A stretch of 64,000 nt of DNA from Pseudobacteriovorax antillogorgiicola. Its GTDB lineage: Bacteria > Bdellovibrionota_B > Oligoflexia > Oligoflexales > RGVZ01. The stretch covers positions 1 through 64,000 of the forward strand of contig CAMDHM010000006.1 of NCBI GenBank assembly GCA_945898195.1. Reading direction: 5' to 3'. Shown one piece after another: positions 1 to 64,000 of this stretch. A program made the translations under genes and the position numbers. How positions within the stretch are numbered: the stretch's first letter is position 1; every line of letters begins with the position of its first letter. The notes under the pieces were generated by a model. The model was not told the origin of the DNA. It was given only the letters and a program-made list of their open reading frames with translations, and made no database searches.

Positions 1-70
1 CTCCTAGCATGTTCCTCGATGTGTTCCCGCCAACGAGTCGATGCCTGGTGTGATGTCGAGTTCATAAAAA

Positions 71-95
71 TCCCCTTCATGATTTATGAAGGGGA
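71..95 (-). terminator. Intrinsic terminator-like hairpin
   Basis: Perfect 10-bp stem (TCCCCTTCAT at 71-80, ATGAAGGGGA at 86-95) with a 5-nt loop. Read on the minus strand the stem is followed by TTTTT (66-70), the arrangement of a rho-independent terminator for minus-strand transcription. No gene is visible between it and the stop at 469, so it may end a long 3' tail of that gene or a small RNA. The rest of 1-345 holds no gene that I can support. Confidence 0.5.
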
Positions 96-345
96 GATCT
101 TGGACGGAAATCAAGCGGCGCGGAAGATGTCGATCATGGAGCGCTTACGTTGATTCATTCTTTTGTGTTATGAATCTGCAGGATCCACGCCACAACGACA
201 TATCGGACATAAGCACCCGTAATTATTGAGTATAGATAAATTTTTTGCGTCGGCTATTTCTACTTAGTGCCCTCAATTTTGACGCTAAAAACTAAAATCG
301 ATCAATGTTTGTCCAGTTTGGCGAAGTCGTCGCGTTTAATAGTTT

Positions 346-450
346 TAAACTGCTCTACATGGCTGCGCCTGACATCAGATGCCATTTCAAGCCATGCCCC
401 TCGGGGTGCTCGCGATTACGGCGCCAGGCGCAGCCATGTAGAGCAGTTTA
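346..450. repeat. 26-bp perfect inverted repeat with 53-nt spacer
   Basis: Left arm 346-371 and right arm 425-450 are exact reverse complements; the core is CTCTACATGGCTGCGCC. Both flanks and the inner spacer stop matching at once. The right arm lies 19 nt beyond the stop codon of the minus-strand gene at 469. It has no following T-run, so it is not a classical terminator. It could be a small palindromic repeat unit (REP/MITE-like) or a structured RNA. No second copy was noticed in the window. Confidence 0.85.
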
Positions 451-468
451 TAAAGGTAAATTGCAAAG

Positions 469-1440
469 TCATTTGCCGTTGGCAACGCCCAAGGGAATCG
501 TCACCAGAGGCCTTAGGAATGCTGAAGATTGTTCCAGCCGCCGAATGACGGGATCGAATTTCGGTCCTGAATCCTCTGGCGTTTTGATAAACTCCTCGTA
601 AATCCCAATCGGATTGAGCACTCCGACAAGCAACGGCGCCAGGGCCCAGGCGCGCCGCAAATTCTTATTTAGTTCTAACTCGGATCCAATATGCACAACT
701 GCGATCTGTATCAGATTGCCTGTGACATTCGTATCGGGTAGCGGAATCTTTTGAATGCTAGCAGCAACCACGCTGGTGAATCTGTTTCGCCATTCAAATG
801 AAAATTCGATTTCGATCGTCGTCCAATCAGACCGCTCCAGTTGCTCTCGCCCGTAATTCGCCTCGGTCATCGAGGTTAACGCCTGCAGGATCATCGCGCG
901 GGCATAGGCATCTGGGCCATCAACTTCAATTTGCCATCTTCGAGCTGAATTCTTTGTAAGGGTCACATGGGCCGAACCCCTACGACGCAGGTGATAAATC
1001 TTCAATGGCACGTCAAGATGTGCGCGTAGCTCAGCGGCAAAATCATCGATTAGCGGCTTGCTACGTGCCGACTCCGTAACATTGAGCACTCCACCACTGC
1101 TGCTGGACCACACGCGACCGCTCGGCGACACAACCATACCCGGCAAAGCCGCCGGCAATAAATCGCCGTAGTTCTTAGGCCTCCTTGAAACGGCTCCCGC
1201 GCCAGTTTCGGTTCGCCGCTCCCGTACCGTTGACGTTGGCGACCGAGCATGATTCAACTTAATGGTGGAACGAACATCCCACTGCAGATCGCTCAGCTTG
1301 ATTGGTACGACCTGGTGTACGTTTAGTTCGTGCCCTTGACGCCAATCCGGCAGGAACAGCCAAACAGTGTGAAGCCCAAATGATCCAATGGCGATCAAAA
1401 GCCAGCGCAATCGTCTACGATTTGGTGCAGTTCGAGTCAT
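469..1440 (-). CDS. Hypothetical membrane-anchored protein, possibly TonB-like
   Basis: About 323 residues from the ATG at 1440; a TTG two codons upstream is an alternative and neither has a clear ribosome binding site. The N-terminus has Arg-rich residues and one membrane segment (about 12-30), then a periplasm-type region. A stretch rich in Ser/Arg follows, with KNYGDLLP, a motif I associate with predicted TonB-like proteins of Bdellovibrio relatives. Around residues 160-200, the run LKIYHLRRRGSAHVTL followed by alternating hydrophobics loosely recalls the TonB C-terminal fold. This family link is a weak inference. Function unknown. It stands alone, with the inverted repeat just past its 3' end. 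Confidence 0.55.
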   Translation of the reverse strand: MTRTAPNRRRLRWLLIAIGSFGLHTVWLFLPDWRQGHELNVHQVVPIKLSDLQWDVRSTIKLNHARSPTSTVRERRTETGAGAVSRRPKNYGDLLPAALPGMVVSPSGRVWSSSSGGVLNVTESARSKPLIDDFAAELRAHLDVPLKIYHLRRRGSAHVTLTKNSARRWQIEVDGPDAYARAMILQALTSMTEANYGREQLERSDWTTIEIEFSFEWRNRFTSVVAASIQKIPLPDTNVTGNLIQIAVVHIGSELELNKNLRRAWALAPLLVGVLNPIGIYEEFIKTPEDSGPKFDPVIRRLEQSSAFLRPLVTIPLGVANGK

Positions 1441-1539
1441 TGGCAAAGTTTAGACTGGTGGAGAATTTACCAACCCGGTGTCGGAAATGGTGGAGAAACA
1501 AACACCTTCCTCCAGAACAGTTCCTCCAATTCTCCTCCG

Positions 1540-1564
1540 ATGTTAGGGATTTCTTCCCTAACAT
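1540..1564. other. Intergenic stem-loop with 10-bp perfect stem
   Basis: ATGTTAGGGA (1540-1549) pairs perfectly with TCCCTAACAT (1555-1564) around a 5-nt loop. It lies in the spacer 1447-1701, which also holds several TCCTCC and GGAGGA motifs on both sides. There is no T-run after the stem on either strand. No gene is supported here; a structured RNA or protein-binding site is possible. Confidence 0.5.
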
Positions 1565-1701
1565 TCTAGTTGCTTAGCATCGACGTTTTTCCTCCAAACC
1601 GGGCATTCCGGCTATTTTTTCGTCTCCAGAAACCTGGTGGAAAAGCGGAGGAAACGAAGATCGCGGAAACACGCTGGAGGAAACTGCTCCGGACCTAGCT
1701 T

Positions 1702-2712
1702 CTAACCCGGGTAGACGTTCTGGTTAGACGCCCGAGCCTTGGCCATAAAATCTGTACCCAATACTCTTTCGGCTGCGAACTGATTGTGACGGCGGCACCG
1801 CAAGGTCAAATTGTCTACCGCGTGTTGGCCGCCGCGGCACCACATCTCGATATGGTCAAGCTCCAACATCGATCGTTCGTCGCATCGACTCCCATCGGGA
1901 TGTCGCCACGTGCACCGGCCTCCATCACGGGGCCAAACAGTATGGCGCGCTGAGGCAGGAACCGCCGGCCGAACGCGCAGGCCGTCCTTCCCTGGGGAAG
2001 CGCGCAACTGCACCTCTGGTGGAGTCCGCTGACCGTCCTTCCCCGAGGAAGGAACCTTGGGCTCAACGGCAGAACTCTGCTCGGCCTCCTTCCCTGGGGA
2101 AGCGACGCCTGACTTCTCCTTGCGCACCGCTGCCCGCTCCGCTTTCCGGAGAGGATCACGCTTTTCGAGCATATCACCAAGCGCCTTGACCAAAACTTCA
2201 GGCAGCGACGGAACATGACCGCCGTGCGATAGCACCTCTCGTGCGCGGTCAAGGACCTCAAGCTGAGACTTTGTTAGCTTCACACGCAGCTCAACCTCTG
2301 GCTCTTTCTCCAAAAGACGACCGTCCGCGGTCACGCGCGACACCAAGCATTCGACGTCGCGCTAGGACTTGTTCTTTATCCCAGCAAGTAGGATATCTGC
2401 ATTCGCCTGTGTGATCTTCGGGGAAATGAGTGCTAAATGAGATACCTGGGTCTCGCCAACTTTCACCATCTCAAGAGCTATGGGAAAGAAGCGAATGACG
2501 CGAGCCGCTTGCGCGCGCTTCCAGTATTGGTTCGGCGTCAAACCGATAAACTCTGCGAATTTTTCAGACGTCATATACATGTTGACCGCGGCGTTGCGTC
2601 TTTCCAGTTCGCCGACCAGCGCGACAGATTCCAGAGTGATTTGACGTTCCTTGGTATGCAGATCTTTCGCCTTTTGTGTCAGCTCTCGAAGTTCTTGACG
2701 GACATCAATCAT
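1702..2712 (-). pseudogene. HNH endonuclease gene with one in-frame stop
   Basis: Two open stretches in the same frame (2712-2365 and 2361-1702) read as one 336-codon gene interrupted by a single TAG at 2362-2364. The N-terminal part has a helical region with LTPNQYWKRAQAARV, typical of predicted HNH proteins of Bdellovibrio relatives. The C-terminal part holds the HNH nuclease domain (RDGGRCTW, then LDHIEMWCRGG and LRCRRHNQ), with the usual metal/catalytic His residues intact. The reading frame, the family order and the joining sequence all continue across the stop, so this is either a recent nonsense mutation, a readthrough gene or a sequencing error. A separate restart is possible (TTG at 2346) but has no clear ribosome binding site. 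Confidence 0.8.
1982..2104 (-). repeat. Three direct repeats of 51 bp inside the HNH gene
   Basis: A 20-bp near-palindrome of the form CTTCCCCAGGGAAGGACGG recurs three times at exact 51-bp spacing (about 1982, 2033 and 2084), encoding a 17-residue period with the cores SPGKE, SSGKD and SPGKD. It forms the linker between the N-terminal helical region and the HNH domain. Length-variable linkers are common, but the near-palindromic DNA core is unusual and may aid expansion or contraction of the repeat. Confidence 0.75.
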
Positions 2713-2948
2713 ATTAGCCCCATCCTTAAATCCTGCGACGGCACATACATAACACGACTTTTTTGCGCGCGTTTTTACAGAACCGAGGGTCCAGAAAAAG
2801 ACTCTCTCTCAATGGAGCAAAATTCTTGGTGTGACGCGTCCGCGGTGCCTGAGTCAGAAAATTTTCAAGAAGCAGCTAGAATCGAAGCAGCGTGGAGATT
2901 TGGAGGTCGGAAAACGCGTCAAGTGATTTCTGCGCGGCAGTCGTATGA

Positions 2949-3431
2949 TTATCTTCCAAGACTAACGCGCAGGTCCTTTAAAACCCGTTCGACTTTGACG
3001 CCGGAAGGAGGCGCAACGAAGACCGTGTCATCGCCTGCAACGGTGCCAATTATTCCGCCCGGTTTCGTCTTGTCGAGATAGTAGGCGACCCTTGCTGCAG
3101 ACCCTGGTTCCGTATGAATCACGATCAACCATCCATTCGTCACAATATCGATGACAAGTTCGCCTGCAGATCCTGATGAGCGACTGACCGCGGGCTCTTG
3201 CGGAAGTTGCCAGACGACCATTCCCGCTGCATCGCGATTCTTGACGGCTCGAAGTCGTTTGAGAGCACGAGAGATATTCGATTGCGTCGCCGCAACTCCA
3301 AGGCGAGATAATTCGTTAGCAATTTCAAGCTGTGTGCCTTGTGCGCCGCGGTACAAAAGATTCCTAAGAGCGGATTCGACAGTCATATGACTTGTTATGG
3401 GTCGATCACGGGACTTGGCTTTGACAACCAT
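2949..3431 (-). CDS. argR: Arginine repressor ArgR
   Basis: About 160 residues, the normal ArgR length. I choose the ATG at 3431 because GGAGGA lies six bases upstream; the frame stays open 24 codons further but without such a site. Residues about 17-75 form the winged-helix DNA-binding domain (YRGAQGTQLEIANELSRLG, then ATQSNISRALKRL). Residues about 90-160 form the oligomerisation and arginine-binding domain, with the hallmark GTVAGDDTVFV. In this family arginine-bound hexamers repress arginine biosynthesis. The gene is divergent from argG, and palindromes in the shared spacer fit autoregulation plus control of argGH. Confidence 0.9.
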   Translation of the reverse strand: MVVKAKSRDRPITSHMTVESALRNLLYRGAQGTQLEIANELSRLGVAATQSNISRALKRLRAVKNRDAAGMVVWQLPQEPAVSRSSGSAGELVIDIVTNGWLIVIHTEPGSAARVAYYLDKTKPGGIIGTVAGDDTVFVAPPSGVKVERVLKDLRVSLGR

Positions 3432-3448
3432 TGCTTCCTCCGGCGTTT

Positions 3449-3481
3449 GCATAAATATGCGCATAAATTTACTAATTATGC
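3449..3481. promoter_or_regulatory. Tandem palindromes, candidate ArgR operator
   Basis: Two adjacent AT-rich palindromes lie between argR and argG: GCATAAATATGC (3449-3460) and a 21-bp imperfect one starting GCATAA and ending TTATGC (3461-3481). ARG boxes in other bacteria are pairs of roughly 18-bp AT-rich palindromes a few bases apart, often overlapping the promoter. Position between divergent argR and argG fits that role. The exact consensus in this lineage is not known to me. Confidence 0.6.
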
Positions 3482-3552
3482 AACGAACTATTGAGAAGCG
3501 CACACTTTGGCTCTAAAAACAGCTGCTGAGATTTAACGGCTAAGGAGTCGCC

Positions 3553-4761
3553 ATGAAAAAAATCATCCTCGCCTACAGCGGCGGCCTAGATACCAGTGTG
3601 ATCCTGAAGTGGCTTAAAGAGGAGCGCGGGTATGACGTTGTCGCGTTTACCGCAAACATCGGACAAAAGGAGTCGGTCCAAGATGTTCGCTCGAAGGCCA
3701 TAGCCCACGGCGCCGTAGACGCCATTGTCACCGATCTACGAGCTGAGTTCGCCGAGTCCTTCGTGTTTCCCATGTTGCGGGCCGCACCAATTTACGAAGG
3801 ATACTATCTGCTGGGAACGAGCATCGCCCGTCCACTCATAGCCAAGCGCCTCGTGACGTTGGCTCGCGAGCACGGAGCAGATTCGATTGCACATGGCGCG
3901 ACTGGCAAAGGCAATGATCAAGTACGCTTCGAATTGAGTGCCTATGCGCTTGATCCCAATATTTCGGTCGTAGCACCGTGGCGCGAGTGGTCATTCAAGG
4001 GTCGAGCCGATCTAGAAGACTATGCCAAAAGTCACAACATTCAGGTACCAACGACTCCGAAAGATCCGTGGAGCTATGATGGTAATCTGCTGCATGCTTC
4101 TTATGAAGGCGGCGTCCTCGAAGACCCGTGGCAAGAGCCGCCTGAGGGCCTTTATCGGCTGACCAACTCGATTCCAAATTCTCCAGACCAACCGGAATAT
4201 GTTGAAATCGAGTTTGCCTGTGGAGACGCAGTGCGCCTTAACGGTACGTCGCTCAATCCGTACGAGATCCTCGACAAATTGAACGACATCGCGGGTCGTC
4301 ATGGTGTTGGTCGGGTTGACATGGTTGAGAATCGGTACGTAGGAATCAAGAGTAGAGGTGTCTACGAAACACCCGGAGGGACGCTTCTCTTGCATGCGCG
4401 TCGCGCGGTCGAAAGCTTAGTTCTAGATCGTGAGGTGCTCCACCAACGAGATATGCTTTCAGTTCAGTACGCCCGGCTTGTCTATAACGGCTACTGGTTT
4501 TCGCCAGAGCGTGAAGCATTACAAGTCTATATCGATCACGTCGCCAAAGGCGTAACCGGCGGCGCTAAGCTCAAACTGAACAAGGGATCCTGTGCAATTG
4601 TAGGGCGTCGCAGCGAAACCAGTTTATACGATAAAAGGCTCGCTACCTTTGAAGCTGAAGATGTTTTCAGACAGGCCGATGCTGAGGGCTTTATTAAGAT
4701 TAATGCTCTTCGCTTGCGGGCCCACGCCTCAAAATCAAGCTGTAAGGGCGGAATCCTATGA
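3553..4761 (+). CDS. argG: Argininosuccinate synthase
   Basis: 402 residues, full length. The enzyme joins citrulline and aspartate using ATP to give argininosuccinate. The N-terminal ATP-pyrophosphatase loop AYSGGLDTS (residues 7-15) and the citrulline/aspartate-binding segment GATGKGNDQVRFE are intact. The start is the ATG at 3553, preceded by AAGGAG. It overlaps argH by 4 bases (ATGA), so the two are translationally coupled. The upstream palindromes suggest repression by the divergent argR product. Confidence 0.96.
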   Translation: MKKIILAYSGGLDTSVILKWLKEERGYDVVAFTANIGQKESVQDVRSKAIAHGAVDAIVTDLRAEFAESFVFPMLRAAPIYEGYYLLGTSIARPLIAKRLVTLAREHGADSIAHGATGKGNDQVRFELSAYALDPNISVVAPWREWSFKGRADLEDYAKSHNIQVPTTPKDPWSYDGNLLHASYEGGVLEDPWQEPPEGLYRLTNSIPNSPDQPEYVEIEFACGDAVRLNGTSLNPYEILDKLNDIAGRHGVGRVDMVENRYVGIKSRGVYETPGGTLLLHARRAVESLVLDREVLHQRDMLSVQYARLVYNGYWFSPEREALQVYIDHVAKGVTGGAKLKLNKGSCAIVGRRSETSLYDKRLATFEAEDVFRQADAEGFIKINALRLRAHASKSSCKGGIL

Positions 4762-6164
4762 GTGATCTTCTTTGGGCAGGTAGAATGTCGGAAAAATTGG
4801 ACGACGAGTTTGCGGTCTTTCAAGGATCTCTAAAATTCGATCGTCGACTAGTGACGCAGGACATCCGAGGGAGCATCGCTCACGCTGAAATGCTTGCCTT
4901 GGAGGGCATTTTGACTGGTGAAGAAGGTCAATTGATCGTTGATGCCCTTAGCACAATTGATCAAGACATTGCGACCAACTCTTCCTCGATACCTGAACAC
5001 TGCGAAGATATTCATTCCGCCGTTGAAACCCTCCTTCGCGGCAAAGTAGGAGATCTGGCCGGGAAGCTGCATACAGCGCGTTCGCGCAACGATCAAGTAG
5101 CGACTGATTTTCGCCTCTTCATAAAAGAGGCCTGTCAGGAACATATCCTGGCCATCAGCTGCTTAAAAAAACAGCTTCTAGCTGAAGCTGAGCGACACTT
5201 GTCGTCTCACAACGGCAAGCCGGCTGTTCTGCCAGGATATACGCACCTGCAGGTAGCCCAGCCGCTGCATCTTTCCCACTGGCTTTTGGCGTATTTTGAA
5301 ATGTTGACTCGCGACGAATCTAGATTTGCCGCAGCAATGGATCGGATGGATGAATGTCCTCTCGGAGCTGCAGCCCTATGTGGGACGAGCTGGCCGATCA
5401 ATCGTACGCAGACCGCTGATCGTCTAGGTTTTTCTAGACCCATGCGAAACAGTGTCGATGCGGTGTCGAGCCGGGATTTTGTAATCGACTATCTGAGCGC
5501 ATGTTCGAACCTTATGGTGAATCTCAGTCGCCTTGCCGAAGACTTGATCATTTACTCGACATCAGAGTTTGGTTTCGTGTCGATGCCAGATTCGTTATCG
5601 ACAGGTAGCTCGATTATGCCTCAAAAGAAGAACCCCGATCTTTGCGAGCTGACGCGGGCAAAATCTGGTCGGCTCTTTGGACATTTGATGGGGACTCTTG
5701 TTGTGCTGAAAGCATTGCCTAGTTCCTACAACAAGGATCTTCAGGAGGATAAAGAGGCAACCTTTGATGCCTACGACACCCTCGGGCCATTGCTTGCTTT
5801 GTGGACTAAACTAGTCCCGAAACTTAAGTGGAATCTCGACGTAATGCATGCCAAGGCTTGTGAGGGATTCTCTTTCGCAACTGACTTGGCCGATGAGCTT
5901 GCGAAGCTTGGCCTCCCCTTTCGAGACGCGCATCGAGTAGTTGGTCAAGTTGTCAGTTATTGTGTTGAGCACAGCAAACGTCTTGATGACCTTGGCTCCG
6001 ATGAGCTGTCGCACTTTCACCCCGCCTTAAATCAGGGGGTCTTGTCGAAGATCACTTTGGATCTGATCATGGAGAGGCGCCAATCTTTTGGGGGATCAAG
6101 TACCGCCTTAATATGCGAAGCGATCCGGCAAGCTCGTTCGCTGCTCGCGGATGCCTCCCCTTGA
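4758..6164 (+). CDS. argH: Argininosuccinate lyase
   Basis: 468 residues. It splits argininosuccinate into arginine and fumarate, the last step of the pathway. The fumarase/aspartase-superfamily signature GSSIMPQKKNP is at about residue 283, with the catalytic serine in its flexible loop, and TARSRNDQVATD provides an earlier substrate-binding block. The start overlaps the argG stop (ATGA) and its own stop overlaps the ATG of the next gene (TGATG), so three genes form one tightly coupled operon. Confidence 0.96.
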   Translation: MSDLLWAGRMSEKLDDEFAVFQGSLKFDRRLVTQDIRGSIAHAEMLALEGILTGEEGQLIVDALSTIDQDIATNSSSIPEHCEDIHSAVETLLRGKVGDLAGKLHTARSRNDQVATDFRLFIKEACQEHILAISCLKKQLLAEAERHLSSHNGKPAVLPGYTHLQVAQPLHLSHWLLAYFEMLTRDESRFAAAMDRMDECPLGAAALCGTSWPINRTQTADRLGFSRPMRNSVDAVSSRDFVIDYLSACSNLMVNLSRLAEDLIIYSTSEFGFVSMPDSLSTGSSIMPQKKNPDLCELTRAKSGRLFGHLMGTLVVLKALPSSYNKDLQEDKEATFDAYDTLGPLLALWTKLVPKLKWNLDVMHAKACEGFSFATDLADELAKLGLPFRDAHRVVGQVVSYCVEHSKRLDDLGSDELSHFHPALNQGVLSKITLDLIMERRQSFGGSSTALICEAIRQARSLLADASP

Positions 6165-6463
6165 TGCTTCCCACCAGCAAGGCATGCAGTCGCTGCGGTC
6201 GTGAAAAATCGATTTCCCAGTTTTACACCAAAGGCTTGCGTCACGATGCCACGTGCAAAGAATGCATCAAGTCCAAGAAGCGAGCCAAGTGTTATAGAGG
6301 TCGGCTCTCACCAGAGATGGAGCGGCTTTTGGAGGTTAAGAAAATCGTCGAGGCTTGGGAACTCGAGCGCCTCGAAATCTTCCACGCTCGGATCAAAGAA
6401 ATTATTGAGCGATGCGAGAACCGTCTGCGTGAGCAAAAGGCCTCGCCAGGCGGTCTCGAGTAA
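6164..6463 (+). CDS. Small zinc-ribbon protein coupled to argH
   Basis: 99 residues, starting at the ATG that overlaps the argH stop. Two CXXC pairs (CSRCGREKS near residue 8 and CKECIK near residue 30) form a predicted zinc ribbon of the kind seen in small HNH-associated or phage-type proteins. The second half is a charged helix (SPEMERLLEVKKIVEAWELERLE onward) suggestive of a coiled coil. No nuclease His/Asn residues are evident. Function is unknown; translational coupling suggests co-expression with arginine genes. Confidence 0.7.
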   Translation: MLPTSKACSRCGREKSISQFYTKGLRHDATCKECIKSKKRAKCYRGRLSPEMERLLEVKKIVEAWELERLEIFHARIKEIIERCENRLREQKASPGGLE

Positions 6464-6483
6464 GGCGTTCGCGTGCCGCGAGC

Positions 6484-6559
6484 CCGACAAACGTGTCGGA
6501 ACTCCGACCTCGACTTGATAACAGGCCACCCACCACCGTATCCTCCACTCGCGTGGAGG
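6484..6559. other. Two stem-loops in the argH operon/tRNA spacer
   Basis: CCGACA/TGTCGG (6484-6489 with 6494-6499) and CCTCCAC/GTGGAGG around a TCGC tetraloop (6542-6548 with 6553-6559). Neither is followed by a T-run. They lie downstream of the plus-strand operon and downstream of the minus-strand tRNA genes, so they may aid 3' end formation from either side. Confidence 0.4.
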
Positions 6560-6674
6560 AATATCGAACTTTCGAGCACTTCTTACCGACGTTGCTTAGC
6601 TTGCTGAGATGACTGGGAGATTCTGTTCGATGAGGCGGGATTCAAACCATTACCTTTATCGAACTTCGGAAAAC

Positions 6675-6751
6675 TGGTGGGGATACACAGACTCGAACTG
6701 TGGACCTCTGCAATGTGAATGCAGCGCTCTAACCAACTGAGCTATATCCCC
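6675..6751 (-). tRNA. tRNA-Val (CAC)
   Basis: 77 nt with encoded CCA. The acceptor stem GGGGATA/TATCCCC, D-loop AGCTCAGTTGGTTAGAGC, anticodon stem-loop CTGCA-TTCACAT-TGCAG (anticodon CAC, reads GUG) and T-loop GTTCGAGTC are all canonical. It lies 9 nt downstream of the second tRNA-Val gene on the same strand. Confidence 0.95.
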
Positions 6752-6760
6752 GGAGTCAGG

Positions 6761-6837
6761 TGGTGGGGGCACACGGATTCGAACCGCGGACATCCTGCTT
6801 GTAAGGCAGGCGCTCTAACCAGCTGAGCTATGCCCCC
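6761..6837 (-). tRNA. tRNA-Val (TAC)
   Basis: 77 nt with encoded CCA. The acceptor stem GGGGGCA/TGCCCCC, D-arm AGCTCAGCTGGTTAGAGC, anticodon loop CTTACAA (anticodon TAC, reads GUA) and T-loop GTTCGAATC are canonical. It is the upstream member of a tandem valine tRNA pair with different anticodons, probably co-transcribed. Confidence 0.95.
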
Positions 6838-6887
6838 ACATACGGAAACTTGAGCTTGCAGGTTGTAAACTGCTGGCCATTAGAGTG

Positions 6888-8483
6888 TCAATTCAAATGG
6901 TAATGGACCAGTCCTGAGTCACTATAAATCAGCTTTTTTCGGGGAACAGACCGTAACCATTCGCAAAACCGTTGAAAACCATCATAATCATGAAACGGCA
7001 CCCCCCGGGCTGCCCAATCGTCAGTGGCATCGGGACGCACTTCACTGCAGGACTTTAGCTGGTCCAAATCAAACATCGTCAGGACGTCTGTCGCACGTTT
7101 ATAGTCTGGCGGCGCCAAGGGCGCTGGATTGCCGATAAACCCCAAAATCACCCTCACATCGCGCCACTCGTGGAAGGCCGGCTGAAGGTTGCCGTCCACC
7201 AATAGGTAGGCATTGGATGCGATGCCCTTGCGGGCCACAGCCAGATCAATCGGCAAAGCCTTCGCTGATTTGGAGAAGGCTGGAACCACACTGCGAACAA
7301 AAAGCGGACCCTGAAGGATGACACCAGCAGCGATGCTCGCAATCATCAATAGACGGCTAAGGCGGTGGCGCCAGCCCGTTAATAGCACCATGTTGTCGGT
7401 CAGGATCACGGCAAAAAAGGGTGCGAATGCCAACGGATAAATTGCCGTCGGCGACTGGATTTGGACGAAGCGCGCCAAAACCACAATTGCTAATCCAGGC
7501 ATGGCCAGCCATACGGCCCACGTCGGACGAAAAATGACCGCAAAGAAACCTGCCGCGAAAAGCAGTTCAAGGATGGCTGACCAGTTGGCTTGCATTAGAG
7601 CCGTTAACTTAAAATCAAGATAGTTGAGCCCGTAATAGCCATCATGCTGGGAATGTGCCGGCATCCAGCGAAGGAATAACCAAAGAAAAAACCCGAGCTG
7701 GAGCGCCCCCCAAATTCCTACGAATAAAGCTTTTCTTCGTTGAACCAGCCAATTCAGGCGCAATGCCAAAAGCAATGCAGCCCAAGCATTGATGATCCAA
7801 AAAACTTCCTTGCAGGATCCTGCCCATATTTGCGCCAGAACAAAAACAATCACCGAACCGACACCAAATTGCAGGCCACCAGCCCAAACCCGATCTTCTC
7901 GAGGCGGGAAAAGCAGCGTACCCGCCCCTTTATCCGACAACGAATTCAAAACCACACCCTGAAGAATGAAGGCAGGAACCGCCAAAACATCGGGCGCGAA
8001 ACCAAAATACAGCCGAGCCGCGAAGGCCGGGAACAAACACATGAAGATTGGGCCAACCGCATCGGATCTGAAACCTGCCCGACGTTGGCCGGGAGCCACA
8101 GCGCCACGCAGCGCAGCGGATCGCATTCCAAGGATAACGGCCCCTGCGCCAAGCGACAGCCACGAAATAAAAAATAAAATTTCGGTCGAAGGAAAAATCG
8201 AATAAAGCGGGATTAAGAGCGCAACAATTGGCTGAAAGTGATGGGCAAGAAAATTGGTCTCCCCAGTAATGGAGCTGGGCCAAACCAATAGACCAGACCA
8301 ACCGGAAACCACCCACGCCGCCTTCAACTCCGCCAGTATCTGTAGATATATTCCGCTGTCAAAAGCGTGGATCAGCTCGCGGGATGAACGTAACATTCCT
8401 AACGCGAGGAGTCCTGCGCTTAGCGCAACATAGATCAGGAGGCTCCGACCCGCGGCTTCAAAACCAGTCACGAGGCGCTTCAC
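6888..8483 (-). CDS. DUF2079-family polytopic membrane protein
   Basis: 531 residues starting with GTG at 8483 behind GGAGTGACCT. About ten or more membrane segments are spread along the protein. The N-terminal block with FDSGIYLQIL and the following HHFQPIVALLIPLYSIFP match the DUF2079 pattern (an acidic loop after the first membrane segment, then a His-rich loop before a PLY motif). Family members resemble GT-C type glycosyltransferases but have no assigned substrate. The gene follows the MotB/lipoprotein genes on the same strand, with 36 bp between, so it may be at the end of that transcription unit. Confidence 0.8.
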   Translation of the reverse strand: MKRLVTGFEAAGRSLLIYVALSAGLLALGMLRSSRELIHAFDSGIYLQILAELKAAWVVSGWSGLLVWPSSITGETNFLAHHFQPIVALLIPLYSIFPSTEILFFISWLSLGAGAVILGMRSAALRGAVAPGQRRAGFRSDAVGPIFMCLFPAFAARLYFGFAPDVLAVPAFILQGVVLNSLSDKGAGTLLFPPREDRVWAGGLQFGVGSVIVFVLAQIWAGSCKEVFWIINAWAALLLALRLNWLVQRRKALFVGIWGALQLGFFLWLFLRWMPAHSQHDGYYGLNYLDFKLTALMQANWSAILELLFAAGFFAVIFRPTWAVWLAMPGLAIVVLARFVQIQSPTAIYPLAFAPFFAVILTDNMVLLTGWRHRLSRLLMIASIAAGVILQGPLFVRSVVPAFSKSAKALPIDLAVARKGIASNAYLLVDGNLQPAFHEWRDVRVILGFIGNPAPLAPPDYKRATDVLTMFDLDQLKSCSEVRPDATDDWAARGVPFHDYDGFQRFCEWLRSVPRKKLIYSDSGLVHYHLN

Positions 8484-8519
8484 AGGTCACTCCACGTTAG
8501 CAGAAAATAGGATTCTAAA

Positions 8520-8924
8520 TCATGTCTGTGGAGATTTCGTGATTATCCAATCATCCATAGTCCGCTGCCACTTTTTCCAGAATGGAAGATTTTCCTCCGG
8601 CGTGCACTCCGTCATTCCAGTGACCTTGCGCGGAAATTTTCCGGAAGTATCAATCTCAATATCGACATATCGGAATTTTTTACCGTAATTGCCTTCCGCA
8701 AATTCGAGAGTCGCCTGCAAATCACAATTTTCGCGATTGATCACGAGGTTGCGCGCACAAACCGGAATGAACCCTTCGTCAACCTTAGCAACCCACTCTG
8801 GATCTGGATTTGGCATCAAATACCATTCGCAACGTTCTTGGTGGCTTAAATCACAGCCGGCAACAAAAGTCGCCAGGATGGACATTGAAGCAAGGGCCAT
8901 AAAACGATTGGTTTTAATTCTCAT
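8520..8924 (-). CDS. Small lipoprotein downstream of motB
   Basis: 134 residues. It has an N-terminal signal with lipobox FVAGC (Cys at about residue 24). The mature part carries several Cys residues (CEWYL, PVCARN, NCDLQ, TECTPEE) suggesting disulfides in the periplasm. Its start overlaps the end of motB by 11 bases, so it is translated with the stator genes. No family is recognised. An envelope role linked to the stator is possible but not shown by the sequence. Confidence 0.75.
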   Translation of the reverse strand: MRIKTNRFMALASMSILATFVAGCDLSHQERCEWYLMPNPDPEWVAKVDEGFIPVCARNLVINRENCDLQATLEFAEGNYGKKFRYVDIEIDTSGKFPRKVTGMTECTPEENLPFWKKWQRTMDDWIITKSPQT

Positions 8925-9708
8925 AGTTGATCCGGATCTCGATACGACGGTTCAATGAACGTCCACTCGGCGACCGGTTGTCGGCAATTGGACGCGTGTC
9001 CGCATAGCCGGCAGCTTGAACCTTGGTCGGGGAAAAATTCTCCTTTTCGATCATATAACGAAGCACCGACGTCGCGCGCATGGTGGAGAGTTCCCAGTTG
9101 CTCATTTCGCCCTTCATTGGCGCATTATCTGAATGCCCTTCGACGGTAATGTTACGTCCAAGGTCTTTCAATATTTTGGCCACCGCCTCAATTTCCTTGC
9201 TGGCTGTTCTTTTCAGCTTCCATTCGCCTGGTTCGTAAAAGTGTGAGGCTAAAAGCCGCAATCGAATGCCGTCGGGAGAGCGGTGGACTGATACGACACG
9301 TTCTGCGCCCTCCTTACCAACCTCCACGCTTTTTTCCGGGCCATACAGGCGATCTTCCAACTGCGCATTGATCCGCTTCATTTCGGAATCAATAACTTTG
9401 ATGTTCTCTGTCTCGCCGGGATATTTCTTGATCAGAGGCGGGCGGGCCTGGTTGCCCTTGAAGTTCTCAAAAATCCCTATTCCTGCCTCCTGCGGACCGA
9501 CCCGACGATCGATGGGAACTTCTTCCATCACCGTATTGAATTCCTCGTTGATGGCGCTGGCCGCTTGCTCGATCGTCGCCCCGGCGCCCTCTTTTTTTAG
9601 AGCAAATAGCACCACAAACACGGCGAATAGCAGCGTCATCATATCGGCGAAGCTTACGAGCCATCGCTCGTGGTTTTCAAATTCTGGACATTTTACTTTT
9701 TTTGCCAC
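8914..9708 (-). CDS. motB: MotB-type stator protein (OmpA-like peptidoglycan anchor)
   Basis: 264 residues, GTG start. One N-terminal membrane segment (about 16-38) carries the ion-channel aspartate at residue 22 in WLVSFADMMTLLF. A plug/linker region follows, then a C-terminal OmpA-like peptidoglycan-binding domain (about 150-262) with VEGHSDNAPMKG, NWELSTMRA and SLNRRIEI. It would anchor the MotA-MotB proton channel to the cell wall. It lies 12 bp after motA. The genes could drive a flagellum or another stator-powered machine; no other flagellar genes are present here. Confidence 0.9.
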   Translation of the reverse strand: MAKKVKCPEFENHERWLVSFADMMTLLFAVFVVLFALKKEGAGATIEQAASAINEEFNTVMEEVPIDRRVGPQEAGIGIFENFKGNQARPPLIKKYPGETENIKVIDSEMKRINAQLEDRLYGPEKSVEVGKEGAERVVSVHRSPDGIRLRLLASHFYEPGEWKLKRTASKEIEAVAKILKDLGRNITVEGHSDNAPMKGEMSNWELSTMRATSVLRYMIEKENFSPTKVQAAGYADTRPIADNRSPSGRSLNRRIEIRINYEN

Positions 9709-9720
9709 GCGGGGACCCTT

Positions 9721-10472
9721 TTACTCTTCGTGTGCCTCACCACCGTGGCTCGTGTACACCTTAAGGCGTTCTTCGATGATCTTCGGGTTTTGTCCAGATA
9801 AAATACCGTCAATTCCGATGATCACCATGGCGCGGTAATGGTTTTCGATCATCGCCTTGCGCTTAATGCGCTTTCCACCAGGAATACACATGATATTGGC
9901 GATTCCCACGCCGTAAAGGGTAGCCACGAAGGCCACGGCGATACCTGGTCCGATCTTCTCGGGCTGATCAAGCACGGTCATAACCTTCATCAGACCAATC
10001 ACTGCACCAAGAATACCAATCGTTGGCGAAATGGCGCCAAAGTCTTCCCAGAACTTCACGCAAATCTCGACCTCTTCGAATTCAACAAAAGCTTCGTTTT
10101 CCAGCGTGTCACGAATGATGTTGGGATCGGTACCGTCAACGGCAAGCTTTACTGCGGCTTTTAATGGCCCATAGGAAAGTCCTTCGCGTTTTTTCTCCAA
10201 CGCTAGAATCGATTCCTTACGTGCCGTTTGAGCCAGATCGATGATCTCTGCCGCAATTTGTTGAGGTGTCGTGGGCGAGTTCTTCATCAGAATATTAGGG
10301 ATGGCTTTGAATGCACGAATATAGTCCGGGATTGGATATGCCACCATGAGCGCGCCAAGTGTCCCGCCAATCACAATCAAAAATGACGGAAGGCTGACAA
10401 ATTGCGGAATAAGGTTGGCTGCACCCTTGGCGACAACGCCTCCAAGGATCATGGCCATAGCAAAAATAGGAC

Positions 10473-10494
<22 letters not shown>
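9721..10494 (-). CDS. motA: MotA-type stator protein
   Basis: 257 residues, normal length. Four membrane segments (about 5-22, 32-50, 150-172, 182-202), a large cytoplasmic loop between the second and third, and the MotA/TolQ/ExbB pattern FGAISPTIGILGAVIGLMKVM and GIAVAFVATLYGVGIANI. It forms the stator channel with the MotB encoded just downstream. Its ATG (10494) lies inside the last codons of dnaE2, overlapping by 22 bp, and no strong Shine-Dalgarno site is seen, so translation may be coupled to dnaE2. Confidence 0.9.
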
Positions 10495-13754
<3,260 letters not shown>

Positions 13755-13775
13755 GGTGTTTTATGAGATGAAAAT

Positions 13776-14387
13776 ATGAAAAATAATTCTTTGCATAAAA
13801 TCCTAGCGGCACACTTCATCGTTGCATCTCTTGCGATTGTGACTATGGGAATTAATCTTTCTTGCAGCCGGGAAGTCCCTGAAGACGCTGCTCCTTTGGA
13901 CCTCACCTCCTCCCGACTTGGCCGTGCATTGCCCCCCGTGGCTCCACTACCGACAAGCAGGGTCGATGCACCACTCCCACTCAGCCCATCTCCAACACGC
14001 CCAACCAGGGTGATCGACACTCCTGAAGTTCCGAATCCCCAAGGACTTAAACTTAGCGACAACGAGATTGAGACGGTTAAACTAATCAATCGCTCACGCA
14101 TCAATCATAGCCTCAACGCTCTGATCGTTGAACAAAAGTTGATGGATACTGCTAACCATTGGGCATCTTACTTTGCCGCCCTTCATCAGCATAACCAATT
14201 GGCTCGAGGAACCACTTATGCCCATAACGTTTGCTCTCCCACTATCGATGCGGCCGACGCGTTCCACCAATGGCTGGCTTCCCCCAATTCGCAGGCAAGT
14301 TCAAATATACATGACCCGATTTTCAAATACATTGGAGTCGGTTCCGTGTTCAGCGACACAGGATACTGGTACGTTTTCTTCAATTGA
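13776..14387 (+). CDS. CAP/SCP-domain lipoprotein
   Basis: 203 residues. A signal peptide ends at a lipobox-like NLSC (Cys about residue 29), then a Pro-rich linker (30-85), then a CAP domain (about 90-203). The domain shows ETVKLINRSRINHSLNAL, a helix with ANHWASYFA, AHN, ADAFHQWLASPN and the end IGVGSVFSDTGYWYVFF, matching YkwD/SCP-type proteins of unknown or varied function. It is the only plus-strand gene inside the minus-strand lexA-imuAB-dnaE2 block. Its stop abuts the imuB stop and its start is 21 bp from the dnaE2 start. Confidence 0.85.
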   Translation: MKNNSLHKILAAHFIVASLAIVTMGINLSCSREVPEDAAPLDLTSSRLGRALPPVAPLPTSRVDAPLPLSPSPTRPTRVIDTPEVPNPQGLKLSDNEIETVKLINRSRINHSLNALIVEQKLMDTANHWASYFAALHQHNQLARGTTYAHNVCSPTIDAADAFHQWLASPNSQASSNIHDPIFKYIGVGSVFSDTGYWYVFFN

Positions 14388-15869
14388 TTAATTGTACATA
14401 CCGTGGACATACCACTTCCCCGTTCCATCTTTAAAAACCCAGACCGCACGCTGTTCCTGATCTCGCATCACGTAATAGTCGCGCTGGGTAGAGCCCTGAG
14501 ATGAAGCACTTCCTGATCGCCACCATTTATCCATGATTCGCTCACGAAAAGTCCAAGTCCTTGATTGATTTATCGGCTGAGGACAAGCTCGTGGTTTCGG
14601 ATATACAAATAACGGACGCTGGCGACCCAGCGCATGGAATGACGCGCGCGTGATCTCGCCCAGCGATTTCTGTTCTGCCATTGTGGAACTTGAGCTCAAT
14701 GAATCGACCAGGCAATATCCCTCCTCAGGAATCCAGTTATTGGTGATTTCGTAGGCCTTCAATGGAATTGGTAGACGGTTCTCAAGTTCCTGCAAACGGT
14801 CATCACCGGCATCCATGATTGCACCAAACAAATCGCGCATTACTGGTGGCAAGGTAATTTTTTCTGTCACCAATAGATCCCATGAACCAATAGCCTTTTC
14901 ATAAACACCAAAATCTATCGCTGCGCCCATCGCAGCTGAAATGGCATCTTCAAATGCATAGCAAGCCTGGAGCAGCGCGGTCCGATGATGCGGGGACTCG
15001 GCCGGAAGATCGTGGGGGTGGCGAAACCGTATGGGGATGACAAGGCAAGACAAATCGAGGAAGACCACACGCCACTCCAGGCTCAAAACACGTCCAACAC
15101 CCTGCTTGTTAAGCAGGGTGCACAAACGATCCACGTCATCACGGAGCACACTTTCAATGTGCTCCCATTCCAGCAACGGCATATCCAGATGACGCTTCAC
15201 CTGGACGCTCTCTTGCTGGTGCCACAAGACCCACGGAAACCCGCAGGAACCTAACTCGTCGTGTTCATGAGCATGGGCCGTCCACAGCCATAAATCATGC
15301 AATGCGGCGCCGTAACGCCGGCGAATCGCCATCGCGGCCATTCCGGTAAGGGCCGTCGGTTTTTGAATTCCCAAGCGCTCCATCCCCTGGGCCATCTGAC
15401 GCGCCTGACCGCGAAAAACCTGCAAATTGAAACGCTCACGCCCACAACCAAACCAGTGCACAGCAACTTCGCCTGCAAGGCGGAACCAAATATCCCAGGA
15501 CGCCTCGCTAACTAGATTCCGTCCAATAGGATTGTCTGCCGAAACAAAACCCTGAAGTCCACGTTCACGCATCACTTCCATACCCATCAGCGCACGCCAT
15601 GGATTAACATCCATAACGGCAACAGCGCCCTCACCACCAAGCGCCGCGACAGCTTGACGCAAAAATGAATGCAACCTTTCTTGATGGTTCATCTGATTCT
15701 TGATCGGTGAAATTCCAGCCTGCTGGCACCAGTAGGGCCAAACAGGTCGTAGGTCGAGCAACCAAATGGCGTGGTTTTCGCCTGCTGCAGGTTGCCAAAG
15801 CATGAACCGCGGGGTGAGCGATTCAGGGTTGAAATCAGATTGAAGCGAAGACACAGCGAGGTAAAACAT
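14388..15869 (-). CDS. imuB: ImuB-like inactive Y-family polymerase
   Basis: 493 residues; ATG at 15869 with AGGAGG directly upstream. ImuB links ImuA/DnaE2 to the sliding clamp in translesion synthesis and has no polymerase activity. The N-terminal half is very divergent. The C-terminus is diagnostic: ERIMDKWWRSGSASS followed by QRDYYVMRDQEQRAVWVF and KWYVHGMYN, the WW-RDYY-W-LHG pattern of ImuB. Y-family catalytic acids are not evident in the early segment. It sits between imuA and dnaE2 in family order, and a perfect 18-bp palindrome just upstream suggests its own SOS promoter. Confidence 0.85.
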   Translation of the reverse strand: MFYLAVSSLQSDFNPESLTPRFMLWQPAAGENHAIWLLDLRPVWPYWCQQAGISPIKNQMNHQERLHSFLRQAVAALGGEGAVAVMDVNPWRALMGMEVMRERGLQGFVSADNPIGRNLVSEASWDIWFRLAGEVAVHWFGCGRERFNLQVFRGQARQMAQGMERLGIQKPTALTGMAAMAIRRRYGAALHDLWLWTAHAHEHDELGSCGFPWVLWHQQESVQVKRHLDMPLLEWEHIESVLRDDVDRLCTLLNKQGVGRVLSLEWRVVFLDLSCLVIPIRFRHPHDLPAESPHHRTALLQACYAFEDAISAAMGAAIDFGVYEKAIGSWDLLVTEKITLPPVMRDLFGAIMDAGDDRLQELENRLPIPLKAYEITNNWIPEEGYCLVDSLSSSSTMAEQKSLGEITRASFHALGRQRPLFVYPKPRACPQPINQSRTWTFRERIMDKWWRSGSASSQGSTQRDYYVMRDQEQRAVWVFKDGTGKWYVHGMYN

Positions 15870-15883
15870 GAGGCCTCCTTTGC

Positions 15884-15901
15884 ACCATACAATTGTATGG
15901 T
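15884..15901. promoter_or_regulatory. Candidate SOS/LexA box upstream of imuB
   Basis: Perfect 18-bp palindrome ACCATACAATTGTATGGT, lying between the imuA stop (15914) and the imuB start (15869). It shares the ACCATA-N6-TATGGT frame with the site at the imuA start. Size and symmetry fit a LexA dimer site. The consensus differs from the Escherichia CTGT-N8-ACAG and Bacillus GAAC-N4-GTTC boxes. Confidence 0.75.
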
Positions 15902-15913
15902 ATCACCGAAAGA

Positions 15914-16573
15914 TCACATGTCAAGAGGCGGAAGATTCAATGGCTGCCGGGACGTTCCCCGAACAGCTTCCAAGTGCCAACCATCGCCACACGCAACATT
16001 GCTACGCTGTTTGCAGTTGATGCGCAGCCGTGCCCAAATGTTGCCGCGGCGGCCACTGAGGAAAAAACTTTGAAGCACCATGACATGAACCCTCATGGCC
16101 CGCGCTTGACGCGCAATAAAAGCCCACTCTTCGCCACTCAGATGCTTTGGACTATCGATCACCACCAAACGAAACAAAGGTTCTAAAAAAATGGGCTTTA
16201 ACAATTCGATTGGCTTGTTGGCGGTGACAAAACGGATGAAACGTAAATCCACACCACGAGCGCTCCAAGCCGGCGGATAAACCTCTAGCCCATCTTGGCC
16301 GTTGACCCACAGCACCAGCATCTCAGAGGTCGTTGCGCGTCCCACAAACGACAACGCAATCTCACGCGAACCCTGCCCTGCTGGCATTCCCCATTCACTC
16401 ACCGCGCCACTGATCAGTCCGCCCTCGATAAATTCATCGAGGGCCGCATTGCCACTAAGAAAACGTGTTGGATCCATCTCCATGTCTATGGCGGATGCGC
16501 CGGTACGAACCCCGTACTGAGCCAGGATATCGGCAATATTTTCAGGTGTTTGAAGCGCATTCGTTGGTACCAT
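15914..16573 (-). CDS. imuA: ImuA, RecA-like mutagenesis protein
   Basis: 219 residues. A RecA/SulA-type fold: GNAALDEFIEGGLISGAVSEWG, then a degenerate P-loop GMPAGQGSRE lacking the usual Lys, a Walker-B-like FRLVVIDSP, and a C-terminal tail IWARLRINCKQRSN. Known ImuA proteins are RecA-like partners of ImuB and DnaE2. The ATG at 16573 lies within the palindromic operator, so the mRNA would be nearly leaderless; no internal start looks better until residue 31. It lies 88 bp downstream of lexA on the same strand. Confidence 0.85.
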   Translation of the reverse strand: MVPTNALQTPENIADILAQYGVRTGASAIDMEMDPTRFLSGNAALDEFIEGGLISGAVSEWGMPAGQGSREIALSFVGRATTSEMLVLWVNGQDGLEVYPPAWSARGVDLRFIRFVTANKPIELLKPIFLEPLFRLVVIDSPKHLSGEEWAFIARQARAMRVHVMVLQSFFLSGRRGNIWARLRINCKQRSNVACGDGWHLEAVRGTSRQPLNLPPLDM

Positions 16574-16586
16574 ATAAAATTATGGT
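16569..16586. promoter_or_regulatory. Candidate SOS/LexA box at imuA start
   Basis: ACCATATAAAATTATGGT, with a 6-bp inverted repeat that extends to 9 bp per arm (TGGTACCAT and ATGGTACCA, 16565-16590). It matches the imuB site in both half-sites. It overlaps the proposed imuA start codon, so binding would block initiation of transcription. No copy was found in front of lexA or dnaE2. Confidence 0.75.
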
Positions 16587-16661
16587 ACCACGCAGATTGC
16601 CAAGAAGAAAGGACCCTTCGACGCGCCCCTGATAACGGGCACCATCACAATGCCGAGGAGC

Positions 16662-17312
16662 CTACATTTGCCGCTGCAACGCTAGGACCTGCCCGATAAC
16701 TTCAAAGGGCTTATCCCCGGCATAGATGGGCTTAAATTCGGAATTCTCAGGCTTCAAATACCAGCCACGGACCTTGTCACGCATAAGGCGCTTTACGGTC
16801 GCATCGCCTGACTCGGTCCGCGCCACAACAACGGTCCCAGCCGGAGCATTTTTGCAACTCAGAACCACAAGCCAATCACCGTCCAAAATCCCGGCATCGA
16901 TCATGCTGCTGCCACTCGCCCGCAATGCAAAGACATCACGCGGCGACGGAATATTCTTACCAAACATTGAAGTCGACATCCGCAAAGTACCAATGCGCTC
17001 TTCGACAGCCTCCAGCGGATTACCAGCCGGCACGGCGCCCAGGCACGGGATCACAAGGGTCTCGGGAGTTGACTCAAGGGCCGGATCGCGCAAAGCCTCC
17101 CGTGTGACGGTAAGGCTGCGTGCTGCCTGCTTATCTGGACTTTCCAGGTAACCCTTACGGCGAAGGGCGTTAACAAGGTCCTGCGCCGACCCGATCGCCG
17201 AATACCCCATATGCTCACAAAGCTCTCGAAGGCTCGGTGGCATACCATTTTTGAGCGACGAGCCTCTTATGTAAGTGAGGGCCTTGCTCTGAGTTGCCGT
17301 GAGCTTTTCCAT
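16662..17312 (-). CDS. lexA: LexA-type SOS repressor
   Basis: 216 residues from the ATG at 17312 behind GGGGGTAACG. The N-terminal winged helix has LTATQSKALTYIR and PSLRELCEHMGYSAIGSAQDLVNALRRKGYLE. The C-terminal S24-type autoprotease domain has a cleavage site in CLGAVPAGNP (Ala-Gly), the nucleophile Ser in ASGSSMIDAGI and the Lys in GDATVKRLM. RecA-stimulated self-cleavage would lift repression of the imuA/imuB genes directly downstream. No ACCATA-type box was seen in its own upstream region, so whether it autoregulates is open. Confidence 0.9.
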   Translation of the reverse strand: MEKLTATQSKALTYIRGSSLKNGMPPSLRELCEHMGYSAIGSAQDLVNALRRKGYLESPDKQAARSLTVTREALRDPALESTPETLVIPCLGAVPAGNPLEAVEERIGTLRMSTSMFGKNIPSPRDVFALRASGSSMIDAGILDGDWLVVLSCKNAPAGTVVVARTESGDATVKRLMRDKVRGWYLKPENSEFKPIYAGDKPFEVIGQVLALQRQM

Positions 17313-17383
17313 CGTTACCCCCTGCAATTGTTTTAGCTGGTGCAGCGAACCAACACAAGAGCCGCCAAGCCGTACGAACCAAA

Positions 17384-17779
17384 CTAGGGCGTCACGCCTT
17401 CCGTAGAGACCATGCCCTTGGTACTCCCCTCACGACGAACCGTGACTGTACCTTTCTTAACGGACGCAAATCTGCGGTAAACGTAAGGAAAGGCAACCGT
17501 CTTGATCCGGATCGTAACCTGCACCACGCCCGCCTGATCAATGGCACCAGGTTTTTCCTCTGAAGTGAATACGACCTGATCCGGAACAACCTCAACCTTA
17601 AGTGCGGACACCCGAGATAAAATCTCCTTGCGCATTTCATCATCCGAACTCGAGGTCGGATCGATCGCGTCCCAAACAGCATAACGCAAACGCTTTTCCA
17701 TGAAATAGAAATCAGCAAACCGGTACATCATCGCAGAAATCAGCAGCATCACAACAAAGGTCACATACTTCGCCATCAC
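17384..17779 (-). CDS. Hypothetical small membrane-anchored protein
   Basis: 131 residues with one N-terminal membrane segment (YVTFVVMLLISAMMYRFADF) and a mostly beta-type periplasmic remainder (VEVVPDQVVF, VVQVTIRIKTVAFPYVYRRF). The layout resembles small pseudopilin-like or DUF4845-type proteins, but I recognise no family motif. It lies 8 bp after the Ste24-type protease gene on the same strand, so the two are probably co-transcribed. Confidence 0.7.
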   Translation of the reverse strand: MMAKYVTFVVMLLISAMMYRFADFYFMEKRLRYAVWDAIDPTSSSDDEMRKEILSRVSALKVEVVPDQVVFTSEEKPGAIDQAGVVQVTIRIKTVAFPYVYRRFASVKKGTVTVRREGSTKGMVSTEGVTP

Positions 17780-17787
17780 CTGATTCC

Positions 17788-19083
17788 TTACGCTTGAAGA
17801 GCTCTAATACGCTCGATCATAGGAGGATGAGAATAATACCACGCTGAATATAGCGGATGAGCGAACGGCATCGAACTACTTTTTTCACGAAGAACCCCAA
17901 GGGCCGCGACCAAGTCCGAACCAGTTCCCAAAGCACCACGAGCAAAACGATCGGCCTCGAATTCATGCTTTCTGGAAACCCAACATTGCAATGGTTGAAG
18001 CCAAAACGACAAAAGGCCTGACCACGCAGAGAACACAACCAAAGCGGCATGTGGGCTCATCGACGAAAACCGGAAGGCCTCGTAAAATTGAGCGTAAGGC
18101 AACAAAAGCCCGAGCACATAAAATGTTAAAAACGAAAATAAAATCGAGCGAATTAAACCTTTGCGCACATGATGCAACTTGAAATGCCCAAGTTCATGGG
18201 CCAAAACGGAAACCACCTGCCCGGGGGTCAAGTCTTTCACCAAGGTGTCAAACAAGACGATTCGCTTCTTACCAAAAACACCAGTGAAATATGCATTGCC
18301 ATGAGAACTCCGACGCGAAGCATCCATGATAAAAACACCGTTCGTGGCAAAGCCAATCTTCTCCGCCAGCCGATCAATGCCATCGCGCAAGGACCCGGCC
18401 TCAAGGGCACGAAATTTATTGAAAAGCGGCGCCACCAATACTGGATATGCCCACGAAACCACGAGGCTGAAAATCGTAACCGCCAAAAATGCATACAGCC
18501 ACCACAACATGCCGGCACTCGCGATAAACCAAACTAAAAGCGCGAGAAGTGGCCCACCAAGCACAGCCCCAATTAAAACACCTTTTACCAGATCAGCAAA
18601 AAAGCCTGCCGGGGTCTGCCGATTAAAACCATGTTTTTCTTCAATATAAAAAACGCGGTACCACGACCACGGCAAAGAGTAGGTCATCCGTAGCAGCGCC
18701 ATTACCGCAAAGAAACACAAAGCCTGCCCGACAACCGCCGCTGTGCCGTGCAGCGAAGTAACCGCCAAGGCAGACAAGCGATCCAGCCAACCAAAACCGC
18801 CGAGGCTAAGGAATCCAACGAAAATCCATAGGTCAAAAGCCGATTCAATCCGGTCAAAACGAAAGCGGTCTTCGGCGTAGGCAAGGGACTTACTCATATC
18901 TTCCGGGGTTACGCCAAGGACCTCTCGCGCCTCGGCCTGACGACGCCGGTCGTGCCAAGTTGACCGATTTAGGCGGCCAAGCCAACTTTCGGCAAGATAC
19001 TGAACGACGGTTGCGATGATAAATGCGGAAAAAAGAAATTGTGGGGAGGGAAGGTTCAAGGAAAATGGCGTTGATTCAATCAC
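17788..19083 (-). CDS. M48-family membrane metallopeptidase (Ste24-like)
   Basis: About 431 residues from a GTG at 19083 with GGAG eight bases upstream; a longer frame to 19188 lacks such a site and its extra 35 residues do not look like a Ste24 N-terminus. Several membrane segments surround a zinc-binding HExxH in VLAHELGHFKLHH (about residue 297) and a third ligand in KHEFEADRFA. WYRVFYIEEKHGFN is typical of CAAX/Ste24 proteases. Bacterial members degrade or process membrane proteins; the substrate here is unknown. Followed closely by a small membrane protein gene. Confidence 0.88.
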   Translation of the reverse strand: MIESTPFSLNLPSPQFLFSAFIIATVVQYLAESWLGRLNRSTWHDRRRQAEAREVLGVTPEDMSKSLAYAEDRFRFDRIESAFDLWIFVGFLSLGGFGWLDRLSALAVTSLHGTAAVVGQALCFFAVMALLRMTYSLPWSWYRVFYIEEKHGFNRQTPAGFFADLVKGVLIGAVLGGPLLALLVWFIASAGMLWWLYAFLAVTIFSLVVSWAYPVLVAPLFNKFRALEAGSLRDGIDRLAEKIGFATNGVFIMDASRRSSHGNAYFTGVFGKKRIVLFDTLVKDLTPGQVVSVLAHELGHFKLHHVRKGLIRSILFSFLTFYVLGLLLPYAQFYEAFRFSSMSPHAALVVFSAWSGLLSFWLQPLQCWVSRKHEFEADRFARGALGTGSDLVAALGVLREKSSSMPFAHPLYSAWYYSHPPMIERIRALQA

Positions 19084-19320
19084 TCTTATGCTCCAGCAGC
19101 TGAGGCCAATTTGGCTGGACCTGATCCAGCTTGATTTTTGATATGTATATCTTGCAGCAGGTTTTACAGGCAAGGACCGGATGTCCAAAGCCCGAATAGC
19201 GTGGATGAAGGATACAGATAAGAACCATCATGAGATCACCTCATGACGGACTCTGCGAATTGCGTGCCATCAGAAACCATGGCCAAAATATCTGTAAGCT
19301 ACCGTTTTTAAACAATTTTT

Positions 19321-19842
19321 TTAACGCTGCCCGTAATGCCAGGCCGACTTCATGTCGATCCTATCGACAGCCAACGGATCAGAAACCGAAGAATTTTCGA
19401 CACCGGAAAGCCTCCGGGAATGGCCAGGTAGCGCGCCATTTACCCCCGAAGCGGCCAGAAGGTAACTATTTCCCGCCTGCTCCCACATCCTGTGACGGGC
19501 ATAAACCTCACCGGCGCGATGATAGCGCTTGCGTCGCAAATAGACGCCGGCCGCCTCATGCACGAGGCCAAGCCTTTCAAGGACGGTCGCCGCCTCACGA
19601 ATAAGTCCGAGTTCCTCGAAAATCTTGGCGCCATCCGAAATGCGATTTTCTCGGATAAGAACCAACGCACGTTCGTACAATTTCCTGTCTTCCAAAGACA
19701 GGGCCCCCGTCTGAACGGCGGCAGGTGAAACGACTGCAACCATGCGCGCCTTGATCCCGGCCCGCACGTTCCAGACGAAGCCCACCAAACCAACCACGAC
19801 GCAGGCAAGGGCTATCAAAATTATGGCATCAGAAAGCAACAA
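19321..19842 (-). CDS. Membrane-anchored helical-repeat protein
   Basis: 173 residues, TTG start behind GAGGGG. One N-terminal membrane segment (about 5-25), then three or four short helical repeats (KIFEELGLIREAATVLERLG, LVHEAAGVYLRRKRY, HRAGEVYARHRMWEQAG) like TPR/Sel1-type repeats, and a disordered Ser-rich tail. Probably a scaffold in the envelope. It lies 9 bp after the outer-membrane protein gene on the same strand. Confidence 0.7.
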   Translation of the reverse strand: MLLSDAIILIALACVVVGLVGFVWNVRAGIKARMVAVVSPAAVQTGALSLEDRKLYERALVLIRENRISDGAKIFEELGLIREAATVLERLGLVHEAAGVYLRRKRYHRAGEVYARHRMWEQAGNSYLLAASGVNGALPGHSRRLSGVENSSVSDPLAVDRIDMKSAWHYGQR

Positions 19843-19851
19843 TCAAACCCC

Positions 19852-20460
19852 TCACAACTGATAGGTGACCCCGAGCTGCGAATAGTTATCGAGAATCCCT
19901 TCTTGAATGCCACCCGGTTCTTGTTTTTTTCCAGGTGACACCGTGTAGGAAAGCTTCAGGGAGAAGTTCCGGTTCAGGCGGATCCCAATACCACCACCAA
20001 GATTTGGCACAGGGGGTAGAGTAAACGAACTGGCTTCACTGCCCTCTACGGTCTCAATGCCACTATGATAGGCCTTAACCACGGCACCGGCAGAGAGGTA
20101 CGGAATAAAAATTTCACCTGCGAATAAGATGATATTGAAGTCGATGGAGTTAGAAATCACGCGGGTCTGAGAAACGTATTCGCCGTAATAGCCTGGCTGC
20201 GTGACCAGCGCCCTATACCCGGTGTTATTGCTAAATTCCTGCCGGTGGGTGTATCCGACCCTAAAATACTCGCCAAGATCCATTGCAACCGATGCGCTCC
20301 CGGCACGGGATTCGTACGTCTGATAGGGCACATTGTTGTGGGACTGGGAACCGCCCAAAGTGAAGTACACGGCAGCATCAGCGAAAGGGGCGAGCACCAG
20401 ATTGCCAATCACAGCCGCGGCGAGAGAACCGATAAAATACCCGCGCGTTTTTTTTTGCAT
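19852..20460 (-). CDS. Outer-membrane beta-barrel protein
   Basis: 202 residues. Signal peptide MQKKTRGYFIGSLAAAVIGN onward with cleavage near ADA. The mature part has alternating-residue beta strands (YFRVGYTHRQEF, FNIILFAGEIFIPYLSAGAVVKAY, SLKLSYTV) and ends in a strand with aromatic/hydrophobic terminus (SQLGVTYQL), typical of 8-stranded barrels. The substrate or role is unknown. It is divergent from the Nudix gene. Confidence 0.75.
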   Translation of the reverse strand: MQKKTRGYFIGSLAAAVIGNLVLAPFADAAVYFTLGGSQSHNNVPYQTYESRAGSASVAMDLGEYFRVGYTHRQEFSNNTGYRALVTQPGYYGEYVSQTRVISNSIDFNIILFAGEIFIPYLSAGAVVKAYHSGIETVEGSEASSFTLPPVPNLGGGIGIRLNRNFSLKLSYTVSPGKKQEPGGIQEGILDNYSQLGVTYQL

Positions 20461-20561
20461 GATCGAAATCTCCTTTGTCTAGTAGTATAACACTGGAATC
20501 AACGGGATCTAATCACCAAGATTCCCCGACGAAAGCAGAATGCGAAACAAAGAGGACATTT

Positions 20562-21017
20562 GTGGCACAAAAAACTTTTCGCCAATGTGTGGTTGGTCTT
20601 TTCATAAATGATTCTGGAAAGGTCCTTGTCGGGGAACGCTCAGACGCCCCGGGCTCATGGCAACTGCCTCAGGGTGGGATTGAAAAAGGTGAAAACCCGG
20701 AAGCAGCCTTGCGCCGAGAAATGACTGAAGAACTTGGTAGTGGAGATTTTAAAATCCTCAAGCGTGCTGCAGAAAAGTGCCGATATGAGTTCCCACCAGA
20801 ACTGGAGGCTGCTGTGGCAAAAAAATTTTGCGGCCAAGAACAAACTTGGTTTTTACTGAGATTTGAACCTAATACAGCTCCGAACCTCGGCAAATCAGAT
20901 GGTGAATTTTCGGCGATAAAATGGGTTGACCCAGCGACCACCATTTCCGAAATCATTGTTTGGAAGAAGCTGTGTTATGAGCACGGTTTTCAACAATTAG
21001 GGATCAGAACCCACTAG
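20562..21017 (+). CDS. Nudix hydrolase, RppH-like
   Basis: About 151 residues from a GTG at 20562 preceded by AGAGG; the frame extends upstream to a TTG at 20475 but with no ribosome site and non-conserved residues. The Nudix box GGIEKGENPEAALRREMTEELG is intact. SWQLPQGGIE and the later FLLRFEPN and KWVDP are the pattern of RNA pyrophosphohydrolase/diadenosine tetraphosphate hydrolases. It would remove pyrophosphate from the 5' end of mRNAs or hydrolyse dinucleoside polyphosphates. Confidence 0.85.
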   Translation: MAQKTFRQCVVGLFINDSGKVLVGERSDAPGSWQLPQGGIEKGENPEAALRREMTEELGSGDFKILKRAAEKCRYEFPPELEAAVAKKFCGQEQTWFLLRFEPNTAPNLGKSDGEFSAIKWVDPATTISEIIVWKKLCYEHGFQQLGIRTH

Positions 21018-21046
21018 GCCGCAAGCAAAACGAGGGACTAAAACTT

Positions 21047-21490
21047 ATGCCAAGAATCGCACAATGGAACCTTTTTTTTGGATTTCTCATCATCTGTCTT
21101 GCTGCAGCGGCAGGTGCCCTTGTCGCCAATGACATGTCCAACGAATTTATTAACAGCATTGAAAGCGGTCGAAGCCCTTCTCGTGACTGGATGGCGACCT
21201 TGCAAGGCAGCGCCCACGGCCACTCAAACTTATTTGGCATGCTACACATTGCCTTGGGTCTGACGATGCCCCACGTCCGTCAGAGCCATCGTTCGCGCCT
21301 CTTGATTACATTAGGATTGACCCTTGGCACCATTGCAATGGGGCCACTGATGATCTGGCGTAGCTTCCTGCCACCCGTTCGCCATCTCGAATCAAATGGA
21401 ATTCTGATCGCCATATTTTTATGCTTGGCCCTGATCGCCCTCACAATACATACAGCCGGTCTGTGGCAGTCTTTTAATCGAAGAAATTAA
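21047..21490 (+). CDS. Small four-helix membrane protein
   Basis: 147 residues with about four predicted membrane segments (12-32, 62-78, 85-102, 120-140) and His-rich loops (SAHGHSNLFGMLHIALG) that could bind metal or haem. The ATG at 21047 follows a weak purine-rich stretch. It sits between the Nudix and BtuF-like genes on the same strand with short gaps (29 and 13 bp). No family recognised. Confidence 0.65.
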   Translation: MPRIAQWNLFFGFLIICLAAAAGALVANDMSNEFINSIESGRSPSRDWMATLQGSAHGHSNLFGMLHIALGLTMPHVRQSHRSRLLITLGLTLGTIAMGPLMIWRSFLPPVRHLESNGILIAIFLCLALIALTIHTAGLWQSFNRRN

Positions 21491-21503
21491 AGAAAACTTT
21501 TTT

Positions 21504-22301
21504 ATGAGAATTGTCTCCCTCGTCCCAAGTATAACCGCCACCATTGCTGACCTGGGGCTTGAAACAAGCATCGTGGGTTGTACGAATTTTTGCATTGCTC
21601 CACCAGGCCTTGCCCGGCGGATCACTGTCGTTGGTGGAACAAAGGATCCAGATCTCGACAAAATCATGGCACTGGCTCCAGATCGCATTCTGGTCAACAC
21701 GGAGGAAAACCGCGCCGAAGACATTTTAGCCTGCCGCGCCATTTCTGCTATTCACGAATCCTTTCCAAAATCACCTCATGACGTTCCCGCCATGATCTCT
21801 AGCATCGCAAATTTTGTCGGCGCGATTTCGGCCGGCCAGCTAATGGCAGATCAAACCACCGCGTCAATCGTGGCACTGAAAAAAGCCAGCTCTAAGGTCA
21901 AGGCGAGGGATTCATTTCTTTACTTGATTTGGCGGAAACCATGGATGGCTGTAGGCAGCGATACATACATCAGCCGATTTTTGGAGATCGCGGGACTGAG
22001 CAATGCGTTGTTGGACCTGAGATACCCCCAACTATCAATGGAGGAAATTATCAAACTTTCCCCAAAGATGGTCTTCTTCAGCAGCGAGCCTTGGCCGTTT
22101 AGAAAGCGCGACTACGAAGCCTTCGCATCGGAATGGCAAGGCCTTACCAAGGCACCCCTGCCGAAGCTCCTAAAAATCGACGGCAAAGCCATGTCTTGGC
22201 ACGGCAGTCAAACACAGAGCGCCGCAACATCATTGCGGCTCTGGATTGACGGACATGACGCATCGAAATTCATCCGGCACGCACTGCCAAATGAAAGTTA
22301 A
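21504..22301 (+). CDS. BtuF-like helical-backbone metal/cobalamin-binding protein, cytosolic
   Basis: 265 residues. It begins directly with the class-III binding fold (MRIVSLVPSITATIADLGL, then IVGCTNFC and VGGTKDPDLDKIMALAPDRILV) and lacks any signal peptide, so it is likely cytoplasmic. The rest keeps the two-lobe layout with a long central helix. Related leaderless proteins are annotated as cobalamin-binding or helical-backbone metal receptors with unclear roles. Its end overlaps by 32 bp the 3' end of the convergent response-regulator gene. Confidence 0.8.
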   Translation: MRIVSLVPSITATIADLGLETSIVGCTNFCIAPPGLARRITVVGGTKDPDLDKIMALAPDRILVNTEENRAEDILACRAISAIHESFPKSPHDVPAMISSIANFVGAISAGQLMADQTTASIVALKKASSKVKARDSFLYLIWRKPWMAVGSDTYISRFLEIAGLSNALLDLRYPQLSMEEIIKLSPKMVFFSSEPWPFRKRDYEAFASEWQGLTKAPLPKLLKIDGKAMSWHGSQTQSAATSLRLWIDGHDASKFIRHALPNES

Positions 22302-22842
22302 GTTTTTCCTCAAGGCTTTTTCCCATTGATGTTTTGGCAGCCCTTCGCGGAGAAATCTTTCCGCGCAATAAAGCCCTGAAGTTTTTTCGATCCCGCATAA
22401 TGCTGGCCATTTCTTTGAAAGCCTCACGCAATTTCATTCCGCGGTCAATAAACGAGTGTAGGTCTTCAAATGAGAATGGCTTGCGAAGAAATCCATCTGC
22501 ATCTTCAAGGCAGGCCTTAGTTTGATCGTCATCCAGCAACGCACCGCTCACAATAAGCACCGGAATGGTCGGATCAAAACGCCGAACCTTGGCCATGAGT
22601 TCAAGCCCATCCACCTTTGGCATGCGTATGTCCGTCAATACCAAATCAATTTCCTTTTCCTTTAGTTGTGCCATAGCATGCTTCGCTGATTCAACAACGA
22701 TCACCCTGGAAAAAGATTTGTTCAAATGAATCTTAAAAAATTTCAAGAGCGTATCGTCATCATCAACGACCAAAACGTAGCTGGTACGATCGTATGGACG
22801 GCGCGGCTGAGGTTTCGATATCCGAGTGGTCTTAAGCGTCAT
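22270..22842 (-). CDS. Single-domain response regulator
   Basis: 190 residues. Receiver domain at about 20-145: acidic pocket VVDDDD, phospho-acceptor Asp in LVLTDIRMP, Ser in LIVSGALL and Lys in LRKPFSF. The C-terminal 45 residues are basic and helical, with no recognisable output domain. It is the last gene of the transglycosylase/TPR operon (12 bp after the TPR lipoprotein), which suggests a signalling role for that envelope machine. Confidence 0.85.
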   Translation of the reverse strand: MTLKTTRISKPQPRRPYDRTSYVLVVDDDDTLLKFFKIHLNKSFSRVIVVESAKHAMAQLKEKEIDLVLTDIRMPKVDGLELMAKVRRFDPTIPVLIVSGALLDDDQTKACLEDADGFLRKPFSFEDLHSFIDRGMKLREAFKEMASIMRDRKNFRALLRGKISPRRAAKTSMGKSLEEKLNFHLAVRAG

Positions 22843-22854
22843 AGTCCCGTCCTG

Positions 22855-24051
22855 TTATAAAAGTGAACGCAAGTCGGCGATGTAACTTTCCGCACTAGCA
22901 CGAATCGCAGGCGACGCCTGGTTCATGCTCACAACCTCTTCGAAGAGCCTTAACGCAACATCCGGACGATTCAAATCAAGAGCGTTCAAAACCGCTAAGT
23001 TAAAGCGTGCCGGCGCGCTAACTGGATCGGTCTCCAACACTCGCTCATATGAAGCACGCGCCAGATCCGCCCTACCCGTCCGCCGCAAAACAATTCCACG
23101 CGCCACGAGGGCATCAGTATTCGCAGGATCAATCGCTATGGCGCGATTTAGATCCTCCTCTGCGGCACTCAAATCATTTTCCTTAATTGCGAGGTTCGCC
23201 CGGTTCACGAGCGCCTGGCCAAAACTCGGCGCCATCTCGATTGCACGACCAAAGTGACTGGCCGCCCCTTTGGAGTCCTTCCGACCAAGAGCAATTGCTC
23301 CAAGCAAATTCTCAAGTGCTGCATCATCTTTGCCACGATCCATGGCACGTTTCACAATAAACTCCGCAATAGTGTCTTTCCCATCCCGCAGAAAACTATC
23401 GGCCAGCGCAATATATGCTGGAGTAAAATCAGCATTTCGAGAAATCATTTCCGAAAGAATATTGCGCGCATCCTCTGAACGACCGGTGATAAAATAACCG
23501 TGCGCCAGCAAGAAGCGGTAGCGCAACATGACAGCCGGATTGACCTCCGATTTCCCAGTCACCAGCTCATTAATTTCACCGAGAACCTCAAACAACTTCC
23601 CCGACTCGCGCGTCCTGGCATAGACACCAGCAAGTTCAAGCCACGCCTCCTGATTGACTGGCTGCAGCCGCAAGGCCTCCCGCAGGGAGCCCTCTCCATC
23701 GCGGATTTTTCCAAGAGCCAATTGCATCCGACCTTTTGTTAACAGATCCACAGCTGATAGGTTATCGGTCCAACGCTCCACCCGCAATTCAAGGGAACTT
23801 CTTTCTTCTGGCATGGGTGGACGTTTGAACAACGCTTGCCAGTCAATCGCAGCAAAACCAGGAGATGCGACGAGCGCAGAAACAGGACCCGCCAATTTAG
23901 ATCCATCGCCGGGCCCATTATCACTCAAAGTGCTAACGGGACCCGTCATAATACCCGCGGACTTATGCGCTGTGCAACCTTGCAGGAAGAAAGGCCCAAA
24001 AAGAACAAGGCTCCCGCCGAAGTTCCATATCTTATGTCGTAAATATCTCAT
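22855..24051 (-). CDS. TPR-repeat lipoprotein, possibly GltE-like
   Basis: About 398 residues from the ATG at 24051 with GGAG upstream; an ATG at 24075 is the alternative. Lipobox LQGC at about residue 25. Residues about 110-395 are tandem TPR units (for example LREALRLQPVNQEAWLELAG, HFGRAIEMAPSFGQALVNRA, AEEDLNRAIAIDPANTDALV). It recalls TPR lipoproteins of the Glt/Agl gliding system and of other envelope complexes; the specific match is an inference. Penultimate gene in the operon. Confidence 0.75.
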   Translation of the reverse strand: MRYLRHKIWNFGGSLVLFGPFFLQGCTAHKSAGIMTGPVSTLSDNGPGDGSKLAGPVSALVASPGFAAIDWQALFKRPPMPEERSSLELRVERWTDNLSAVDLLTKGRMQLALGKIRDGEGSLREALRLQPVNQEAWLELAGVYARTRESGKLFEVLGEINELVTGKSEVNPAVMLRYRFLLAHGYFITGRSEDARNILSEMISRNADFTPAYIALADSFLRDGKDTIAEFIVKRAMDRGKDDAALENLLGAIALGRKDSKGAASHFGRAIEMAPSFGQALVNRANLAIKENDLSAAEEDLNRAIAIDPANTDALVARGIVLRRTGRADLARASYERVLETDPVSAPARFNLAVLNALDLNRPDVALRLFEEVVSMNQASPAIRASAESYIADLRSLL

Positions 24052-24062
24052 TCCATACTCCA

Positions 24063-27000
24063 CTACAAATGCCATTGAGCAGGCATGTCCGGCACTGTGC
24101 TCAATGGCACGTGGTCCGAAATGGTGCCACTAACTGCTGATTTATCCTTGGGGTCAAGTTTTAACGCAGCACGAGCCATCCACTCATTACCTCCAAAGAC
24201 CGCAGGATTTTTTCGCTGCGCGCTAAGATTGGCGCTAAAATAATTGCGCGCCAAAGTTTTCATCCTTGCGCTATTTTCGGAAAATTTAACATCTGCCCCA
24301 ACCTTCCCCAGCTTCTCCAGGTCTCCAGCCATTCCCTCGGCAATGACCCCAGCCATGTACCTCGCCATCGGAGCCGTCTCGCGATCACCAGACGCGGCAG
24401 CACGGTCGTATCGAACAAGAACGTCATCAAATATTTTTAGTTTTCTTGTTGCGACGGAGGCCGCGGACGGGTCATTACTGTCCACCCTGATTCCATCGAG
24501 CTTTTTCTGATAATACTGCGCTAAATAGAGATTGACCTTTCCAGCAAGAGGCGCAAAGGAGTCGCCAAGCTGAGACTTATCCTGCTCTATGCGTTTAGCG
24601 AGAATCTCGAGATTATCAATGGCCTGTTGCTCGTCGCCCCGTTCGGCATCGATCCTTCCAAGAAAAAGCTGGCTTTCGTAGCGTTCAGGGAGATCACGGG
24701 AGGCCTTCAACCGATCGGCCGCCAATTTGTGGGCTGCCTTCATAGCTCCAACGTCCATCGCATACTTAATTGCCCGCGAATAGGCCTTCAATTTTTCTTC
24801 CCGACGGTCATCGCGGATGGCAAGGTTTTCTGCAGCATCGGAAGCGCTTCGCATGTCACCCGCTGCGCTAGCCAGTTTCTCCGCGCGTTCCAGGGCCGCC
24901 TTACTTCTACTGTGAGTTGGATACGACTTGGCAAACTCGAGATAACTTTTCGCTGACAAAGCTATCTTAAGCTGAAATTCCTCTGACCGAGCCACGAGAT
25001 AAGCCATGTCCCCCGCAAACTCCCTCATGTTTTCGCGCTTATATTCTTGCGCAACCCGGGATGCCTCCGACCATGCGCCACCAAGTGCGAGAAGATAGGC
25101 ACCATCCCTCAGCAATTTCTCGCGCTGTGGAACCTTGAGATTCTCCGTTGCCGTCTGCACCAGAAGTGTTCCCGCCTCAAGAACCTTTCCGTCTTTGTTC
25201 AAGCGAGTTCCTTCATTCACTGTGGCGGATGACAGGACCCCCTCCATTTCATTGCGCAGAACCGACCCAAGCTCCTTCCAATCCTCAAGGCGAAGAAACT
25301 TTGAAACGACCGACACGACTTCGCTACTTGGTGACAACGCAAGCTCAGCAAAAACAAGCCCTCGGATCGCGAGAGACCTCTGAGGCAACGATGGGGATGA
25401 CACAAGAACTCGCTGCCAGTACTTTTGAGCCTCAGCCAAAAGGCCTTGATCACGACACGCACTGGCTCCAACAAGCATTAGTTCAATACTGCGTTTCTGA
25501 CCTGGAAAGCGGCTATTAAAATCATCGATGCTCTGGCCCAATTGCCTCAGGGCAACCATACTCTCCTGATCATCTACTGGTTTATGGCCAGCAACCGAGG
25601 CTTTTTCAACCGACGCCTTCCAAACCCTCTCTGAGGCCAGAACATCTTGATAGGACGTGATTTCCAATAATCTCCTGTCCAAGGAGTATTCTGATTTCAG
25701 TTCCGCATACCGCCGCCTCGCTTCCGCAAGATTGTTTTGGAAGTAGTAGGAATTGGCAATGCGAAGGCGCCACTCATTTGAATTCTGGTCATTCCCATTT
25801 TCCTCAAGTAGCGTTTCATAAATTGCAGAAGCAATTTTGAAGGAGGCCTGGCCTCCACTTTGAATGCCGTCCTCGTAATAGTAGGCCGCAGCCTTGCGCG
25901 ATGCCTCTGCGCCGAGCTTATCCAGTGCCGCGACGGCTTCAATATTTTCTCGATTGATTGCGCGCCAAAGGCTCCTTCTCGGCAGAAGATCAGATAAATG
26001 TGCACGAACGCTCATCGCCTTCGCCATTTTACCGGTTTGATCGTATGCGTTGGCCGTATGGTCCGCAATCCACGGCAATTCAGCGCAATTGGGAAATTTG
26101 GCAATCAGAAATTCACCAAGTTCTCCCATTGAGTCGAATCTTTTTTCGCTTCCAAGGCGCCGCAGAACGCGAAGCCCTGATTGCGCTCCCACCAAACGAA
26201 GGGTTGGCTGAGCCAAAATCTTGAAGGCTCGCTTCCAATTTCCGGTCTCATAGAGGGCATCGCCCAGTAATTCCGCGGCGTCCTTTTGAATCCCGCGACG
26301 TTCCTGCTCGCCAAATACGTCGATGTGGGGCTGAAGTAGCTCTTCTGCTGCCGCAACGGTTTGATCCAAATCAGCGCTTTTATAAGCTGCCCAACCAATT
26401 CGATACAAGACCTTGACCCTTGCCCGCATAGCCGTGCGACGCATCGCCGGACTCTTTGACAGGGCATCAACAACCACGCGAGCCCGCTGATAATATTTTA
26501 AAGCACCACGAGAATCGGCGTCATCAAAAGCGTGATCCCCAGCCGCAATATTTGCGGCGAGCACCGCTTGGTTCTCCCGCTGACGGGTGGCCAGTGTCTC
26601 CCAGACCCTTTTCGCATCATTTTCGCGCCCAATCTTTTCTAAAAGGACGGCCCGAAGCGCGGCTGCATCATCGCGCAATCCCGCATCGGGATAGGCTTCC
26701 TCGAAATCACGAAGTTCGCTCAGCGCTTCGCGACGAATGCGATCCGCCTCTTCAGCATTGGTCTCTTGTTCAATTGAAGCGATGCGATCCACAATCTGGG
26801 CATAATTCATTATCACATACTGACGGTTGCGAGCGTCTGGAAATTCTTCCATATGCCGCTTGTATTTTGATGCCGCCGACTTCAGAAGGTCGAGCTGTTG
26901 CCGCGTTCGTTCCACTCGTTTCTGACTTTCCTCCCGATCCAGTCGATCATATAACGACCGCAGTTTCGACTGGCCATCAGCGGCAGCCCGGGCCTCGTAT

Positions 27001-27155
27001 TCTTCGAGGGCGGACCAGTAGTCACGATATGCCCGTACACTTGCTGGGTCCGGAACTTCGTCGCTAAATGGTGCTCCAAAAACGGCGCCGAGCTCAGCAA
27101 ATAGAATCAAAATCGCAACATAAGTGACGGTCTTTTTGATCATCATTCTAGCCAT
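24063..27155 (-). CDS. Large exported TPR-repeat protein
   Basis: 1030 residues. Signal peptide (MARMMIKKTVTYVAILILFA to about residue 27). The whole mature part is alpha-helical with many degenerate TPR/HEAT-like repeats (SNEWRLRIANSYYFQNNLAEARRRY, GLLAEAQKYWQRVL, KSYLEFAKSYPTHSRSKAALERA). It overlaps the preceding gene by 13 bp and the following lipoprotein nearly abuts it. The size and place next to a TPR lipoprotein are like the GltD-type periplasmic protein of the focal-adhesion motility complex, but no diagnostic motif is known to me. Confidence 0.75.
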   Translation of the reverse strand: MARMMIKKTVTYVAILILFAELGAVFGAPFSDEVPDPASVRAYRDYWSALEEYEARAAADGQSKLRSLYDRLDREESQKRVERTRQQLDLLKSAASKYKRHMEEFPDARNRQYVIMNYAQIVDRIASIEQETNAEEADRIRREALSELRDFEEAYPDAGLRDDAAALRAVLLEKIGRENDAKRVWETLATRQRENQAVLAANIAAGDHAFDDADSRGALKYYQRARVVVDALSKSPAMRRTAMRARVKVLYRIGWAAYKSADLDQTVAAAEELLQPHIDVFGEQERRGIQKDAAELLGDALYETGNWKRAFKILAQPTLRLVGAQSGLRVLRRLGSEKRFDSMGELGEFLIAKFPNCAELPWIADHTANAYDQTGKMAKAMSVRAHLSDLLPRRSLWRAINRENIEAVAALDKLGAEASRKAAAYYYEDGIQSGGQASFKIASAIYETLLEENGNDQNSNEWRLRIANSYYFQNNLAEARRRYAELKSEYSLDRRLLEITSYQDVLASERVWKASVEKASVAGHKPVDDQESMVALRQLGQSIDDFNSRFPGQKRSIELMLVGASACRDQGLLAEAQKYWQRVLVSSPSLPQRSLAIRGLVFAELALSPSSEVVSVVSKFLRLEDWKELGSVLRNEMEGVLSSATVNEGTRLNKDGKVLEAGTLLVQTATENLKVPQREKLLRDGAYLLALGGAWSEASRVAQEYKRENMREFAGDMAYLVARSEEFQLKIALSAKSYLEFAKSYPTHSRSKAALERAEKLASAAGDMRSASDAAENLAIRDDRREEKLKAYSRAIKYAMDVGAMKAAHKLAADRLKASRDLPERYESQLFLGRIDAERGDEQQAIDNLEILAKRIEQDKSQLGDSFAPLAGKVNLYLAQYYQKKLDGIRVDSNDPSAASVATRKLKIFDDVLVRYDRAAASGDRETAPMARYMAGVIAEGMAGDLEKLGKVGADVKFSENSARMKTLARNYFSANLSAQRKNPAVFGGNEWMARAALKLDPKDKSAVSGTISDHVPLSTVPDMPAQWHL

Positions 27156-29488
27156 GTTGTGGTGCCCCCGACCTGCATATTCAAAACCTCATCCCGGGCC
27201 GACTGACGAGCCGCGTCAAAACGTAGCTGCTCTTTTTGTGCATCAACACGAACCGTCTCGGATCTCATGGCGTCGATATCAGCGCTCCATTGATCGAGTT
27301 TTCCAACCCGTTCTGACACGCTTTGACTAACGGCATCAATAATGGCGCTCCTCCTTGTGCCGACCCAAAGTGCGAGGCGATTTTTTACGGACATAATTTG
27401 ATCTTGTGCTTTCGATGCTTCGCCATCTCTTTGCCACAATTCGCCTACCGTATGTCCAAGTTCTGATTTCATATTTTTGTCCAACTGAACAAGCTGCTGG
27501 TAGGAATCCTTTGCCACCTGCTTCCACAAACGCCATGCCCTTTCAAAGTCCTCAAATAAAAGGCGCTCAGCCGTATCTGCAGCATCATTTCGAGCCTCGC
27601 GCAGCAAAGACTCCTCATCAAAAAGGGCCATCGAGTAAAAGCCCATCAATCGGCGCAGATGCCGGTGAGTTCCTGTTTCTGCCAAGTTTTCGATTTGTTG
27701 CGAGCGCACGAGCTCCATTGTCCTATAGATTTTTCCTTGTAATGCCAGCACCTGGGCGGTGAAGTCTTTTGATACTGGGACGGCCTTGTTGTTTCCGTTT
27801 CCAATGTTTTCCAGGTATCTAATTCCCGCAAGGCTGGCATCCGTCGCCGTTAGTCGATTATTAATTCCAGCAAGGCGATTTGTATCATCAAAAAGATCAG
27901 CAGACCGTCTCCAGCCCTCACTCCTAGCAAGTGTCTGCGGATACTTCCCGAGTAATCCATTCCGCCGATTTTCGGAGGCGATCAGCTGCTGTCGTTCCGC
28001 TGGCTTTAATCGCGGCATAAGGAGATTGCGCTCCAGACCAACCAAACGGTGCCCAGCATCAAGATGTCTTTTAACCAATATTTCGAGTGCCCTCGTCGTA
28101 TTGATCCACGACGGATTGATTTGCGACATGTTAGCTCGACCGAGGGTGAAAAATAGCTGCCTAATGTCACCCCGATCATCCTCAAGGCTCTCAGCTTGTT
28201 TGTCCAAGAGCTGTGACATCTGGTGGGCCTGCTCAATCTCCTCAGGCGCATCCATCAGGCCGATGTTCTTCATATAAATTCGATCGACCCCCGACGCTTC
28301 CACGGGTTTAGCACCAGCAAGTTCCTTTGTTGTGAAATCAAGTATTTCCTTATAGACCCCCCTTTGACTGGCAATCGCAAGTTGCGCGCCAGTCCAATCA
28401 CCAGCTTTTAATGCGAGCCAGGCATCCATTCGGGACAACTTCATGCGAGCATCGGCATCCGATGACCCATACTGTTTTTTGAAGATCGCAACTTGATTTT
28501 GCGCGTCCCCAATACGACCAAGATCGATGAGAACGTAGACACTTTCAAACAAGGCGTCCCGGTACGACGGCGAAAACTCGTCAATGGTTGAATAGGTTCC
28601 GGCGGCTAAATCAACTACGCCCTTACGGACTTGAACTCTGGCCAGGGCCAGGCGCGCACGATCGCGTTTTTCAGTGTATTTTGACCCAAAAACCGCAATC
28701 GATGCCTTCAATGCAGAAATTGACGAATCAAGTTTTTCATTTGCCGCGTAAATTATTCCATTGAGATATAAGACGTCGCCATCAAGTGGTGCCGGAGCGC
28801 CATCTAAAGCCGGATCATGAAGAAACCTTTGCGCAAGTTCAAGGTCACCAGCTGACCCGGCGGCGCGCGCAGCCAGGACAAGTACATTCATTTTCGCCAC
28901 ACGGGGCATACTGACGCCCGTGATCGCAGCGAAAAGCTGACGTAATTCAACCCTCGCTGCCTTTCCAGTCTTCTTCATCAGGCGGGAAACGAGGCGCAGA
29001 ACGTCAACCAAATCATCGTGATTTGCCGCATCCTGGTTTTGGGAAATGAATGTTCCGACGTACCTCAGCGCGGCACGCATTGATTTTTCTGAAACACCTG
29101 CCTTCTCGTAACTGAACGCCAACTGCCTTTGTGCGACCAAGAACCTTTGTGGCTCTCCAGTTTGAACCAAATTGAGGTAGCGGCTTAATTCGCGAATATT
29201 CGAGAGATGATCACCACTTTCAAGAAAAGCCTGGGATGCCCGCCATGCACGCTCGGCGGCAATTTTTCGAGGACCTATTACTGGCTGATCTGAAATTCTT
29301 GGTAAGCTGCGAATCGCCTGACCAGTCTGTTCGACCTCCGTGTGTATTTTTCGAATTTCCGATTCTGGCGATCCAAGCTTAAAGCTATCCTCCGCCATAG
29401 CAGTGCCCGATACGCCTGAAAAAAACAAAGCGACGATCGTACCCTTAGGACAAAGATACCGCCCATATTTAATCAGCCGCCATGTCAC
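27143..29488 (-). CDS. Exported helical-repeat/coiled-coil protein
   Basis: 781 residues, GTG start overlapping the stop of the previous gene (GTGA). Signal peptide MTWRLIKYGRYLCPKGTIVA to about AMA33. The first 500 residues are TPR-like helices (AERAWRASQAFLESGDHLSN, YLNGIIYAANEKLDSSISALK); the last 200 are long charged helices likely to form a coiled coil (ERVGKLDQWSADIDAMRSET). No catalytic motif. Translational coupling to its neighbours points to one complex. Confidence 0.72.
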   Translation of the reverse strand: MTWRLIKYGRYLCPKGTIVALFFSGVSGTAMAEDSFKLGSPESEIRKIHTEVEQTGQAIRSLPRISDQPVIGPRKIAAERAWRASQAFLESGDHLSNIRELSRYLNLVQTGEPQRFLVAQRQLAFSYEKAGVSEKSMRAALRYVGTFISQNQDAANHDDLVDVLRLVSRLMKKTGKAARVELRQLFAAITGVSMPRVAKMNVLVLAARAAGSAGDLELAQRFLHDPALDGAPAPLDGDVLYLNGIIYAANEKLDSSISALKASIAVFGSKYTEKRDRARLALARVQVRKGVVDLAAGTYSTIDEFSPSYRDALFESVYVLIDLGRIGDAQNQVAIFKKQYGSSDADARMKLSRMDAWLALKAGDWTGAQLAIASQRGVYKEILDFTTKELAGAKPVEASGVDRIYMKNIGLMDAPEEIEQAHQMSQLLDKQAESLEDDRGDIRQLFFTLGRANMSQINPSWINTTRALEILVKRHLDAGHRLVGLERNLLMPRLKPAERQQLIASENRRNGLLGKYPQTLARSEGWRRSADLFDDTNRLAGINNRLTATDASLAGIRYLENIGNGNNKAVPVSKDFTAQVLALQGKIYRTMELVRSQQIENLAETGTHRHLRRLMGFYSMALFDEESLLREARNDAADTAERLLFEDFERAWRLWKQVAKDSYQQLVQLDKNMKSELGHTVGELWQRDGEASKAQDQIMSVKNRLALWVGTRRSAIIDAVSQSVSERVGKLDQWSADIDAMRSETVRVDAQKEQLRFDAARQSARDEVLNMQVGGTTTWLE

Positions 29489-30273
29489 AGTTTCACCCCG
29501 CTATTTGCCGGGGTTTCCGAGTTACCCATGGTGATGCTGCCCTTGGAATCAGGGCGGACCGGGGCATCGATCAGAAGGTTAATCGTGCGACGTTCTTTGC
29601 CGTCAGGAATTGAGAATTCAAAATCCTTCTCCATGCGCCGAGTTACATCCGCTGATACAGGGACATTTCCACCCTCGCGCACCAATACCGCGGCTTCGAT
29701 CGCAAGCTTGTGTGTTCCTGGTGGCACGGGACCCGCGAATAGCGGAAGTTTTAACTGTGGCATCCACAGTCCACCAGCATCTGCCGCCCGATAGACTTCG
29801 ACGCCATCGATCTTCACAACAAGGGTTTTTAAGGTGGCCTTATCGGCCCCTCGAAACTCTGCATCCATCTGGATGAAGTTGTCTACCCTAGCGTCCTCTA
29901 TCACTTTCAGACGAGCTTTTTGAACATCCGCATGGAGTCGTTCCACTTGCACCTCGAGGCCTGCGACTGCCTCACCAAGCCCCTTGATCACCACGGCGGA
30001 CTCGTCACCGACAGATCCATCCGGCTGTTTCCCGGAAATATCCTGTGCAAACTTGTAGGTTGCAGACGCTTTAGGCAGCTTCGAGTCTTTTGTGGCAGGT
30101 TCCATCTTCTCGCCGAACGTGAGACCACCTGCCTCGTTATCCGTCAGCTTCTTTTCAAGGCGATCAAGAATAGATTCTACCTCAATTGTATTGCTGTCTT
30201 TTCCCCGCGCCGATGCGGCCATTAGCATCATCACGAACGACGCCATTCCGGTGACGAGGTGCTTCTTGTTCAT
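29485..30273 (-). CDS. Exported protein with beta-sandwich domain
   Basis: About 262 residues from the ATG at 30273 with CAGGAGCG upstream; an open frame continues upstream into the transglycosylase gene but is not needed. Signal peptide to about ARG23. A coiled-coil stretch follows (GLGEAVAGLEVQVERLHADVQKARLKV), then a beta-rich domain (VDGVEVYRA, PPGTHKLAIEA, ERRTINLLIDAP) resembling conserved periplasmic proteins near Glt-type TPR genes in deltaproteobacteria. Ends with a 4-bp overlap with the next gene. Confidence 0.72.
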   Translation of the reverse strand: MNKKHLVTGMASFVMMLMAASARGKDSNTIEVESILDRLEKKLTDNEAGGLTFGEKMEPATKDSKLPKASATYKFAQDISGKQPDGSVGDESAVVIKGLGEAVAGLEVQVERLHADVQKARLKVIEDARVDNFIQMDAEFRGADKATLKTLVVKIDGVEVYRAADAGGLWMPQLKLPLFAGPVPPGTHKLAIEAAVLVREGGNVPVSADVTRRMEKDFEFSIPDGKERRTINLLIDAPVRPDSKGSITMGNSETPANSGVKL

Positions 30274-30299
30274 TTTACGCTCCTGTTCCAGAATTAAAT

Positions 30300-31727
30300 T
30301 TATCTCTTCGAAATTGTCGTGCGGGCCTTCGTTCCACCCATTGCATAGCGCAGCCTTCGTGCGTGTTCTGTTGGCAAACGTAGTTCGTAACCCTGTGGCA
30401 ACGCCCTTTGCCTGTGTTTTCCGAATGCCTGAGGAAGCAAACATGGGTTCAGATCGGCGAGACGGGTTGGAGTGATTTTCGTAGCATGGAGCACTTCGGA
30501 TACAGATGCCTTTCGCGGCAACGAATAGAATTCAACTGCATTGTCTTGGTTTGTTTTTGGTAACTTCTGTCGTCTAATCAGCGCATCATACGAATTGGCC
30601 GCTGCCAGAAACTCTGCGTAGAAATTCCGACTTGCGAAACCAAAACTTTTTGACCGGTACCCTGCCATGATGTCACCCAAATCAGGCGACCCGACCTCGC
30701 GCATCGCACGCTCCAGTCCAGAGGCACCGTGATTATAGGCCGTAATCGCCAAAGGCCAGGTTCGTAGCTGTTGATAATTATCCTGCATCAGTCGAGCTGC
30801 GCCTCGTGTGGCCTTCCAGGGCGAGTTGCGTTCATCGAGCATTCGACCGTCAACATGCATATATAACCTTGCCGTCTGCGGCATAAATTGCCAGATCCCA
30901 GAGGCCCCGACTTTTGAACGGGCGTCGACATTAAACATTGATTCTACAAACGGGAGTCGCGTGAGCTTTACTGGAAGGCCATTTTGCGAAAATAGTTTTT
31001 CCATGTATGGCAGGTATCTTTGCGCTGTCTTTGCTGCTTCTAAGAATGTATCCGAAAGTCCCGATTGAGACCGAATGCGAATATCTCCCGCGAGTAATTT
31101 CTGACGCTGCCGCTTATCGCCACCATAGGTGCTCCAAATACGGCGCTCTATCGCCCCATACTGAAGGGCTGACTCACCCTCGACGCGAAAGTGTTCAATC
31201 GCCGCCTGATACCGGTCGACATAGCGTTGGGCGACACGCTGACGTTCCATTCGACCACGGACTGGGTCCGAAGCCCGACCACGAACAGATTCTTTAAAAT
31301 CAATGAGATCGACAACCCGGTCCGGCTCATCCACATCATGGATGATGATGAGTGTGCTGGGATAGGTTTGAAACACCATCTCCCAGAAGCGTACTTGTCG
31401 CAGCACTAGGCCATTGGCTGGAAAGGCTTCCACCGGCGTTCGAACTACATCACCGCGATTTTGTATTTTCGCCGGTTCGTCTTCGCCCTTTGAATCTGCT
31501 TTTTTCAGGGGATCTATAGTGGCTGCATTTTCCCGCTCAAGTTCTTCGACGAAGAATTTAAGATCCGGATCGTCGGATTCGCTGGGGCTGGCGGCTGTGT
31601 CAGGATTGTATTCTGTCGGATTACCAATTCCTACGGGTACAACCGCATCTGCGGCTGCTGTAAATCCAATAGCAAGCAGTGTGCAAGCCACTGCGAAGAT
31701 CGAACGCTTGCAGGTCAGGCCCAACAT
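30300..31727 (-). CDS. Family-1 lytic transglycosylase (Slt/MltD-like)
   Basis: About 475 residues from the ATG at 31727. The same frame stays open back through the antisense of tRNA-Pro (to 32012), a known artefact, so the longer start is rejected. Signal peptide to about ADA. The catalytic SLT domain has the glutamate in LPFVESMFN (about residue 258), then SKVGASGIWQFMPQTA and AITAYNHGASG. Near the C-terminus, ITPTRLADLNPCLLPQ and LPQGYELRLP are LysM-like. It cleaves peptidoglycan glycan strands, presumably so the TPR complex encoded downstream can cross or grip the wall. First gene of the six-gene operon. Confidence 0.88.
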   Translation of the reverse strand: MLGLTCKRSIFAVACTLLAIGFTAAADAVVPVGIGNPTEYNPDTAASPSESDDPDLKFFVEELERENAATIDPLKKADSKGEDEPAKIQNRGDVVRTPVEAFPANGLVLRQVRFWEMVFQTYPSTLIIIHDVDEPDRVVDLIDFKESVRGRASDPVRGRMERQRVAQRYVDRYQAAIEHFRVEGESALQYGAIERRIWSTYGGDKRQRQKLLAGDIRIRSQSGLSDTFLEAAKTAQRYLPYMEKLFSQNGLPVKLTRLPFVESMFNVDARSKVGASGIWQFMPQTARLYMHVDGRMLDERNSPWKATRGAARLMQDNYQQLRTWPLAITAYNHGASGLERAMREVGSPDLGDIMAGYRSKSFGFASRNFYAEFLAAANSYDALIRRQKLPKTNQDNAVEFYSLPRKASVSEVLHATKITPTRLADLNPCLLPQAFGKHRQRALPQGYELRLPTEHARRLRYAMGGTKARTTISKR

Positions 31728-31934
31728 CCCTGAGGGCTCCTTCCGTAGACAAACATGTAAAACAATTTTGGTACAACTGAAGTCTATCAAAGGCTTGAAA
31801 ACAGCAGCAACTATGGGTCCACCGGGGTTTCGATTGACCGCCATGAAATCGCGTGTTAACCACCTTAATGTTGCTAATTCACCAATTAGCATGCCAAGTT
31901 TTTGACACCGCGCCGCGGTTGCAGGAACAAAAAT

Positions 31935-32011
31935 CGGGGTATAGCGCAGACTGGTAGCGCGCACGCTTGGGGTGCGTGAGGTCGTGGGTTCGAATCCCGC
32001 TACCCCGACCA
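31935..32011 (+). tRNA. tRNA-Pro (GGG)
   Basis: 77 nt with encoded CCA. Acceptor stem CGGGGTA/TACCCCG, anticodon stem CACGC/GCGTG with loop TTGGGGT (anticodon GGG) and T-loop GTTCGAATC are canonical. The antisense of this gene yields the false protein start VGVAGFEPTTSRTP noted for the transglycosylase frame. Confidence 0.95.
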
Positions 32012-32191
32012 TTTTTCTAATTCTAAAAGTTTAAACGGTATATTCCATTGTCATTGCGACAATGAGGATTCCTAAGATCACAGACGATGTATTAATTTGC
32101 CTTTAAAATACGGGCATTTACAAAGATTTTCTAAAGCGATTGATAGGCCCTCCGAGTACTTGTGCAACCCGCACATGCAACGGAGATTTTT

Positions 32192-33061
32192 ATGTTCTGC
32201 AGTAAGTTTTTAATTGCGCCCAAGTGGCACATAACTGCGCTGATGCTGATGCTGGCCTCTGGTTTTTTTTCAGTTGAATTGCTAGCACAGGACATCGATC
32301 CGATAACGAAGCTGTCGAGTGAACTTGCACCCGCGGGAAAAATTGATTTCCTTGCAGGCTCCATCGGTGATTCCATCACCGTTGCCTTCGATGCCAGATT
32401 CCCGTTGGCAAACCAGGGGATCAACTGGTCAACAGGAACGCATAGTGCTCAATTGGTTAATAGTCATGCGCTTCGACTTCAGGACTTGATGCCGGATCAA
32501 GTCGTGGGCACGAAAAATTTCGCCATTGCTGGGAGCATGTCGTCCGACGTCGTCAAACAGGCTGCGCACCTCGCGAAATTTCATCCAGATTATGTGACTG
32601 TTTTGATTGGTGCCAACGACGTCTGCTCATGGCAGGTGCACCATCTTACTCAATTGCAAAAATACGAATCTGACATCCAGCTTATTCTAAAAACGCTGAT
32701 TGCTTCCAATGAAGCCGTAAAGATTCTCGTAAGCGCAATTCCTAATATGCCGCTGCTCCGCGAAATCGGGGTGGCCAATGGCTGCCAATCCCGCTGGAGC
32801 AGCCTCCATATTTGTCCGGCACTATTAGGTTCTAGGCAAACAGACGAAGAAAGAGCGGCCTTTGCAGGCCGCTGGGAAGATGCCAATGAAGTTCTTGCAC
32901 GGGTGAGCGCTGCGTTTCCGGAAAATGTAAAGTTTGCCTCGTCCGTATCTGAACCGATATTTATCTTCAGTCACCTGTCACGTTTAGACTGCTTTCATCC
33001 AAACGTGACTGGCCAGAATTTACTCTCAGAAACAACCTGGGAAGAAAGTTGGTTCTACTGA
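32192..33061 (+). CDS. SGNH/GDSL-family hydrolase, exported
   Basis: About 289 residues from the ATG at 32192 behind GGAGA. Signal peptide with cleavage near LLAQD. All SGNH blocks are present: GDSIT (nucleophile Ser), NFAIAGSMS (block II Gly), LIGANDVC (block III Asn) and DCFHPN (block V Asp and His). Such enzymes hydrolyse esters of lipids, acyl groups or acetylated glycans; the substrate is unknown. The stop overlaps the 3' end of the convergent lipoprotein gene by 7 bp. Confidence 0.85.
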   Translation: MFCSKFLIAPKWHITALMLMLASGFFSVELLAQDIDPITKLSSELAPAGKIDFLAGSIGDSITVAFDARFPLANQGINWSTGTHSAQLVNSHALRLQDLMPDQVVGTKNFAIAGSMSSDVVKQAAHLAKFHPDYVTVLIGANDVCSWQVHHLTQLQKYESDIQLILKTLIASNEAVKILVSAIPNMPLLREIGVANGCQSRWSSLHICPALLGSRQTDEERAAFAGRWEDANEVLARVSAAFPENVKFASSVSEPIFIFSHLSRLDCFHPNVTGQNLLSETTWEESWFY

Positions 33062-33792
33062 ACCTTCACATCACCAGCAGTGATGTTTTTCGACGCACGA
33101 ACCCTCACTTGACCGACAATAAAGTCATCGTTATCACCACCATCAACACCAGCCGCGGTATTTCGGGTCGACTCTACCATGATGGCGTAGTGGCCTTTGC
33201 CAAGGGTGATCGTGTTGAGCCCAGCCCGGGAAACTCCGGCGGCTATCAGTTTCTTATCAAGATTTTTGCTGTCAGATTGCACAAGATTAATAAAGTTAGA
33301 ATCGCTATAATCCACTCCGCAAACTGTCAAGACATCCAACTGGACCACGGTCAAATCTTCGATAACTTCAAACTCAAATGAGTATTTTGTTCCACTCAAA
33401 GAATATGCGCTTAGTTGACGTTGGCAAGTTGATGCAGAAAACTTTCCGTCTCCAATATGGAACACTTTATCGCCACCGAAAATGATTTCACGATCCGTAC
33501 GGGAAATATCAATGTTGTTGCGGATCGTATTGATGATCCCGCCGATGGTTTGCACGGTATTGGTGGTCGTATTTTGGGGCGTTGTTGCAGGAGGAACAAT
33601 CGGCGTCCTTCCAGGTGAAGCCGGGACCAATGGAGCCGCAGGACCAGTTGATGGTGGTAATGCCTCGTTTCTGGTGATCTGAGTGCCATCACCACTTCCC
33701 TTGAAGGAAGTCGACCCACACGCATGGAGCATTCCCCCAGCAGTAAACGCAGCGATCGTCATTTTCTGAAAAATAGAATGAGAGAATTTCAT
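33055..33792 (-). CDS. Hypothetical lipoprotein
   Basis: About 245 residues from the ATG at 33792 (GGAGG 13 bases upstream). Signal peptide with lipobox LHAC (Cys about residue 25), a Pro/Thr-rich linker (about 45-85) and a beta-rich C-terminal domain (KYSFEFEVIEDLTVVQLDVL, GKGHYAIMVESTRNTAAG) with two Cys. The domain looks like an adhesion or carbohydrate-binding fold but no family is recognised. It ends convergent with the SGNH hydrolase. Confidence 0.7.
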   Translation of the reverse strand: MKFSHSIFQKMTIAAFTAGGMLHACGSTSFKGSGDGTQITRNEALPPSTGPAAPLVPASPGRTPIVPPATTPQNTTTNTVQTIGGIINTIRNNIDISRTDREIIFGGDKVFHIGDGKFSASTCQRQLSAYSLSGTKYSFEFEVIEDLTVVQLDVLTVCGVDYSDSNFINLVQSDSKNLDKKLIAAGVSRAGLNTITLGKGHYAIMVESTRNTAAGVDGGDNDDFIVGQVRVRASKNITAGDVKVQ

Positions 33793-33957
33793 AATCCGCT
33801 TCAGCCTCCGCAACAGCTTCGAACAACATCAACAACAACAATTTGAACTTCATGACTTTCAAGGCAGGAGCCTCGAATTCAGGGCCCTTATCGGCAAATC
33901 GACGAAAAACTTTAGTACTTTTTGAATTTTATTTGAAAATTACGTAATTACAGCCTC

Positions 33958-35574
33958 TTACCTGGCCCCGTCGAGCGCGCGAACCACTCCAAGGATCCGA
34001 TCGGCTGTATGATTCGCACCAGAATCAAATGACCACAGAAAATCCGCAGGAAAATCCTTAACCATTTTGTCGAACTTATTGTGTGTCGGCTGGTTGAATA
34101 CGCCGCCTGGCGCGGCAAATTGGTGGCAACCGATGCAGTTTGAATTGGCCATGCCTGCCTCGAATTCAATATACGGATTGCTACACCAAGTAAAATAATG
34201 TCCGTCAGGGGCGCGCCTTTCTGGCGTGTAGGTTGCACGGGTTGCGTGGGCCGCCGCAAGAAGCCCCTCGGACCAACGCGCGCCGGCGCCGCCTGTAGCC
34301 AGTTCAAATTCGTCGGCACTTTTTGCGTTCATGAGTGGATCACCCTCACGCCAAGCCGAAACGACACACATCTTGTAAGAGTTCCATGGCGCAAAATAGT
34401 TACGGAAATTGGAACAATTCTGAATATTCGCATCACATAAATCAGGTCGATCTCCGCCAAAATCATTTGCCTGGCTATCTCCACCCCACCAAAGGGTGAT
34501 CCAAACCCACTCTCGTGTTTCACGGGTCGTCACATGCATGCCCGTAAGCACCCACTCATGCCCATTGTCGGTTCGAACCCTGTAAATCCCGTCAAATCCT
34601 GGCACGGGAAGGGTTCGTGAACGCGCAGTATCCGATTTAGCTTCGATGCTCCACGTTCCATTCTCGGAAATCATTTCCCGGATTCCGGTTTCCGTGGTGT
34701 TGAAATTTGCCAGGACATTGACTTTACTGACCGCTGCTGGCCCGGCAATCCGTGACCATGTTAGCTTGACTGCGACGGCTCCACGGGGCAAAGGCTGACC
34801 GAAACACTCACCAAATTTGTCGTCGGAAAAACGCTGCAGGGCCTTATTAAACGAGGCTTCAAGGTGCCCCTGTTCCGAACGAACCTGAACCCTATGTCCC
34901 AGAAGGTCGCCGTCCATCTCCTGGCACCGCACAACGCTTTCGTAATTGACCATAAATGCCTTGAGCAGTTGAGGACTAATGAGGACGACTCCGCGGCCAT
35001 TTACGCCAGCCGACGCGCCAAACCCGTTCAATCCACCTGAAATGGCTGGATCGACTCGAATCTGGCCCAATAGCCCCTGAAAACGTTCGTAAAGCACGCG
35101 ATCACGATCGGGATCGATTGATTTTTGTTCGTGGTAGACAGTCCAGGCATTATTGAAAATAGCTTCGCGAGGACGCCCTCCATCAGGCTTCACCCGGTCT
35201 ACTTTCAGCATCGTGTAAAACACCCTAAACAGCTCCTGGACCTCTCCAGCGTCGTACCAGGTCTGGAAAGTCGGAACCATACCAGCGTCGCCTTGGCCGG
35301 CTTTGGAGCCTTGAATCGTTACCGGACGGATCAGACGGCGAAAAACCTCCCAGCCGTGGGCACGCCTAGCTTCAAATGAGATTGCCAATTTCTCAGCCAA
35401 GGCGGTCTCTGCGATATCTCCGGCAGACCCAATCGGATCATAGTCTACGCCGGGCCCCAGGATTTTGCGTTCGGTAGGACGGGCAGATTGGTCTGCGCCC
35501 CCGCCACGTTGCTTGCAAGAAATTGCTGAAATAATTAGGGAAATCAGTAAAAATAAGTGAAGAATATAGTTCAT
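33958..35574 (-). CDS. Lipoprotein with a C-terminal CXXCH haem motif
   Basis: 538 residues. Lipobox AISC near residue 20. The long N-terminal region (about 40-400) is unassigned, with VWITLWWGGDSQANDFGGDRPDLCD and several Cys. Near the C-terminus CIGCHQF matches a single c-type haem site (CXXCH), followed by candidates for a distal Met/His ligand. Possibly an outer-membrane or periplasmic monohaem protein with a large extra domain. No cytochrome partners are nearby, so the electron partner is unknown. Confidence 0.75.
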   Translation of the reverse strand: MNYILHLFLLISLIISAISCKQRGGGADQSARPTERKILGPGVDYDPIGSAGDIAETALAEKLAISFEARRAHGWEVFRRLIRPVTIQGSKAGQGDAGMVPTFQTWYDAGEVQELFRVFYTMLKVDRVKPDGGRPREAIFNNAWTVYHEQKSIDPDRDRVLYERFQGLLGQIRVDPAISGGLNGFGASAGVNGRGVVLISPQLLKAFMVNYESVVRCQEMDGDLLGHRVQVRSEQGHLEASFNKALQRFSDDKFGECFGQPLPRGAVAVKLTWSRIAGPAAVSKVNVLANFNTTETGIREMISENGTWSIEAKSDTARSRTLPVPGFDGIYRVRTDNGHEWVLTGMHVTTRETREWVWITLWWGGDSQANDFGGDRPDLCDANIQNCSNFRNYFAPWNSYKMCVVSAWREGDPLMNAKSADEFELATGGAGARWSEGLLAAAHATRATYTPERRAPDGHYFTWCSNPYIEFEAGMANSNCIGCHQFAAPGGVFNQPTHNKFDKMVKDFPADFLWSFDSGANHTADRILGVVRALDGAR

Positions 35575-35652
35575 AAATTTTTGACCTTAGTTACCGATGA
35601 CTTTCTTAGGGTCTAATCGGTCAAATTTAGCGAAACCCTTAGGACCACCCAA

Positions 35653-36837
35653 TTGGCAAAAATGCAGCATCAAAACGGAGCAGATATACAAAAAACTGCG
35701 TCACGTGACTCTAGTGGCACTTGGATCCGTGCCTTTACGCTCGTAGACATGCTCGTTGGGATTTCCATCGCCGGAGTTCTCGTCAGCCTATCCGTGGTTG
35801 CTGTTCAACAGTACCTCTATAAAACACGTCAGGCTGAGGCCCTAAAAAACCTCGATACCATTGTCGGGATATACGTTGCAGAGCTAGGCAGTGACGCTTC
35901 AAGCATTCCAGCCATAACAACCGCCACCGTACTCGTCGACCCTGGAACCGCCGCCAGTTACACCTCAAATTTTAACCAGTCGAATTTTCTTGGTTTCGCC
36001 CTGACGCAAAAGCCGCGTTACAAATATTGGATCAATCACGGAAAAGTTAGCTGCGTCTCCGGCAGCACTACCACCGATTTTGTCATTGTCGCCGTTGCGG
36101 AAAGTCGTCGCATCGGGTGTGCCTACGAACCCTCTGACATCATGTGGCTCGGAGTGACTCTTACCGGCGCTAAAGTTCTGACTAAAGTGCGCGACGTGGT
36201 CACCGCCGGTTGCCGCACAGCAGCGCCAACTACGTTTTCATTAACCGGTTGCACGGTTACGGCGGAAGTTACCACTGTTAGTGCAACTCCAGGCCCCGTG
36301 GCGACTCCACCACCGCCGTCGGCTCCACCCTCGCCTACGCCAACGCCAGCCTCCTCCTCCTCCTCCTCGACGACGGGGTCGTCAAGTAGTTCATCGAGTA
36401 GCAGCTCAACAACAGGAGGCTCATCATCGGGTAGTTCTGTTTCATCGAGCAGCAGCTCGTCTTCAACAACAGGAGGAACCTCATCGGGTAGTTCTGTTTC
36501 ATCCAGCAGCAGCTCAACAACCGGCGGGGGATCGTCGTCCACCACCACGACAACCGGCACGACGGGAACATCTAGCAGCTCAACAACCGGCAGCTCGTCT
36601 TCCACAACAACAACGACAACAACAGGATCGTCCAGCAGCTCAACAACCGGCAGTTCATCTTCGAGCACCGGAAGCGCTCTTTCATCCGTCTGTAATTGCG
36701 GCGTATCAGCCCCAAGTTCATGCTACTGCTGCGACGATGAAGTCCACTACATCGCTTACTGCAGCGCAACAAATCCTGGCACCTGTTCTGCGGGCTACAC
36801 TGGTGTGAGGACTTGCACCCCATCCGGTGGGATCTGA
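35653..36837 (+). CDS. Prepilin-like protein with Ser/Thr stalk and Cys-rich tip
   Basis: 394 residues from TTG 35653 (an ATG lies at 35662). A 26-residue leader precedes FTLVDMLVGISIAGVLVSLS, a class III-type prepilin motif with Ala instead of Gly before the cut and Asp instead of Glu at +5. A pilin-like domain (about 45-215) with Cys residues follows. Residues about 220-345 are Pro/Thr/Ser-rich low complexity, and the last 45 residues carry ten Cys (CNCGVSAPSSCYCCDDE onward). It could be a minor or modified pilin with a rigid stalk and an adhesive tip, or a surface protein. No other pilus genes are in the window. Confidence 0.8.
   Translation: MAKMQHQNGADIQKTASRDSSGTWIRAFTLVDMLVGISIAGVLVSLSVVAVQQYLYKTRQAEALKNLDTIVGIYVAELGSDASSIPAITTATVLVDPGTAASYTSNFNQSNFLGFALTQKPRYKYWINHGKVSCVSGSTTTDFVIVAVAESRRIGCAYEPSDIMWLGVTLTGAKVLTKVRDVVTAGCRTAAPTTFSLTGCTVTAEVTTVSATPGPVATPPPPSAPPSPTPTPASSSSSSTTGSSSSSSSSSSTTGGSSSGSSVSSSSSSSSTTGGTSSGSSVSSSSSSTTGGGSSSTTTTTGTTGTSSSSTTGSSSSTTTTTTTGSSSSSTTGSSSSSTGSALSSVCNCGVSAPSSCYCCDDEVHYIAYCSATNPGTCSAGYTGVRTCTPSGGI
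36352..36668. repeat. Low-complexity Ser/Thr repeats in the prepilin-like gene
   Basis: Degenerate tandem repeats of TCATCGGGTAGTTCTGTTTC and AGCAGCTCAACAACCGGC type units encode runs of S, T and G. Antisense and out-of-frame open stretches here (Val/Glu-rich, Gln/Arg-rich) are by-products. Such DNA is prone to length change. Confidence 0.85.
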
Positions 36838-36891
36838 TCAGAATATGCCCGGCGTCTTGATCTCGAAATCATGAACTAAGTGGCATGGACT

Positions 36892-37239
36892 TCAGGTGTA
36901 TTGCGTCGGAACATTTGGAAGCCAAAAACTCGAGAGCTTTGCGAGAACCACGTCGGCGGAAAGTCCGTTGATGGAGACGGTCTTTAGTCGGCTGGATTTG
37001 CCGCGCACGACAGTGACATGACGTAATCCAATCACAAAAAAATCTGCCAAAAATGTCGTCACAGCATCATTGGCTTTGCCATCCACGGGAGGTGAAGCCA
37101 CCTTCAATTTAAGGCGGTCGCCATGGATTCCGGCCATGCCTGATTTTTTTGCGCCGGGCTGAATCGCAAGATCAAGGAGAACTGTGCCTTTCACCCCAAG
37201 GCGAAGCCAAACCGGCAAGCCCGTTGTGGAGTGCATCAC
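36892..37239 (-). CDS. YggU/DUF167 family protein
   Basis: 115 residues. Family signature IQPGAKKSGMAGIHGDRLKLKVASPPVDGKAND and later VVRGKSSRLKTVSING match the DUF167 pattern. The family has no firm function; members are small cytosolic proteins. Its start overlaps the end of the ABC permease gene by 4 bp, so it is the last gene of the importer operon. Confidence 0.85.
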   Translation of the reverse strand: MMHSTTGLPVWLRLGVKGTVLLDLAIQPGAKKSGMAGIHGDRLKLKVASPPVDGKANDAVTTFLADFFVIGLRHVTVVRGKSSRLKTVSINGLSADVVLAKLSSFWLPNVPTQYT

Positions 37240-38135
37240 GCTTCGCGCCCTAAATAACGTGGCACCCTGGCACTTCCAGAACGCAAAGCAATCGCAATGA
37301 ACGTCAACAGATAGGGCAAAGCCTGAATTAATTGCACGGGAATTTCAAAGCCAAGCACGAAGTGATCGCTACCTTGCAGTCTAATTTGTGCAGCATCTGC
37401 CCCTGCAAAAACCAGGCACACGATGGCCGCGGGAATTGGGCGCCACCCAGCAAAAATCACCGCTGCAAGAGCCATAAAACCTCGCCCTCCGGTCATTCCG
37501 CGAGCAAAGGATGACGACAGTAAAACCGACAAAGTTGCGCCACCAAGCCCTGCCAATGCACCACTCGCCACCACCGCAGCAGCCCGAACCTTTCGTGGAG
37601 AAATCCCGGCACTCTCAAGCGCCCCAGGCTCTTCTCCGGCAAATCGCAACAGAAGACCAGGGCGAGTTCGTTCCAAAATCCACCAAATCAGAATGGGCAC
37701 GACCAGTGCGAAGCCAGTAACCCCCATCAGTAACATACGAGAAAATTCCTGATTGTTGGCAATACCCTCTGCTCCCGGAGTACCGCCTGAAATTCCAAAA
37801 ATAGCCTTCGTCACAAATGGTGCAACGCCAATGGCCAGCATGTTGAACGCGGCGCCAGCCACGACCTGCTGCGCGCGGCCATAAATTACAAAAATAGCGT
37901 AAATCGTGGCTCCGACGGCGCCCGCAATCATAGCGCCAAAAAGCCCCAGTGGTTGCGACCCGGTCGCAACCACCACAATCGCCCCGGCGAGGGCACCTAT
38001 GATCATCAGACCCTCAAGGGCTATGTTCACAACACCGGATCTTTCACAAACCACACCGCCCATTGCCGCCAACAAGAGAGGCAGGGCCAGGCGCAAACTG
38101 GACATCAGCCATTCAAAATCGAAAAGGATGTTCAT
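37236..38135 (-). CDS. ABC transporter permease, nucleoside/BMP type (second)
   Basis: About 299 residues from the ATG at 38135 behind GAGGAGATCATC. Eight or so membrane segments with the family features VCERSGVVNIALEGLMIIGAL and AGLGGATLSVLLSSSFARGMTGGRGFMALAAVIFAG, typical of the YufQ/NupQ-type permease. It would pair with the upstream permease to import nucleosides or related solutes through the inner membrane. Confidence 0.88.
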   Translation of the reverse strand: MNILFDFEWLMSSLRLALPLLLAAMGGVVCERSGVVNIALEGLMIIGALAGAIVVVATGSQPLGLFGAMIAGAVGATIYAIFVIYGRAQQVVAGAAFNMLAIGVAPFVTKAIFGISGGTPGAEGIANNQEFSRMLLMGVTGFALVVPILIWWILERTRPGLLLRFAGEEPGALESAGISPRKVRAAAVVASGALAGLGGATLSVLLSSSFARGMTGGRGFMALAAVIFAGWRPIPAAIVCLVFAGADAAQIRLQGSDHFVLGFEIPVQLIQALPYLLTFIAIALRSGSARVPRYLGREA

Positions 38136-38145
38136 GATGATCTCC

Positions 38146-39219
38146 TCACGGCGATTTAATGCGGTTAAACCAACGGGCTGAAGCAAACAAGACGACACAC
38201 CCCTGGATGACCATCGCCAAGTCGCGAGTCACGTGATCGGTTTCAAAATCAAGGTCCAGGGCACCCTTGTGCAGAGCACCAAAAAGCAATGCTGAGGCGA
38301 TGATGGCCAAAGGGCGGCCTCCAGCCAGAAGTGCCACCGCAATTCCGGTAAAACCATAATCAGATGAAAATCCGATACGAAATCGCCCCGCACCACCAAG
38401 GATGTCACCTAGACCAGAAAACCCGGCAAGGACTCCCGCTAAAGCCATCGCAATGATCATTTGGCGTCCCGTATCAATGCCAGCAAAGGTCGCTGCCACC
38501 GGATTTTCACCGCACGCGCGTAAGCGGAAGCCGAACATCGTCCGATCAAACAAAAAGGCTATAAGTCCAGCCGTCAGAATTCCAATAACAAACCAAATAG
38601 TCACTGGTGCCCCGTCAAAACCACGAAAATTTATGGCTTTGAATGCGTTTCCAACAGGACTCGTCTCGGGGTTTTGAGTGTCGGTGCTATGAAATTTTTC
38701 CAGCACCAACCAGCTGGTAAATGCCATTGCCAAAAAATTCATCATGATCGATGTGACGACCTCGTGGCTCCCGCGGCGGGCCCTCAAATACCCAATCATA
38801 AGCCCTATGAAACCACCAGTAAGGCCGGCGGCTAAACCACAAACTATCATGCCGGCAGCCTTGCCAGAGAAGGACGTATCAGCAGCAAAATCAGGAAGCA
38901 GTGCGCTCAACCTCAGTGCCACTGCAGTTGCAGCCATTCCGCCGACGACAAGTTGCCCTTCTGCCCCAATATTAAATAGTCCCGCCCGATACGCCACCGC
39001 CACAGACAGGCCACTGAAAATCAAGGGGGTTGTATAGACCAAAGTCATGCCGACGTCGTAGGGACTCCCCACGGCTGCCTTAATCATGATGAGCAGAACG
39101 TGGAAAGGATTTTCACCTGCGACGGCTGCCGCGCAAAGTCCCGTCGTCAATCCCATCATTATTGCAGTCAACCAAGGCCATCTAAAAAAAATCGATTTGC
39201 CGAAGTGCAGGGGATTCAT
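38146..39219 (-). CDS. ABC transporter permease, nucleoside/BMP type (first)
   Basis: 357 residues, about nine to ten membrane segments. The region TTPLIFSGLSVAVAYRAGLFNIGAEGQLVVGG and MALAGVLAGFSGLGDILG fit the YufP/NupP-type permease. It overlaps the ATPase gene by 4 bp. A gap of only 10 bp separates it from the next permease, as expected for one operon. Confidence 0.88.
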   Translation of the reverse strand: MNPLHFGKSIFFRWPWLTAIMMGLTTGLCAAAVAGENPFHVLLIMIKAAVGSPYDVGMTLVYTTPLIFSGLSVAVAYRAGLFNIGAEGQLVVGGMAATAVALRLSALLPDFAADTSFSGKAAGMIVCGLAAGLTGGFIGLMIGYLRARRGSHEVVTSIMMNFLAMAFTSWLVLEKFHSTDTQNPETSPVGNAFKAINFRGFDGAPVTIWFVIGILTAGLIAFLFDRTMFGFRLRACGENPVAATFAGIDTGRQMIIAMALAGVLAGFSGLGDILGGAGRFRIGFSSDYGFTGIAVALLAGGRPLAIIASALLFGALHKGALDLDFETDHVTRDLAMVIQGCVVLFASARWFNRIKSP

Positions 39220-40790
39220 GAAACTACCCCACTGGCGGCATTTTTTGATCCACCGACCATTGCGAGACCAATGCCCGTAACATCGAATCCTCTGTGAATA
39301 TCCCTTCTGAACTCGGACACGATCTTCCCGCGCAGCATGACCAAGATTCGATCACTCAATCGGCAAAGCTCATCTATATCGCTTGAAATTAACAACACAC
39401 CGGCTCCCCGATTGCGCGCCAAAAGCAGCGCATCATGAATTTGCCGCGATGAACGCCAGTCAACGCCGCGGGTGGGATGCGCCGCAAGAATTAAGGCTGG
39501 TTCCTGCTCCATTTCACGGGCCACCAAGAACTTTTGCTGATTGCCCCCAGACAATAAGCGCGCATGGCCCGTCCAATTCGCCGGTAAAATTCCGTATTTA
39601 GCAAAAAATTCCCGGGCCCTGAGACGCAATAAGTTCCATGGTATGATCCGACGAAATGATGATGGATTCACCCCCGATAGCAGCAGGTTAGTCGCTGAGT
39701 CCCCATCAAGAAGGAGTCCTTCACTCCGCCGATCAAAGGGCAAAACTCCGATTCTTACCGCACTGCGAATTTTTTCTGCTGACATGCCCGATAGTTCTTT
39801 TCCCGACACAGAAATAGTACCGGACTCCCCCCGTGAGCGGGGCACAATGCGCAGAATTGCCTTAAACAATAGCTCCTGCCCATTGCCCTGAACACCCGCG
39901 ATACCAACAATTTCACGCTGGTTAACCACCAAAGAAACATTCAAACTTTCCGCGCCGTCCGGGCGTTTTAAGTTTACGATATCAAGAACGGGACTCGTTC
40001 CAGGTTCATTTCGCAAAACAGTACCCTGGTCGTGACTCACAGCCTCGCCAATCATGGCGCTAGCAAGGGAGTCCACCGAAGCACCATGAACATCACCAGC
40101 ACCAGCAAAAGTTCCCGCGACCCTTCCAGCCCGCATCACCACAATCCGACTGCAAACTTGCAGAACCTCATCCAATTTGTGACTGATTAAGATCACAGCA
40201 TGTCCGGATTCCTGAAGGCGACGCAATCTTTGGAGAAACGGGCCGACCTCCACCGGGGTTAAAACGGCTGTCGGCTCATCGAGGATAATCACTCGCGCGC
40301 CCTGACAGATGACTTTCAGAATTTCCAACTGCTGCTGCTGGCCAACTGAAAGCTGTTCAACACGCCTTTTGAGATCAAGGTCAAACCCAAGTTCATGCAT
40401 CGCTTCGATGGCGTAGGCGTGCACGTCGCTACCAGCCACCAGTTCAAGGTGCTCCAGGGCTGTCAGGGCTGGCGCCAACAAAAAATGCTGATGGACCATG
40501 CCAATTCCGGCCTTAATTGCCTCTTTGGGACTGCGAAACCGAACCTCTTTACCATCGACCAAAATGCTACCGCGATCGGGCTCGACATGACCAAATAGCA
40601 TATTCATGCACGTCGATTTTCCAGCGCCATTTTCGCCCACGAGGCCGAGGATTTCGCCTGAGCTAACCTGGAAAGAAATCCCAACGTTAGCCGGATTTCC
40701 CCCAAAAGATTTACAAATATCCCGCAGTTCGATTTGAATTTTATTTTCCCGAATTTTACTTTTTAAAGGTGGCACGATCAGCCTCGACAT
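39216..40790 (-). CDS. ABC transporter ATPase with two nucleotide-binding domains
   Basis: 524 residues, two fused ATPase domains. The first has Walker A GENGAGKST, signature LSVGQQQQLEILK, Walker B VIILDEPTAVLTP. The second has a degenerate Walker A (GVQGNGQEL), the signature LSGGNQQKFLVAREM and AHPTRGVDW in place of a full Walker B, a known asymmetry of the nucleoside/sugar class. The ATG at 40790 overlaps the end of the binding-protein gene by 35 bp, so a slightly later start is possible. Confidence 0.9.
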   Translation of the reverse strand: MSRLIVPPLKSKIRENKIQIELRDICKSFGGNPANVGISFQVSSGEILGLVGENGAGKSTCMNMLFGHVEPDRGSILVDGKEVRFRSPKEAIKAGIGMVHQHFLLAPALTALEHLELVAGSDVHAYAIEAMHELGFDLDLKRRVEQLSVGQQQQLEILKVICQGARVIILDEPTAVLTPVEVGPFLQRLRRLQESGHAVILISHKLDEVLQVCSRIVVMRAGRVAGTFAGAGDVHGASVDSLASAMIGEAVSHDQGTVLRNEPGTSPVLDIVNLKRPDGAESLNVSLVVNQREIVGIAGVQGNGQELLFKAILRIVPRSRGESGTISVSGKELSGMSAEKIRSAVRIGVLPFDRRSEGLLLDGDSATNLLLSGVNPSSFRRIIPWNLLRLRAREFFAKYGILPANWTGHARLLSGGNQQKFLVAREMEQEPALILAAHPTRGVDWRSSRQIHDALLLARNRGAGVLLISSDIDELCRLSDRILVMLRGKIVSEFRRDIHRGFDVTGIGLAMVGGSKNAASGVVS

Positions 40791-41790
40791 AATAATCAGG
40801 AACCTTGATGACGCCTGCCGCGATCTGCCGCTTTAACTCATCCAGCTTTGATCGCAGAACAGGCGTAAAAACGCCCTCATTGTAGCGATCGAACGCATAG
40901 TCGATTCCACCATTCGCAATTCCAAACTCGATTTTCCCACCGGTAAACTTATTTGTTTGGACATCCGAGACCGTCTGAAATACGGCGACATCAATTCGCT
41001 TCAGAATGCTGGTCAAAATCAGACCGGGACGCATCGCATTTTGATTTGAATCCGTCCCGATTGCAAATTTTGACTTCGCGCCGGCCGCATCAAATACACC
41101 AGCATTCGACGCCCCAGCAGCGACGTAGATTACGTCGACGCCACTGTTGTATTGGGCCAGGGCTAACTCCTTTGCCTTCGGCGGATTGTTCCAACTGTCG
41201 GCGGTAACCCCCACAAAGTTGGATACCGTGGTGCCACCCTTTTGCATGTGACGCACACCGGCACGATATCCGAGGTCAAACCGGCGAATCAACGGCACAT
41301 CCATGCCTCCGATAAACCCTACTTTCCCCGTAGCCGACTTCATGATCGCTGCAGCACCGGCCAGAAAAGCGCCCTCGTGATCAGAAAAAAGTAGCGACCT
41401 AACATTTGGCTGGCTAGAGGGCGCGTCCACCAGCGCAAACCGTCCCTCAGGAAAATCAACGGCAACCCGACTCATAGGTTCCGCCTGGCCAAATCCAACG
41501 GCGATGATCAGATCAAATTTTTTGCGGGCAAAAGTCCGGATGGCTGGTTCGTAGGCATTGTCGTCCATGGCTTCGACGTACTTGGCGTCAATCCCAAGTT
41601 GCCTTTTAGCCTCGTCCAAGCCTCGTGCAGCGGCCGCATTGAAGGACCGATCGTCCCGCCCCCCCTTGTCAAAAACAACACCAACCCGGATTTTGCGCCG
41701 TTCGGGATTTAATTCGCCCGCCAAGGCAAATTTTGCCGACATGAAAATCAGAGCCCACGCCAAAAGCATTCTATTTATCATCTGCCACAT
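40756..41790 (-). CDS. BMP-family substrate-binding protein
   Basis: About 344 residues from the ATG at 41790 behind GGGGGTG; the frame is open further upstream without a ribosome site. Signal peptide to about ALA24, without a lipobox Cys, so a soluble periplasmic protein. The BMP/PnrA fold is shown by VGVVFDKGGRDDRSFNAAAARG, LIIAVGF, FALVDAP and VDVIYVAAGASNAGV. Related PnrA proteins bind purine nucleosides. It is the first gene of the importer operon. Confidence 0.9.
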   Translation of the reverse strand: MWQMINRMLLAWALIFMSAKFALAGELNPERRKIRVGVVFDKGGRDDRSFNAAAARGLDEAKRQLGIDAKYVEAMDDNAYEPAIRTFARKKFDLIIAVGFGQAEPMSRVAVDFPEGRFALVDAPSSQPNVRSLLFSDHEGAFLAGAAAIMKSATGKVGFIGGMDVPLIRRFDLGYRAGVRHMQKGGTTVSNFVGVTADSWNNPPKAKELALAQYNSGVDVIYVAAGASNAGVFDAAGAKSKFAIGTDSNQNAMRPGLILTSILKRIDVAVFQTVSDVQTNKFTGGKIEFGIANGGIDYAFDRYNEGVFTPVLRSKLDELKRQIAAGVIKVPDYYVEADRATFKK

Positions 41791-41908
41791 GGGCACCCCC
41801 GTAGGACGGCGTTGATGCGGACGGTTCTGGCGGGAACATACCCGAATCGCCTCCATCTGGTAAACTAGTCTCGGGGAAGACCCTCGAAATATCATCGGAG
41901 ATACTTGG

Positions 41909-42535
41909 ATGTTGAAATACCGGTCACTGACCAAGGACATTTTAGACCGTCCCATCAACGGCGTCGGCCTAAAACCGGGTACCTTGCGTCACCAATTTCG
42001 TCAGGGCAGACCACTTTTGATGGTTTTTTTGCGCCACCTGGCCTGTCAGTTCTCCAAGGAAACTGTGCGCGACATACGAGCAGCGCAAAATCAGGATCCG
42101 GAATATCCCGACATCTTGTTTGTCTTTCAGGAGTCCAGCGAAGCCGGGCAGATTTTTCTTAATCAATATTGGCCGCGCGGCAAGGCCATCAGCGATCCGA
42201 ACTTGTTTTTTTACGGTGAATTTGGGATTCCAACGGCTGGTCTGTTGGACCTAACTGGCCCGAGGGCCCTCCTGGCTAGCCTTCGGGCCACGGCAAAAGG
42301 CAACCTGCATAGCTGGCCTAAGGGCAATCTCTGGCAAATGCCTGGATTTTTTGTGGTCACCAGCGAACAGATTGTTTGGAGTCATCACTGTCAGCACGTG
42401 GGTGACCGCCCCCCATTGCAGCGGATGACCTACTTTCTGCATTCGTTGAAATTGGGCTTGGCGGGTAAGGCAAAAAACAAAAGTGAAGCAAACGGCAAGC
42501 ATTCCAACATCAAACCTATGGTACGCGCCTCCTGA
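41909..42535 (+). CDS. AhpC/TSA-like thioredoxin-fold protein
   Basis: 208 residues, ATG with ATCGGAGA upstream. RPLLMVFLRHLACQFSKETV matches the PF13911-type peroxiredoxin-like block (R-H-x-x-C-x-x-C), with Ser in place of the second Cys. FQESSEAGQIFLNQYWPRG and DPNLFFYGEFGI fit the same fold. Probably a thiol-based redox protein. It is divergent from the BMP importer operon, sharing 118 bp with it. Confidence 0.75.
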   Translation: MLKYRSLTKDILDRPINGVGLKPGTLRHQFRQGRPLLMVFLRHLACQFSKETVRDIRAAQNQDPEYPDILFVFQESSEAGQIFLNQYWPRGKAISDPNLFFYGEFGIPTAGLLDLTGPRALLASLRATAKGNLHSWPKGNLWQMPGFFVVTSEQIVWSHHCQHVGDRPPLQRMTYFLHSLKLGLAGKAKNKSEANGKHSNIKPMVRAS

Positions 42536-42575
42536 TCCTGTTAATTTCATCAAATCGACTTTGGAGTTTTTACCA

Positions 42576-42788
42576 ATGACCTGTTTTTCTAAATCACTCG
42601 TTCTTTCACTGGTTGCAAGCGCGTTAACCCTTCTGATGACTGGCTGCAGCGGACGAACGCCAGATGGCAAAACATGCCGCCGCAACCTCCTGCAATTCTT
42701 TCCCCAAACGACTTCAGACATGGCACAAACCTGCCCGCAAGACACGACCTACTACAAGCCCTCGGATAAAATCACACCGGGAACCTGA
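42576..42788 (+). CDS. Very small lipoprotein
   Basis: 70 residues from the ATG at 42576 behind TGGAG. Signal peptide with lipobox LMTGC (Cys about residue 24). The short mature part has two more Cys (KTCRRN, QTCPQD), which may form a disulfide. No homologue recognised. It lies 40 bp after the redox protein gene on the same strand. Confidence 0.65.
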   Translation: MTCFSKSLVLSLVASALTLLMTGCSGRTPDGKTCRRNLLQFFPQTTSDMAQTCPQDTTYYKPSDKITPGT

Positions 42789-42805
42789 GTCCAAAAACGC
42801 AGTTT

Positions 42806-43297
42806 CTAAGATGCGCGTTTTTGTTCCGGCTTTGATTCCGGTGCAATGCGGGGCTTCTCGCCGGAAACAAATTTGTCGGCGCGACGAACGAGCTCCGACG
42901 CTTGGCTGGCGTAACCAAACCACGCGGCAGATATCGCCAATAGGCCGTGCAACCAGATGTTGCTGGTTTGAACTGGCATCAGGCCAAGCACGGTATTCAA
43001 CACAGGAATAAAACCAAATACCGCCAGGACAGCCATCGTGATGGCCGTTCCGCGAGCATAGCTCCGCGCCGCATAAGACGACCCAAAGCAAGTTGCCCCC
43101 CAAACACCCATCAACGTATGAAACAAATTCGACATGATATTGACGGGGAAAATTCCCCACAGAAGGCCGGATCCGTAGGTGATCGCCAATTTCGGAGCGG
43201 CCTCCGGCATGTCAGACAGCATCGCAGGGAAGAACCCGGCAACACCAACCACCATCAGAATGATTCCACTGATCAGAGAAAAATATTTTAAGCTCAT
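42806..43297 (-). CDS. DUF4383-like membrane protein
   Basis: About 163 residues from the ATG at 43297 behind GAGGAGG. Four membrane segments (about 5-24, 40-60, 75-95, 105-125) and a charged C-terminal tail. LLWGIFPVNIMSNLFHTLMGVWG resembles the LFPVN-x-HN-x-HL-x-G signature of DUF4383. Function unknown. It stands alone between convergent and same-strand neighbours. Confidence 0.75.
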   Translation of the reverse strand: MSLKYFSLISGIILMVVGVAGFFPAMLSDMPEAAPKLAITYGSGLLWGIFPVNIMSNLFHTLMGVWGATCFGSSYAARSYARGTAITMAVLAVFGFIPVLNTVLGLMPVQTSNIWLHGLLAISAAWFGYASQASELVRRADKFVSGEKPRIAPESKPEQKRAS

Positions 43298-43388
43298 GAC
43301 AAAACCTCCTCTCAAGGTTGTCTTGTCACTTGCTCGATCTGTGCCAATTGAAAAGTAATGCCGCTTTAGGATTCACCGGCATTATTTT

Positions 43389-44504
43389 TCAAGCGTAATA
43401 GCGTCCGAAACGATTGGCTAAAAAATCCTTGAACGACACGTCTTCCTGCCTAACGAAGCCGCTCTGCGGAAGTTTACCGCTGCGATGAATATCGAGCACC
43501 GCCGTAATGCCTGCGGCCGTCGTAATCTGGATTGCACCCCAGTGTTCATCTTGAATGGCCGCATTGTAGATTTTTTTGCAGTATGATTTTTGAGATAGCA
43601 GACCATTTTTCCAGCCTGACACCGTCACTAAGATCAAAACAACATCTTGATGAGTATGAGGCAAAGATTTTTCAAAAATCTTCTTTAGTAGATCGCGATC
43701 GTAGTTAAGCTGAAGGTCAGTCATGAGCAAGGATACAATATCCCGATGCCCCGGGTACCTAACACTCCGGTAGTTCAGATTGCGAACCTTACCGTCATAG
43801 GTTTCCGCCAAACTACCAAGGCCACCTGAAGTGTTGAACGCTTCATATTCGATTCCGTCGAGGCTAAATCGTTCGTAACCCTCCAATGGTGCGACCAAAT
43901 TTAACTTCCCATCGACCACGGCCTCACACGGATTGCCGTACTCGTTAATCAGACCTTCCGTGCTCCACGTAAGGTTATATTTCAGAGCATTATGCGGATA
44001 CATTGGCAACGCCCCGACCCGCATTTTAATCTCATCGACCTTGTCGAACTCCTCGGCCAGGTTATGGGCCGCGATGGTAATAAACCCCGGCGCCAAACCG
44101 CACTGTGGAATGAAGGCCAATTTACTGCCTTCAGCAATTTCGCGAACGCCTTTGGTGGTCTGGACATCCTCAGTCAGGTCCAGATAGTTAACTCCAACTT
44201 CCTTGCAAACACCGGCGATGCCAAGGTTCAGATGAAACGGCGCACACGACAGCGCATAATCATGGCCCTTGAGAACTTCAGCAAGTTCGCGTGGATTGGC
44301 CAAGTCACACGCCTTAGCGCTTAAGTTCGGTACGACGCGCCCCGCACTAGACCTGATTGCCTTATTGGATTGATCCTGATGGGCATCGATGGCGGTAATC
44401 GCATAATCACCCGAATCAGCTAAAAGATGGCAAACCAGACGGCCAACCTTGCCGCAACCGAGTACTGCAACCTTCGTTAAACCACCTTTTGGACCGTGAG
44501 CCAT
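43389..44504 (-). CDS. Saccharopine dehydrogenase-like oxidoreductase
   Basis: 371 residues, ATG with GGGAGATGACTC upstream. N-terminal Rossmann domain (VAVLGCGKVGRLVCHLLADSGDY) and C-terminal catalytic domain (IPQCGLAPGFITIAAHNL) are typical of saccharopine/lysine dehydrogenase relatives. Family members act on saccharopine, lysine or carboxynorspermidine; the substrate here cannot be told apart from sequence. No pathway partners nearby. Confidence 0.85.
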   Translation of the reverse strand: MAHGPKGGLTKVAVLGCGKVGRLVCHLLADSGDYAITAIDAHQDQSNKAIRSSAGRVVPNLSAKACDLANPRELAEVLKGHDYALSCAPFHLNLGIAGVCKEVGVNYLDLTEDVQTTKGVREIAEGSKLAFIPQCGLAPGFITIAAHNLAEEFDKVDEIKMRVGALPMYPHNALKYNLTWSTEGLINEYGNPCEAVVDGKLNLVAPLEGYERFSLDGIEYEAFNTSGGLGSLAETYDGKVRNLNYRSVRYPGHRDIVSLLMTDLQLNYDRDLLKKIFEKSLPHTHQDVVLILVTVSGWKNGLLSQKSYCKKIYNAAIQDEHWGAIQITTAAGITAVLDIHRSGKLPQSGFVRQEDVSFKDFLANRFGRYYA

Positions 44505-44609
44505 GAGTCATCTCCCTGGTTTTTCGCAATGTTTTCAGGGCTTTTTAACCCGATAATCCACCAGATGGTCAACCGATACTTAGGGCCTTCACATCCTTGG
44601 CTTATTAGA

Positions 44610-44633
44610 TTAGAACTGAACTGTTAATTCTAA
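44610..44633. promoter_or_regulatory. Inverted repeat upstream of the OmpR-type regulator
   Basis: TTAGAA (44610-44615) and TTCTAA (44628-44633) flank a 12-bp spacer, 19 bp before the start codon of the response regulator. Such spacing fits a dimer site for autoregulation. Only two half-sites support it. Confidence 0.35.
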
Positions 44634-44652
44634 AGAATTTTAAGAGGATCCT

Positions 44653-45327
44653 ATGAGAATTCTTGTAGTCGAAGACGATGCTCCCTTGGCAAGCGTTGTT
44701 GTCCGCGCCCTCCGCGAAGAGTCCTACGCCGTTGACCTGGCCCAAGACGGTCAGGAGGCGGAATGGTCGGCCTTCGAGAACCCTTACGACCTTATCATCC
44801 TCGACTTGATGTTGCCGCGTAAAGACGGCTTGAGTGTCTTAAAGACCTTGCGTCAGGCTGGCATCCACACGCCCGTTCTAATTTTGACCGCTAGAGACAC
44901 CGCCAACGACGTGGTTGCCGGACTGGATAATGGCGCGGATGATTACCTCAAAAAACCATTCAGCCTGGACGAACTCATGGCCCGCGTGCGCGCCCTCCTG
45001 CGCCGTCAGCCGTCAGACACCGCAGCCATCATTGAAGTCGGCGCTCTGAAGATTGATCCTGCACGAAAGGAAGTCACTCGTGGCGGAGTTAAAATCGAGC
45101 TCACGGCCAAAGAATTTGCGCTGCTTGAGTACATGGCCCGCCATGCAGGCACCGTATTGACGCGCACTCAGCTATCCGAACACGTTTGGGATATGAACTT
45201 TGAGCCAACGTCAAACGTGGTAGACGTGTACGTGGGATATTTGCGAAACAAAATTGACAAGTCGTTTGACGTCGCGATGATCAAGACCATGCGCGGTCAC
45301 GGTTACATGCTGGATGCAGCCAAGTAA
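44653..45327 (+). CDS. OmpR/PhoB-family response regulator
   Basis: 224 residues. Receiver domain 1-120: acidic EDDAP, phospho-acceptor in LIILDLMLPRKDG, Thr in ILTARD, Lys in LKKPFSLDEL. Winged-helix effector 125-222: LTAKEFALLEYMARHAGTVLTRTQLSEHVWD and VVDVYVGYLRNKID. AAGAGGATCCT upstream of the ATG. Paired with the histidine kinase 35 bp downstream; it binds DNA as a dimer to regulate target genes. Confidence 0.93.
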   Translation: MRILVVEDDAPLASVVVRALREESYAVDLAQDGQEAEWSAFENPYDLIILDLMLPRKDGLSVLKTLRQAGIHTPVLILTARDTANDVVAGLDNGADDYLKKPFSLDELMARVRALLRRQPSDTAAIIEVGALKIDPARKEVTRGGVKIELTAKEFALLEYMARHAGTVLTRTQLSEHVWDMNFEPTSNVVDVYVGYLRNKIDKSFDVAMIKTMRGHGYMLDAAK

Positions 45328-45362
45328 TCTTCCGTGCCCAAAATTACGGAATCCCCGATCTG

Positions 45363-46778
45363 ATGATACTTAACCGGATCCCCGTTCGACTGCGCCTCAC
45401 CCTGGGCCACGCTGTGTGGCTTTCAGTGTTTTTTGCGGTCATAGGATTGGGAATTCACCGCATCGTCGACCACAACCTTTATCAGCAGGTCGATGCGGCG
45501 TTGTTGGCCTCTGCAAAATCGATCAATGACGCGCGTTATGCCAGACCTCTCAGCCCGCCCCTCATTCAAGAATTTCTTTCACGTCACTTCGGCGAACGCC
45601 ATACCAGACCATATGCACAACTCGTGGATTTGTCCGGAAAGGTCAGCGCAAGAACACCCAACATTCGCGTCAACCTGCCGGTGACTGCCCGCGCTTGGCG
45701 GCGCGCCGAACGGGGCCTTGAAACATTTGAATCATTTGTCGGAAAGCGAACTGGAAATCCATTCCGCCAAGTGACGCTACCGGTTCTACTAAATGGAAAA
45801 TTTACGGGTGAGTTGATTCAAGTTGGCGCCCCACTTGATTCGACAGTGCACGCCCTGGACACGATCAGTCTCGTACTCTGGACGGCCCTACCGGCTGGTG
45901 TGTTGCTCTCCGCTATGTTGGGTTACTTTTTGGCCAAGCGAGCCCTGATACCGGTTCATGACATGCAAATGGCCGCCGCCAAAATGGGGGCCAAAAATCT
46001 TGAGCAAAGGCTTGATTTGCCCCCAGCAAACGATGAATTGCGCGCCCTTGCTGAAACGTTTAACGGGATGCTGGCGCGACTTGAGGACGCCTTCAAGCGC
46101 CTTCGCCGTTTCAGTGGAGACGTCTCCCACGAACTTAGGACCCCCGTTGCTGTGCTTCGCGCCGAGGCTGAACTGGCCTTGCGCAGGGAACGAACCCCGG
46201 AAGAGTACCGCGATGCCCTCCGTAACATTCTTACGGAAACCGCACAAATGTCCGCCATCATCGAAGACCTGCTACTCCTCGCTCGCGCCGAGAGCAAGTC
46301 CGTCGCGATGCAGTGGGCCACAGTCGATGCGGCACACTTTATTGAAACGGTTCGAGATGCGGTTCTTCCAGATTTTGACAAACGAAATGTCATTCTGAAC
46401 TTACCAGCTAAACCATCACCGATCAGCTTTCATGCCTCGGCAAATTATTTGGCGCTGGCCGTCAAAAACCTACTGCTCAATGCCGCAAAACATTCCGCTG
46501 CCGGATCCACCGTGACGCTGGAACTGTCTAAAATAGAGACCGATGTCATATTCAAGGTTGTCGATCATGGAGAGGGAATTCCAGAGGAGAGTCTGCCTTA
46601 TATTTTTGACCCATTTTACCGCGCAGACACCGCCCGCAATCGGGCAAGTGGCGGCGCTGGGGTTGGACTAAGCTTAACCAAGGCCATGGTTGGTTTGCAT
46701 TCCGGTACGATTGATGTGACATCCACCTTTGGCCAAGGCGCAACCTTCACGATCCGCCTACCTGGTCATCACGCCTAA
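45363..46778 (+). CDS. Sensor histidine kinase
   Basis: 471 residues. Two membrane segments (about 15-37 and 165-188) bracket a periplasmic sensor of about 125 residues. HAMP domain about 190-245. H-box GDVSHELRTPVAVLRAEAE with His near 257, N-box NLLLNAAKHS, G-boxes DHGEGIPEE and GAGVGLSLTKAM. Similar to CusS/PmrB/QseC-type kinases; the signal is unknown. Cognate regulator directly upstream. Confidence 0.92.
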   Translation: MILNRIPVRLRLTLGHAVWLSVFFAVIGLGIHRIVDHNLYQQVDAALLASAKSINDARYARPLSPPLIQEFLSRHFGERHTRPYAQLVDLSGKVSARTPNIRVNLPVTARAWRRAERGLETFESFVGKRTGNPFRQVTLPVLLNGKFTGELIQVGAPLDSTVHALDTISLVLWTALPAGVLLSAMLGYFLAKRALIPVHDMQMAAAKMGAKNLEQRLDLPPANDELRALAETFNGMLARLEDAFKRLRRFSGDVSHELRTPVAVLRAEAELALRRERTPEEYRDALRNILTETAQMSAIIEDLLLLARAESKSVAMQWATVDAAHFIETVRDAVLPDFDKRNVILNLPAKPSPISFHASANYLALAVKNLLLNAAKHSAAGSTVTLELSKIETDVIFKVVDHGEGIPEESLPYIFDPFYRADTARNRASGGAGVGLSLTKAMVGLHSGTIDVTSTFGQGATFTIRLPGHHA

Positions 46779-46790
46779 GCTTGCATCAGG

Positions 46791-47981
46791 CTACTTGGCA
46801 AGAACCGGGTAAACCTGCACCACATGATTGGCGAAATACTTGAGCCAATCATATTCTTTCAGCACGATTTTCCGACTATACGGTGATTCCTCGCCCTTGC
46901 GATTTTGGTCGTAGTCATAACTTGGACCGTCTGCGTCGGGATAGATGCTGTCTCTGACATAAAAAGCGCCACGCGTGGAGCTGCAGCCACCACGTTGCTC
47001 CCATAAATTTTCGATTTGCCCAGAGGTTCTCGCAGCACGATCGGCACGAATCTGCCAATAGTCATGCTCCCCAGGGGTTGCAGCCCTCTCCGCATTTTTT
47101 TTAAACTCATCAGCGCGCTCACTGATGACACGACGGAAATCTCGCGTCCAAGCACAATTGCCATTATCGATCTGATCATTGAATCCGATGACATAAACGC
47201 TATGCCAATACCCGTTGTGATTATAAATGACCTGCACCGGAGCTTTGTTGCGAATCAAATGGGCCTTGACTCGTTCGGCGATATCCACAGGGGCACCACC
47301 AATCGCCCACTGATCCCGCCCTTGATCCACATGTATAATGATCCGTTGAAACGCAGGTAGTTGAACCCGTTGACCTTGGATCTGCGCGCGCTGGTCGAGC
47401 CAATTAAAGTTCTCATCATAGATCGCGCCCTCTTCATCAGCCTTGGCTGCGTGAGCCGTACCATCATGGAACGATCCCACGTACCACCCCTTGGTAAAGC
47501 GGTAGTCGCGATTATGCACGGCACGTCCCCGCATGCGATTAAAAAGATAGATAGCATCAATCCGCCAATTGGCCAGTCCTGCGGCATCTTCTTCATAGCC
47601 GGCCTCGTTCATGGTGAGGCGCTCGCTCAAATCGAGTGGACCATCTGGCTCACGACTCATGCTTGGGTGCATTCTGGCCAACCACCATTCTGCCATGCCA
47701 GTGATGGACATATGCAGACAACTACCCGCATCCAACTGGTCTGGAGAAGCCAAAACAAAAGGCAAAAGTTCGTCAAAACCACCAGGCCCAAAAGCCCCCA
47801 CTTCTTTTCCAACGGGAAGTTCACGCACGAATCGCCGCAGCTCCGGAACTTGCAGTCCGCGAAGTCCTTCCTTTGATGGCATGTCAGATGCAGCGAAAAC
47901 AAGGGGGCATGAAAATAACATCGCCAGAAAAATGTTCGACGAAATAATCCTCGCCACCATCACAGTTGAAATATCTCGCAT
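46791..47981 (-). CDS. Secreted protein, possible papain-like cysteine peptidase
   Basis: About 396 residues from the ATG at 47981 behind GGGGGGTACG. Signal peptide with cleavage near FAAS. Candidate catalytic residues: Cys in DAGSCLHMSITGMAEWW (papain GSCW-x-F-like) and His in NHNGYWHSVYVIGFND, in the order of a C1-type fold. A third Asn/Asp is not firmly placed. The fold is inferred from these two blocks only. It ends in convergence with the sensor kinase and starts 80 bp from the SIMPL gene. Confidence 0.6.
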   Translation of the reverse strand: MRDISTVMVARIISSNIFLAMLFSCPLVFAASDMPSKEGLRGLQVPELRRFVRELPVGKEVGAFGPGGFDELLPFVLASPDQLDAGSCLHMSITGMAEWWLARMHPSMSREPDGPLDLSERLTMNEAGYEEDAAGLANWRIDAIYLFNRMRGRAVHNRDYRFTKGWYVGSFHDGTAHAAKADEEGAIYDENFNWLDQRAQIQGQRVQLPAFQRIIIHVDQGRDQWAIGGAPVDIAERVKAHLIRNKAPVQVIYNHNGYWHSVYVIGFNDQIDNGNCAWTRDFRRVISERADEFKKNAERAATPGEHDYWQIRADRAARTSGQIENLWEQRGGCSSTRGAFYVRDSIYPDADGPSYDYDQNRKGEESPYSRKIVLKEYDWLKYFANHVVQVYPVLAK

Positions 47982-48061
47982 CGTACCCCCCTGCGGAGTG
48001 ATTTTTGTGGATCGCTTTATGCATCCACCCACTGATCATGGTGCCAGTAGGAGGAACCAAA

Positions 48062-48913
48062 ATGAAATTAAAATTAAATTGGATGAAATGGATGGGTGCT
48101 GGAAGCATCGCTTTGGCGGCTTGCGGCTTGAGCGCCAGGAGCCTGGCCTTCCCCACGGAAGCCTTGGCCGATAGCGATTCGACAGGTAATGCCGGGCTCA
48201 TCCAAGTCAATGGCTATGGTCAGGCCTCTGCCGAGCCGGAGATCGTGCGAATCGGAGTCAGGATCATCTCGCGGTGCAACGAGTCCTCTGTTGCAGCGAA
48301 AAATGCCAACGCTGTACTCGCCAACCAGGTCATCGACCTCCTAAAGAAATATGCGCCCGAGGATTCAGCCAATGACCCCGCCTTTCGGATCATTGCAAGC
48401 CCTGGAGCCAACATCCGTCAAACAGAGAGCGAGGGGTACGGCGAACATTTGAAAATTATTTGCGAACAAAAATGGCGGGCATCGGAATGGATTTCCGTCG
48501 CAATGAAAAAGTTGGACAGCCTTCCGGCCCTGCAAGACGATCTTCTGCTAGCTGTGGATGCAGCTGCAACCGTGGGCATCGCGCAAACATGGGCTGAAAT
48601 TGACGCTCCCATTTTCGACCTGCTGCCGGCGACATGGGAACGGATCAAAGCTGAGGCGCAAGCAAACGCTCTGGCAAGTGCCCGGAAAAAATTCGCCATA
48701 TTTGATTCCGCCTGCACGTTCACCGGCATGCGATTGATAAAGGCCAGCGATCCTAAATTTACAGAGGCCCGAGTCTACGACAAGGTCGCCTACGCCAGGG
48801 CCTCTTCCGAGACTCCGGTGATGCCGAACCTAATTGAGGTTAGCAGCAGCTGGGATTTCGTCTGGGCATACGACAAAGCGTCGACAAGCGGTGGGGCACG
48901 ATGCCTATACTAA
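48062..48913 (+). CDS. SIMPL-domain (DUF541) exported protein
   Basis: About 283 residues from the ATG at 48062 behind AGGAGG. Signal/lipobox-like ALAACG at about 21 or cleavage near LAF. GLIQVNGYGQASAEPEIVRIGVRI and the following helix KNANAVLANQVIDLLKKY are the SIMPL hallmark. Family members are periplasmic, with roles in stress or signalling not well fixed. Its end overlaps by 9 bp the convergent BrkB gene. Confidence 0.82.
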   Translation: MKLKLNWMKWMGAGSIALAACGLSARSLAFPTEALADSDSTGNAGLIQVNGYGQASAEPEIVRIGVRIISRCNESSVAAKNANAVLANQVIDLLKKYAPEDSANDPAFRIIASPGANIRQTESEGYGEHLKIICEQKWRASEWISVAMKKLDSLPALQDDLLLAVDAAATVGIAQTWAEIDAPIFDLLPATWERIKAEAQANALASARKKFAIFDSACTFTGMRLIKASDPKFTEARVYDKVAYARASSETPVMPNLIEVSSSWDFVWAYDKASTSGGARCLY

Positions 48914-50224
48914 ACAGACTGACAGGGACGAGGCTCCCTTTTGACCGGGATTCTTCTCGCTGAGAGTGCGCATTGTGGCTGGCAAATCGAAATCAAACTC
49001 GTGATGCCAGCCCTTCATCCATTCCACTGCCGGCGCAGCAAGGCTTGTATTTAGCTCCGCAAGGTCCACCAATTCAGCTGGCTTAGCCGGCAGATAGCCC
49101 GACCTTGCCGCGCCAAGGATTTCACCATCATTTTCTGGACTCTTGGCTTCCGCAATCAGCCCTAATTGAACCAAAGCCTCGCAGGCATCGACTATCCAAT
49201 CCTGTGGCAATTTGGCCTTATGCACCATCTCATCGATTCGAACTGGACGTCCGGTACCTGATGCAAAATTGCGATGGATGATCACCAGTACCGCAAGGGG
49301 CAGCATCTCTTGAATGCGCAGGTTCCGAATGCGGTCCAACGGATGAATTATCTTGTCCACCGTATCGTCGGCCTCGGATTCTGGAAAACCCTGCTGGAGC
49401 CGCCAAGCAATCAATGCTCCAAAAAGAATGATGGCCCAGCAAATGTAAATCCAAAATAAAAAAACTGGCACAGCCGCCAGTGCACCGTAAATATTTTTGT
49501 AGTTGGTAAAATTGCTGGCGTAGTAGGTGTACAACCGCGACCCCTGATGCAACAAGGTCCCAGCCACGACCGCACCTACGCCTGCTTCTCGGCGACCCAC
49601 GGGACAATTAGGGATGACCTTGTAGGCCAAAAAGAAAAATGAGACCCAAACACCCCAAGTGATCAAACTCGAAAACGTAAGCGCCAGCCAACTCCGTTTT
49701 CCTACCACGGAAGACACGTCAAACATTTCTTGAATCCGGTATCCCGATACAACACCGATCACAATTGAACCGGCAAAAACGCCGAGGGTTAGAAATGTCC
49801 AAAAGTAGACGAATCGAGTGAAGACGTTGCGGTCTTGGCGAACAAGCCAGATTCTATTGAGTGCCTGTTCGATTTGGCGCAGTAGTAAAATCAACGTCAC
49901 GACGATCCCTGCAAAACTCGTCATCCCAATTTTTTTAAGATCCAATTGCCCAAGAAATTGCTGAAGGTAATCGATCACCTGCGTGCCGCTTCCGGCAGCA
50001 AGATTCTGCAAAATGAAGTCTCGCATGGAACCCATCATCTGGCTGTTGCTGCCAAATAACGGCGTGAATAATGAAATCATTGTGAACACGGCCGCCAAGG
50101 ATGGGACCAATGAGAATAATGTGATGTATGCCATCGCGGATGCTTGCTTCAGCAAATCACATCGCACGATATCCGACCAAACGATCGCTACAGAGTGCCG
50201 GATCTTGACCTTTATGGCATTCAC
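48905..50224 (-). CDS. YihY/BrkB-family inner-membrane protein
   Basis: 439 residues. Six membrane segments in the first 290 residues with ASAMAYITLFSLVPSLAAVF and RQIEQALNRIWLVRQ, matching YihY/BrkB (once misnamed RNase BN). The C-terminal 130 residues form a winged-helix-like extension (IDEMVHKAKLPQDWIVDACEALVQLGLI) common in longer family members. Role unclear; it may affect envelope or lipid transport. Confidence 0.88.
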   Translation of the reverse strand: MNAIKVKIRHSVAIVWSDIVRCDLLKQASAMAYITLFSLVPSLAAVFTMISLFTPLFGSNSQMMGSMRDFILQNLAAGSGTQVIDYLQQFLGQLDLKKIGMTSFAGIVVTLILLLRQIEQALNRIWLVRQDRNVFTRFVYFWTFLTLGVFAGSIVIGVVSGYRIQEMFDVSSVVGKRSWLALTFSSLITWGVWVSFFFLAYKVIPNCPVGRREAGVGAVVAGTLLHQGSRLYTYYASNFTNYKNIYGALAAVPVFLFWIYICWAIILFGALIAWRLQQGFPESEADDTVDKIIHPLDRIRNLRIQEMLPLAVLVIIHRNFASGTGRPVRIDEMVHKAKLPQDWIVDACEALVQLGLIAEAKSPENDGEILGAARSGYLPAKPAELVDLAELNTSLAAPAVEWMKGWHHEFDFDLPATMRTLSEKNPGQKGASSLSVCLV

Positions 50225-50273
50225 CTTGCGCCCCCTTCATTTGATCTTGAATATGCCTTCGAGCGTCTTTCAG

Positions 50274-50945
50274 TCAGTGGAGCGGCTTGCCTACGCCATC
50301 CGACGCCGGGACGTCCTGGCGGAACGCATCACGTTCAACATCACGGCGCGCTTGTTCGTAACGTTTTTCAGCCCACTGCCGCATAACCGTCAGTTGTTGC
50401 GTCCACGAGTCTTCCATGCGCTCTTGCATGAAGCCAGCAAACAGCCCATCCATCATAGCAAGAAAAGTCGTCATCAGGTCCAATCGAAGGCCAACGGGCT
50501 CTGCCAACGCTGCCGTCTGCAAGGTCACATCTTTGGCATCAGCCTGCTGGGGAAATTGCACGCTGCGCGGGCTAAGGTCTTTTGAAGACAAAGTGCAAGA
50601 GAACTCCCCCAATCCTTCGACATGGAAACCGACACGCATATCGCGGATGGTCTTACCAGAAAGGATCCCAGCTGCGGCTTCAGGAGTCTGCGCCGGGGCG
50701 CCGCCCCGCATCTGATGCACATGCACGCGACCCGATTCAGCCTCCAGGGTCAAGCGGTCGTCCACCCAATAACGTGCGCGTCGTTTCTGACCGTTAAGGG
50801 GGCAGTTAAATTCAAGGGGTTCGTCGCTGCAATCCGCACGATGCCAAAGCCAGACAAGAAACTCACGGGCGAGAAAACGCTTCGCCTTGGTCAAGGCTGC
50901 CATCTGATCCAATCGGGCTGCCATCTGTGGATTAATCTGGGTCAT
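50274..50945 (-). CDS. Conserved hypothetical protein
   Basis: 223 residues, ATG with GGAGG nine bases upstream. The start FLAREFLVWLWHRADCSDEPLEF, then YWVDDRLTLEA and SGKTIRDMRVGFHVEG, recalls a conserved deltaproteobacterial hypothetical family sometimes linked to RdgC. The rest is helical. No function assigned. It lies upstream of the BrkB gene by 49 bp on the same strand. Confidence 0.65.
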   Translation of the reverse strand: MTQINPQMAARLDQMAALTKAKRFLAREFLVWLWHRADCSDEPLEFNCPLNGQKRRARYWVDDRLTLEAESGRVHVHQMRGGAPAQTPEAAAGILSGKTIRDMRVGFHVEGLGEFSCTLSSKDLSPRSVQFPQQADAKDVTLQTAALAEPVGLRLDLMTTFLAMMDGLFAGFMQERMEDSWTQQLTVMRQWAEKRYEQARRDVERDAFRQDVPASDGVGKPLH

Positions 50946-50990
50946 AATTGGGAACCTCCGGAAAAACCAACAATTTCAGATATTTGACAA

Positions 50991-51051
50991 TAGAGTGACC
51001 TGGGGACAACCTGTGGGTAGACTGTTAGTAGATTGTGGAAAACCCACTCTA
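50991..51051. other. Overlapping competing stem-loops in an intergenic region
   Basis: TAGAGTG (50991-50997) pairs with CACTCTA (51045-51051), while GTGGGT (51013-51018) pairs with ACCCAC (51042-51047). The right-hand halves overlap, so the two stems are mutually exclusive. TGTGGAAAA (51035-51043) resembles a DnaA box. The rest of the 357-bp spacer up to 51302 has an AT-rich tract (about 51245-51275) that may be the promoter of the Smr gene. No gene was seen in it. Confidence 0.3.
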
Positions 51052-51302
51052 CAAACGGTCGCACGGTTCCCCAAAATATTCGCCAGAGTGATTGTCGCTG
51101 GAGGCAAAGACCGAAGCCGGTAGGGCAGATCGTTAGGCCAAAACAGGGACTTAATACTTCTAGGCACAACCGAGAAAACAATGTTCAAACTGATTAACAG
51201 AGGGGAGAGTTTTCATTTTCATGTCCCTCTTGTCAATACTCGGATTACGTTTTTTTATTTTTTATTTTTTTACATAGATAGACAAGGGTTTGGAGGCATC
51301 AG

Positions 51303-51794
51303 ATGCACAAAAAAAAAGCAGGAAAACCAATCAAACCACCTCATCCTGAACACGGAGTCCGGTTCGAACTGGAAGCTGATGCTGAAAATTTATTTAAAAC
51401 AGCAGTCGATAATATGACGGCGAGCGAAGGACAGGCTTCATTACTCTCCAAGGACCAAACGTCCGAGCCCGCCCCTTCCAAGAAAAAGAACCCAACTGAG
51501 CCTTTTAAAATTGACCTTCATGGCATGACTTTGGATGCTGCCAGACGGCACGTGGATGGTCGGATTCATGAGCTTCTGGTGCGCCTGTCTCCGGGAGCCC
51601 GCGCGACCCTCAACATCATCACTGGCAAAGGGCTGAACAGCGGGGTGGGCGGCGGCGTCCTGGCCCGGGAGATCCCCGATTGGGTTCGCGAAAGGTTCGC
51701 AAAACATATAGTTGATATGGACGAATCGCCCGCAGAAGTGCAACTTGGCGGGATCCCCATAAGGGGCTATTTTCGCGTGACCATCAAGGGCTGA
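51303..51794 (+). CDS. Smr-domain protein
   Basis: 163 residues, ATG with TTGGAGG upstream. A Lys/Pro-rich N-terminus (1-65), then a Smr domain (about 68-162) with DLHGMTLDAARRHVDG, LNIITGKGLNSGVGGGVLAREI and IRGYFRVTIKG. Stand-alone Smr proteins are nucleases acting on branched DNA or ribosome-linked RNA; the diagnostic DLHG and TGKG motifs are present. First of a run of RNA/ribosome genes with prmA and rsmE. Confidence 0.88.
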   Translation: MHKKKAGKPIKPPHPEHGVRFELEADAENLFKTAVDNMTASEGQASLLSKDQTSEPAPSKKKNPTEPFKIDLHGMTLDAARRHVDGRIHELLVRLSPGARATLNIITGKGLNSGVGGGVLAREIPDWVRERFAKHIVDMDESPAEVQLGGIPIRGYFRVTIKG

Positions 51795-51801
51795 AAACCA
51801 A

Positions 51802-52812
51802 GTGTCCATCTCAACCAAGAACCCCAATCACCCGGTTAAAACCTATGAGCTGCGGATCACTTTTCATCCAGGCAGCGTCACCGTGCTGGAAGTCAAACAA
51901 CGCACGATCGCTTTATTAAAATCTTTGGGCGTTGATTCTTTTGTCGAGGGCGCTATCGATGGTCTGGACATCGACAATGAATTCACCAGTGAGCCACGCG
52001 ATTTCTACACGGAACTAGGCGGCCTTGAACTACCGATTTCCGTCTACAAATACTCCGTTGAATTTCTTGAGGACCTGCAAGCACGCATCTCCCGGCACTT
52101 TGACCATCGATTTCCAAATCAAGTGTCCTGCTCCATGCACGACATGGACACTGCCGTATGGCTTGAAGGGTGGAAGGAAAGCTTCAAACCAATCATCACC
52201 GAGAGGTTTGTGATATTTCCGCCCTGGGACAAACCCGGCGAGGCCATCAGCAAAGATCGTCTGCTGATTGAAATCGAGCCCGGAATTGCATTTGGCACAG
52301 GCCAGCATGCAACCACGCAACTGTGCCTCCGCGAGCTCGAGTCCATCGCCAAAGAAGCCGGCCAGACCAGCCTCGCCTCAGCCTCATTGCTTGACGTTGG
52401 AACAGGAACTGGCATCCTTGCTCTGGGAGCATCAAAACTTGGCTTTGGGCGAATTGCCGGAACCGATATTGATCCGGATGCGGTTCTCGCCTCACGCAAC
52501 AATGCGGCGATGAACGGGGTGGATTTAGCTGTGACCCAATCGACTGTTCCTTCGCCGGCTGCAGCTAAAAACCTCTCCAGCGCATTCCAGCCACCATTCA
52601 ATTTTGTTGTCGCCAATATTCTTAAAGTCGTTCTAGAAAAAATCCTTCCCGACCTCGCCAGCGCTCTGGCCCCTGGCGGCCTGCTAATCCTTTCAGGTTT
52701 GCTCCATGAGGACGCTCAAGCCCTGACCCGTCAAGCCGAAGGCCTTGGCCTATTTTTCGTCCGTGAGTCGCTGCAAGACGACTGGGCATGCCTGGTGCTT
52801 CGACTGCCATGA
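51802..52812 (+). CDS. prmA: Ribosomal protein L11 methyltransferase
   Basis: 336 residues, GTG start 7 bp after the Smr gene. The C-terminal SAM-dependent methyltransferase domain has LLDVGTGTGILALGASKLG, GTDIDPDAVLASRNNA and FNFVVANILKVVLEKILPDLASAL (motif with the NIL of PrmA). The N-terminal part (1-140) includes VWLEGWKESFKP and ITERFVIFPPW. It trimethylates L11. It overlaps rsmE by 4 bp. Confidence 0.92.
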   Translation: MSISTKNPNHPVKTYELRITFHPGSVTVLEVKQRTIALLKSLGVDSFVEGAIDGLDIDNEFTSEPRDFYTELGGLELPISVYKYSVEFLEDLQARISRHFDHRFPNQVSCSMHDMDTAVWLEGWKESFKPIITERFVIFPPWDKPGEAISKDRLLIEIEPGIAFGTGQHATTQLCLRELESIAKEAGQTSLASASLLDVGTGTGILALGASKLGFGRIAGTDIDPDAVLASRNNAAMNGVDLAVTQSTVPSPAAAKNLSSAFQPPFNFVVANILKVVLEKILPDLASALAPGGLLILSGLLHEDAQALTRQAEGLGLFFVRESLQDDWACLVLRLP

Positions 52813-53636
52813 GCAAGCATGTATTCCGCTTTTTCGCCTCACACACCTCTGCCACCGGGTGGACCTTGGACGCCGAGGACGCCCACCATGCGCTGAAAGT
52901 CCTTCGACTTCCGGCAGGAGAAACTGTTGAAGCGACGGATGGCAAGGGGGCATTGGTTCGCGGATCGCTCTATCCAACCGGCAAGGAATCCGCCAACATT
53001 AACGATATCATTATCATTCAGGATGGCAGCCCTTCCGGGACGAATTCCAATTCAGCCCATCGGGTGCGATTAGAGCTTGCCATCGGGGCCCTAAAGCCAG
53101 GCGACCTTGACGAGATCATTCCAGCCATCGTGGAACTTGGCATCGACTGCATTTCGGTATTTATCACGGAAGAAACCGGCAAAAATCGCCTTGCAGAAAA
53201 GGCGGTCGATCGCTGGAATCGAATCATCAGAACGGCGACCAAACAATCTAAACGGCTCTGGCTCCCTGAACTTCTGACCTTTGATTCCATGTTTGCCTGG
53301 ATGGCTCAATTACCAAAAGATCCAAGCACCCTAAAAACCGAGGCAAGCAGCACCCGCTGGATTTTCGCAGAACCCGACTTCGGCAGCCCCGGCATCCAGC
53401 CAGGACTCCTTGCGGCACAATCCTTCGCCAGAAGCTTTTCCCCCCTATCCGACGGCGCCCCAAGAGGGTTAATTGGAGTTGTTGGTAGTGAACGCGGCTT
53501 TTCTACGACCGAGATTGAGGGCGCACATCAAAATGGCTTTACATCTGTATCCCTTGGGCCTCATGTGTTACGTGCCCGGACAGCCGCGATCGCAGCCGCA
53601 ACAATGCTGGCTATGGCGGGGCATGCTTCGCAGTGA
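52809..53636 (+). CDS. rsmE: 16S rRNA m3U1498 methyltransferase
   Basis: About 275 residues from the ATG at 52809, which overlaps the prmA stop; a start seven codons upstream is less likely. N-terminal PUA-like part (HVFRFFASH, DAEDAHHALKVLRLPAGE) and C-terminal SPOUT domain with LAIGALKPGDLDEIIPAIVELGIDCI, IGVVGSERGFSTTEIEGAHQ and SLGPHVLRARTAAIAA. prmA-rsmE adjacency is common in bacteria. Confidence 0.92.
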   Translation: MSKHVFRFFASHTSATGWTLDAEDAHHALKVLRLPAGETVEATDGKGALVRGSLYPTGKESANINDIIIIQDGSPSGTNSNSAHRVRLELAIGALKPGDLDEIIPAIVELGIDCISVFITEETGKNRLAEKAVDRWNRIIRTATKQSKRLWLPELLTFDSMFAWMAQLPKDPSTLKTEASSTRWIFAEPDFGSPGIQPGLLAAQSFARSFSPLSDGAPRGLIGVVGSERGFSTTEIEGAHQNGFTSVSLGPHVLRARTAAIAAATMLAMAGHASQ

Positions 53637-53700
53637 TATGATTTTTAGCGTCTTTGACGCGTAAACTCAGTTGCTCTATGCATCACGAAGGTTAAATGCC

Positions 53701-54291
53701 ATGAAAAAAATCCAAGGACGACGCGGGGGGTTACAATCGCTCCTCGTAGAACCATTCGAACAGATCAAACTCGGTTTGATTTTTATCGGACTAAATATTG
53801 CTTTTTCAATTATCTGCCTTAGCTTCTTTGCCTACTATCTCTACGATATCTACAATGCGATGGCAGTCTACTTCAAGTTATCCGAGCAGGAGAGTGTGCT
53901 GGCTGCCGGCAAGTTTGCCGTTCCAGCTGCCGTAGGGTTCGCCCTATTCGCTCTTTTTGTTGCCACAACACTTTTCGTTTCGATCCGCTACACTCACTCC
54001 ATTTACGGCCCGCTGGTCTCGATCAACCGATTTCTTGATGAGCTTTTGGCGGGACAGCGACCACACATCATCGCCTTACGTGAGACCGACCAGCTGCGGG
54101 ATTTGGCGGACAAATTAAACCGCGTTGCCGAGCGCCTTGACACAGGCCAACGCGCTGGCGCCCTCACGGCGATTCATCGTTACTTGGACGAACTAGGGGC
54201 AGGAAATAAACCAGCGCCAATCACATTGCGTGACGGTGATTCGTTTCGTGAACTCGCCGAAAAATTAAACAAGCTTGGATCGCGGCCATAA
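53701..54291 (+). CDS. Two-pass membrane protein with duplicated HAMP-like tail
   Basis: 196 residues from the ATG at 53701 behind GAAGG. Two membrane segments (about 23-45 and 76-100) with a short loop between. After the second, two copies of a ~37-residue unit occur: INRFLDELLAGQRPHIIALR and IHRYLDELGAGNKPAPITLR, each followed by ETDQLRDLADKLNRV or DGDSFRELAEKLNKL. The unit resembles the linker/HAMP-type region after the second membrane segment of chemoreceptors and kinases, but no kinase or signalling domain follows. Role unknown. Confidence 0.7.
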   Translation: MKKIQGRRGGLQSLLVEPFEQIKLGLIFIGLNIAFSIICLSFFAYYLYDIYNAMAVYFKLSEQESVLAAGKFAVPAAVGFALFALFVATTLFVSIRYTHSIYGPLVSINRFLDELLAGQRPHIIALRETDQLRDLADKLNRVAERLDTGQRAGALTAIHRYLDELGAGNKPAPITLRDGDSFRELAEKLNKLGSRP

Positions 54292-54300
54292 GCCGCTTTT
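54282..54300 (+). terminator. Short terminator-like hairpin before acnA
   Basis: GCGGC/GCCGC (54282-54286 and 54292-54296) around CATAA, followed by TTTT. It covers the stop codon of the membrane-protein gene. The stem is short, so partial termination is more likely than full. Confidence 0.4.
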
Positions 54301-54317
54301 AAAAAGGAGAATTCCCC

Positions 54318-56600
54318 ATGACCACTCAACTAAAAAAATCGGTTTGCGCAACCACTCAAACCATGGTGAGAAACAATTGTGAACGGATCGCAACCAGATC
54401 AGAAAAGTATCGCAAGGAACTTGGCCGCAGCCTGACCCTCGCCGAAAAAATTCTTTTTTCTCACCTGGACAACGACGCCAACATCAAAACGCAGCAGCGC
54501 GGCAAGAGTTTCATCATGCTTCGCCCGGATCGCGTCGCGATGCAGGATGCCACCGCCCAGATGGCTATCCTTCAATTTATTCAATCGGGTCGCAAGAAGG
54601 TGGCCGTTCCCAGTACCGTGCATTGCGACCACTTGATCCTGGCGCGCAAAGGCGTGACGGACGACATGAAGGTTGCCAACTCTGAAAACGAAGAGGTTTA
54701 TAACTTCCTTGAAACCGCCTCCAATAAATACGGCCTTGGTTTTTGGAAGCCAGGCGCCGGAATTATCCATCAGGTTGTCCTCGAAAATTACGCGTTCCCA
54801 GGTGGCCTCATGATCGGCACGGATTCCCACACCCCCAACGCCGGCGGGCTTGGCATGCTCGCCATCGGAGTTGGCGGCGCTGACGCGGTAGACGTCATGG
54901 CTGGAATGCCCTGGGAACTGCTCAATCCAAAGATCGTCGGCGTGAAGCTCACAGGCCAAATGCAGGGCTGGACTTCATCCAAAGATGTTATTCTCAAACT
55001 GCTTGGTAAAATGACGGTCAAGGGCGGCACCAACAAGATCGTTGAATACTTCGGCCCAGGAACCAAATCGATCAGCTGTACCGGGAAAGCCACCATTACC
55101 AACATGGGCGCCGAACTTGGCGCGACATGTTCGGTTTTTCCTTACGACGAACGCATGTCCGTCTACCTCCGTGGCACTGAACGCGCCGACCTGGCCGACA
55201 TTGCAGACAAGCACGCTGCCGATTTGCGCTGCGATGCCGATGTTGAGGCCAATCCAACTAAATACTTCGACGAAGTCATCGAACTCGATCTTTCGTCACT
55301 TGAACCCCAAATCGTTGGGCCACATTCACCTGACCTTGCCCGTCCAGTCTCGAGAATGCGTGATGAGATCAAGGAAAAAAATTATCCAGATCACATTTCA
55401 GCAACGCTGATTGGCAGCTGCACTAATTCTTCTTACGAAGACATCTCGCGTGCTGCGACGATTGCCAAGTTTTGTCTGGAGAATGGCATGAAGGCCAAGG
55501 CACAGTTTTTAGTAACACCTGGCTCCGATCAGATTTTCAACACCATTGAACGAGATGGACTCCTCAAAACCCTCGTTGAATTTGGTGGAACGGTGCTGGC
55601 AAACGCTTGCGGGCCGTGCATCGGCCAGTGGCAGCGTGACGATGTCGAAAAAGGGAAACCGAACTCCATTGTTACCTCATTCAACCGCAACTTCCGCGGC
55701 CGCAACGACGCAAATCCAGAAACCCTGAGTTTCATCACGGGCCCTGAGATGGTTGTTGCCTATGCCGCCAGTGGTTCGCTCGGCTTCGACCCAAACCGCG
55801 ACACGGTGAAATCAGCGAGTGGCAAAGAAATCAAGCTATGCCTGCCAGAAGGCCCCGAACTTCCGAAGTCAGGCTTCGTCTCTAGCGATTCCGGATTTAT
55901 CGAGCCCGCCGCAGATGGCAGCAAGGTCAACGTAGCTGTTAGCCCGACCAGCGAACGCCTGCAGATCCTGAATCCATTCACAAAATGGGACGGCCATGAT
56001 TTCACCAGCCATCTACTGCTGGTGAAAACAAAAGGCAAAACGACCACCGACCACATTTCACCGGCAGGAAAATGGCTACGCTACCGCGGTCATCTGGACC
56101 GCATCAGCGACAACATGTTCCTAGGGGCATCCAACGCATTCCAGACTGAAATAGGAAAAGCTAAAAACGCGCTCAACGGCGAAATTAAAAATATCAGCGA
56201 CGTCGCCCGTGACTACAAAGCTAAAGGCAGCCGCTGGATTGTTGTCGGTGATGAGAACTACGGCGAGGGATCAAGCCGCGAACATGCTGCCATGTCGCCG
56301 CGCCTCCTCGGAGTCAGCGCCGTCATTGTCCGAAGTTTTGCCCGCATCCACGAGACGAACCTAAAGAAGCAAGGGGTCCTTGCCCTCACATTTGTAAATC
56401 CCGCGGATTACGAAAAAGTTCGCGAGGACGACAAGATCAGCGTGACCAATCTAACATCCTTTGCCCCAGGCAAGGCTCTCAATGTTACCCTTGAGCATAA
56501 AGACGGATCAAAAGATTCGTTTGAGGTTCAGCACTCCTATAATGCGGAACAAATCGCTTGGTTCAAGGCCGGTTCGGCCCTGAATTTAATGAAAGACTAA
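54318..56600 (+). CDS. acnA: Aconitate hydratase, mitochondrial/AcnA-like type
   Basis: 760 residues, ATG with AAAAGGAG upstream. The length and order ([45 protein letters not shown] near residue 368, [11 protein letters not shown] near 430) match aconitases of the mitochondrial-type clade rather than the ~890-residue AcnA/IRP. The three cluster-binding Cys are in SCTN and CGPC. C-terminal swivel domain with [15 protein letters not shown]. It interconverts citrate and isocitrate in the TCA cycle. Confidence 0.92.
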
Positions 56601-56624
56601 AGCAAATTCCCGAGTAGAAATTGG

Positions 56625-58352
56625 TTGCAGTCCTTGCCAAGAAACTTCCTCATCGCTCTTGCCACAGCCCTTTTGATAAGGGGGCTGTGGCTCATTCCAG
56701 ACGGTTCCTTGCTGGTTGTTCATTCTGACCAACAATTTATTGGACACCTCGTGGATTTTTTTGCCGCATTGGAAGCCGGCATCATTTTCCCACAATGGTC
56801 TGTTTTTGCACGCAACGGCTTTGGAAGTCCGTACCTCGGCTATTACCAACCTGGATTCTATTATGTCGCCGCGGTTTGCCTTTGGCTCACAAAAAATCCG
56901 CAAACTGCAATCGCCCTTGCCACGACCCTGTTGACGCTCGTTGGCGCTGCAGGAATGTTTACACTCTCGCGCCACCTTTTTCGATTTTCACCTTCAGGGT
57001 CACCACACCTATCCCCATCAACCACCGACAACCTTGCTGCCTTCGCCACAGCGGCCTTTCTTTGCCACCCCTATCAGCTGGTCAACCTCTATCAGCGCGG
57101 GGATTATTCTGAATTTGCCTGTGCGATGTTCCTTCCCTGGGCGATCGTCTTTGCCATTCACTCTGCATCAGAAAAGCCACGAATATGGCTTCAATATCTT
57201 CCGCCAACAGCAGTTGCATTGGCCGCATGTGTGATCCTTCATCCCTTGCTTGCCTATCCCATGTTCCTCGCGATGTTTTTCGTATCGCGACGCCTCTGGC
57301 CGGCGTTGACCGTTGCAGGTCTTTTGTCAGCATTTTATTGGCTTCCCCTGCTGGCCGAAATGCAATTCATCACGGTCGACAAGGCCTTTATTCCTGAATT
57401 GCAGCCCGCCCGCCACCTGCTCAGCCTGAGTCATGCACTAATGATTCCTTCGTCTACTACTGGCGCCTCCTCCGCCCCGTTCATCCTTGAACCCAACTGG
57501 GCGCTCGTCGGTTTTGCAGCCTGCGGGATTTTATCGACACTACGGCGCGGCGGATCCCTTCATCGCCTCGCAGCGATTGTCACGGCGATCACCTTTGTCG
57601 TGATTTTCATGATGACGCCTTGGAGTCTTTGGATCTGGGAATATTTGCCGTTTCTTGCGAAACTTCAGTTTCCTTGGCGGCTGCAAAATTTTGCGGCGAT
57701 TTTGACGGCGATTTTGGCCACCATTGGCCTTGCACAGTTTCGCCGGACGGAAACCTTTTCATACATCGTCATCACGGCGTTGATCGCAATTCCGGTTGCA
57801 TGGAACATGACTTCAACCAAACCAGGTCGTCCAATCCAAAACACGGACGATCTGGCGCGGTCAGGATTCCTCGTCGACACGATGGACGAGTGGATGCCAA
57901 AGACGGCAACGATCCGCATGGGGCTTGGCGATCAACCAGCCTTAGTGGACGGGCCATGCCAAGCCGGGCGCTTACACCGCAGTCCGGGTGAGATTCGAAT
58001 TCCACTATCCCTGGCTCCGGGACTTTCCAAACCACCACAGCTTTCCGACACCTGCATTGTGACTGTCCCACATTTTTTCTATCCGGCTGGATGGCACGCA
58101 GCCCTGCGTTTGCCTCCCCGCCCAGCCCAAATAAACTCCCTTGCACTGGCTAATCGGGATGGCTTCATTGAAATTTCCGTCCCCACATCTGCACTCACAG
58201 TCGAGCCACAAGATATCGTTTTGTCTAATAAAATGACACCTTGGCGAAAAATTGGCGTGGGCGTAACCATGTTCACTGCCTTTTTTCTGGCTGGGCTACC
58301 GGCATTTTTTCGCCACAGGCGCTTTCGCACGGATGATTCGTTGACAAGTTGA
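56625..58352 (+). CDS. PTPS-related/GT-C-like membrane protein
   Basis: 575 residues, TTG start, about eleven membrane segments in the first 420 residues and a soluble C-terminal part with Cys and one last membrane segment (about 545-565). FFAALEAGIIFPQWSVFARNGFGSPYLGYYQPGFYYVAAV fits the 6-pyruvoyl-tetrahydropterin-synthase-related (PF10131) membrane family, thought to be GT-C-like glycosyltransferases without known substrate. Near its 5' end the DNA forms a perfect 9-bp hairpin (56662-56690). Confidence 0.75.
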   Translation: MQSLPRNFLIALATALLIRGLWLIPDGSLLVVHSDQQFIGHLVDFFAALEAGIIFPQWSVFARNGFGSPYLGYYQPGFYYVAAVCLWLTKNPQTAIALATTLLTLVGAAGMFTLSRHLFRFSPSGSPHLSPSTTDNLAAFATAAFLCHPYQLVNLYQRGDYSEFACAMFLPWAIVFAIHSASEKPRIWLQYLPPTAVALAACVILHPLLAYPMFLAMFFVSRRLWPALTVAGLLSAFYWLPLLAEMQFITVDKAFIPELQPARHLLSLSHALMIPSSTTGASSAPFILEPNWALVGFAACGILSTLRRGGSLHRLAAIVTAITFVVIFMMTPWSLWIWEYLPFLAKLQFPWRLQNFAAILTAILATIGLAQFRRTETFSYIVITALIAIPVAWNMTSTKPGRPIQNTDDLARSGFLVDTMDEWMPKTATIRMGLGDQPALVDGPCQAGRLHRSPGEIRIPLSLAPGLSKPPQLSDTCIVTVPHFFYPAGWHAALRLPPRPAQINSLALANRDGFIEISVPTSALTVEPQDIVLSNKMTPWRKIGVGVTMFTAFFLAGLPAFFRHRRFRTDDSLTS

Positions 58353-58382
58353 TGGTAGACATATAAACAAACCTCGATCTGT

Positions 58383-58459
58383 CGCGGGGTGGAGAAGTCT
58401 GGTATCTCGTCGGGCTCATAACCCGAAGACCGCAGGTTCAAATCCTGCCCCCGCTACCA
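58383..58459 (+). tRNA. Initiator tRNA-fMet (CAT)
   Basis: 77 nt with encoded CCA. Initiator marks: anticodon stem CGGG-CTCATAA-CCCG with three G-C pairs, A11-U24 in the D-stem, and no pair at 1-72. Here position 1 is C and 72 is T, so the mismatch is C-U rather than the usual C-A. An integrase remnant follows 72 bp after its 3' end, marking the tRNA as a likely integration site. Confidence 0.93.
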
Positions 58460-58471
58460 ACAAATTTAGAG

Positions 58472-58498
58472 GCTTAGAGGTTAACTCTAGGCTTTTTT
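58472..58498 (+). terminator. Rho-independent terminator after tRNA-fMet
   Basis: GCTTAGAG pairs with CTCTAGGC (8 bp, one G-U) around GTTAA and is followed by six T. It is correctly placed to end the tRNA-fMet transcript. Confidence 0.75.
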
Positions 58499-58531
58499 GT
58501 TTGCGGTGGCGCACAAATGGTGAACCGTGAT

Positions 58532-59157
58532 TTAAACCAATACCAATTTTGGAAATGAACCGGTCAGCACATGGCCGCCTGATCGTGGTGTTACACTGAA
58601 CACAGCGGCGGTTTCCATGATCTTGTTTGGCAGCAGGTGCAAATAAAGCATCGTCGTCTTCATGTCTTTGTGCCCTAAAATTTTGCTGACGGTCACGAGG
58701 TTGACACCTTGGTCGATCATAAGTGTTGCTGCGGTATGTCTGAGGTCATGAAAGCGGATCGCCTGGTCCCGGATTCTTTCAAGTCCTTTGCAAAATACTG
58801 CCGCCTAAATACCTCGTGACAGATCGGGTTGCCGGTATCGGAGTGGCAAAAGACCGTACTCAAATTTGAGTATGCGCGGTTGGCCTGAAAAACTTCCGTG
58901 AGTGCTTGCTGAAGCCCTGCATTGCAAGGAACGTTGCGAGGCTCTCTACCTTTTGGGGGCCTCATCGTGCAGACTGTACGATCATACTGATGATCGATGT
59001 ACAATACGCGACCGCCTGATTTGAGATTCACAGGTTTGAGACCCCAGATTTCGCCCGATCGTAATCCAGTGTTCAATGCGATAAGATACACTGCATACAC
59101 CCACCTGTTTGGACTTCCTGGCGGATACTTTTGGTTCGTAAACGATAGGAAAGCTTC
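58532..59157 (-). pseudogene. Tyrosine recombinase/integrase remnant
   Basis: Catalytic half of a phage-type integrase. Arg in NTGLRSGEIWGL; HDLRHTAATLM with His and Arg; the terminal LGHKDMKTTMLYLHL with His and the tyrosine nucleophile. The frame shifts near 58765, between KDLKESG and RDQAIRFHDLRH. The 5' part is missing: the sequence meets the left end of an IS3-like element at 59158, and a stop occurs close to it. So it cannot make an active recombinase. Its place at the tRNA-fMet 3' end is that of an island integrase. Confidence 0.85.
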
Positions 59158-59224
59158 TGAACTTCCTCACGAAAACGGACTCCAAGAAAAGTAGAATGGG
59201 GTAAAGCCCCTATGGAGGAGTCCT

Positions 59225-59532
59225 ATGTCAAAGAAGTTGGGTCAAAAACGTCGTAAGCTTAGCCAAGAATTCAAGCAAGATGCGGTCAAACTGGTTATCG
59301 ATCAAGGCATGAAGTGCACGGAAGCCGCCAGGGATCTTGGGGTTGATCAGAATACCCTGAGTCGATGGGTTGCGGAATTCAAGGCCGATGGACCCGCCGC
59401 ATACCCGGGCAAGGGCTATTTGAAGCCCGATGACCAGCAACCAAAGACCTTGAAGCCCGCGTCAAACGCCTGACCATGGAGCGAGACATCTTAAAAAAGG
59501 CAATGGCCTACTTCGTGGACGTCCCGAAGTGA
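59225..59532 (+). pseudogene. IS3-family OrfA, frameshifted
   Basis: Starts MSKKLGQKRRKLSQEFKQDA with the usual helix-turn-helix (CTEAARDLGVDQNTLSRWVAEF). A shift before 59443 puts the C-terminal leucine-zipper part (KDLEARVKRLTMERDILKKA to stop 59532) in another frame; the original frame ends early at 59473. The A6G slippery run for the -1 frameshift into orfB (about 59494) is still present. Confidence 0.8.
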
Positions 59533-60110
59533 AGTATGCCTTGATTGAGACGATATCGAAGGTCCACGTGGCAAGTCGTGGGATTTACGGTAGTCCCCGG
59601 GTTTTCAAGGCCCTTAAGGCCGTGGGCAGTATGATTAGCAAGGCAACCGTCGAACAAGTTATGCGGGAAAACAAACTCAAAGCGCGTGGATCAAAAAAGT
59701 ACAAAGAAACCACGGATTCGAAACATTCAAATCCAGTTGCAGATAATATTGCAGCGCGCGCATTTGAACCTGGCGTCCCGAACAAGCTCTGGTGCGCTGA
59801 TATCACGTGCCTTTGGACCGACAAGGCTGGCTCTATCTGGCAGCTGTTCTTGATGCCGGAACCCGTAATTGGAATGCGATGCAGCATGAGCCGCATTGGC
59901 AATTGCTGGGACAACGCGGTCATGGAAAGTTTTTTTCATTCGCTGAAAGTTGAATGGGTATATCAGACACGGTATAAAACGCGTGCCGCAGCAAGATTCA
60001 GCATTTTTGAATACATTGAGGTGTTTTATAACCGGCAGCGAACTCACTCGACGCTTGGTTACGTCACACCGGAATGCTATGAGCGGCGACTGCTATCGAA
60101 ATGTGCTTAA
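59529..60110 (+). pseudogene. IS3-family OrfB transposase with deleted DDE core
   Basis: 193 residues versus the usual 270-290. The first catalytic Asp (WCADITCLW) and the Glu (CWDNAVMESFFHSLK) remain, but the middle with the second Asp (the HSDRGSQY motif) is missing: sequence jumps from SIWQLFLM to PEPVIGMRCSMSRIG. The loss of about 85-90 residues matches the shortened element. It cannot encode an active transposase. Confidence 0.85.
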
Positions 60111-60150
60111 CAGTGAGTCCGTTTTAGGCGGGGAAGATCATACGTGTTTT

Positions 60151-60777
60151 TTAAGTTTCGACTTCCTTCAGCCTAATCAAAGTCTCAGCCTTTATTCTTC
60201 CACCACTTAACTGTAATTGCCAAAGAGCCGCTTCAGGAAGTGTCAGAAAAAGCGCAACAAGCCGCATAGTGAGCATGTCCTTGCACTTTCCATTTTCAAT
60301 ACGCTTCATGGTTAAGTACGGCACATCGAAAGCAACAGAATATTCCCACAAAGATAGATGATGACGTTCTCGAAAGGATTTCAGTTCTACCACTAAATCT
60401 TGTAAATTAAAAAGTGTGACGGTCTCAAAAACAAAAGTGGAAGGCCCTCGTCTACCAATCGTAGTCAGCAGTTTGATGAGGTTAGTTTCAGTTGGGTTTA
60501 TACCGCAAGACTTGCAGTAGTCTTTATAAGCAGGGTTGTCCTTCGACGGGATACGGTCATAGAGGGATGGAAATATTTTTTCAGATTTATGGATCACTTG
60601 GGTTAAGGGCAGCTCAGGTCCAATTGAGATAGCGGTTTTCAAACGCATATATTTCATGTCGTAAGTAAAAATATAGGAGCCATCTTTTGCGTTATGCTCA
60701 AGAGACCCCACAAAAATTTTACGTTTGCGTCCTTCATGATAAACTTTGAGTTGATGAGGATCAGGTTTTAATTGCAT
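60151..60777 (-). CDS. HipS-like HipA N-domain fused to a C-terminal HTH (antitoxin)
   Basis: 208 residues. The first ~115 resemble the HipA N-terminal subdomain/HipS (KIFVGSLEHNAKDGSYIFTYDMKYM, FPSLYDRIPSKDN, TIGRRGPSTFVFE). Residues about 130-185 are a Cro/C1-type helix-turn-helix (LKSFRERHHLSLWEYSVAFDVPYLTMKRIENG). So HipS and HipB functions are in one chain, in the order S-B. It overlaps the kinase gene by 17 bp and is translated after it. It should repress the operon and hold the kinase inactive, by analogy with HipBST; this is inference. Confidence 0.75.
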   Translation of the reverse strand: MQLKPDPHQLKVYHEGRKRKIFVGSLEHNAKDGSYIFTYDMKYMRLKTAISIGPELPLTQVIHKSEKIFPSLYDRIPSKDNPAYKDYCKSCGINPTETNLIKLLTTIGRRGPSTFVFETVTLFNLQDLVVELKSFRERHHLSLWEYSVAFDVPYLTMKRIENGKCKDMLTMRLVALFLTLPEAALWQLQLSGGRIKAETLIRLKEVET

Positions 60778-61678
60778 TTTTAATCTCGTCGTATCTTTTG
60801 GTAATAAGTTTTTTCATAGCGGCTTTCATCAACTCTGAACAAAAGCTTTTATCCACAAGAGTAATGATCTTAGGCAAGTTTATGGAACTAAAAAATGAAT
60901 GCATAAAATCTTTAAACCCAAGACGCAAAAATTCTTCCACATAATCTGTTGCCGTGGGTTCTTTACTTATAAGCGTCGACATTTTTCCTCTCGGATTCCA
61001 ATCCGCTTTAAGAAAATCTCCGTACTCAAGGCCTAAAGCTGAGGTGTTGTCATAAATGGGAGCAAGACGAGTGCTCTTTGCTGTAACGAGCATTCCCAAA
61101 TTGCGCCCGTGACGGTCGTGATTGCCAATCAAAGAATCAAAAAGGCAGGTCTTTACAAAAATTTCTGCGTCAGCAAGGCGTCCTGTCTGCTGCAAAATTA
61201 AGCCCAGCAGATCTTCACAACAGAACTCCGCCTCAGGTTTGCGGTAGTGAAAAATATGCACCAGATTGGCAATCTCCACGCCTTGGACAAAATTTTTAGT
61301 TGCAAAGGTCCGCTCACCGCCAAATTTTAGGATATAAAAATCTGGAATAGGAAGTCCCAGTTGATGGGCAATTTGATTACAAAGGTATTCATTGTCAGGA
61401 AGCTCAGGCGCTAAGTCTTCCTTCACCTTAAAGATATAGGAGTTTCCGCCCAGGGTTGCCGAATATTTTTTAAACCGGCCATGAAAAAAGCTGGAATTCC
61501 AAGCGGTATCATTGGCGTCAACTTCCTGCCCTCCGCTTCCTGACTGGCGCCTAACAAAACCTTCAAATGGTTTTTCTATTTTAAACCACTCCTTGTAACA
61601 GGTTATGTGAAGACCCGTTTCCTCAAATTCGTTATCTAAAAAACCAAGACATTTTAGGCAAATCGAACTTTTAGGCAT
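60761..61678 (-). CDS. HipT/HipA-like serine/threonine kinase toxin
   Basis: 305 residues, ATG with AAGGG upstream. N-terminal Cys pair ICLKCLG plus CYKEW suggests a small zinc site. The HipA-type kinase core follows: nucleotide-binding SYIFKVKEDL, catalytic loop IGNHDRHGRNLGML (about 183-196), metal-binding PIYDNTSALG (about 208). It lacks the HipA N-terminal subdomain, which the next gene encodes, as in HipBST systems. Known HipT kinases target tryptophanyl-tRNA synthetase, HipA glutamyl-tRNA synthetase; the target here is unknown. Confidence 0.8.
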   Translation of the reverse strand: MPKSSICLKCLGFLDNEFEETGLHITCYKEWFKIEKPFEGFVRRQSGSGGQEVDANDTAWNSSFFHGRFKKYSATLGGNSYIFKVKEDLAPELPDNEYLCNQIAHQLGLPIPDFYILKFGGERTFATKNFVQGVEIANLVHIFHYRKPEAEFCCEDLLGLILQQTGRLADAEIFVKTCLFDSLIGNHDRHGRNLGMLVTAKSTRLAPIYDNTSALGLEYGDFLKADWNPRGKMSTLISKEPTATDYVEEFLRLGFKDFMHSFFSSINLPKIITLVDKSFCSELMKAAMKKLITKRYDEIKNAIKT

Positions 61679-61893
61679 ATTTCAACCCTTCACAGGTCTA
61701 AATTGAGTCCATCTGCATAATAGGCTCATTATAGCCCGTGTTTAAAATGGGTTCAATACATCTCACAACTAGTTCGTAACGCCGCATGATCACAGATGTT
61801 TAAAATATTAACCCTAAGAAAAATTGGAAAATAAGCGGCCTGAGTAAAATAAGTTTGGTAGTTTTTCATTTTATTGTTGACAAACATAAGTAC

Positions 61894-61930
61894 CGGCTCC
61901 CTTGAATAAATCAGAGCCGTTTCTTTTTGT
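61894..61930 (+). terminator. Terminator-like hairpin in a gene-free spacer
   Basis: CGGCTC (61894-61899) and GAGCCG (61914-61919) around a 14-nt loop, followed on the plus strand by TTTCTTTTT. No plus-strand gene lies upstream, so it may end a small RNA or be chance. The rest of 61679-62020 holds the presumed promoter of the hip-like operon and no gene. Confidence 0.35.
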
Positions 61931-62020
61931 GCGGCGGATAACCACCGACTCGATGCACGTGATTACAATCACGAATTTATAATACATTGACCCAGTGATT
62001 TGACTCAACGATCGCGGAGA

Positions 62021-62575
62021 TTATGCGTCGTAATCGCCTTTATAACGAATTCCTAAAGCGTTGTTGAATCGATTCAGCATATTTATGAAGCCTATCAGAA
62101 AAGTCAGTTCGACAATTTCTGGGTCACTAAAGTGCTGCTTAATCTCTGCAAAAAGAATGTCTGAGACGCGATTAGAATCTCGCGTGACAACTTCCGTGTA
62201 AGCCAAAGCCGCCTTCTCACGCGGAGAAAGAAGATCCAAGTTTTCGACGGCAACCACTGGGTCATCACTAATTCCCAACTGGCGCATCAGACTGATGTGA
62301 GAACTCGCACAAAACTGGCATTCGTTCATCAACGAAGCCTTCAGAATCACTTTCTCTTTAAGAACACGGTCCAAAATTCCACCGGGATAAACACTACTTC
62401 CAAAGGTCGAAAATGAAGCTAGAAGCTCAGGCCTCATCGCCAAGGCCTGCAGCATTTCAACCACAGGAAAGCCGCGATCTTGAAGGCGCCGGCTCTCGGC
62501 CAAGCTCGAGTCCGCTTTAACAGCATCGAATGATTTTTTGACGATTTCAGGATCGATTGTAATCCGCATCTTCAT
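62021..62575 (-). CDS. AhpD-like/carboxymuconolactone decarboxylase-family protein
   Basis: About 184 residues; the start is uncertain (ATG 62575 or 62569 follow GGGGGAT; 62611 is the far upstream choice). NECQFCASSHISLMRQLG carries the CXXC-x2-H of AhpD-type peroxidases, and ALAYTEVVTRDSNRVSD is the second half of the fold. Such proteins reduce peroxides or act as non-heme redox partners. It is isolated from redox partners here. Confidence 0.82.
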   Translation of the reverse strand: MKMRITIDPEIVKKSFDAVKADSSLAESRRLQDRGFPVVEMLQALAMRPELLASFSTFGSSVYPGGILDRVLKEKVILKASLMNECQFCASSHISLMRQLGISDDPVVAVENLDLLSPREKAALAYTEVVTRDSNRVSDILFAEIKQHFSDPEIVELTFLIGFINMLNRFNNALGIRYKGDYDA

Positions 62576-62716
62576 ATCCCCCATCAAGTTGACCAAATTC
62601 CCAGCAAACATTATTATCTTCTGCCAAAAAAAAGTTCATCAACGAAAAATCAAAAGATATTTTGCTCCGTCGAAAAACACCAATGCATGATAGAATCTTG
62701 AAGGAGGATTTTACCC

Positions 62717-63103
62717 ATGCCCACCATGTTCACGTGTCTACTCATTGCAATGTTGCTGCCCTTTCTCCCGCGAATCCTAACGTTCCGTGCGCAATTTAAA
62801 AACGGTTACGACAATCACGAACCCAGGCGACAGCAGGCGAATCTTACAGGCCTTGGGGCGCGCGCGGTCGGGGCGCATCAGAATAGCTTCGAAGCCTTGT
62901 TGCTTTTTGCGTGTGCCGTGATGATTGCCTACGTAACTCAAGTCGATCCTGTCATCTGTGGACAGCTTTCAATCGTTTTTATCGTGTCTCGGGTTGCCTT
63001 TATAGCACTGTATTTATTGGATATGCCTGGCCCTCGCTCAACGGTCTGGACCATCGGACTCGGCTTGACGATCACCTTGGCTGCTGCTCGTTGGATATTC
63101 TGA
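62717..63103 (+). CDS. MAPEG-family membrane protein
   Basis: 128 residues, ATG with AAGGAGG upstream. Four membrane segments and the family motif GARAVGAHQNSFEALLLF (R-A-x-G-A-H-x-N-x-x-E). Eukaryotic members are glutathione S-transferases/leukotriene synthases; bacterial roles are unclear. Confidence 0.85.
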   Translation: MPTMFTCLLIAMLLPFLPRILTFRAQFKNGYDNHEPRRQQANLTGLGARAVGAHQNSFEALLLFACAVMIAYVTQVDPVICGQLSIVFIVSRVAFIALYLLDMPGPRSTVWTIGLGLTITLAAARWIF

Positions 63104-63104
63104 G

Positions 63105-64000
63105 TTGCGCCTCACTAAATTAATAAGATTTTCCGGAATAGGTATCGCCGCAGCCGCAAAGTCTGCCTTCAACCAGCATCGGGCCCATAAATACCTTGTT
63201 GACAGCCTGCTGGATCAACCCGGTATCCCAAGTAAGATCGCGCAACTTCTGGCCATGCGCGGTGGATTGAACTCAACCCACGCAACGTTTCCTCGGCTTT
63301 CTATTGAGGAGATTCGTGACCGAATTTCCGAGCAGTCTCCATCACTGGCAGGGGCCATTGAATCGATTAGCGATCGGCCCCGGGTCGCGTCGCTTTCACA
63401 GGTCCACGAGGCCAAACTTTTTTCGGGCGAACGGGTCGCCATCAAAATTCAGTTTCCGGGAATTGCGGACGAAATCGCTGAACAGGTTGATGATTTCATC
63501 AGGCTTGCCGCACATAGCCCGGCTAAGGCCTATGGATTTACTGAAGAGGTCTGGGGAGGGTTTCTGAGAGAAAAGCTTCTCGAAGAGCTCGACTATCTTG
63601 GTGAGGCCCGTTACCAACAAGAGTTCGGCGCAAGCATCCGAACCGGTGGAATTATCATCCCAGAAGTCTACGAACGCCTCTCGACCAAGACCATCCTTGT
63701 ACAATCTTGGGAGGAGTCAATCTCACCAGGAGATTTTTCCGCGTCGCGTCACAGCTTGGAGCTGGTCCACTTTCGGGATGCCGCCAAACTTATGGTTGAA
63801 ATGCTCGCACACAGTCTGTTTCAAACGAAACTGATTCACTGCGATTTGAACCCTGGAAATTACGGATTTCGCACGGATCGCGAAAGTAAAACCACAAACC
63901 TAGTCCTCTATGATTTTGGCTCTATGCAGCGACTATCTCCTGAGCGAGTAAGCCGACTTGCGGATCTGATGACTCATGCGCCAGATCGGGTCAAGGACGG
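63105..64000 (+). CDS. ABC1/UbiB-family atypical kinase, 3' end outside the window
   Basis: At least 298 codons from a TTG at 63105, two bases after the MAPEG stop; the frame is open to the window end. VASLSQVHEAKLFSGERVAIKIQFPGI corresponds to the ABC1 core (Ala-rich QVH loop, VAIK). Then EELDYLGEARYQQEF, IIIPEVYERLSTKTILVQSWEE, catalytic LIHCDLNPGNYGF and metal site LVLYDFGSMQ. The N-terminal KxGQ motif appears as SKIAQL. Members support ubiquinone or lipid metabolism. Translational coupling with the MAPEG gene is likely. Confidence 0.82.
   Translation, partial: MRLTKLIRFSGIGIAAAAKSAFNQHRAHKYLVDSLLDQPGIPSKIAQLLAMRGGLNSTHATFPRLSIEEIRDRISEQSPSLAGAIESISDRPRVASLSQVHEAKLFSGERVAIKIQFPGIADEIAEQVDDFIRLAAHSPAKAYGFTEEVWGGFLREKLLEELDYLGEARYQQEFGASIRTGGIIIPEVYERLSTKTILVQSWEESISPGDFSASRHSLELVHFRDAAKLMVEMLAHSLFQTKLIHCDLNPGNYGFRTDRESKTTNLVLYDFGSMQRLSPERVSRLADLMTHAPDRVKD

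Follow-up and report, generated by a model that had tools for sequence, protein, structure and literature searches.

Organization of the locus and its genomic context

The minus strand of the analyzed window (the whole stretch of DNA under study, 64,000 nucleotides) carries two overlapping open reading frames, of which the kinase gene is the first and the gene for a HipS-HTH protein the second:

60761-61678, minus strand: putative toxin gene, encoding a 305-aa HipA-type Ser/Thr kinase without N-subdomain 1, of a HipI-like clade
60151-60777, minus strand: putative gene for antitoxin and autorepressor (208 aa), a HipS-type domain fused to a Cro/C1-type helix-turn-helix (HTH)
60761-60777, minus strand: 17-nt overlap between the end of the kinase gene and the start of the antitoxin gene

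Both genes were full length, with no stop codon interrupting either of them, and the GC content of the pair was 41%, vs. 51% for the window. No second copy was found in the home genome, where the window kinase was the sole HipA_C match. The pair is situated within an island, together with the remains of an integrase and of a transposase:

58463-61879: island of 3.4 kb between tRNA-fMet and its terminator
58383-58459, plus strand: tRNA-Met (CAT), the insertion site
58532-59100, minus strand: broken phage-type integrase in two fragments, PF00589 being matched in both
59225-60110, plus strand: remnant of an IS3-type transposase (HTH_Tnp_1, HTH_21, rve_2/rve_3)

A preliminary description of this DNA, made from the sequence letters, had placed the genes on an island remnant beside tRNA-fMet, and this location was borne out by the integrase and IS3 fragments and by the empty site detected in two congeneric genomes (G040 and G042), in which tRNA-fMet runs straight into the terminator. 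The empty site in these relatives settles the insertion; no convincing direct-repeat att sites were found at the island. The kinase/HipS-HTH pair is the only intact cargo of this decayed 3.4-kb island, a situation that would fit an addiction or defence module. A gene of the carboxymuconolactone-decarboxylase family (window positions 61930-62686) adjoins the island; the relatives searched have no equivalent of it, and a MAPEG gene lies directly after their tRNA terminator.

Domain structure of the kinase

The kinase matched the Pfam family HipA_C (7.7e-23) and gave no Pfam match to Couple_hipA (N-subdomain 1), in agreement with the HipA-like kinase lacking the N-terminal subdomain that had been proposed initially. 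The following elements were recognized in its sequence:

61598-61660, minus strand: zinc-knuckle-like motif C7-x2-C10...H24-x2-C27 (kinase aa 7-27), invariant in 38/38 kinases
61463-61492, minus strand: Ser63, a candidate autophosphorylation serine, and Gly-rich loop, SFFHGRFKKY (kinase aa 63-72)
61100-61117, minus strand: catalytic motif D188-RHGR-N193 (kinase aa 188-193), aligning with DGHAKN of E. coli HipA
61049-61051, minus strand: Mg-binding aspartate D210, invariant in 38/38 kinases

The HipA_C fold, the Gly-rich loop, the catalytic D...N and the Mg-binding D were all present in the window kinase. In the alignment of 38 kinases, position 63 was Ser in 35 sequences and Thr in two, while G67, K71, Y72, K84, D188, N193 and D210 did not vary. 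Loss of ATP-binding residues, raised in the preliminary description as an objection, was not seen in this alignment, and inactivation of the kinase through residue loss was rejected, as every active-site residue is intact.

The zinc-like N-terminal CXXC motif had also been pointed out at that stage. Its presence is a constant trait of the family, yet not one peculiar to it, given that C-x2-C...H-x2-C is shared with three HipT kinases (L096, L099 and L100); other HipTs have a similar N-terminal stretch with an incomplete set of ligands. The mini-domain of E. coli HipT, whose significance has been called unknown (PMC10627512), may be related to this zinc knuckle and have degenerated, judging from the shared residues.

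The AlphaFold2 (AF2) model of the kinase had a pLDDT of 88, and in Foldseek searches it matched CtkA (8e-12) and HipT Lp (2.5e-11), in this order, as well as HipA. The top structural match was thus CtkA of H. pylori, above HipT and HipA.

Domain structure of the HipS-HTH protein

A Pfam match to Couple_hipA (8.3e-8) was obtained at aa 21-112 of the 208-aa protein, which continues beyond the HipS part for ~80 more residues with an HTH:

60415-60777, minus strand: HipS/N-subdomain-1 fold (antitoxin aa 1-121), with a HipN-like RIPSK-NPAY motif
60193-60414, minus strand: helical HTH domain (antitoxin aa 122-195), with HTH helices at aa 143-149 and 154-161

The HTH of the window protein itself was below Pfam detection, while HTH_3 was matched in 25 of 42 relatives (best 1.2e-9), in some of them above the curated cut-off. 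An AlphaFold2 model of the protein, built from the 42 relatives, reached a pLDDT of 94.5. Its best solved matches were HipS proteins of L. pneumophila and E. coli in complex with HipT (for the S half, 7vkb_B, 8.4e-5; 8ezr_A, 2.1e-4; 7ab3_B, 1e-3; target TM 0.83-0.86), followed by Cro/C1-type (Xre) regulators including E. coli HipB. Since the structural HTH matches were weak by E-value (0.06 and above), the HTH assignment leans on fold, order and Pfam matches combined. That the HTH might be a part of HipS was ruled out, as HipS matches ~100 residues and the remaining helices match Xre-type folds instead. The overlapping second gene had initially been read as an S subdomain followed by an HTH, and the Couple_hipA match, the model and the HTH_3 matches in relatives uphold this reading.

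The S domain aligned to HipN (hhalign) across F-x2-R-x-P-x-K-x2-P-x-Y-x2-Y, where HipS has LLPEG. The Trp and Glu through which E. coli HipS inhibits (LPEGW) are absent, RIPSK being found at that position; as the Trp wedge is missing, the inhibitory contact must differ. No match to a HIRAN domain was detected in 42 family members. Mean identity among antitoxins was 32% for the HTH vs. 48% for the S domain. An additional domain follows at the C-terminus of three antitoxins (L036:601-1206:+, L026:5595-6197:+ and L037:5205-6152:+). That of L036 matched the defence protein PD-Lambda-4_A (7e-20), while those of L026 and L037 had no convincing family match and appeared restriction-nuclease-like (D...ExT pattern, by eye).

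Distribution and conservation of the gene pair

When 84,980 species genomes were scanned once with an alignment of the antitoxin, which served as the query for locus collection, 43 loci were obtained from at least six phyla, as named in the record titles: Bdellovibrionota, Pseudomonadota (Legionella included), Verrucomicrobiota, Chlamydiota, Fermentibacterota/Aegiribacteria and Sumerlaeota. A kinase ORF or a fragment of one was found directly upstream of the antitoxin in 39 of the 43 loci, and the two genes overlapped by 4-32 nt in 38 of these 39 pairs, 17 nt being the commonest overlap. The two-gene toxin-antitoxin layout suggested in the preliminary description therefore recurs in other genomes across these phyla. 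The divergences of kinase and antitoxin were correlated (rho 0.56, Mantel p 0.002), and the conservation of the pair across phyla is far beyond chance. The four loci without a pair correspond to two contig edges (L036 and L051), an orphan antitoxin (L017) and L034, and in three other loci (L024, L039 and L044) broken kinases accompany intact antitoxins. The orphan of L017 (4986-5636) is a lone antitoxin amid housekeeping genes; in L034 (4893-5699) the kinase has lost its core, and its zinc knuckle is joined straight to the S-HTH protein.

Within the home phylum the kinase was detected at 398 bits or more in 6 of 58 genomes, and the next match had 76 bits, indicating that the family is sharply bounded. 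No close relatives of the antitoxin were found on plasmids or viral contigs, and for the kinase only distant matches were found there. One locus has a truncated second copy of the pair beside the intact one (L018:7785-8431). More HipA-type kinase loci were observed within a few kb of three family loci (L010:8716-9998, L022:4239-5192 and L046:650-1902), suggesting that Hip modules may cluster in islands.

Phylogenetic placement of the kinase

The kinase tree included HipA, HipT and HipI references gathered in the analysis, with only 5-6 HipI and without HipJ, HipG or HipM; it contained long branches, and the groups for the approximately unbiased (AU) test were picked after viewing a first tree. 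The 38 family kinases formed one clade (support 89/88), and a branch with support of 100/99 set the family and HipI apart from HipA and HipT. Grouping of the family with HipT (p 0.0195) or with HipA (p 0.016) was rejected in the AU test. The family kinases are thus on the HipI side, yet in a separate clade, as far as 5-6 sampled HipI sequences tell, and the initial identification of the window kinase as a HipT did not hold. For the S domain, a tree had too few columns for deep branches, and the comparison was based on alignment and motif.

Taken together, the kinase tree and the HipN-type S motif place the module nearer to hipIN than to hipBST. Both hipIN and hipJS are known to encode the kinase first and a HipS-bearing protein second (Gerdes et al. 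2021, PMC8262856), and kinase-first hipIN loci were met in phages in the present analysis too. As the genes of hipIN are arranged alike, the module shows no reversal of gene order relative to its own kin. The published census comprises ten Hip-kinase organisations (PMC8262856); the HipS-HTH fusion was not found in it or in the accessible literature (subscription papers and supplements lay outside the search), nor was any described HipBST subtype with a kinase-first S-HTH architecture, the possibility that the preliminary description had left open. Of the present module, the PADLOC candidate PDC-M03 covers no more than the kinase and the S half. As read from the domain assignments, the new element is the HTH fused to HipS, where HipN carries HIRAN.

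Promoter and operator-like repeats

Upstream of the kinase gene, the following elements were recognized:

61728-61756, minus strand: promoter-like TTGAAC-17-TATAAT (10/12 match, consensus scan)
61744-61759, minus strand: operator-like repeat 1 (GTATTGAACCCATTTT), over the -35, 27 bp from repeat 2; weak
61717-61732, minus strand: operator-like repeat 2 (ATAATGAGCCTATTAT), over the -10, the 27-bp offset being the family signature; weak

In the consensus scan, promoter-like sites were not clearly more numerous than in shuffles, and the window's own repeats were weak (11/16 at 27 bp, p 0.017; combined p 0.008). In 33 loci, the best 16-nt self-match upstream of the kinase at offset 27 averaged 12.8/16, vs. 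~8.3 elsewhere, and an echo of this periodicity appeared at offset 54. After dereplication at 60% kinase identity (27 loci), offset 27 reached 13/16 in 16 loci (mean 12.5), while 60 shuffled sets gave a best-offset mean of 8.8 and a maximum of 9.2 over all offsets. No repeat signal was detected in a control stretch 300-450 nt upstream. Inverted repeats were present in 14/34 upstream, 2/32 downstream and 0/33 within-gene regions. Many of the repeats were palindromic (e.g. GACAGGAATTCCTGTC, found twice in L042), and their sequence varied by locus, as would fit an HTH that diverges faster than the S domain. L042 and L025 are among the loci with strong arrays.

The same scan applied to E. coli K-12 hipBA, as a positive control, recovered operators 28, 39 and 28 bp apart. 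Repeats at hipBST promoters were spaced by 40 or 71 bp, and the 27-bp array was absent from six hipIN loci. The repeats upstream of hipB were near-identical and ~71 or 40 bp apart in L057, L069, L094, L098, L096, L099 and L100. In the family, the conserved spacing, a sequence signal that is weak in the window itself, strongly suggests that the HTH half would bind the 27-bp-spaced promoter repeats and repress the operon.

Proposed function and alternative explanations

The adjacent, overlapping and co-conserved genes have the layout of a type II toxin-antitoxin system, and the kinase/HipS-HTH pair is probably such a module of the HipA-kinase superfamily, with toxicity, rescue and DNA binding as predictions from its sequence. 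The five loci in which the kinase is broken or gone and the antitoxin intact (L017, L034, L024, L039 and L044) were counted in favour of this reading, bearing in mind that kinase loss with the antitoxin kept is not comparable with the reverse when the antitoxin is the query. The small Ser/Thr kinase would be the toxin, arresting growth through phosphorylation of a cellular target, which probably belongs to the translation machinery, as for HipA and HipT. The second gene, translationally coupled via the overlap, would supply a bifunctional antitoxin. By analogy with HipBST structures, its HipS-type half would dock on the kinase at the site of HipA's N-subdomain 1 and keep the Gly-rich loop in a conformation that excludes ATP; HipT is neutralised by HipS either through a block on ATP binding (PMC9325769) or through a Trp wedged at the active site (PMC10627512). 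The Cro/C1-type half, on the 27-bp promoter repeats, would in turn repress the operon, so that one chain would unite jobs split between HipS and HipB in hipBST. Addiction or phage defence might explain the retention of the pair on the island. The two-gene unit is a widespread, apparently undescribed variant of the HipA toxin-antitoxin group and not a rearranged HipBST.

The preliminary description had interpreted the locus precisely as the latter, a hipBST with a HipT kinase, whose genes run in reversed order and whose HipB has been joined to the C-terminus of HipS. The three domain types are indeed the same, HipT likewise lacks N-subdomain 1 and its N-terminal mini-domain resembles the zinc knuckle. 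However, the kinase falls outside the HipT clade (100/99; AU p 0.0195), the S-domain motif is HipN-like, the kinase-first order is normal in hipIN and hipJS, and hipBST promoter repeats are 40 or 71 bp apart, not 27. This interpretation was rejected on the tree, the AU test and the S-domain motif, and we consider it highly improbable. Comparably slight is the probability that the pair is a decaying, non-functional remnant in the window genome: its island neighbours, the integrase and the IS3 element, are broken and the window's own operators are weak, but both genes are full length, free of stops and retain every invariant residue. A regulatory pair without a toxin, in which HipS-HTH would be a transcription factor whose activity the kinase adjusts, is also improbable, if somewhat less so. 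It could accommodate the fact that toxicity is a prediction from sequence, as well as the first place in the structure search of CtkA, which is HipA-like but not known to be the toxin of a classical toxin-antitoxin pair; yet the HipS fold, the operon overlap and the operator pattern match toxin-antitoxin modules, patchy distribution and low GC fit mobile addiction genes, and HipA and HipT are recorded growth inhibitors (PMC6581861, PMC9325769).

A phage-triggered abortive infection like that proposed for hipIN deserves more weight, while still being rather unlikely, and it is compatible with the type II toxin-antitoxin reading, as the two are not exclusive. HipS-HTH would release the kinase on meeting phage DNA or proteins, sensed by its DNA-binding half or by a fused sensor. 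The closest relatives of the module in tree and order are hipIN, found in phages and as PADLOC PDC-M03, the C-terminal domain of the L036 antitoxin resembles PD-Lambda-4_A, and the pair is located on an island. On the other hand, the window locus has no defence gene next to it, autoregulation is what the operator arrays indicate first, and fused domains occur in only 3 of ~43 members. A bolder version, to which we give slightly less credence still, is that in an undescribed Hip-kinase organisation, common among environmental bacteria, one protein would combine active-site inhibitor, autorepressor and sensor of phage attack that frees the kinase, by means of exchangeable C-termini (HTH alone, HTH with a PD-Lambda-4-like domain, or HIRAN in the sister hipIN).

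As a type II toxin-antitoxin module, the pair would add to the census (PMC8262856) a missing Hip-kinase organisation, with neutralisation and autoregulation on one chain made after the toxin. It would also offer a simpler system for questions posed by hipBST, namely whether the HipS fold is enough to inhibit without the Trp wedge, and whether an antitoxin bound to DNA keeps the kinase in a higher-order complex, of which the operator spacing, close to that of hipBA, is suggestive. With its strict spacing of 27 bp and freely varying operator sequence, the array may provide a handle on the geometry of the repression complex, and the swaps of C-terminal domains among antitoxins suggest a modular sensor.

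Comparison with known systems

The system most similar to the family is hipIN, in which a short kinase is also encoded first and the second protein has an N-terminal HipS-like domain and a C-terminal DNA-binding domain; its kinase clade is the nearest among those sampled, and the RxP...Y motif of the S domain is common to both. The differences are that HipN is a HipS-like-HIRAN protein (PMC8262856), while the family antitoxin has an HTH instead, that the family kinase bears a zinc knuckle, that the 27-bp operator array of the family is absent from the six hipIN loci, and that the family kinases form their own clade (89/88). In hipJS, compared by description as HipJ was outside the tree, the kinase likewise comes first, lacks N-subdomain 1 and is followed by HipS (Gerdes et al. 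2021), which has no DNA-binding domain.

The hipBST systems of E. coli O127 and L. pneumophila share with the family the three functional domains, the HipS fold and a HipT mini-domain resembling the zinc knuckle. They consist of three genes in the order B-S-T, unlike the two genes, kinase first, of 39/43 family loci, and differ in their separate HipT clade, the LPEG(W) motif and promoter repeats 40 or 71 bp apart. E. coli K-12 hipBA resembles the family in its HTH autorepressor and in operator pairs 28 bp apart (27 in the family), but HipA bears N-subdomain 1, HipB is devoid of a HipS domain and the order is B-A. Finally, the reversed-order hipEB and hipAB encode the kinase first and an HTH protein second, as the family does, with a kinase that bears N-subdomain 1 and an antitoxin without the HipS part (PMC8262856).
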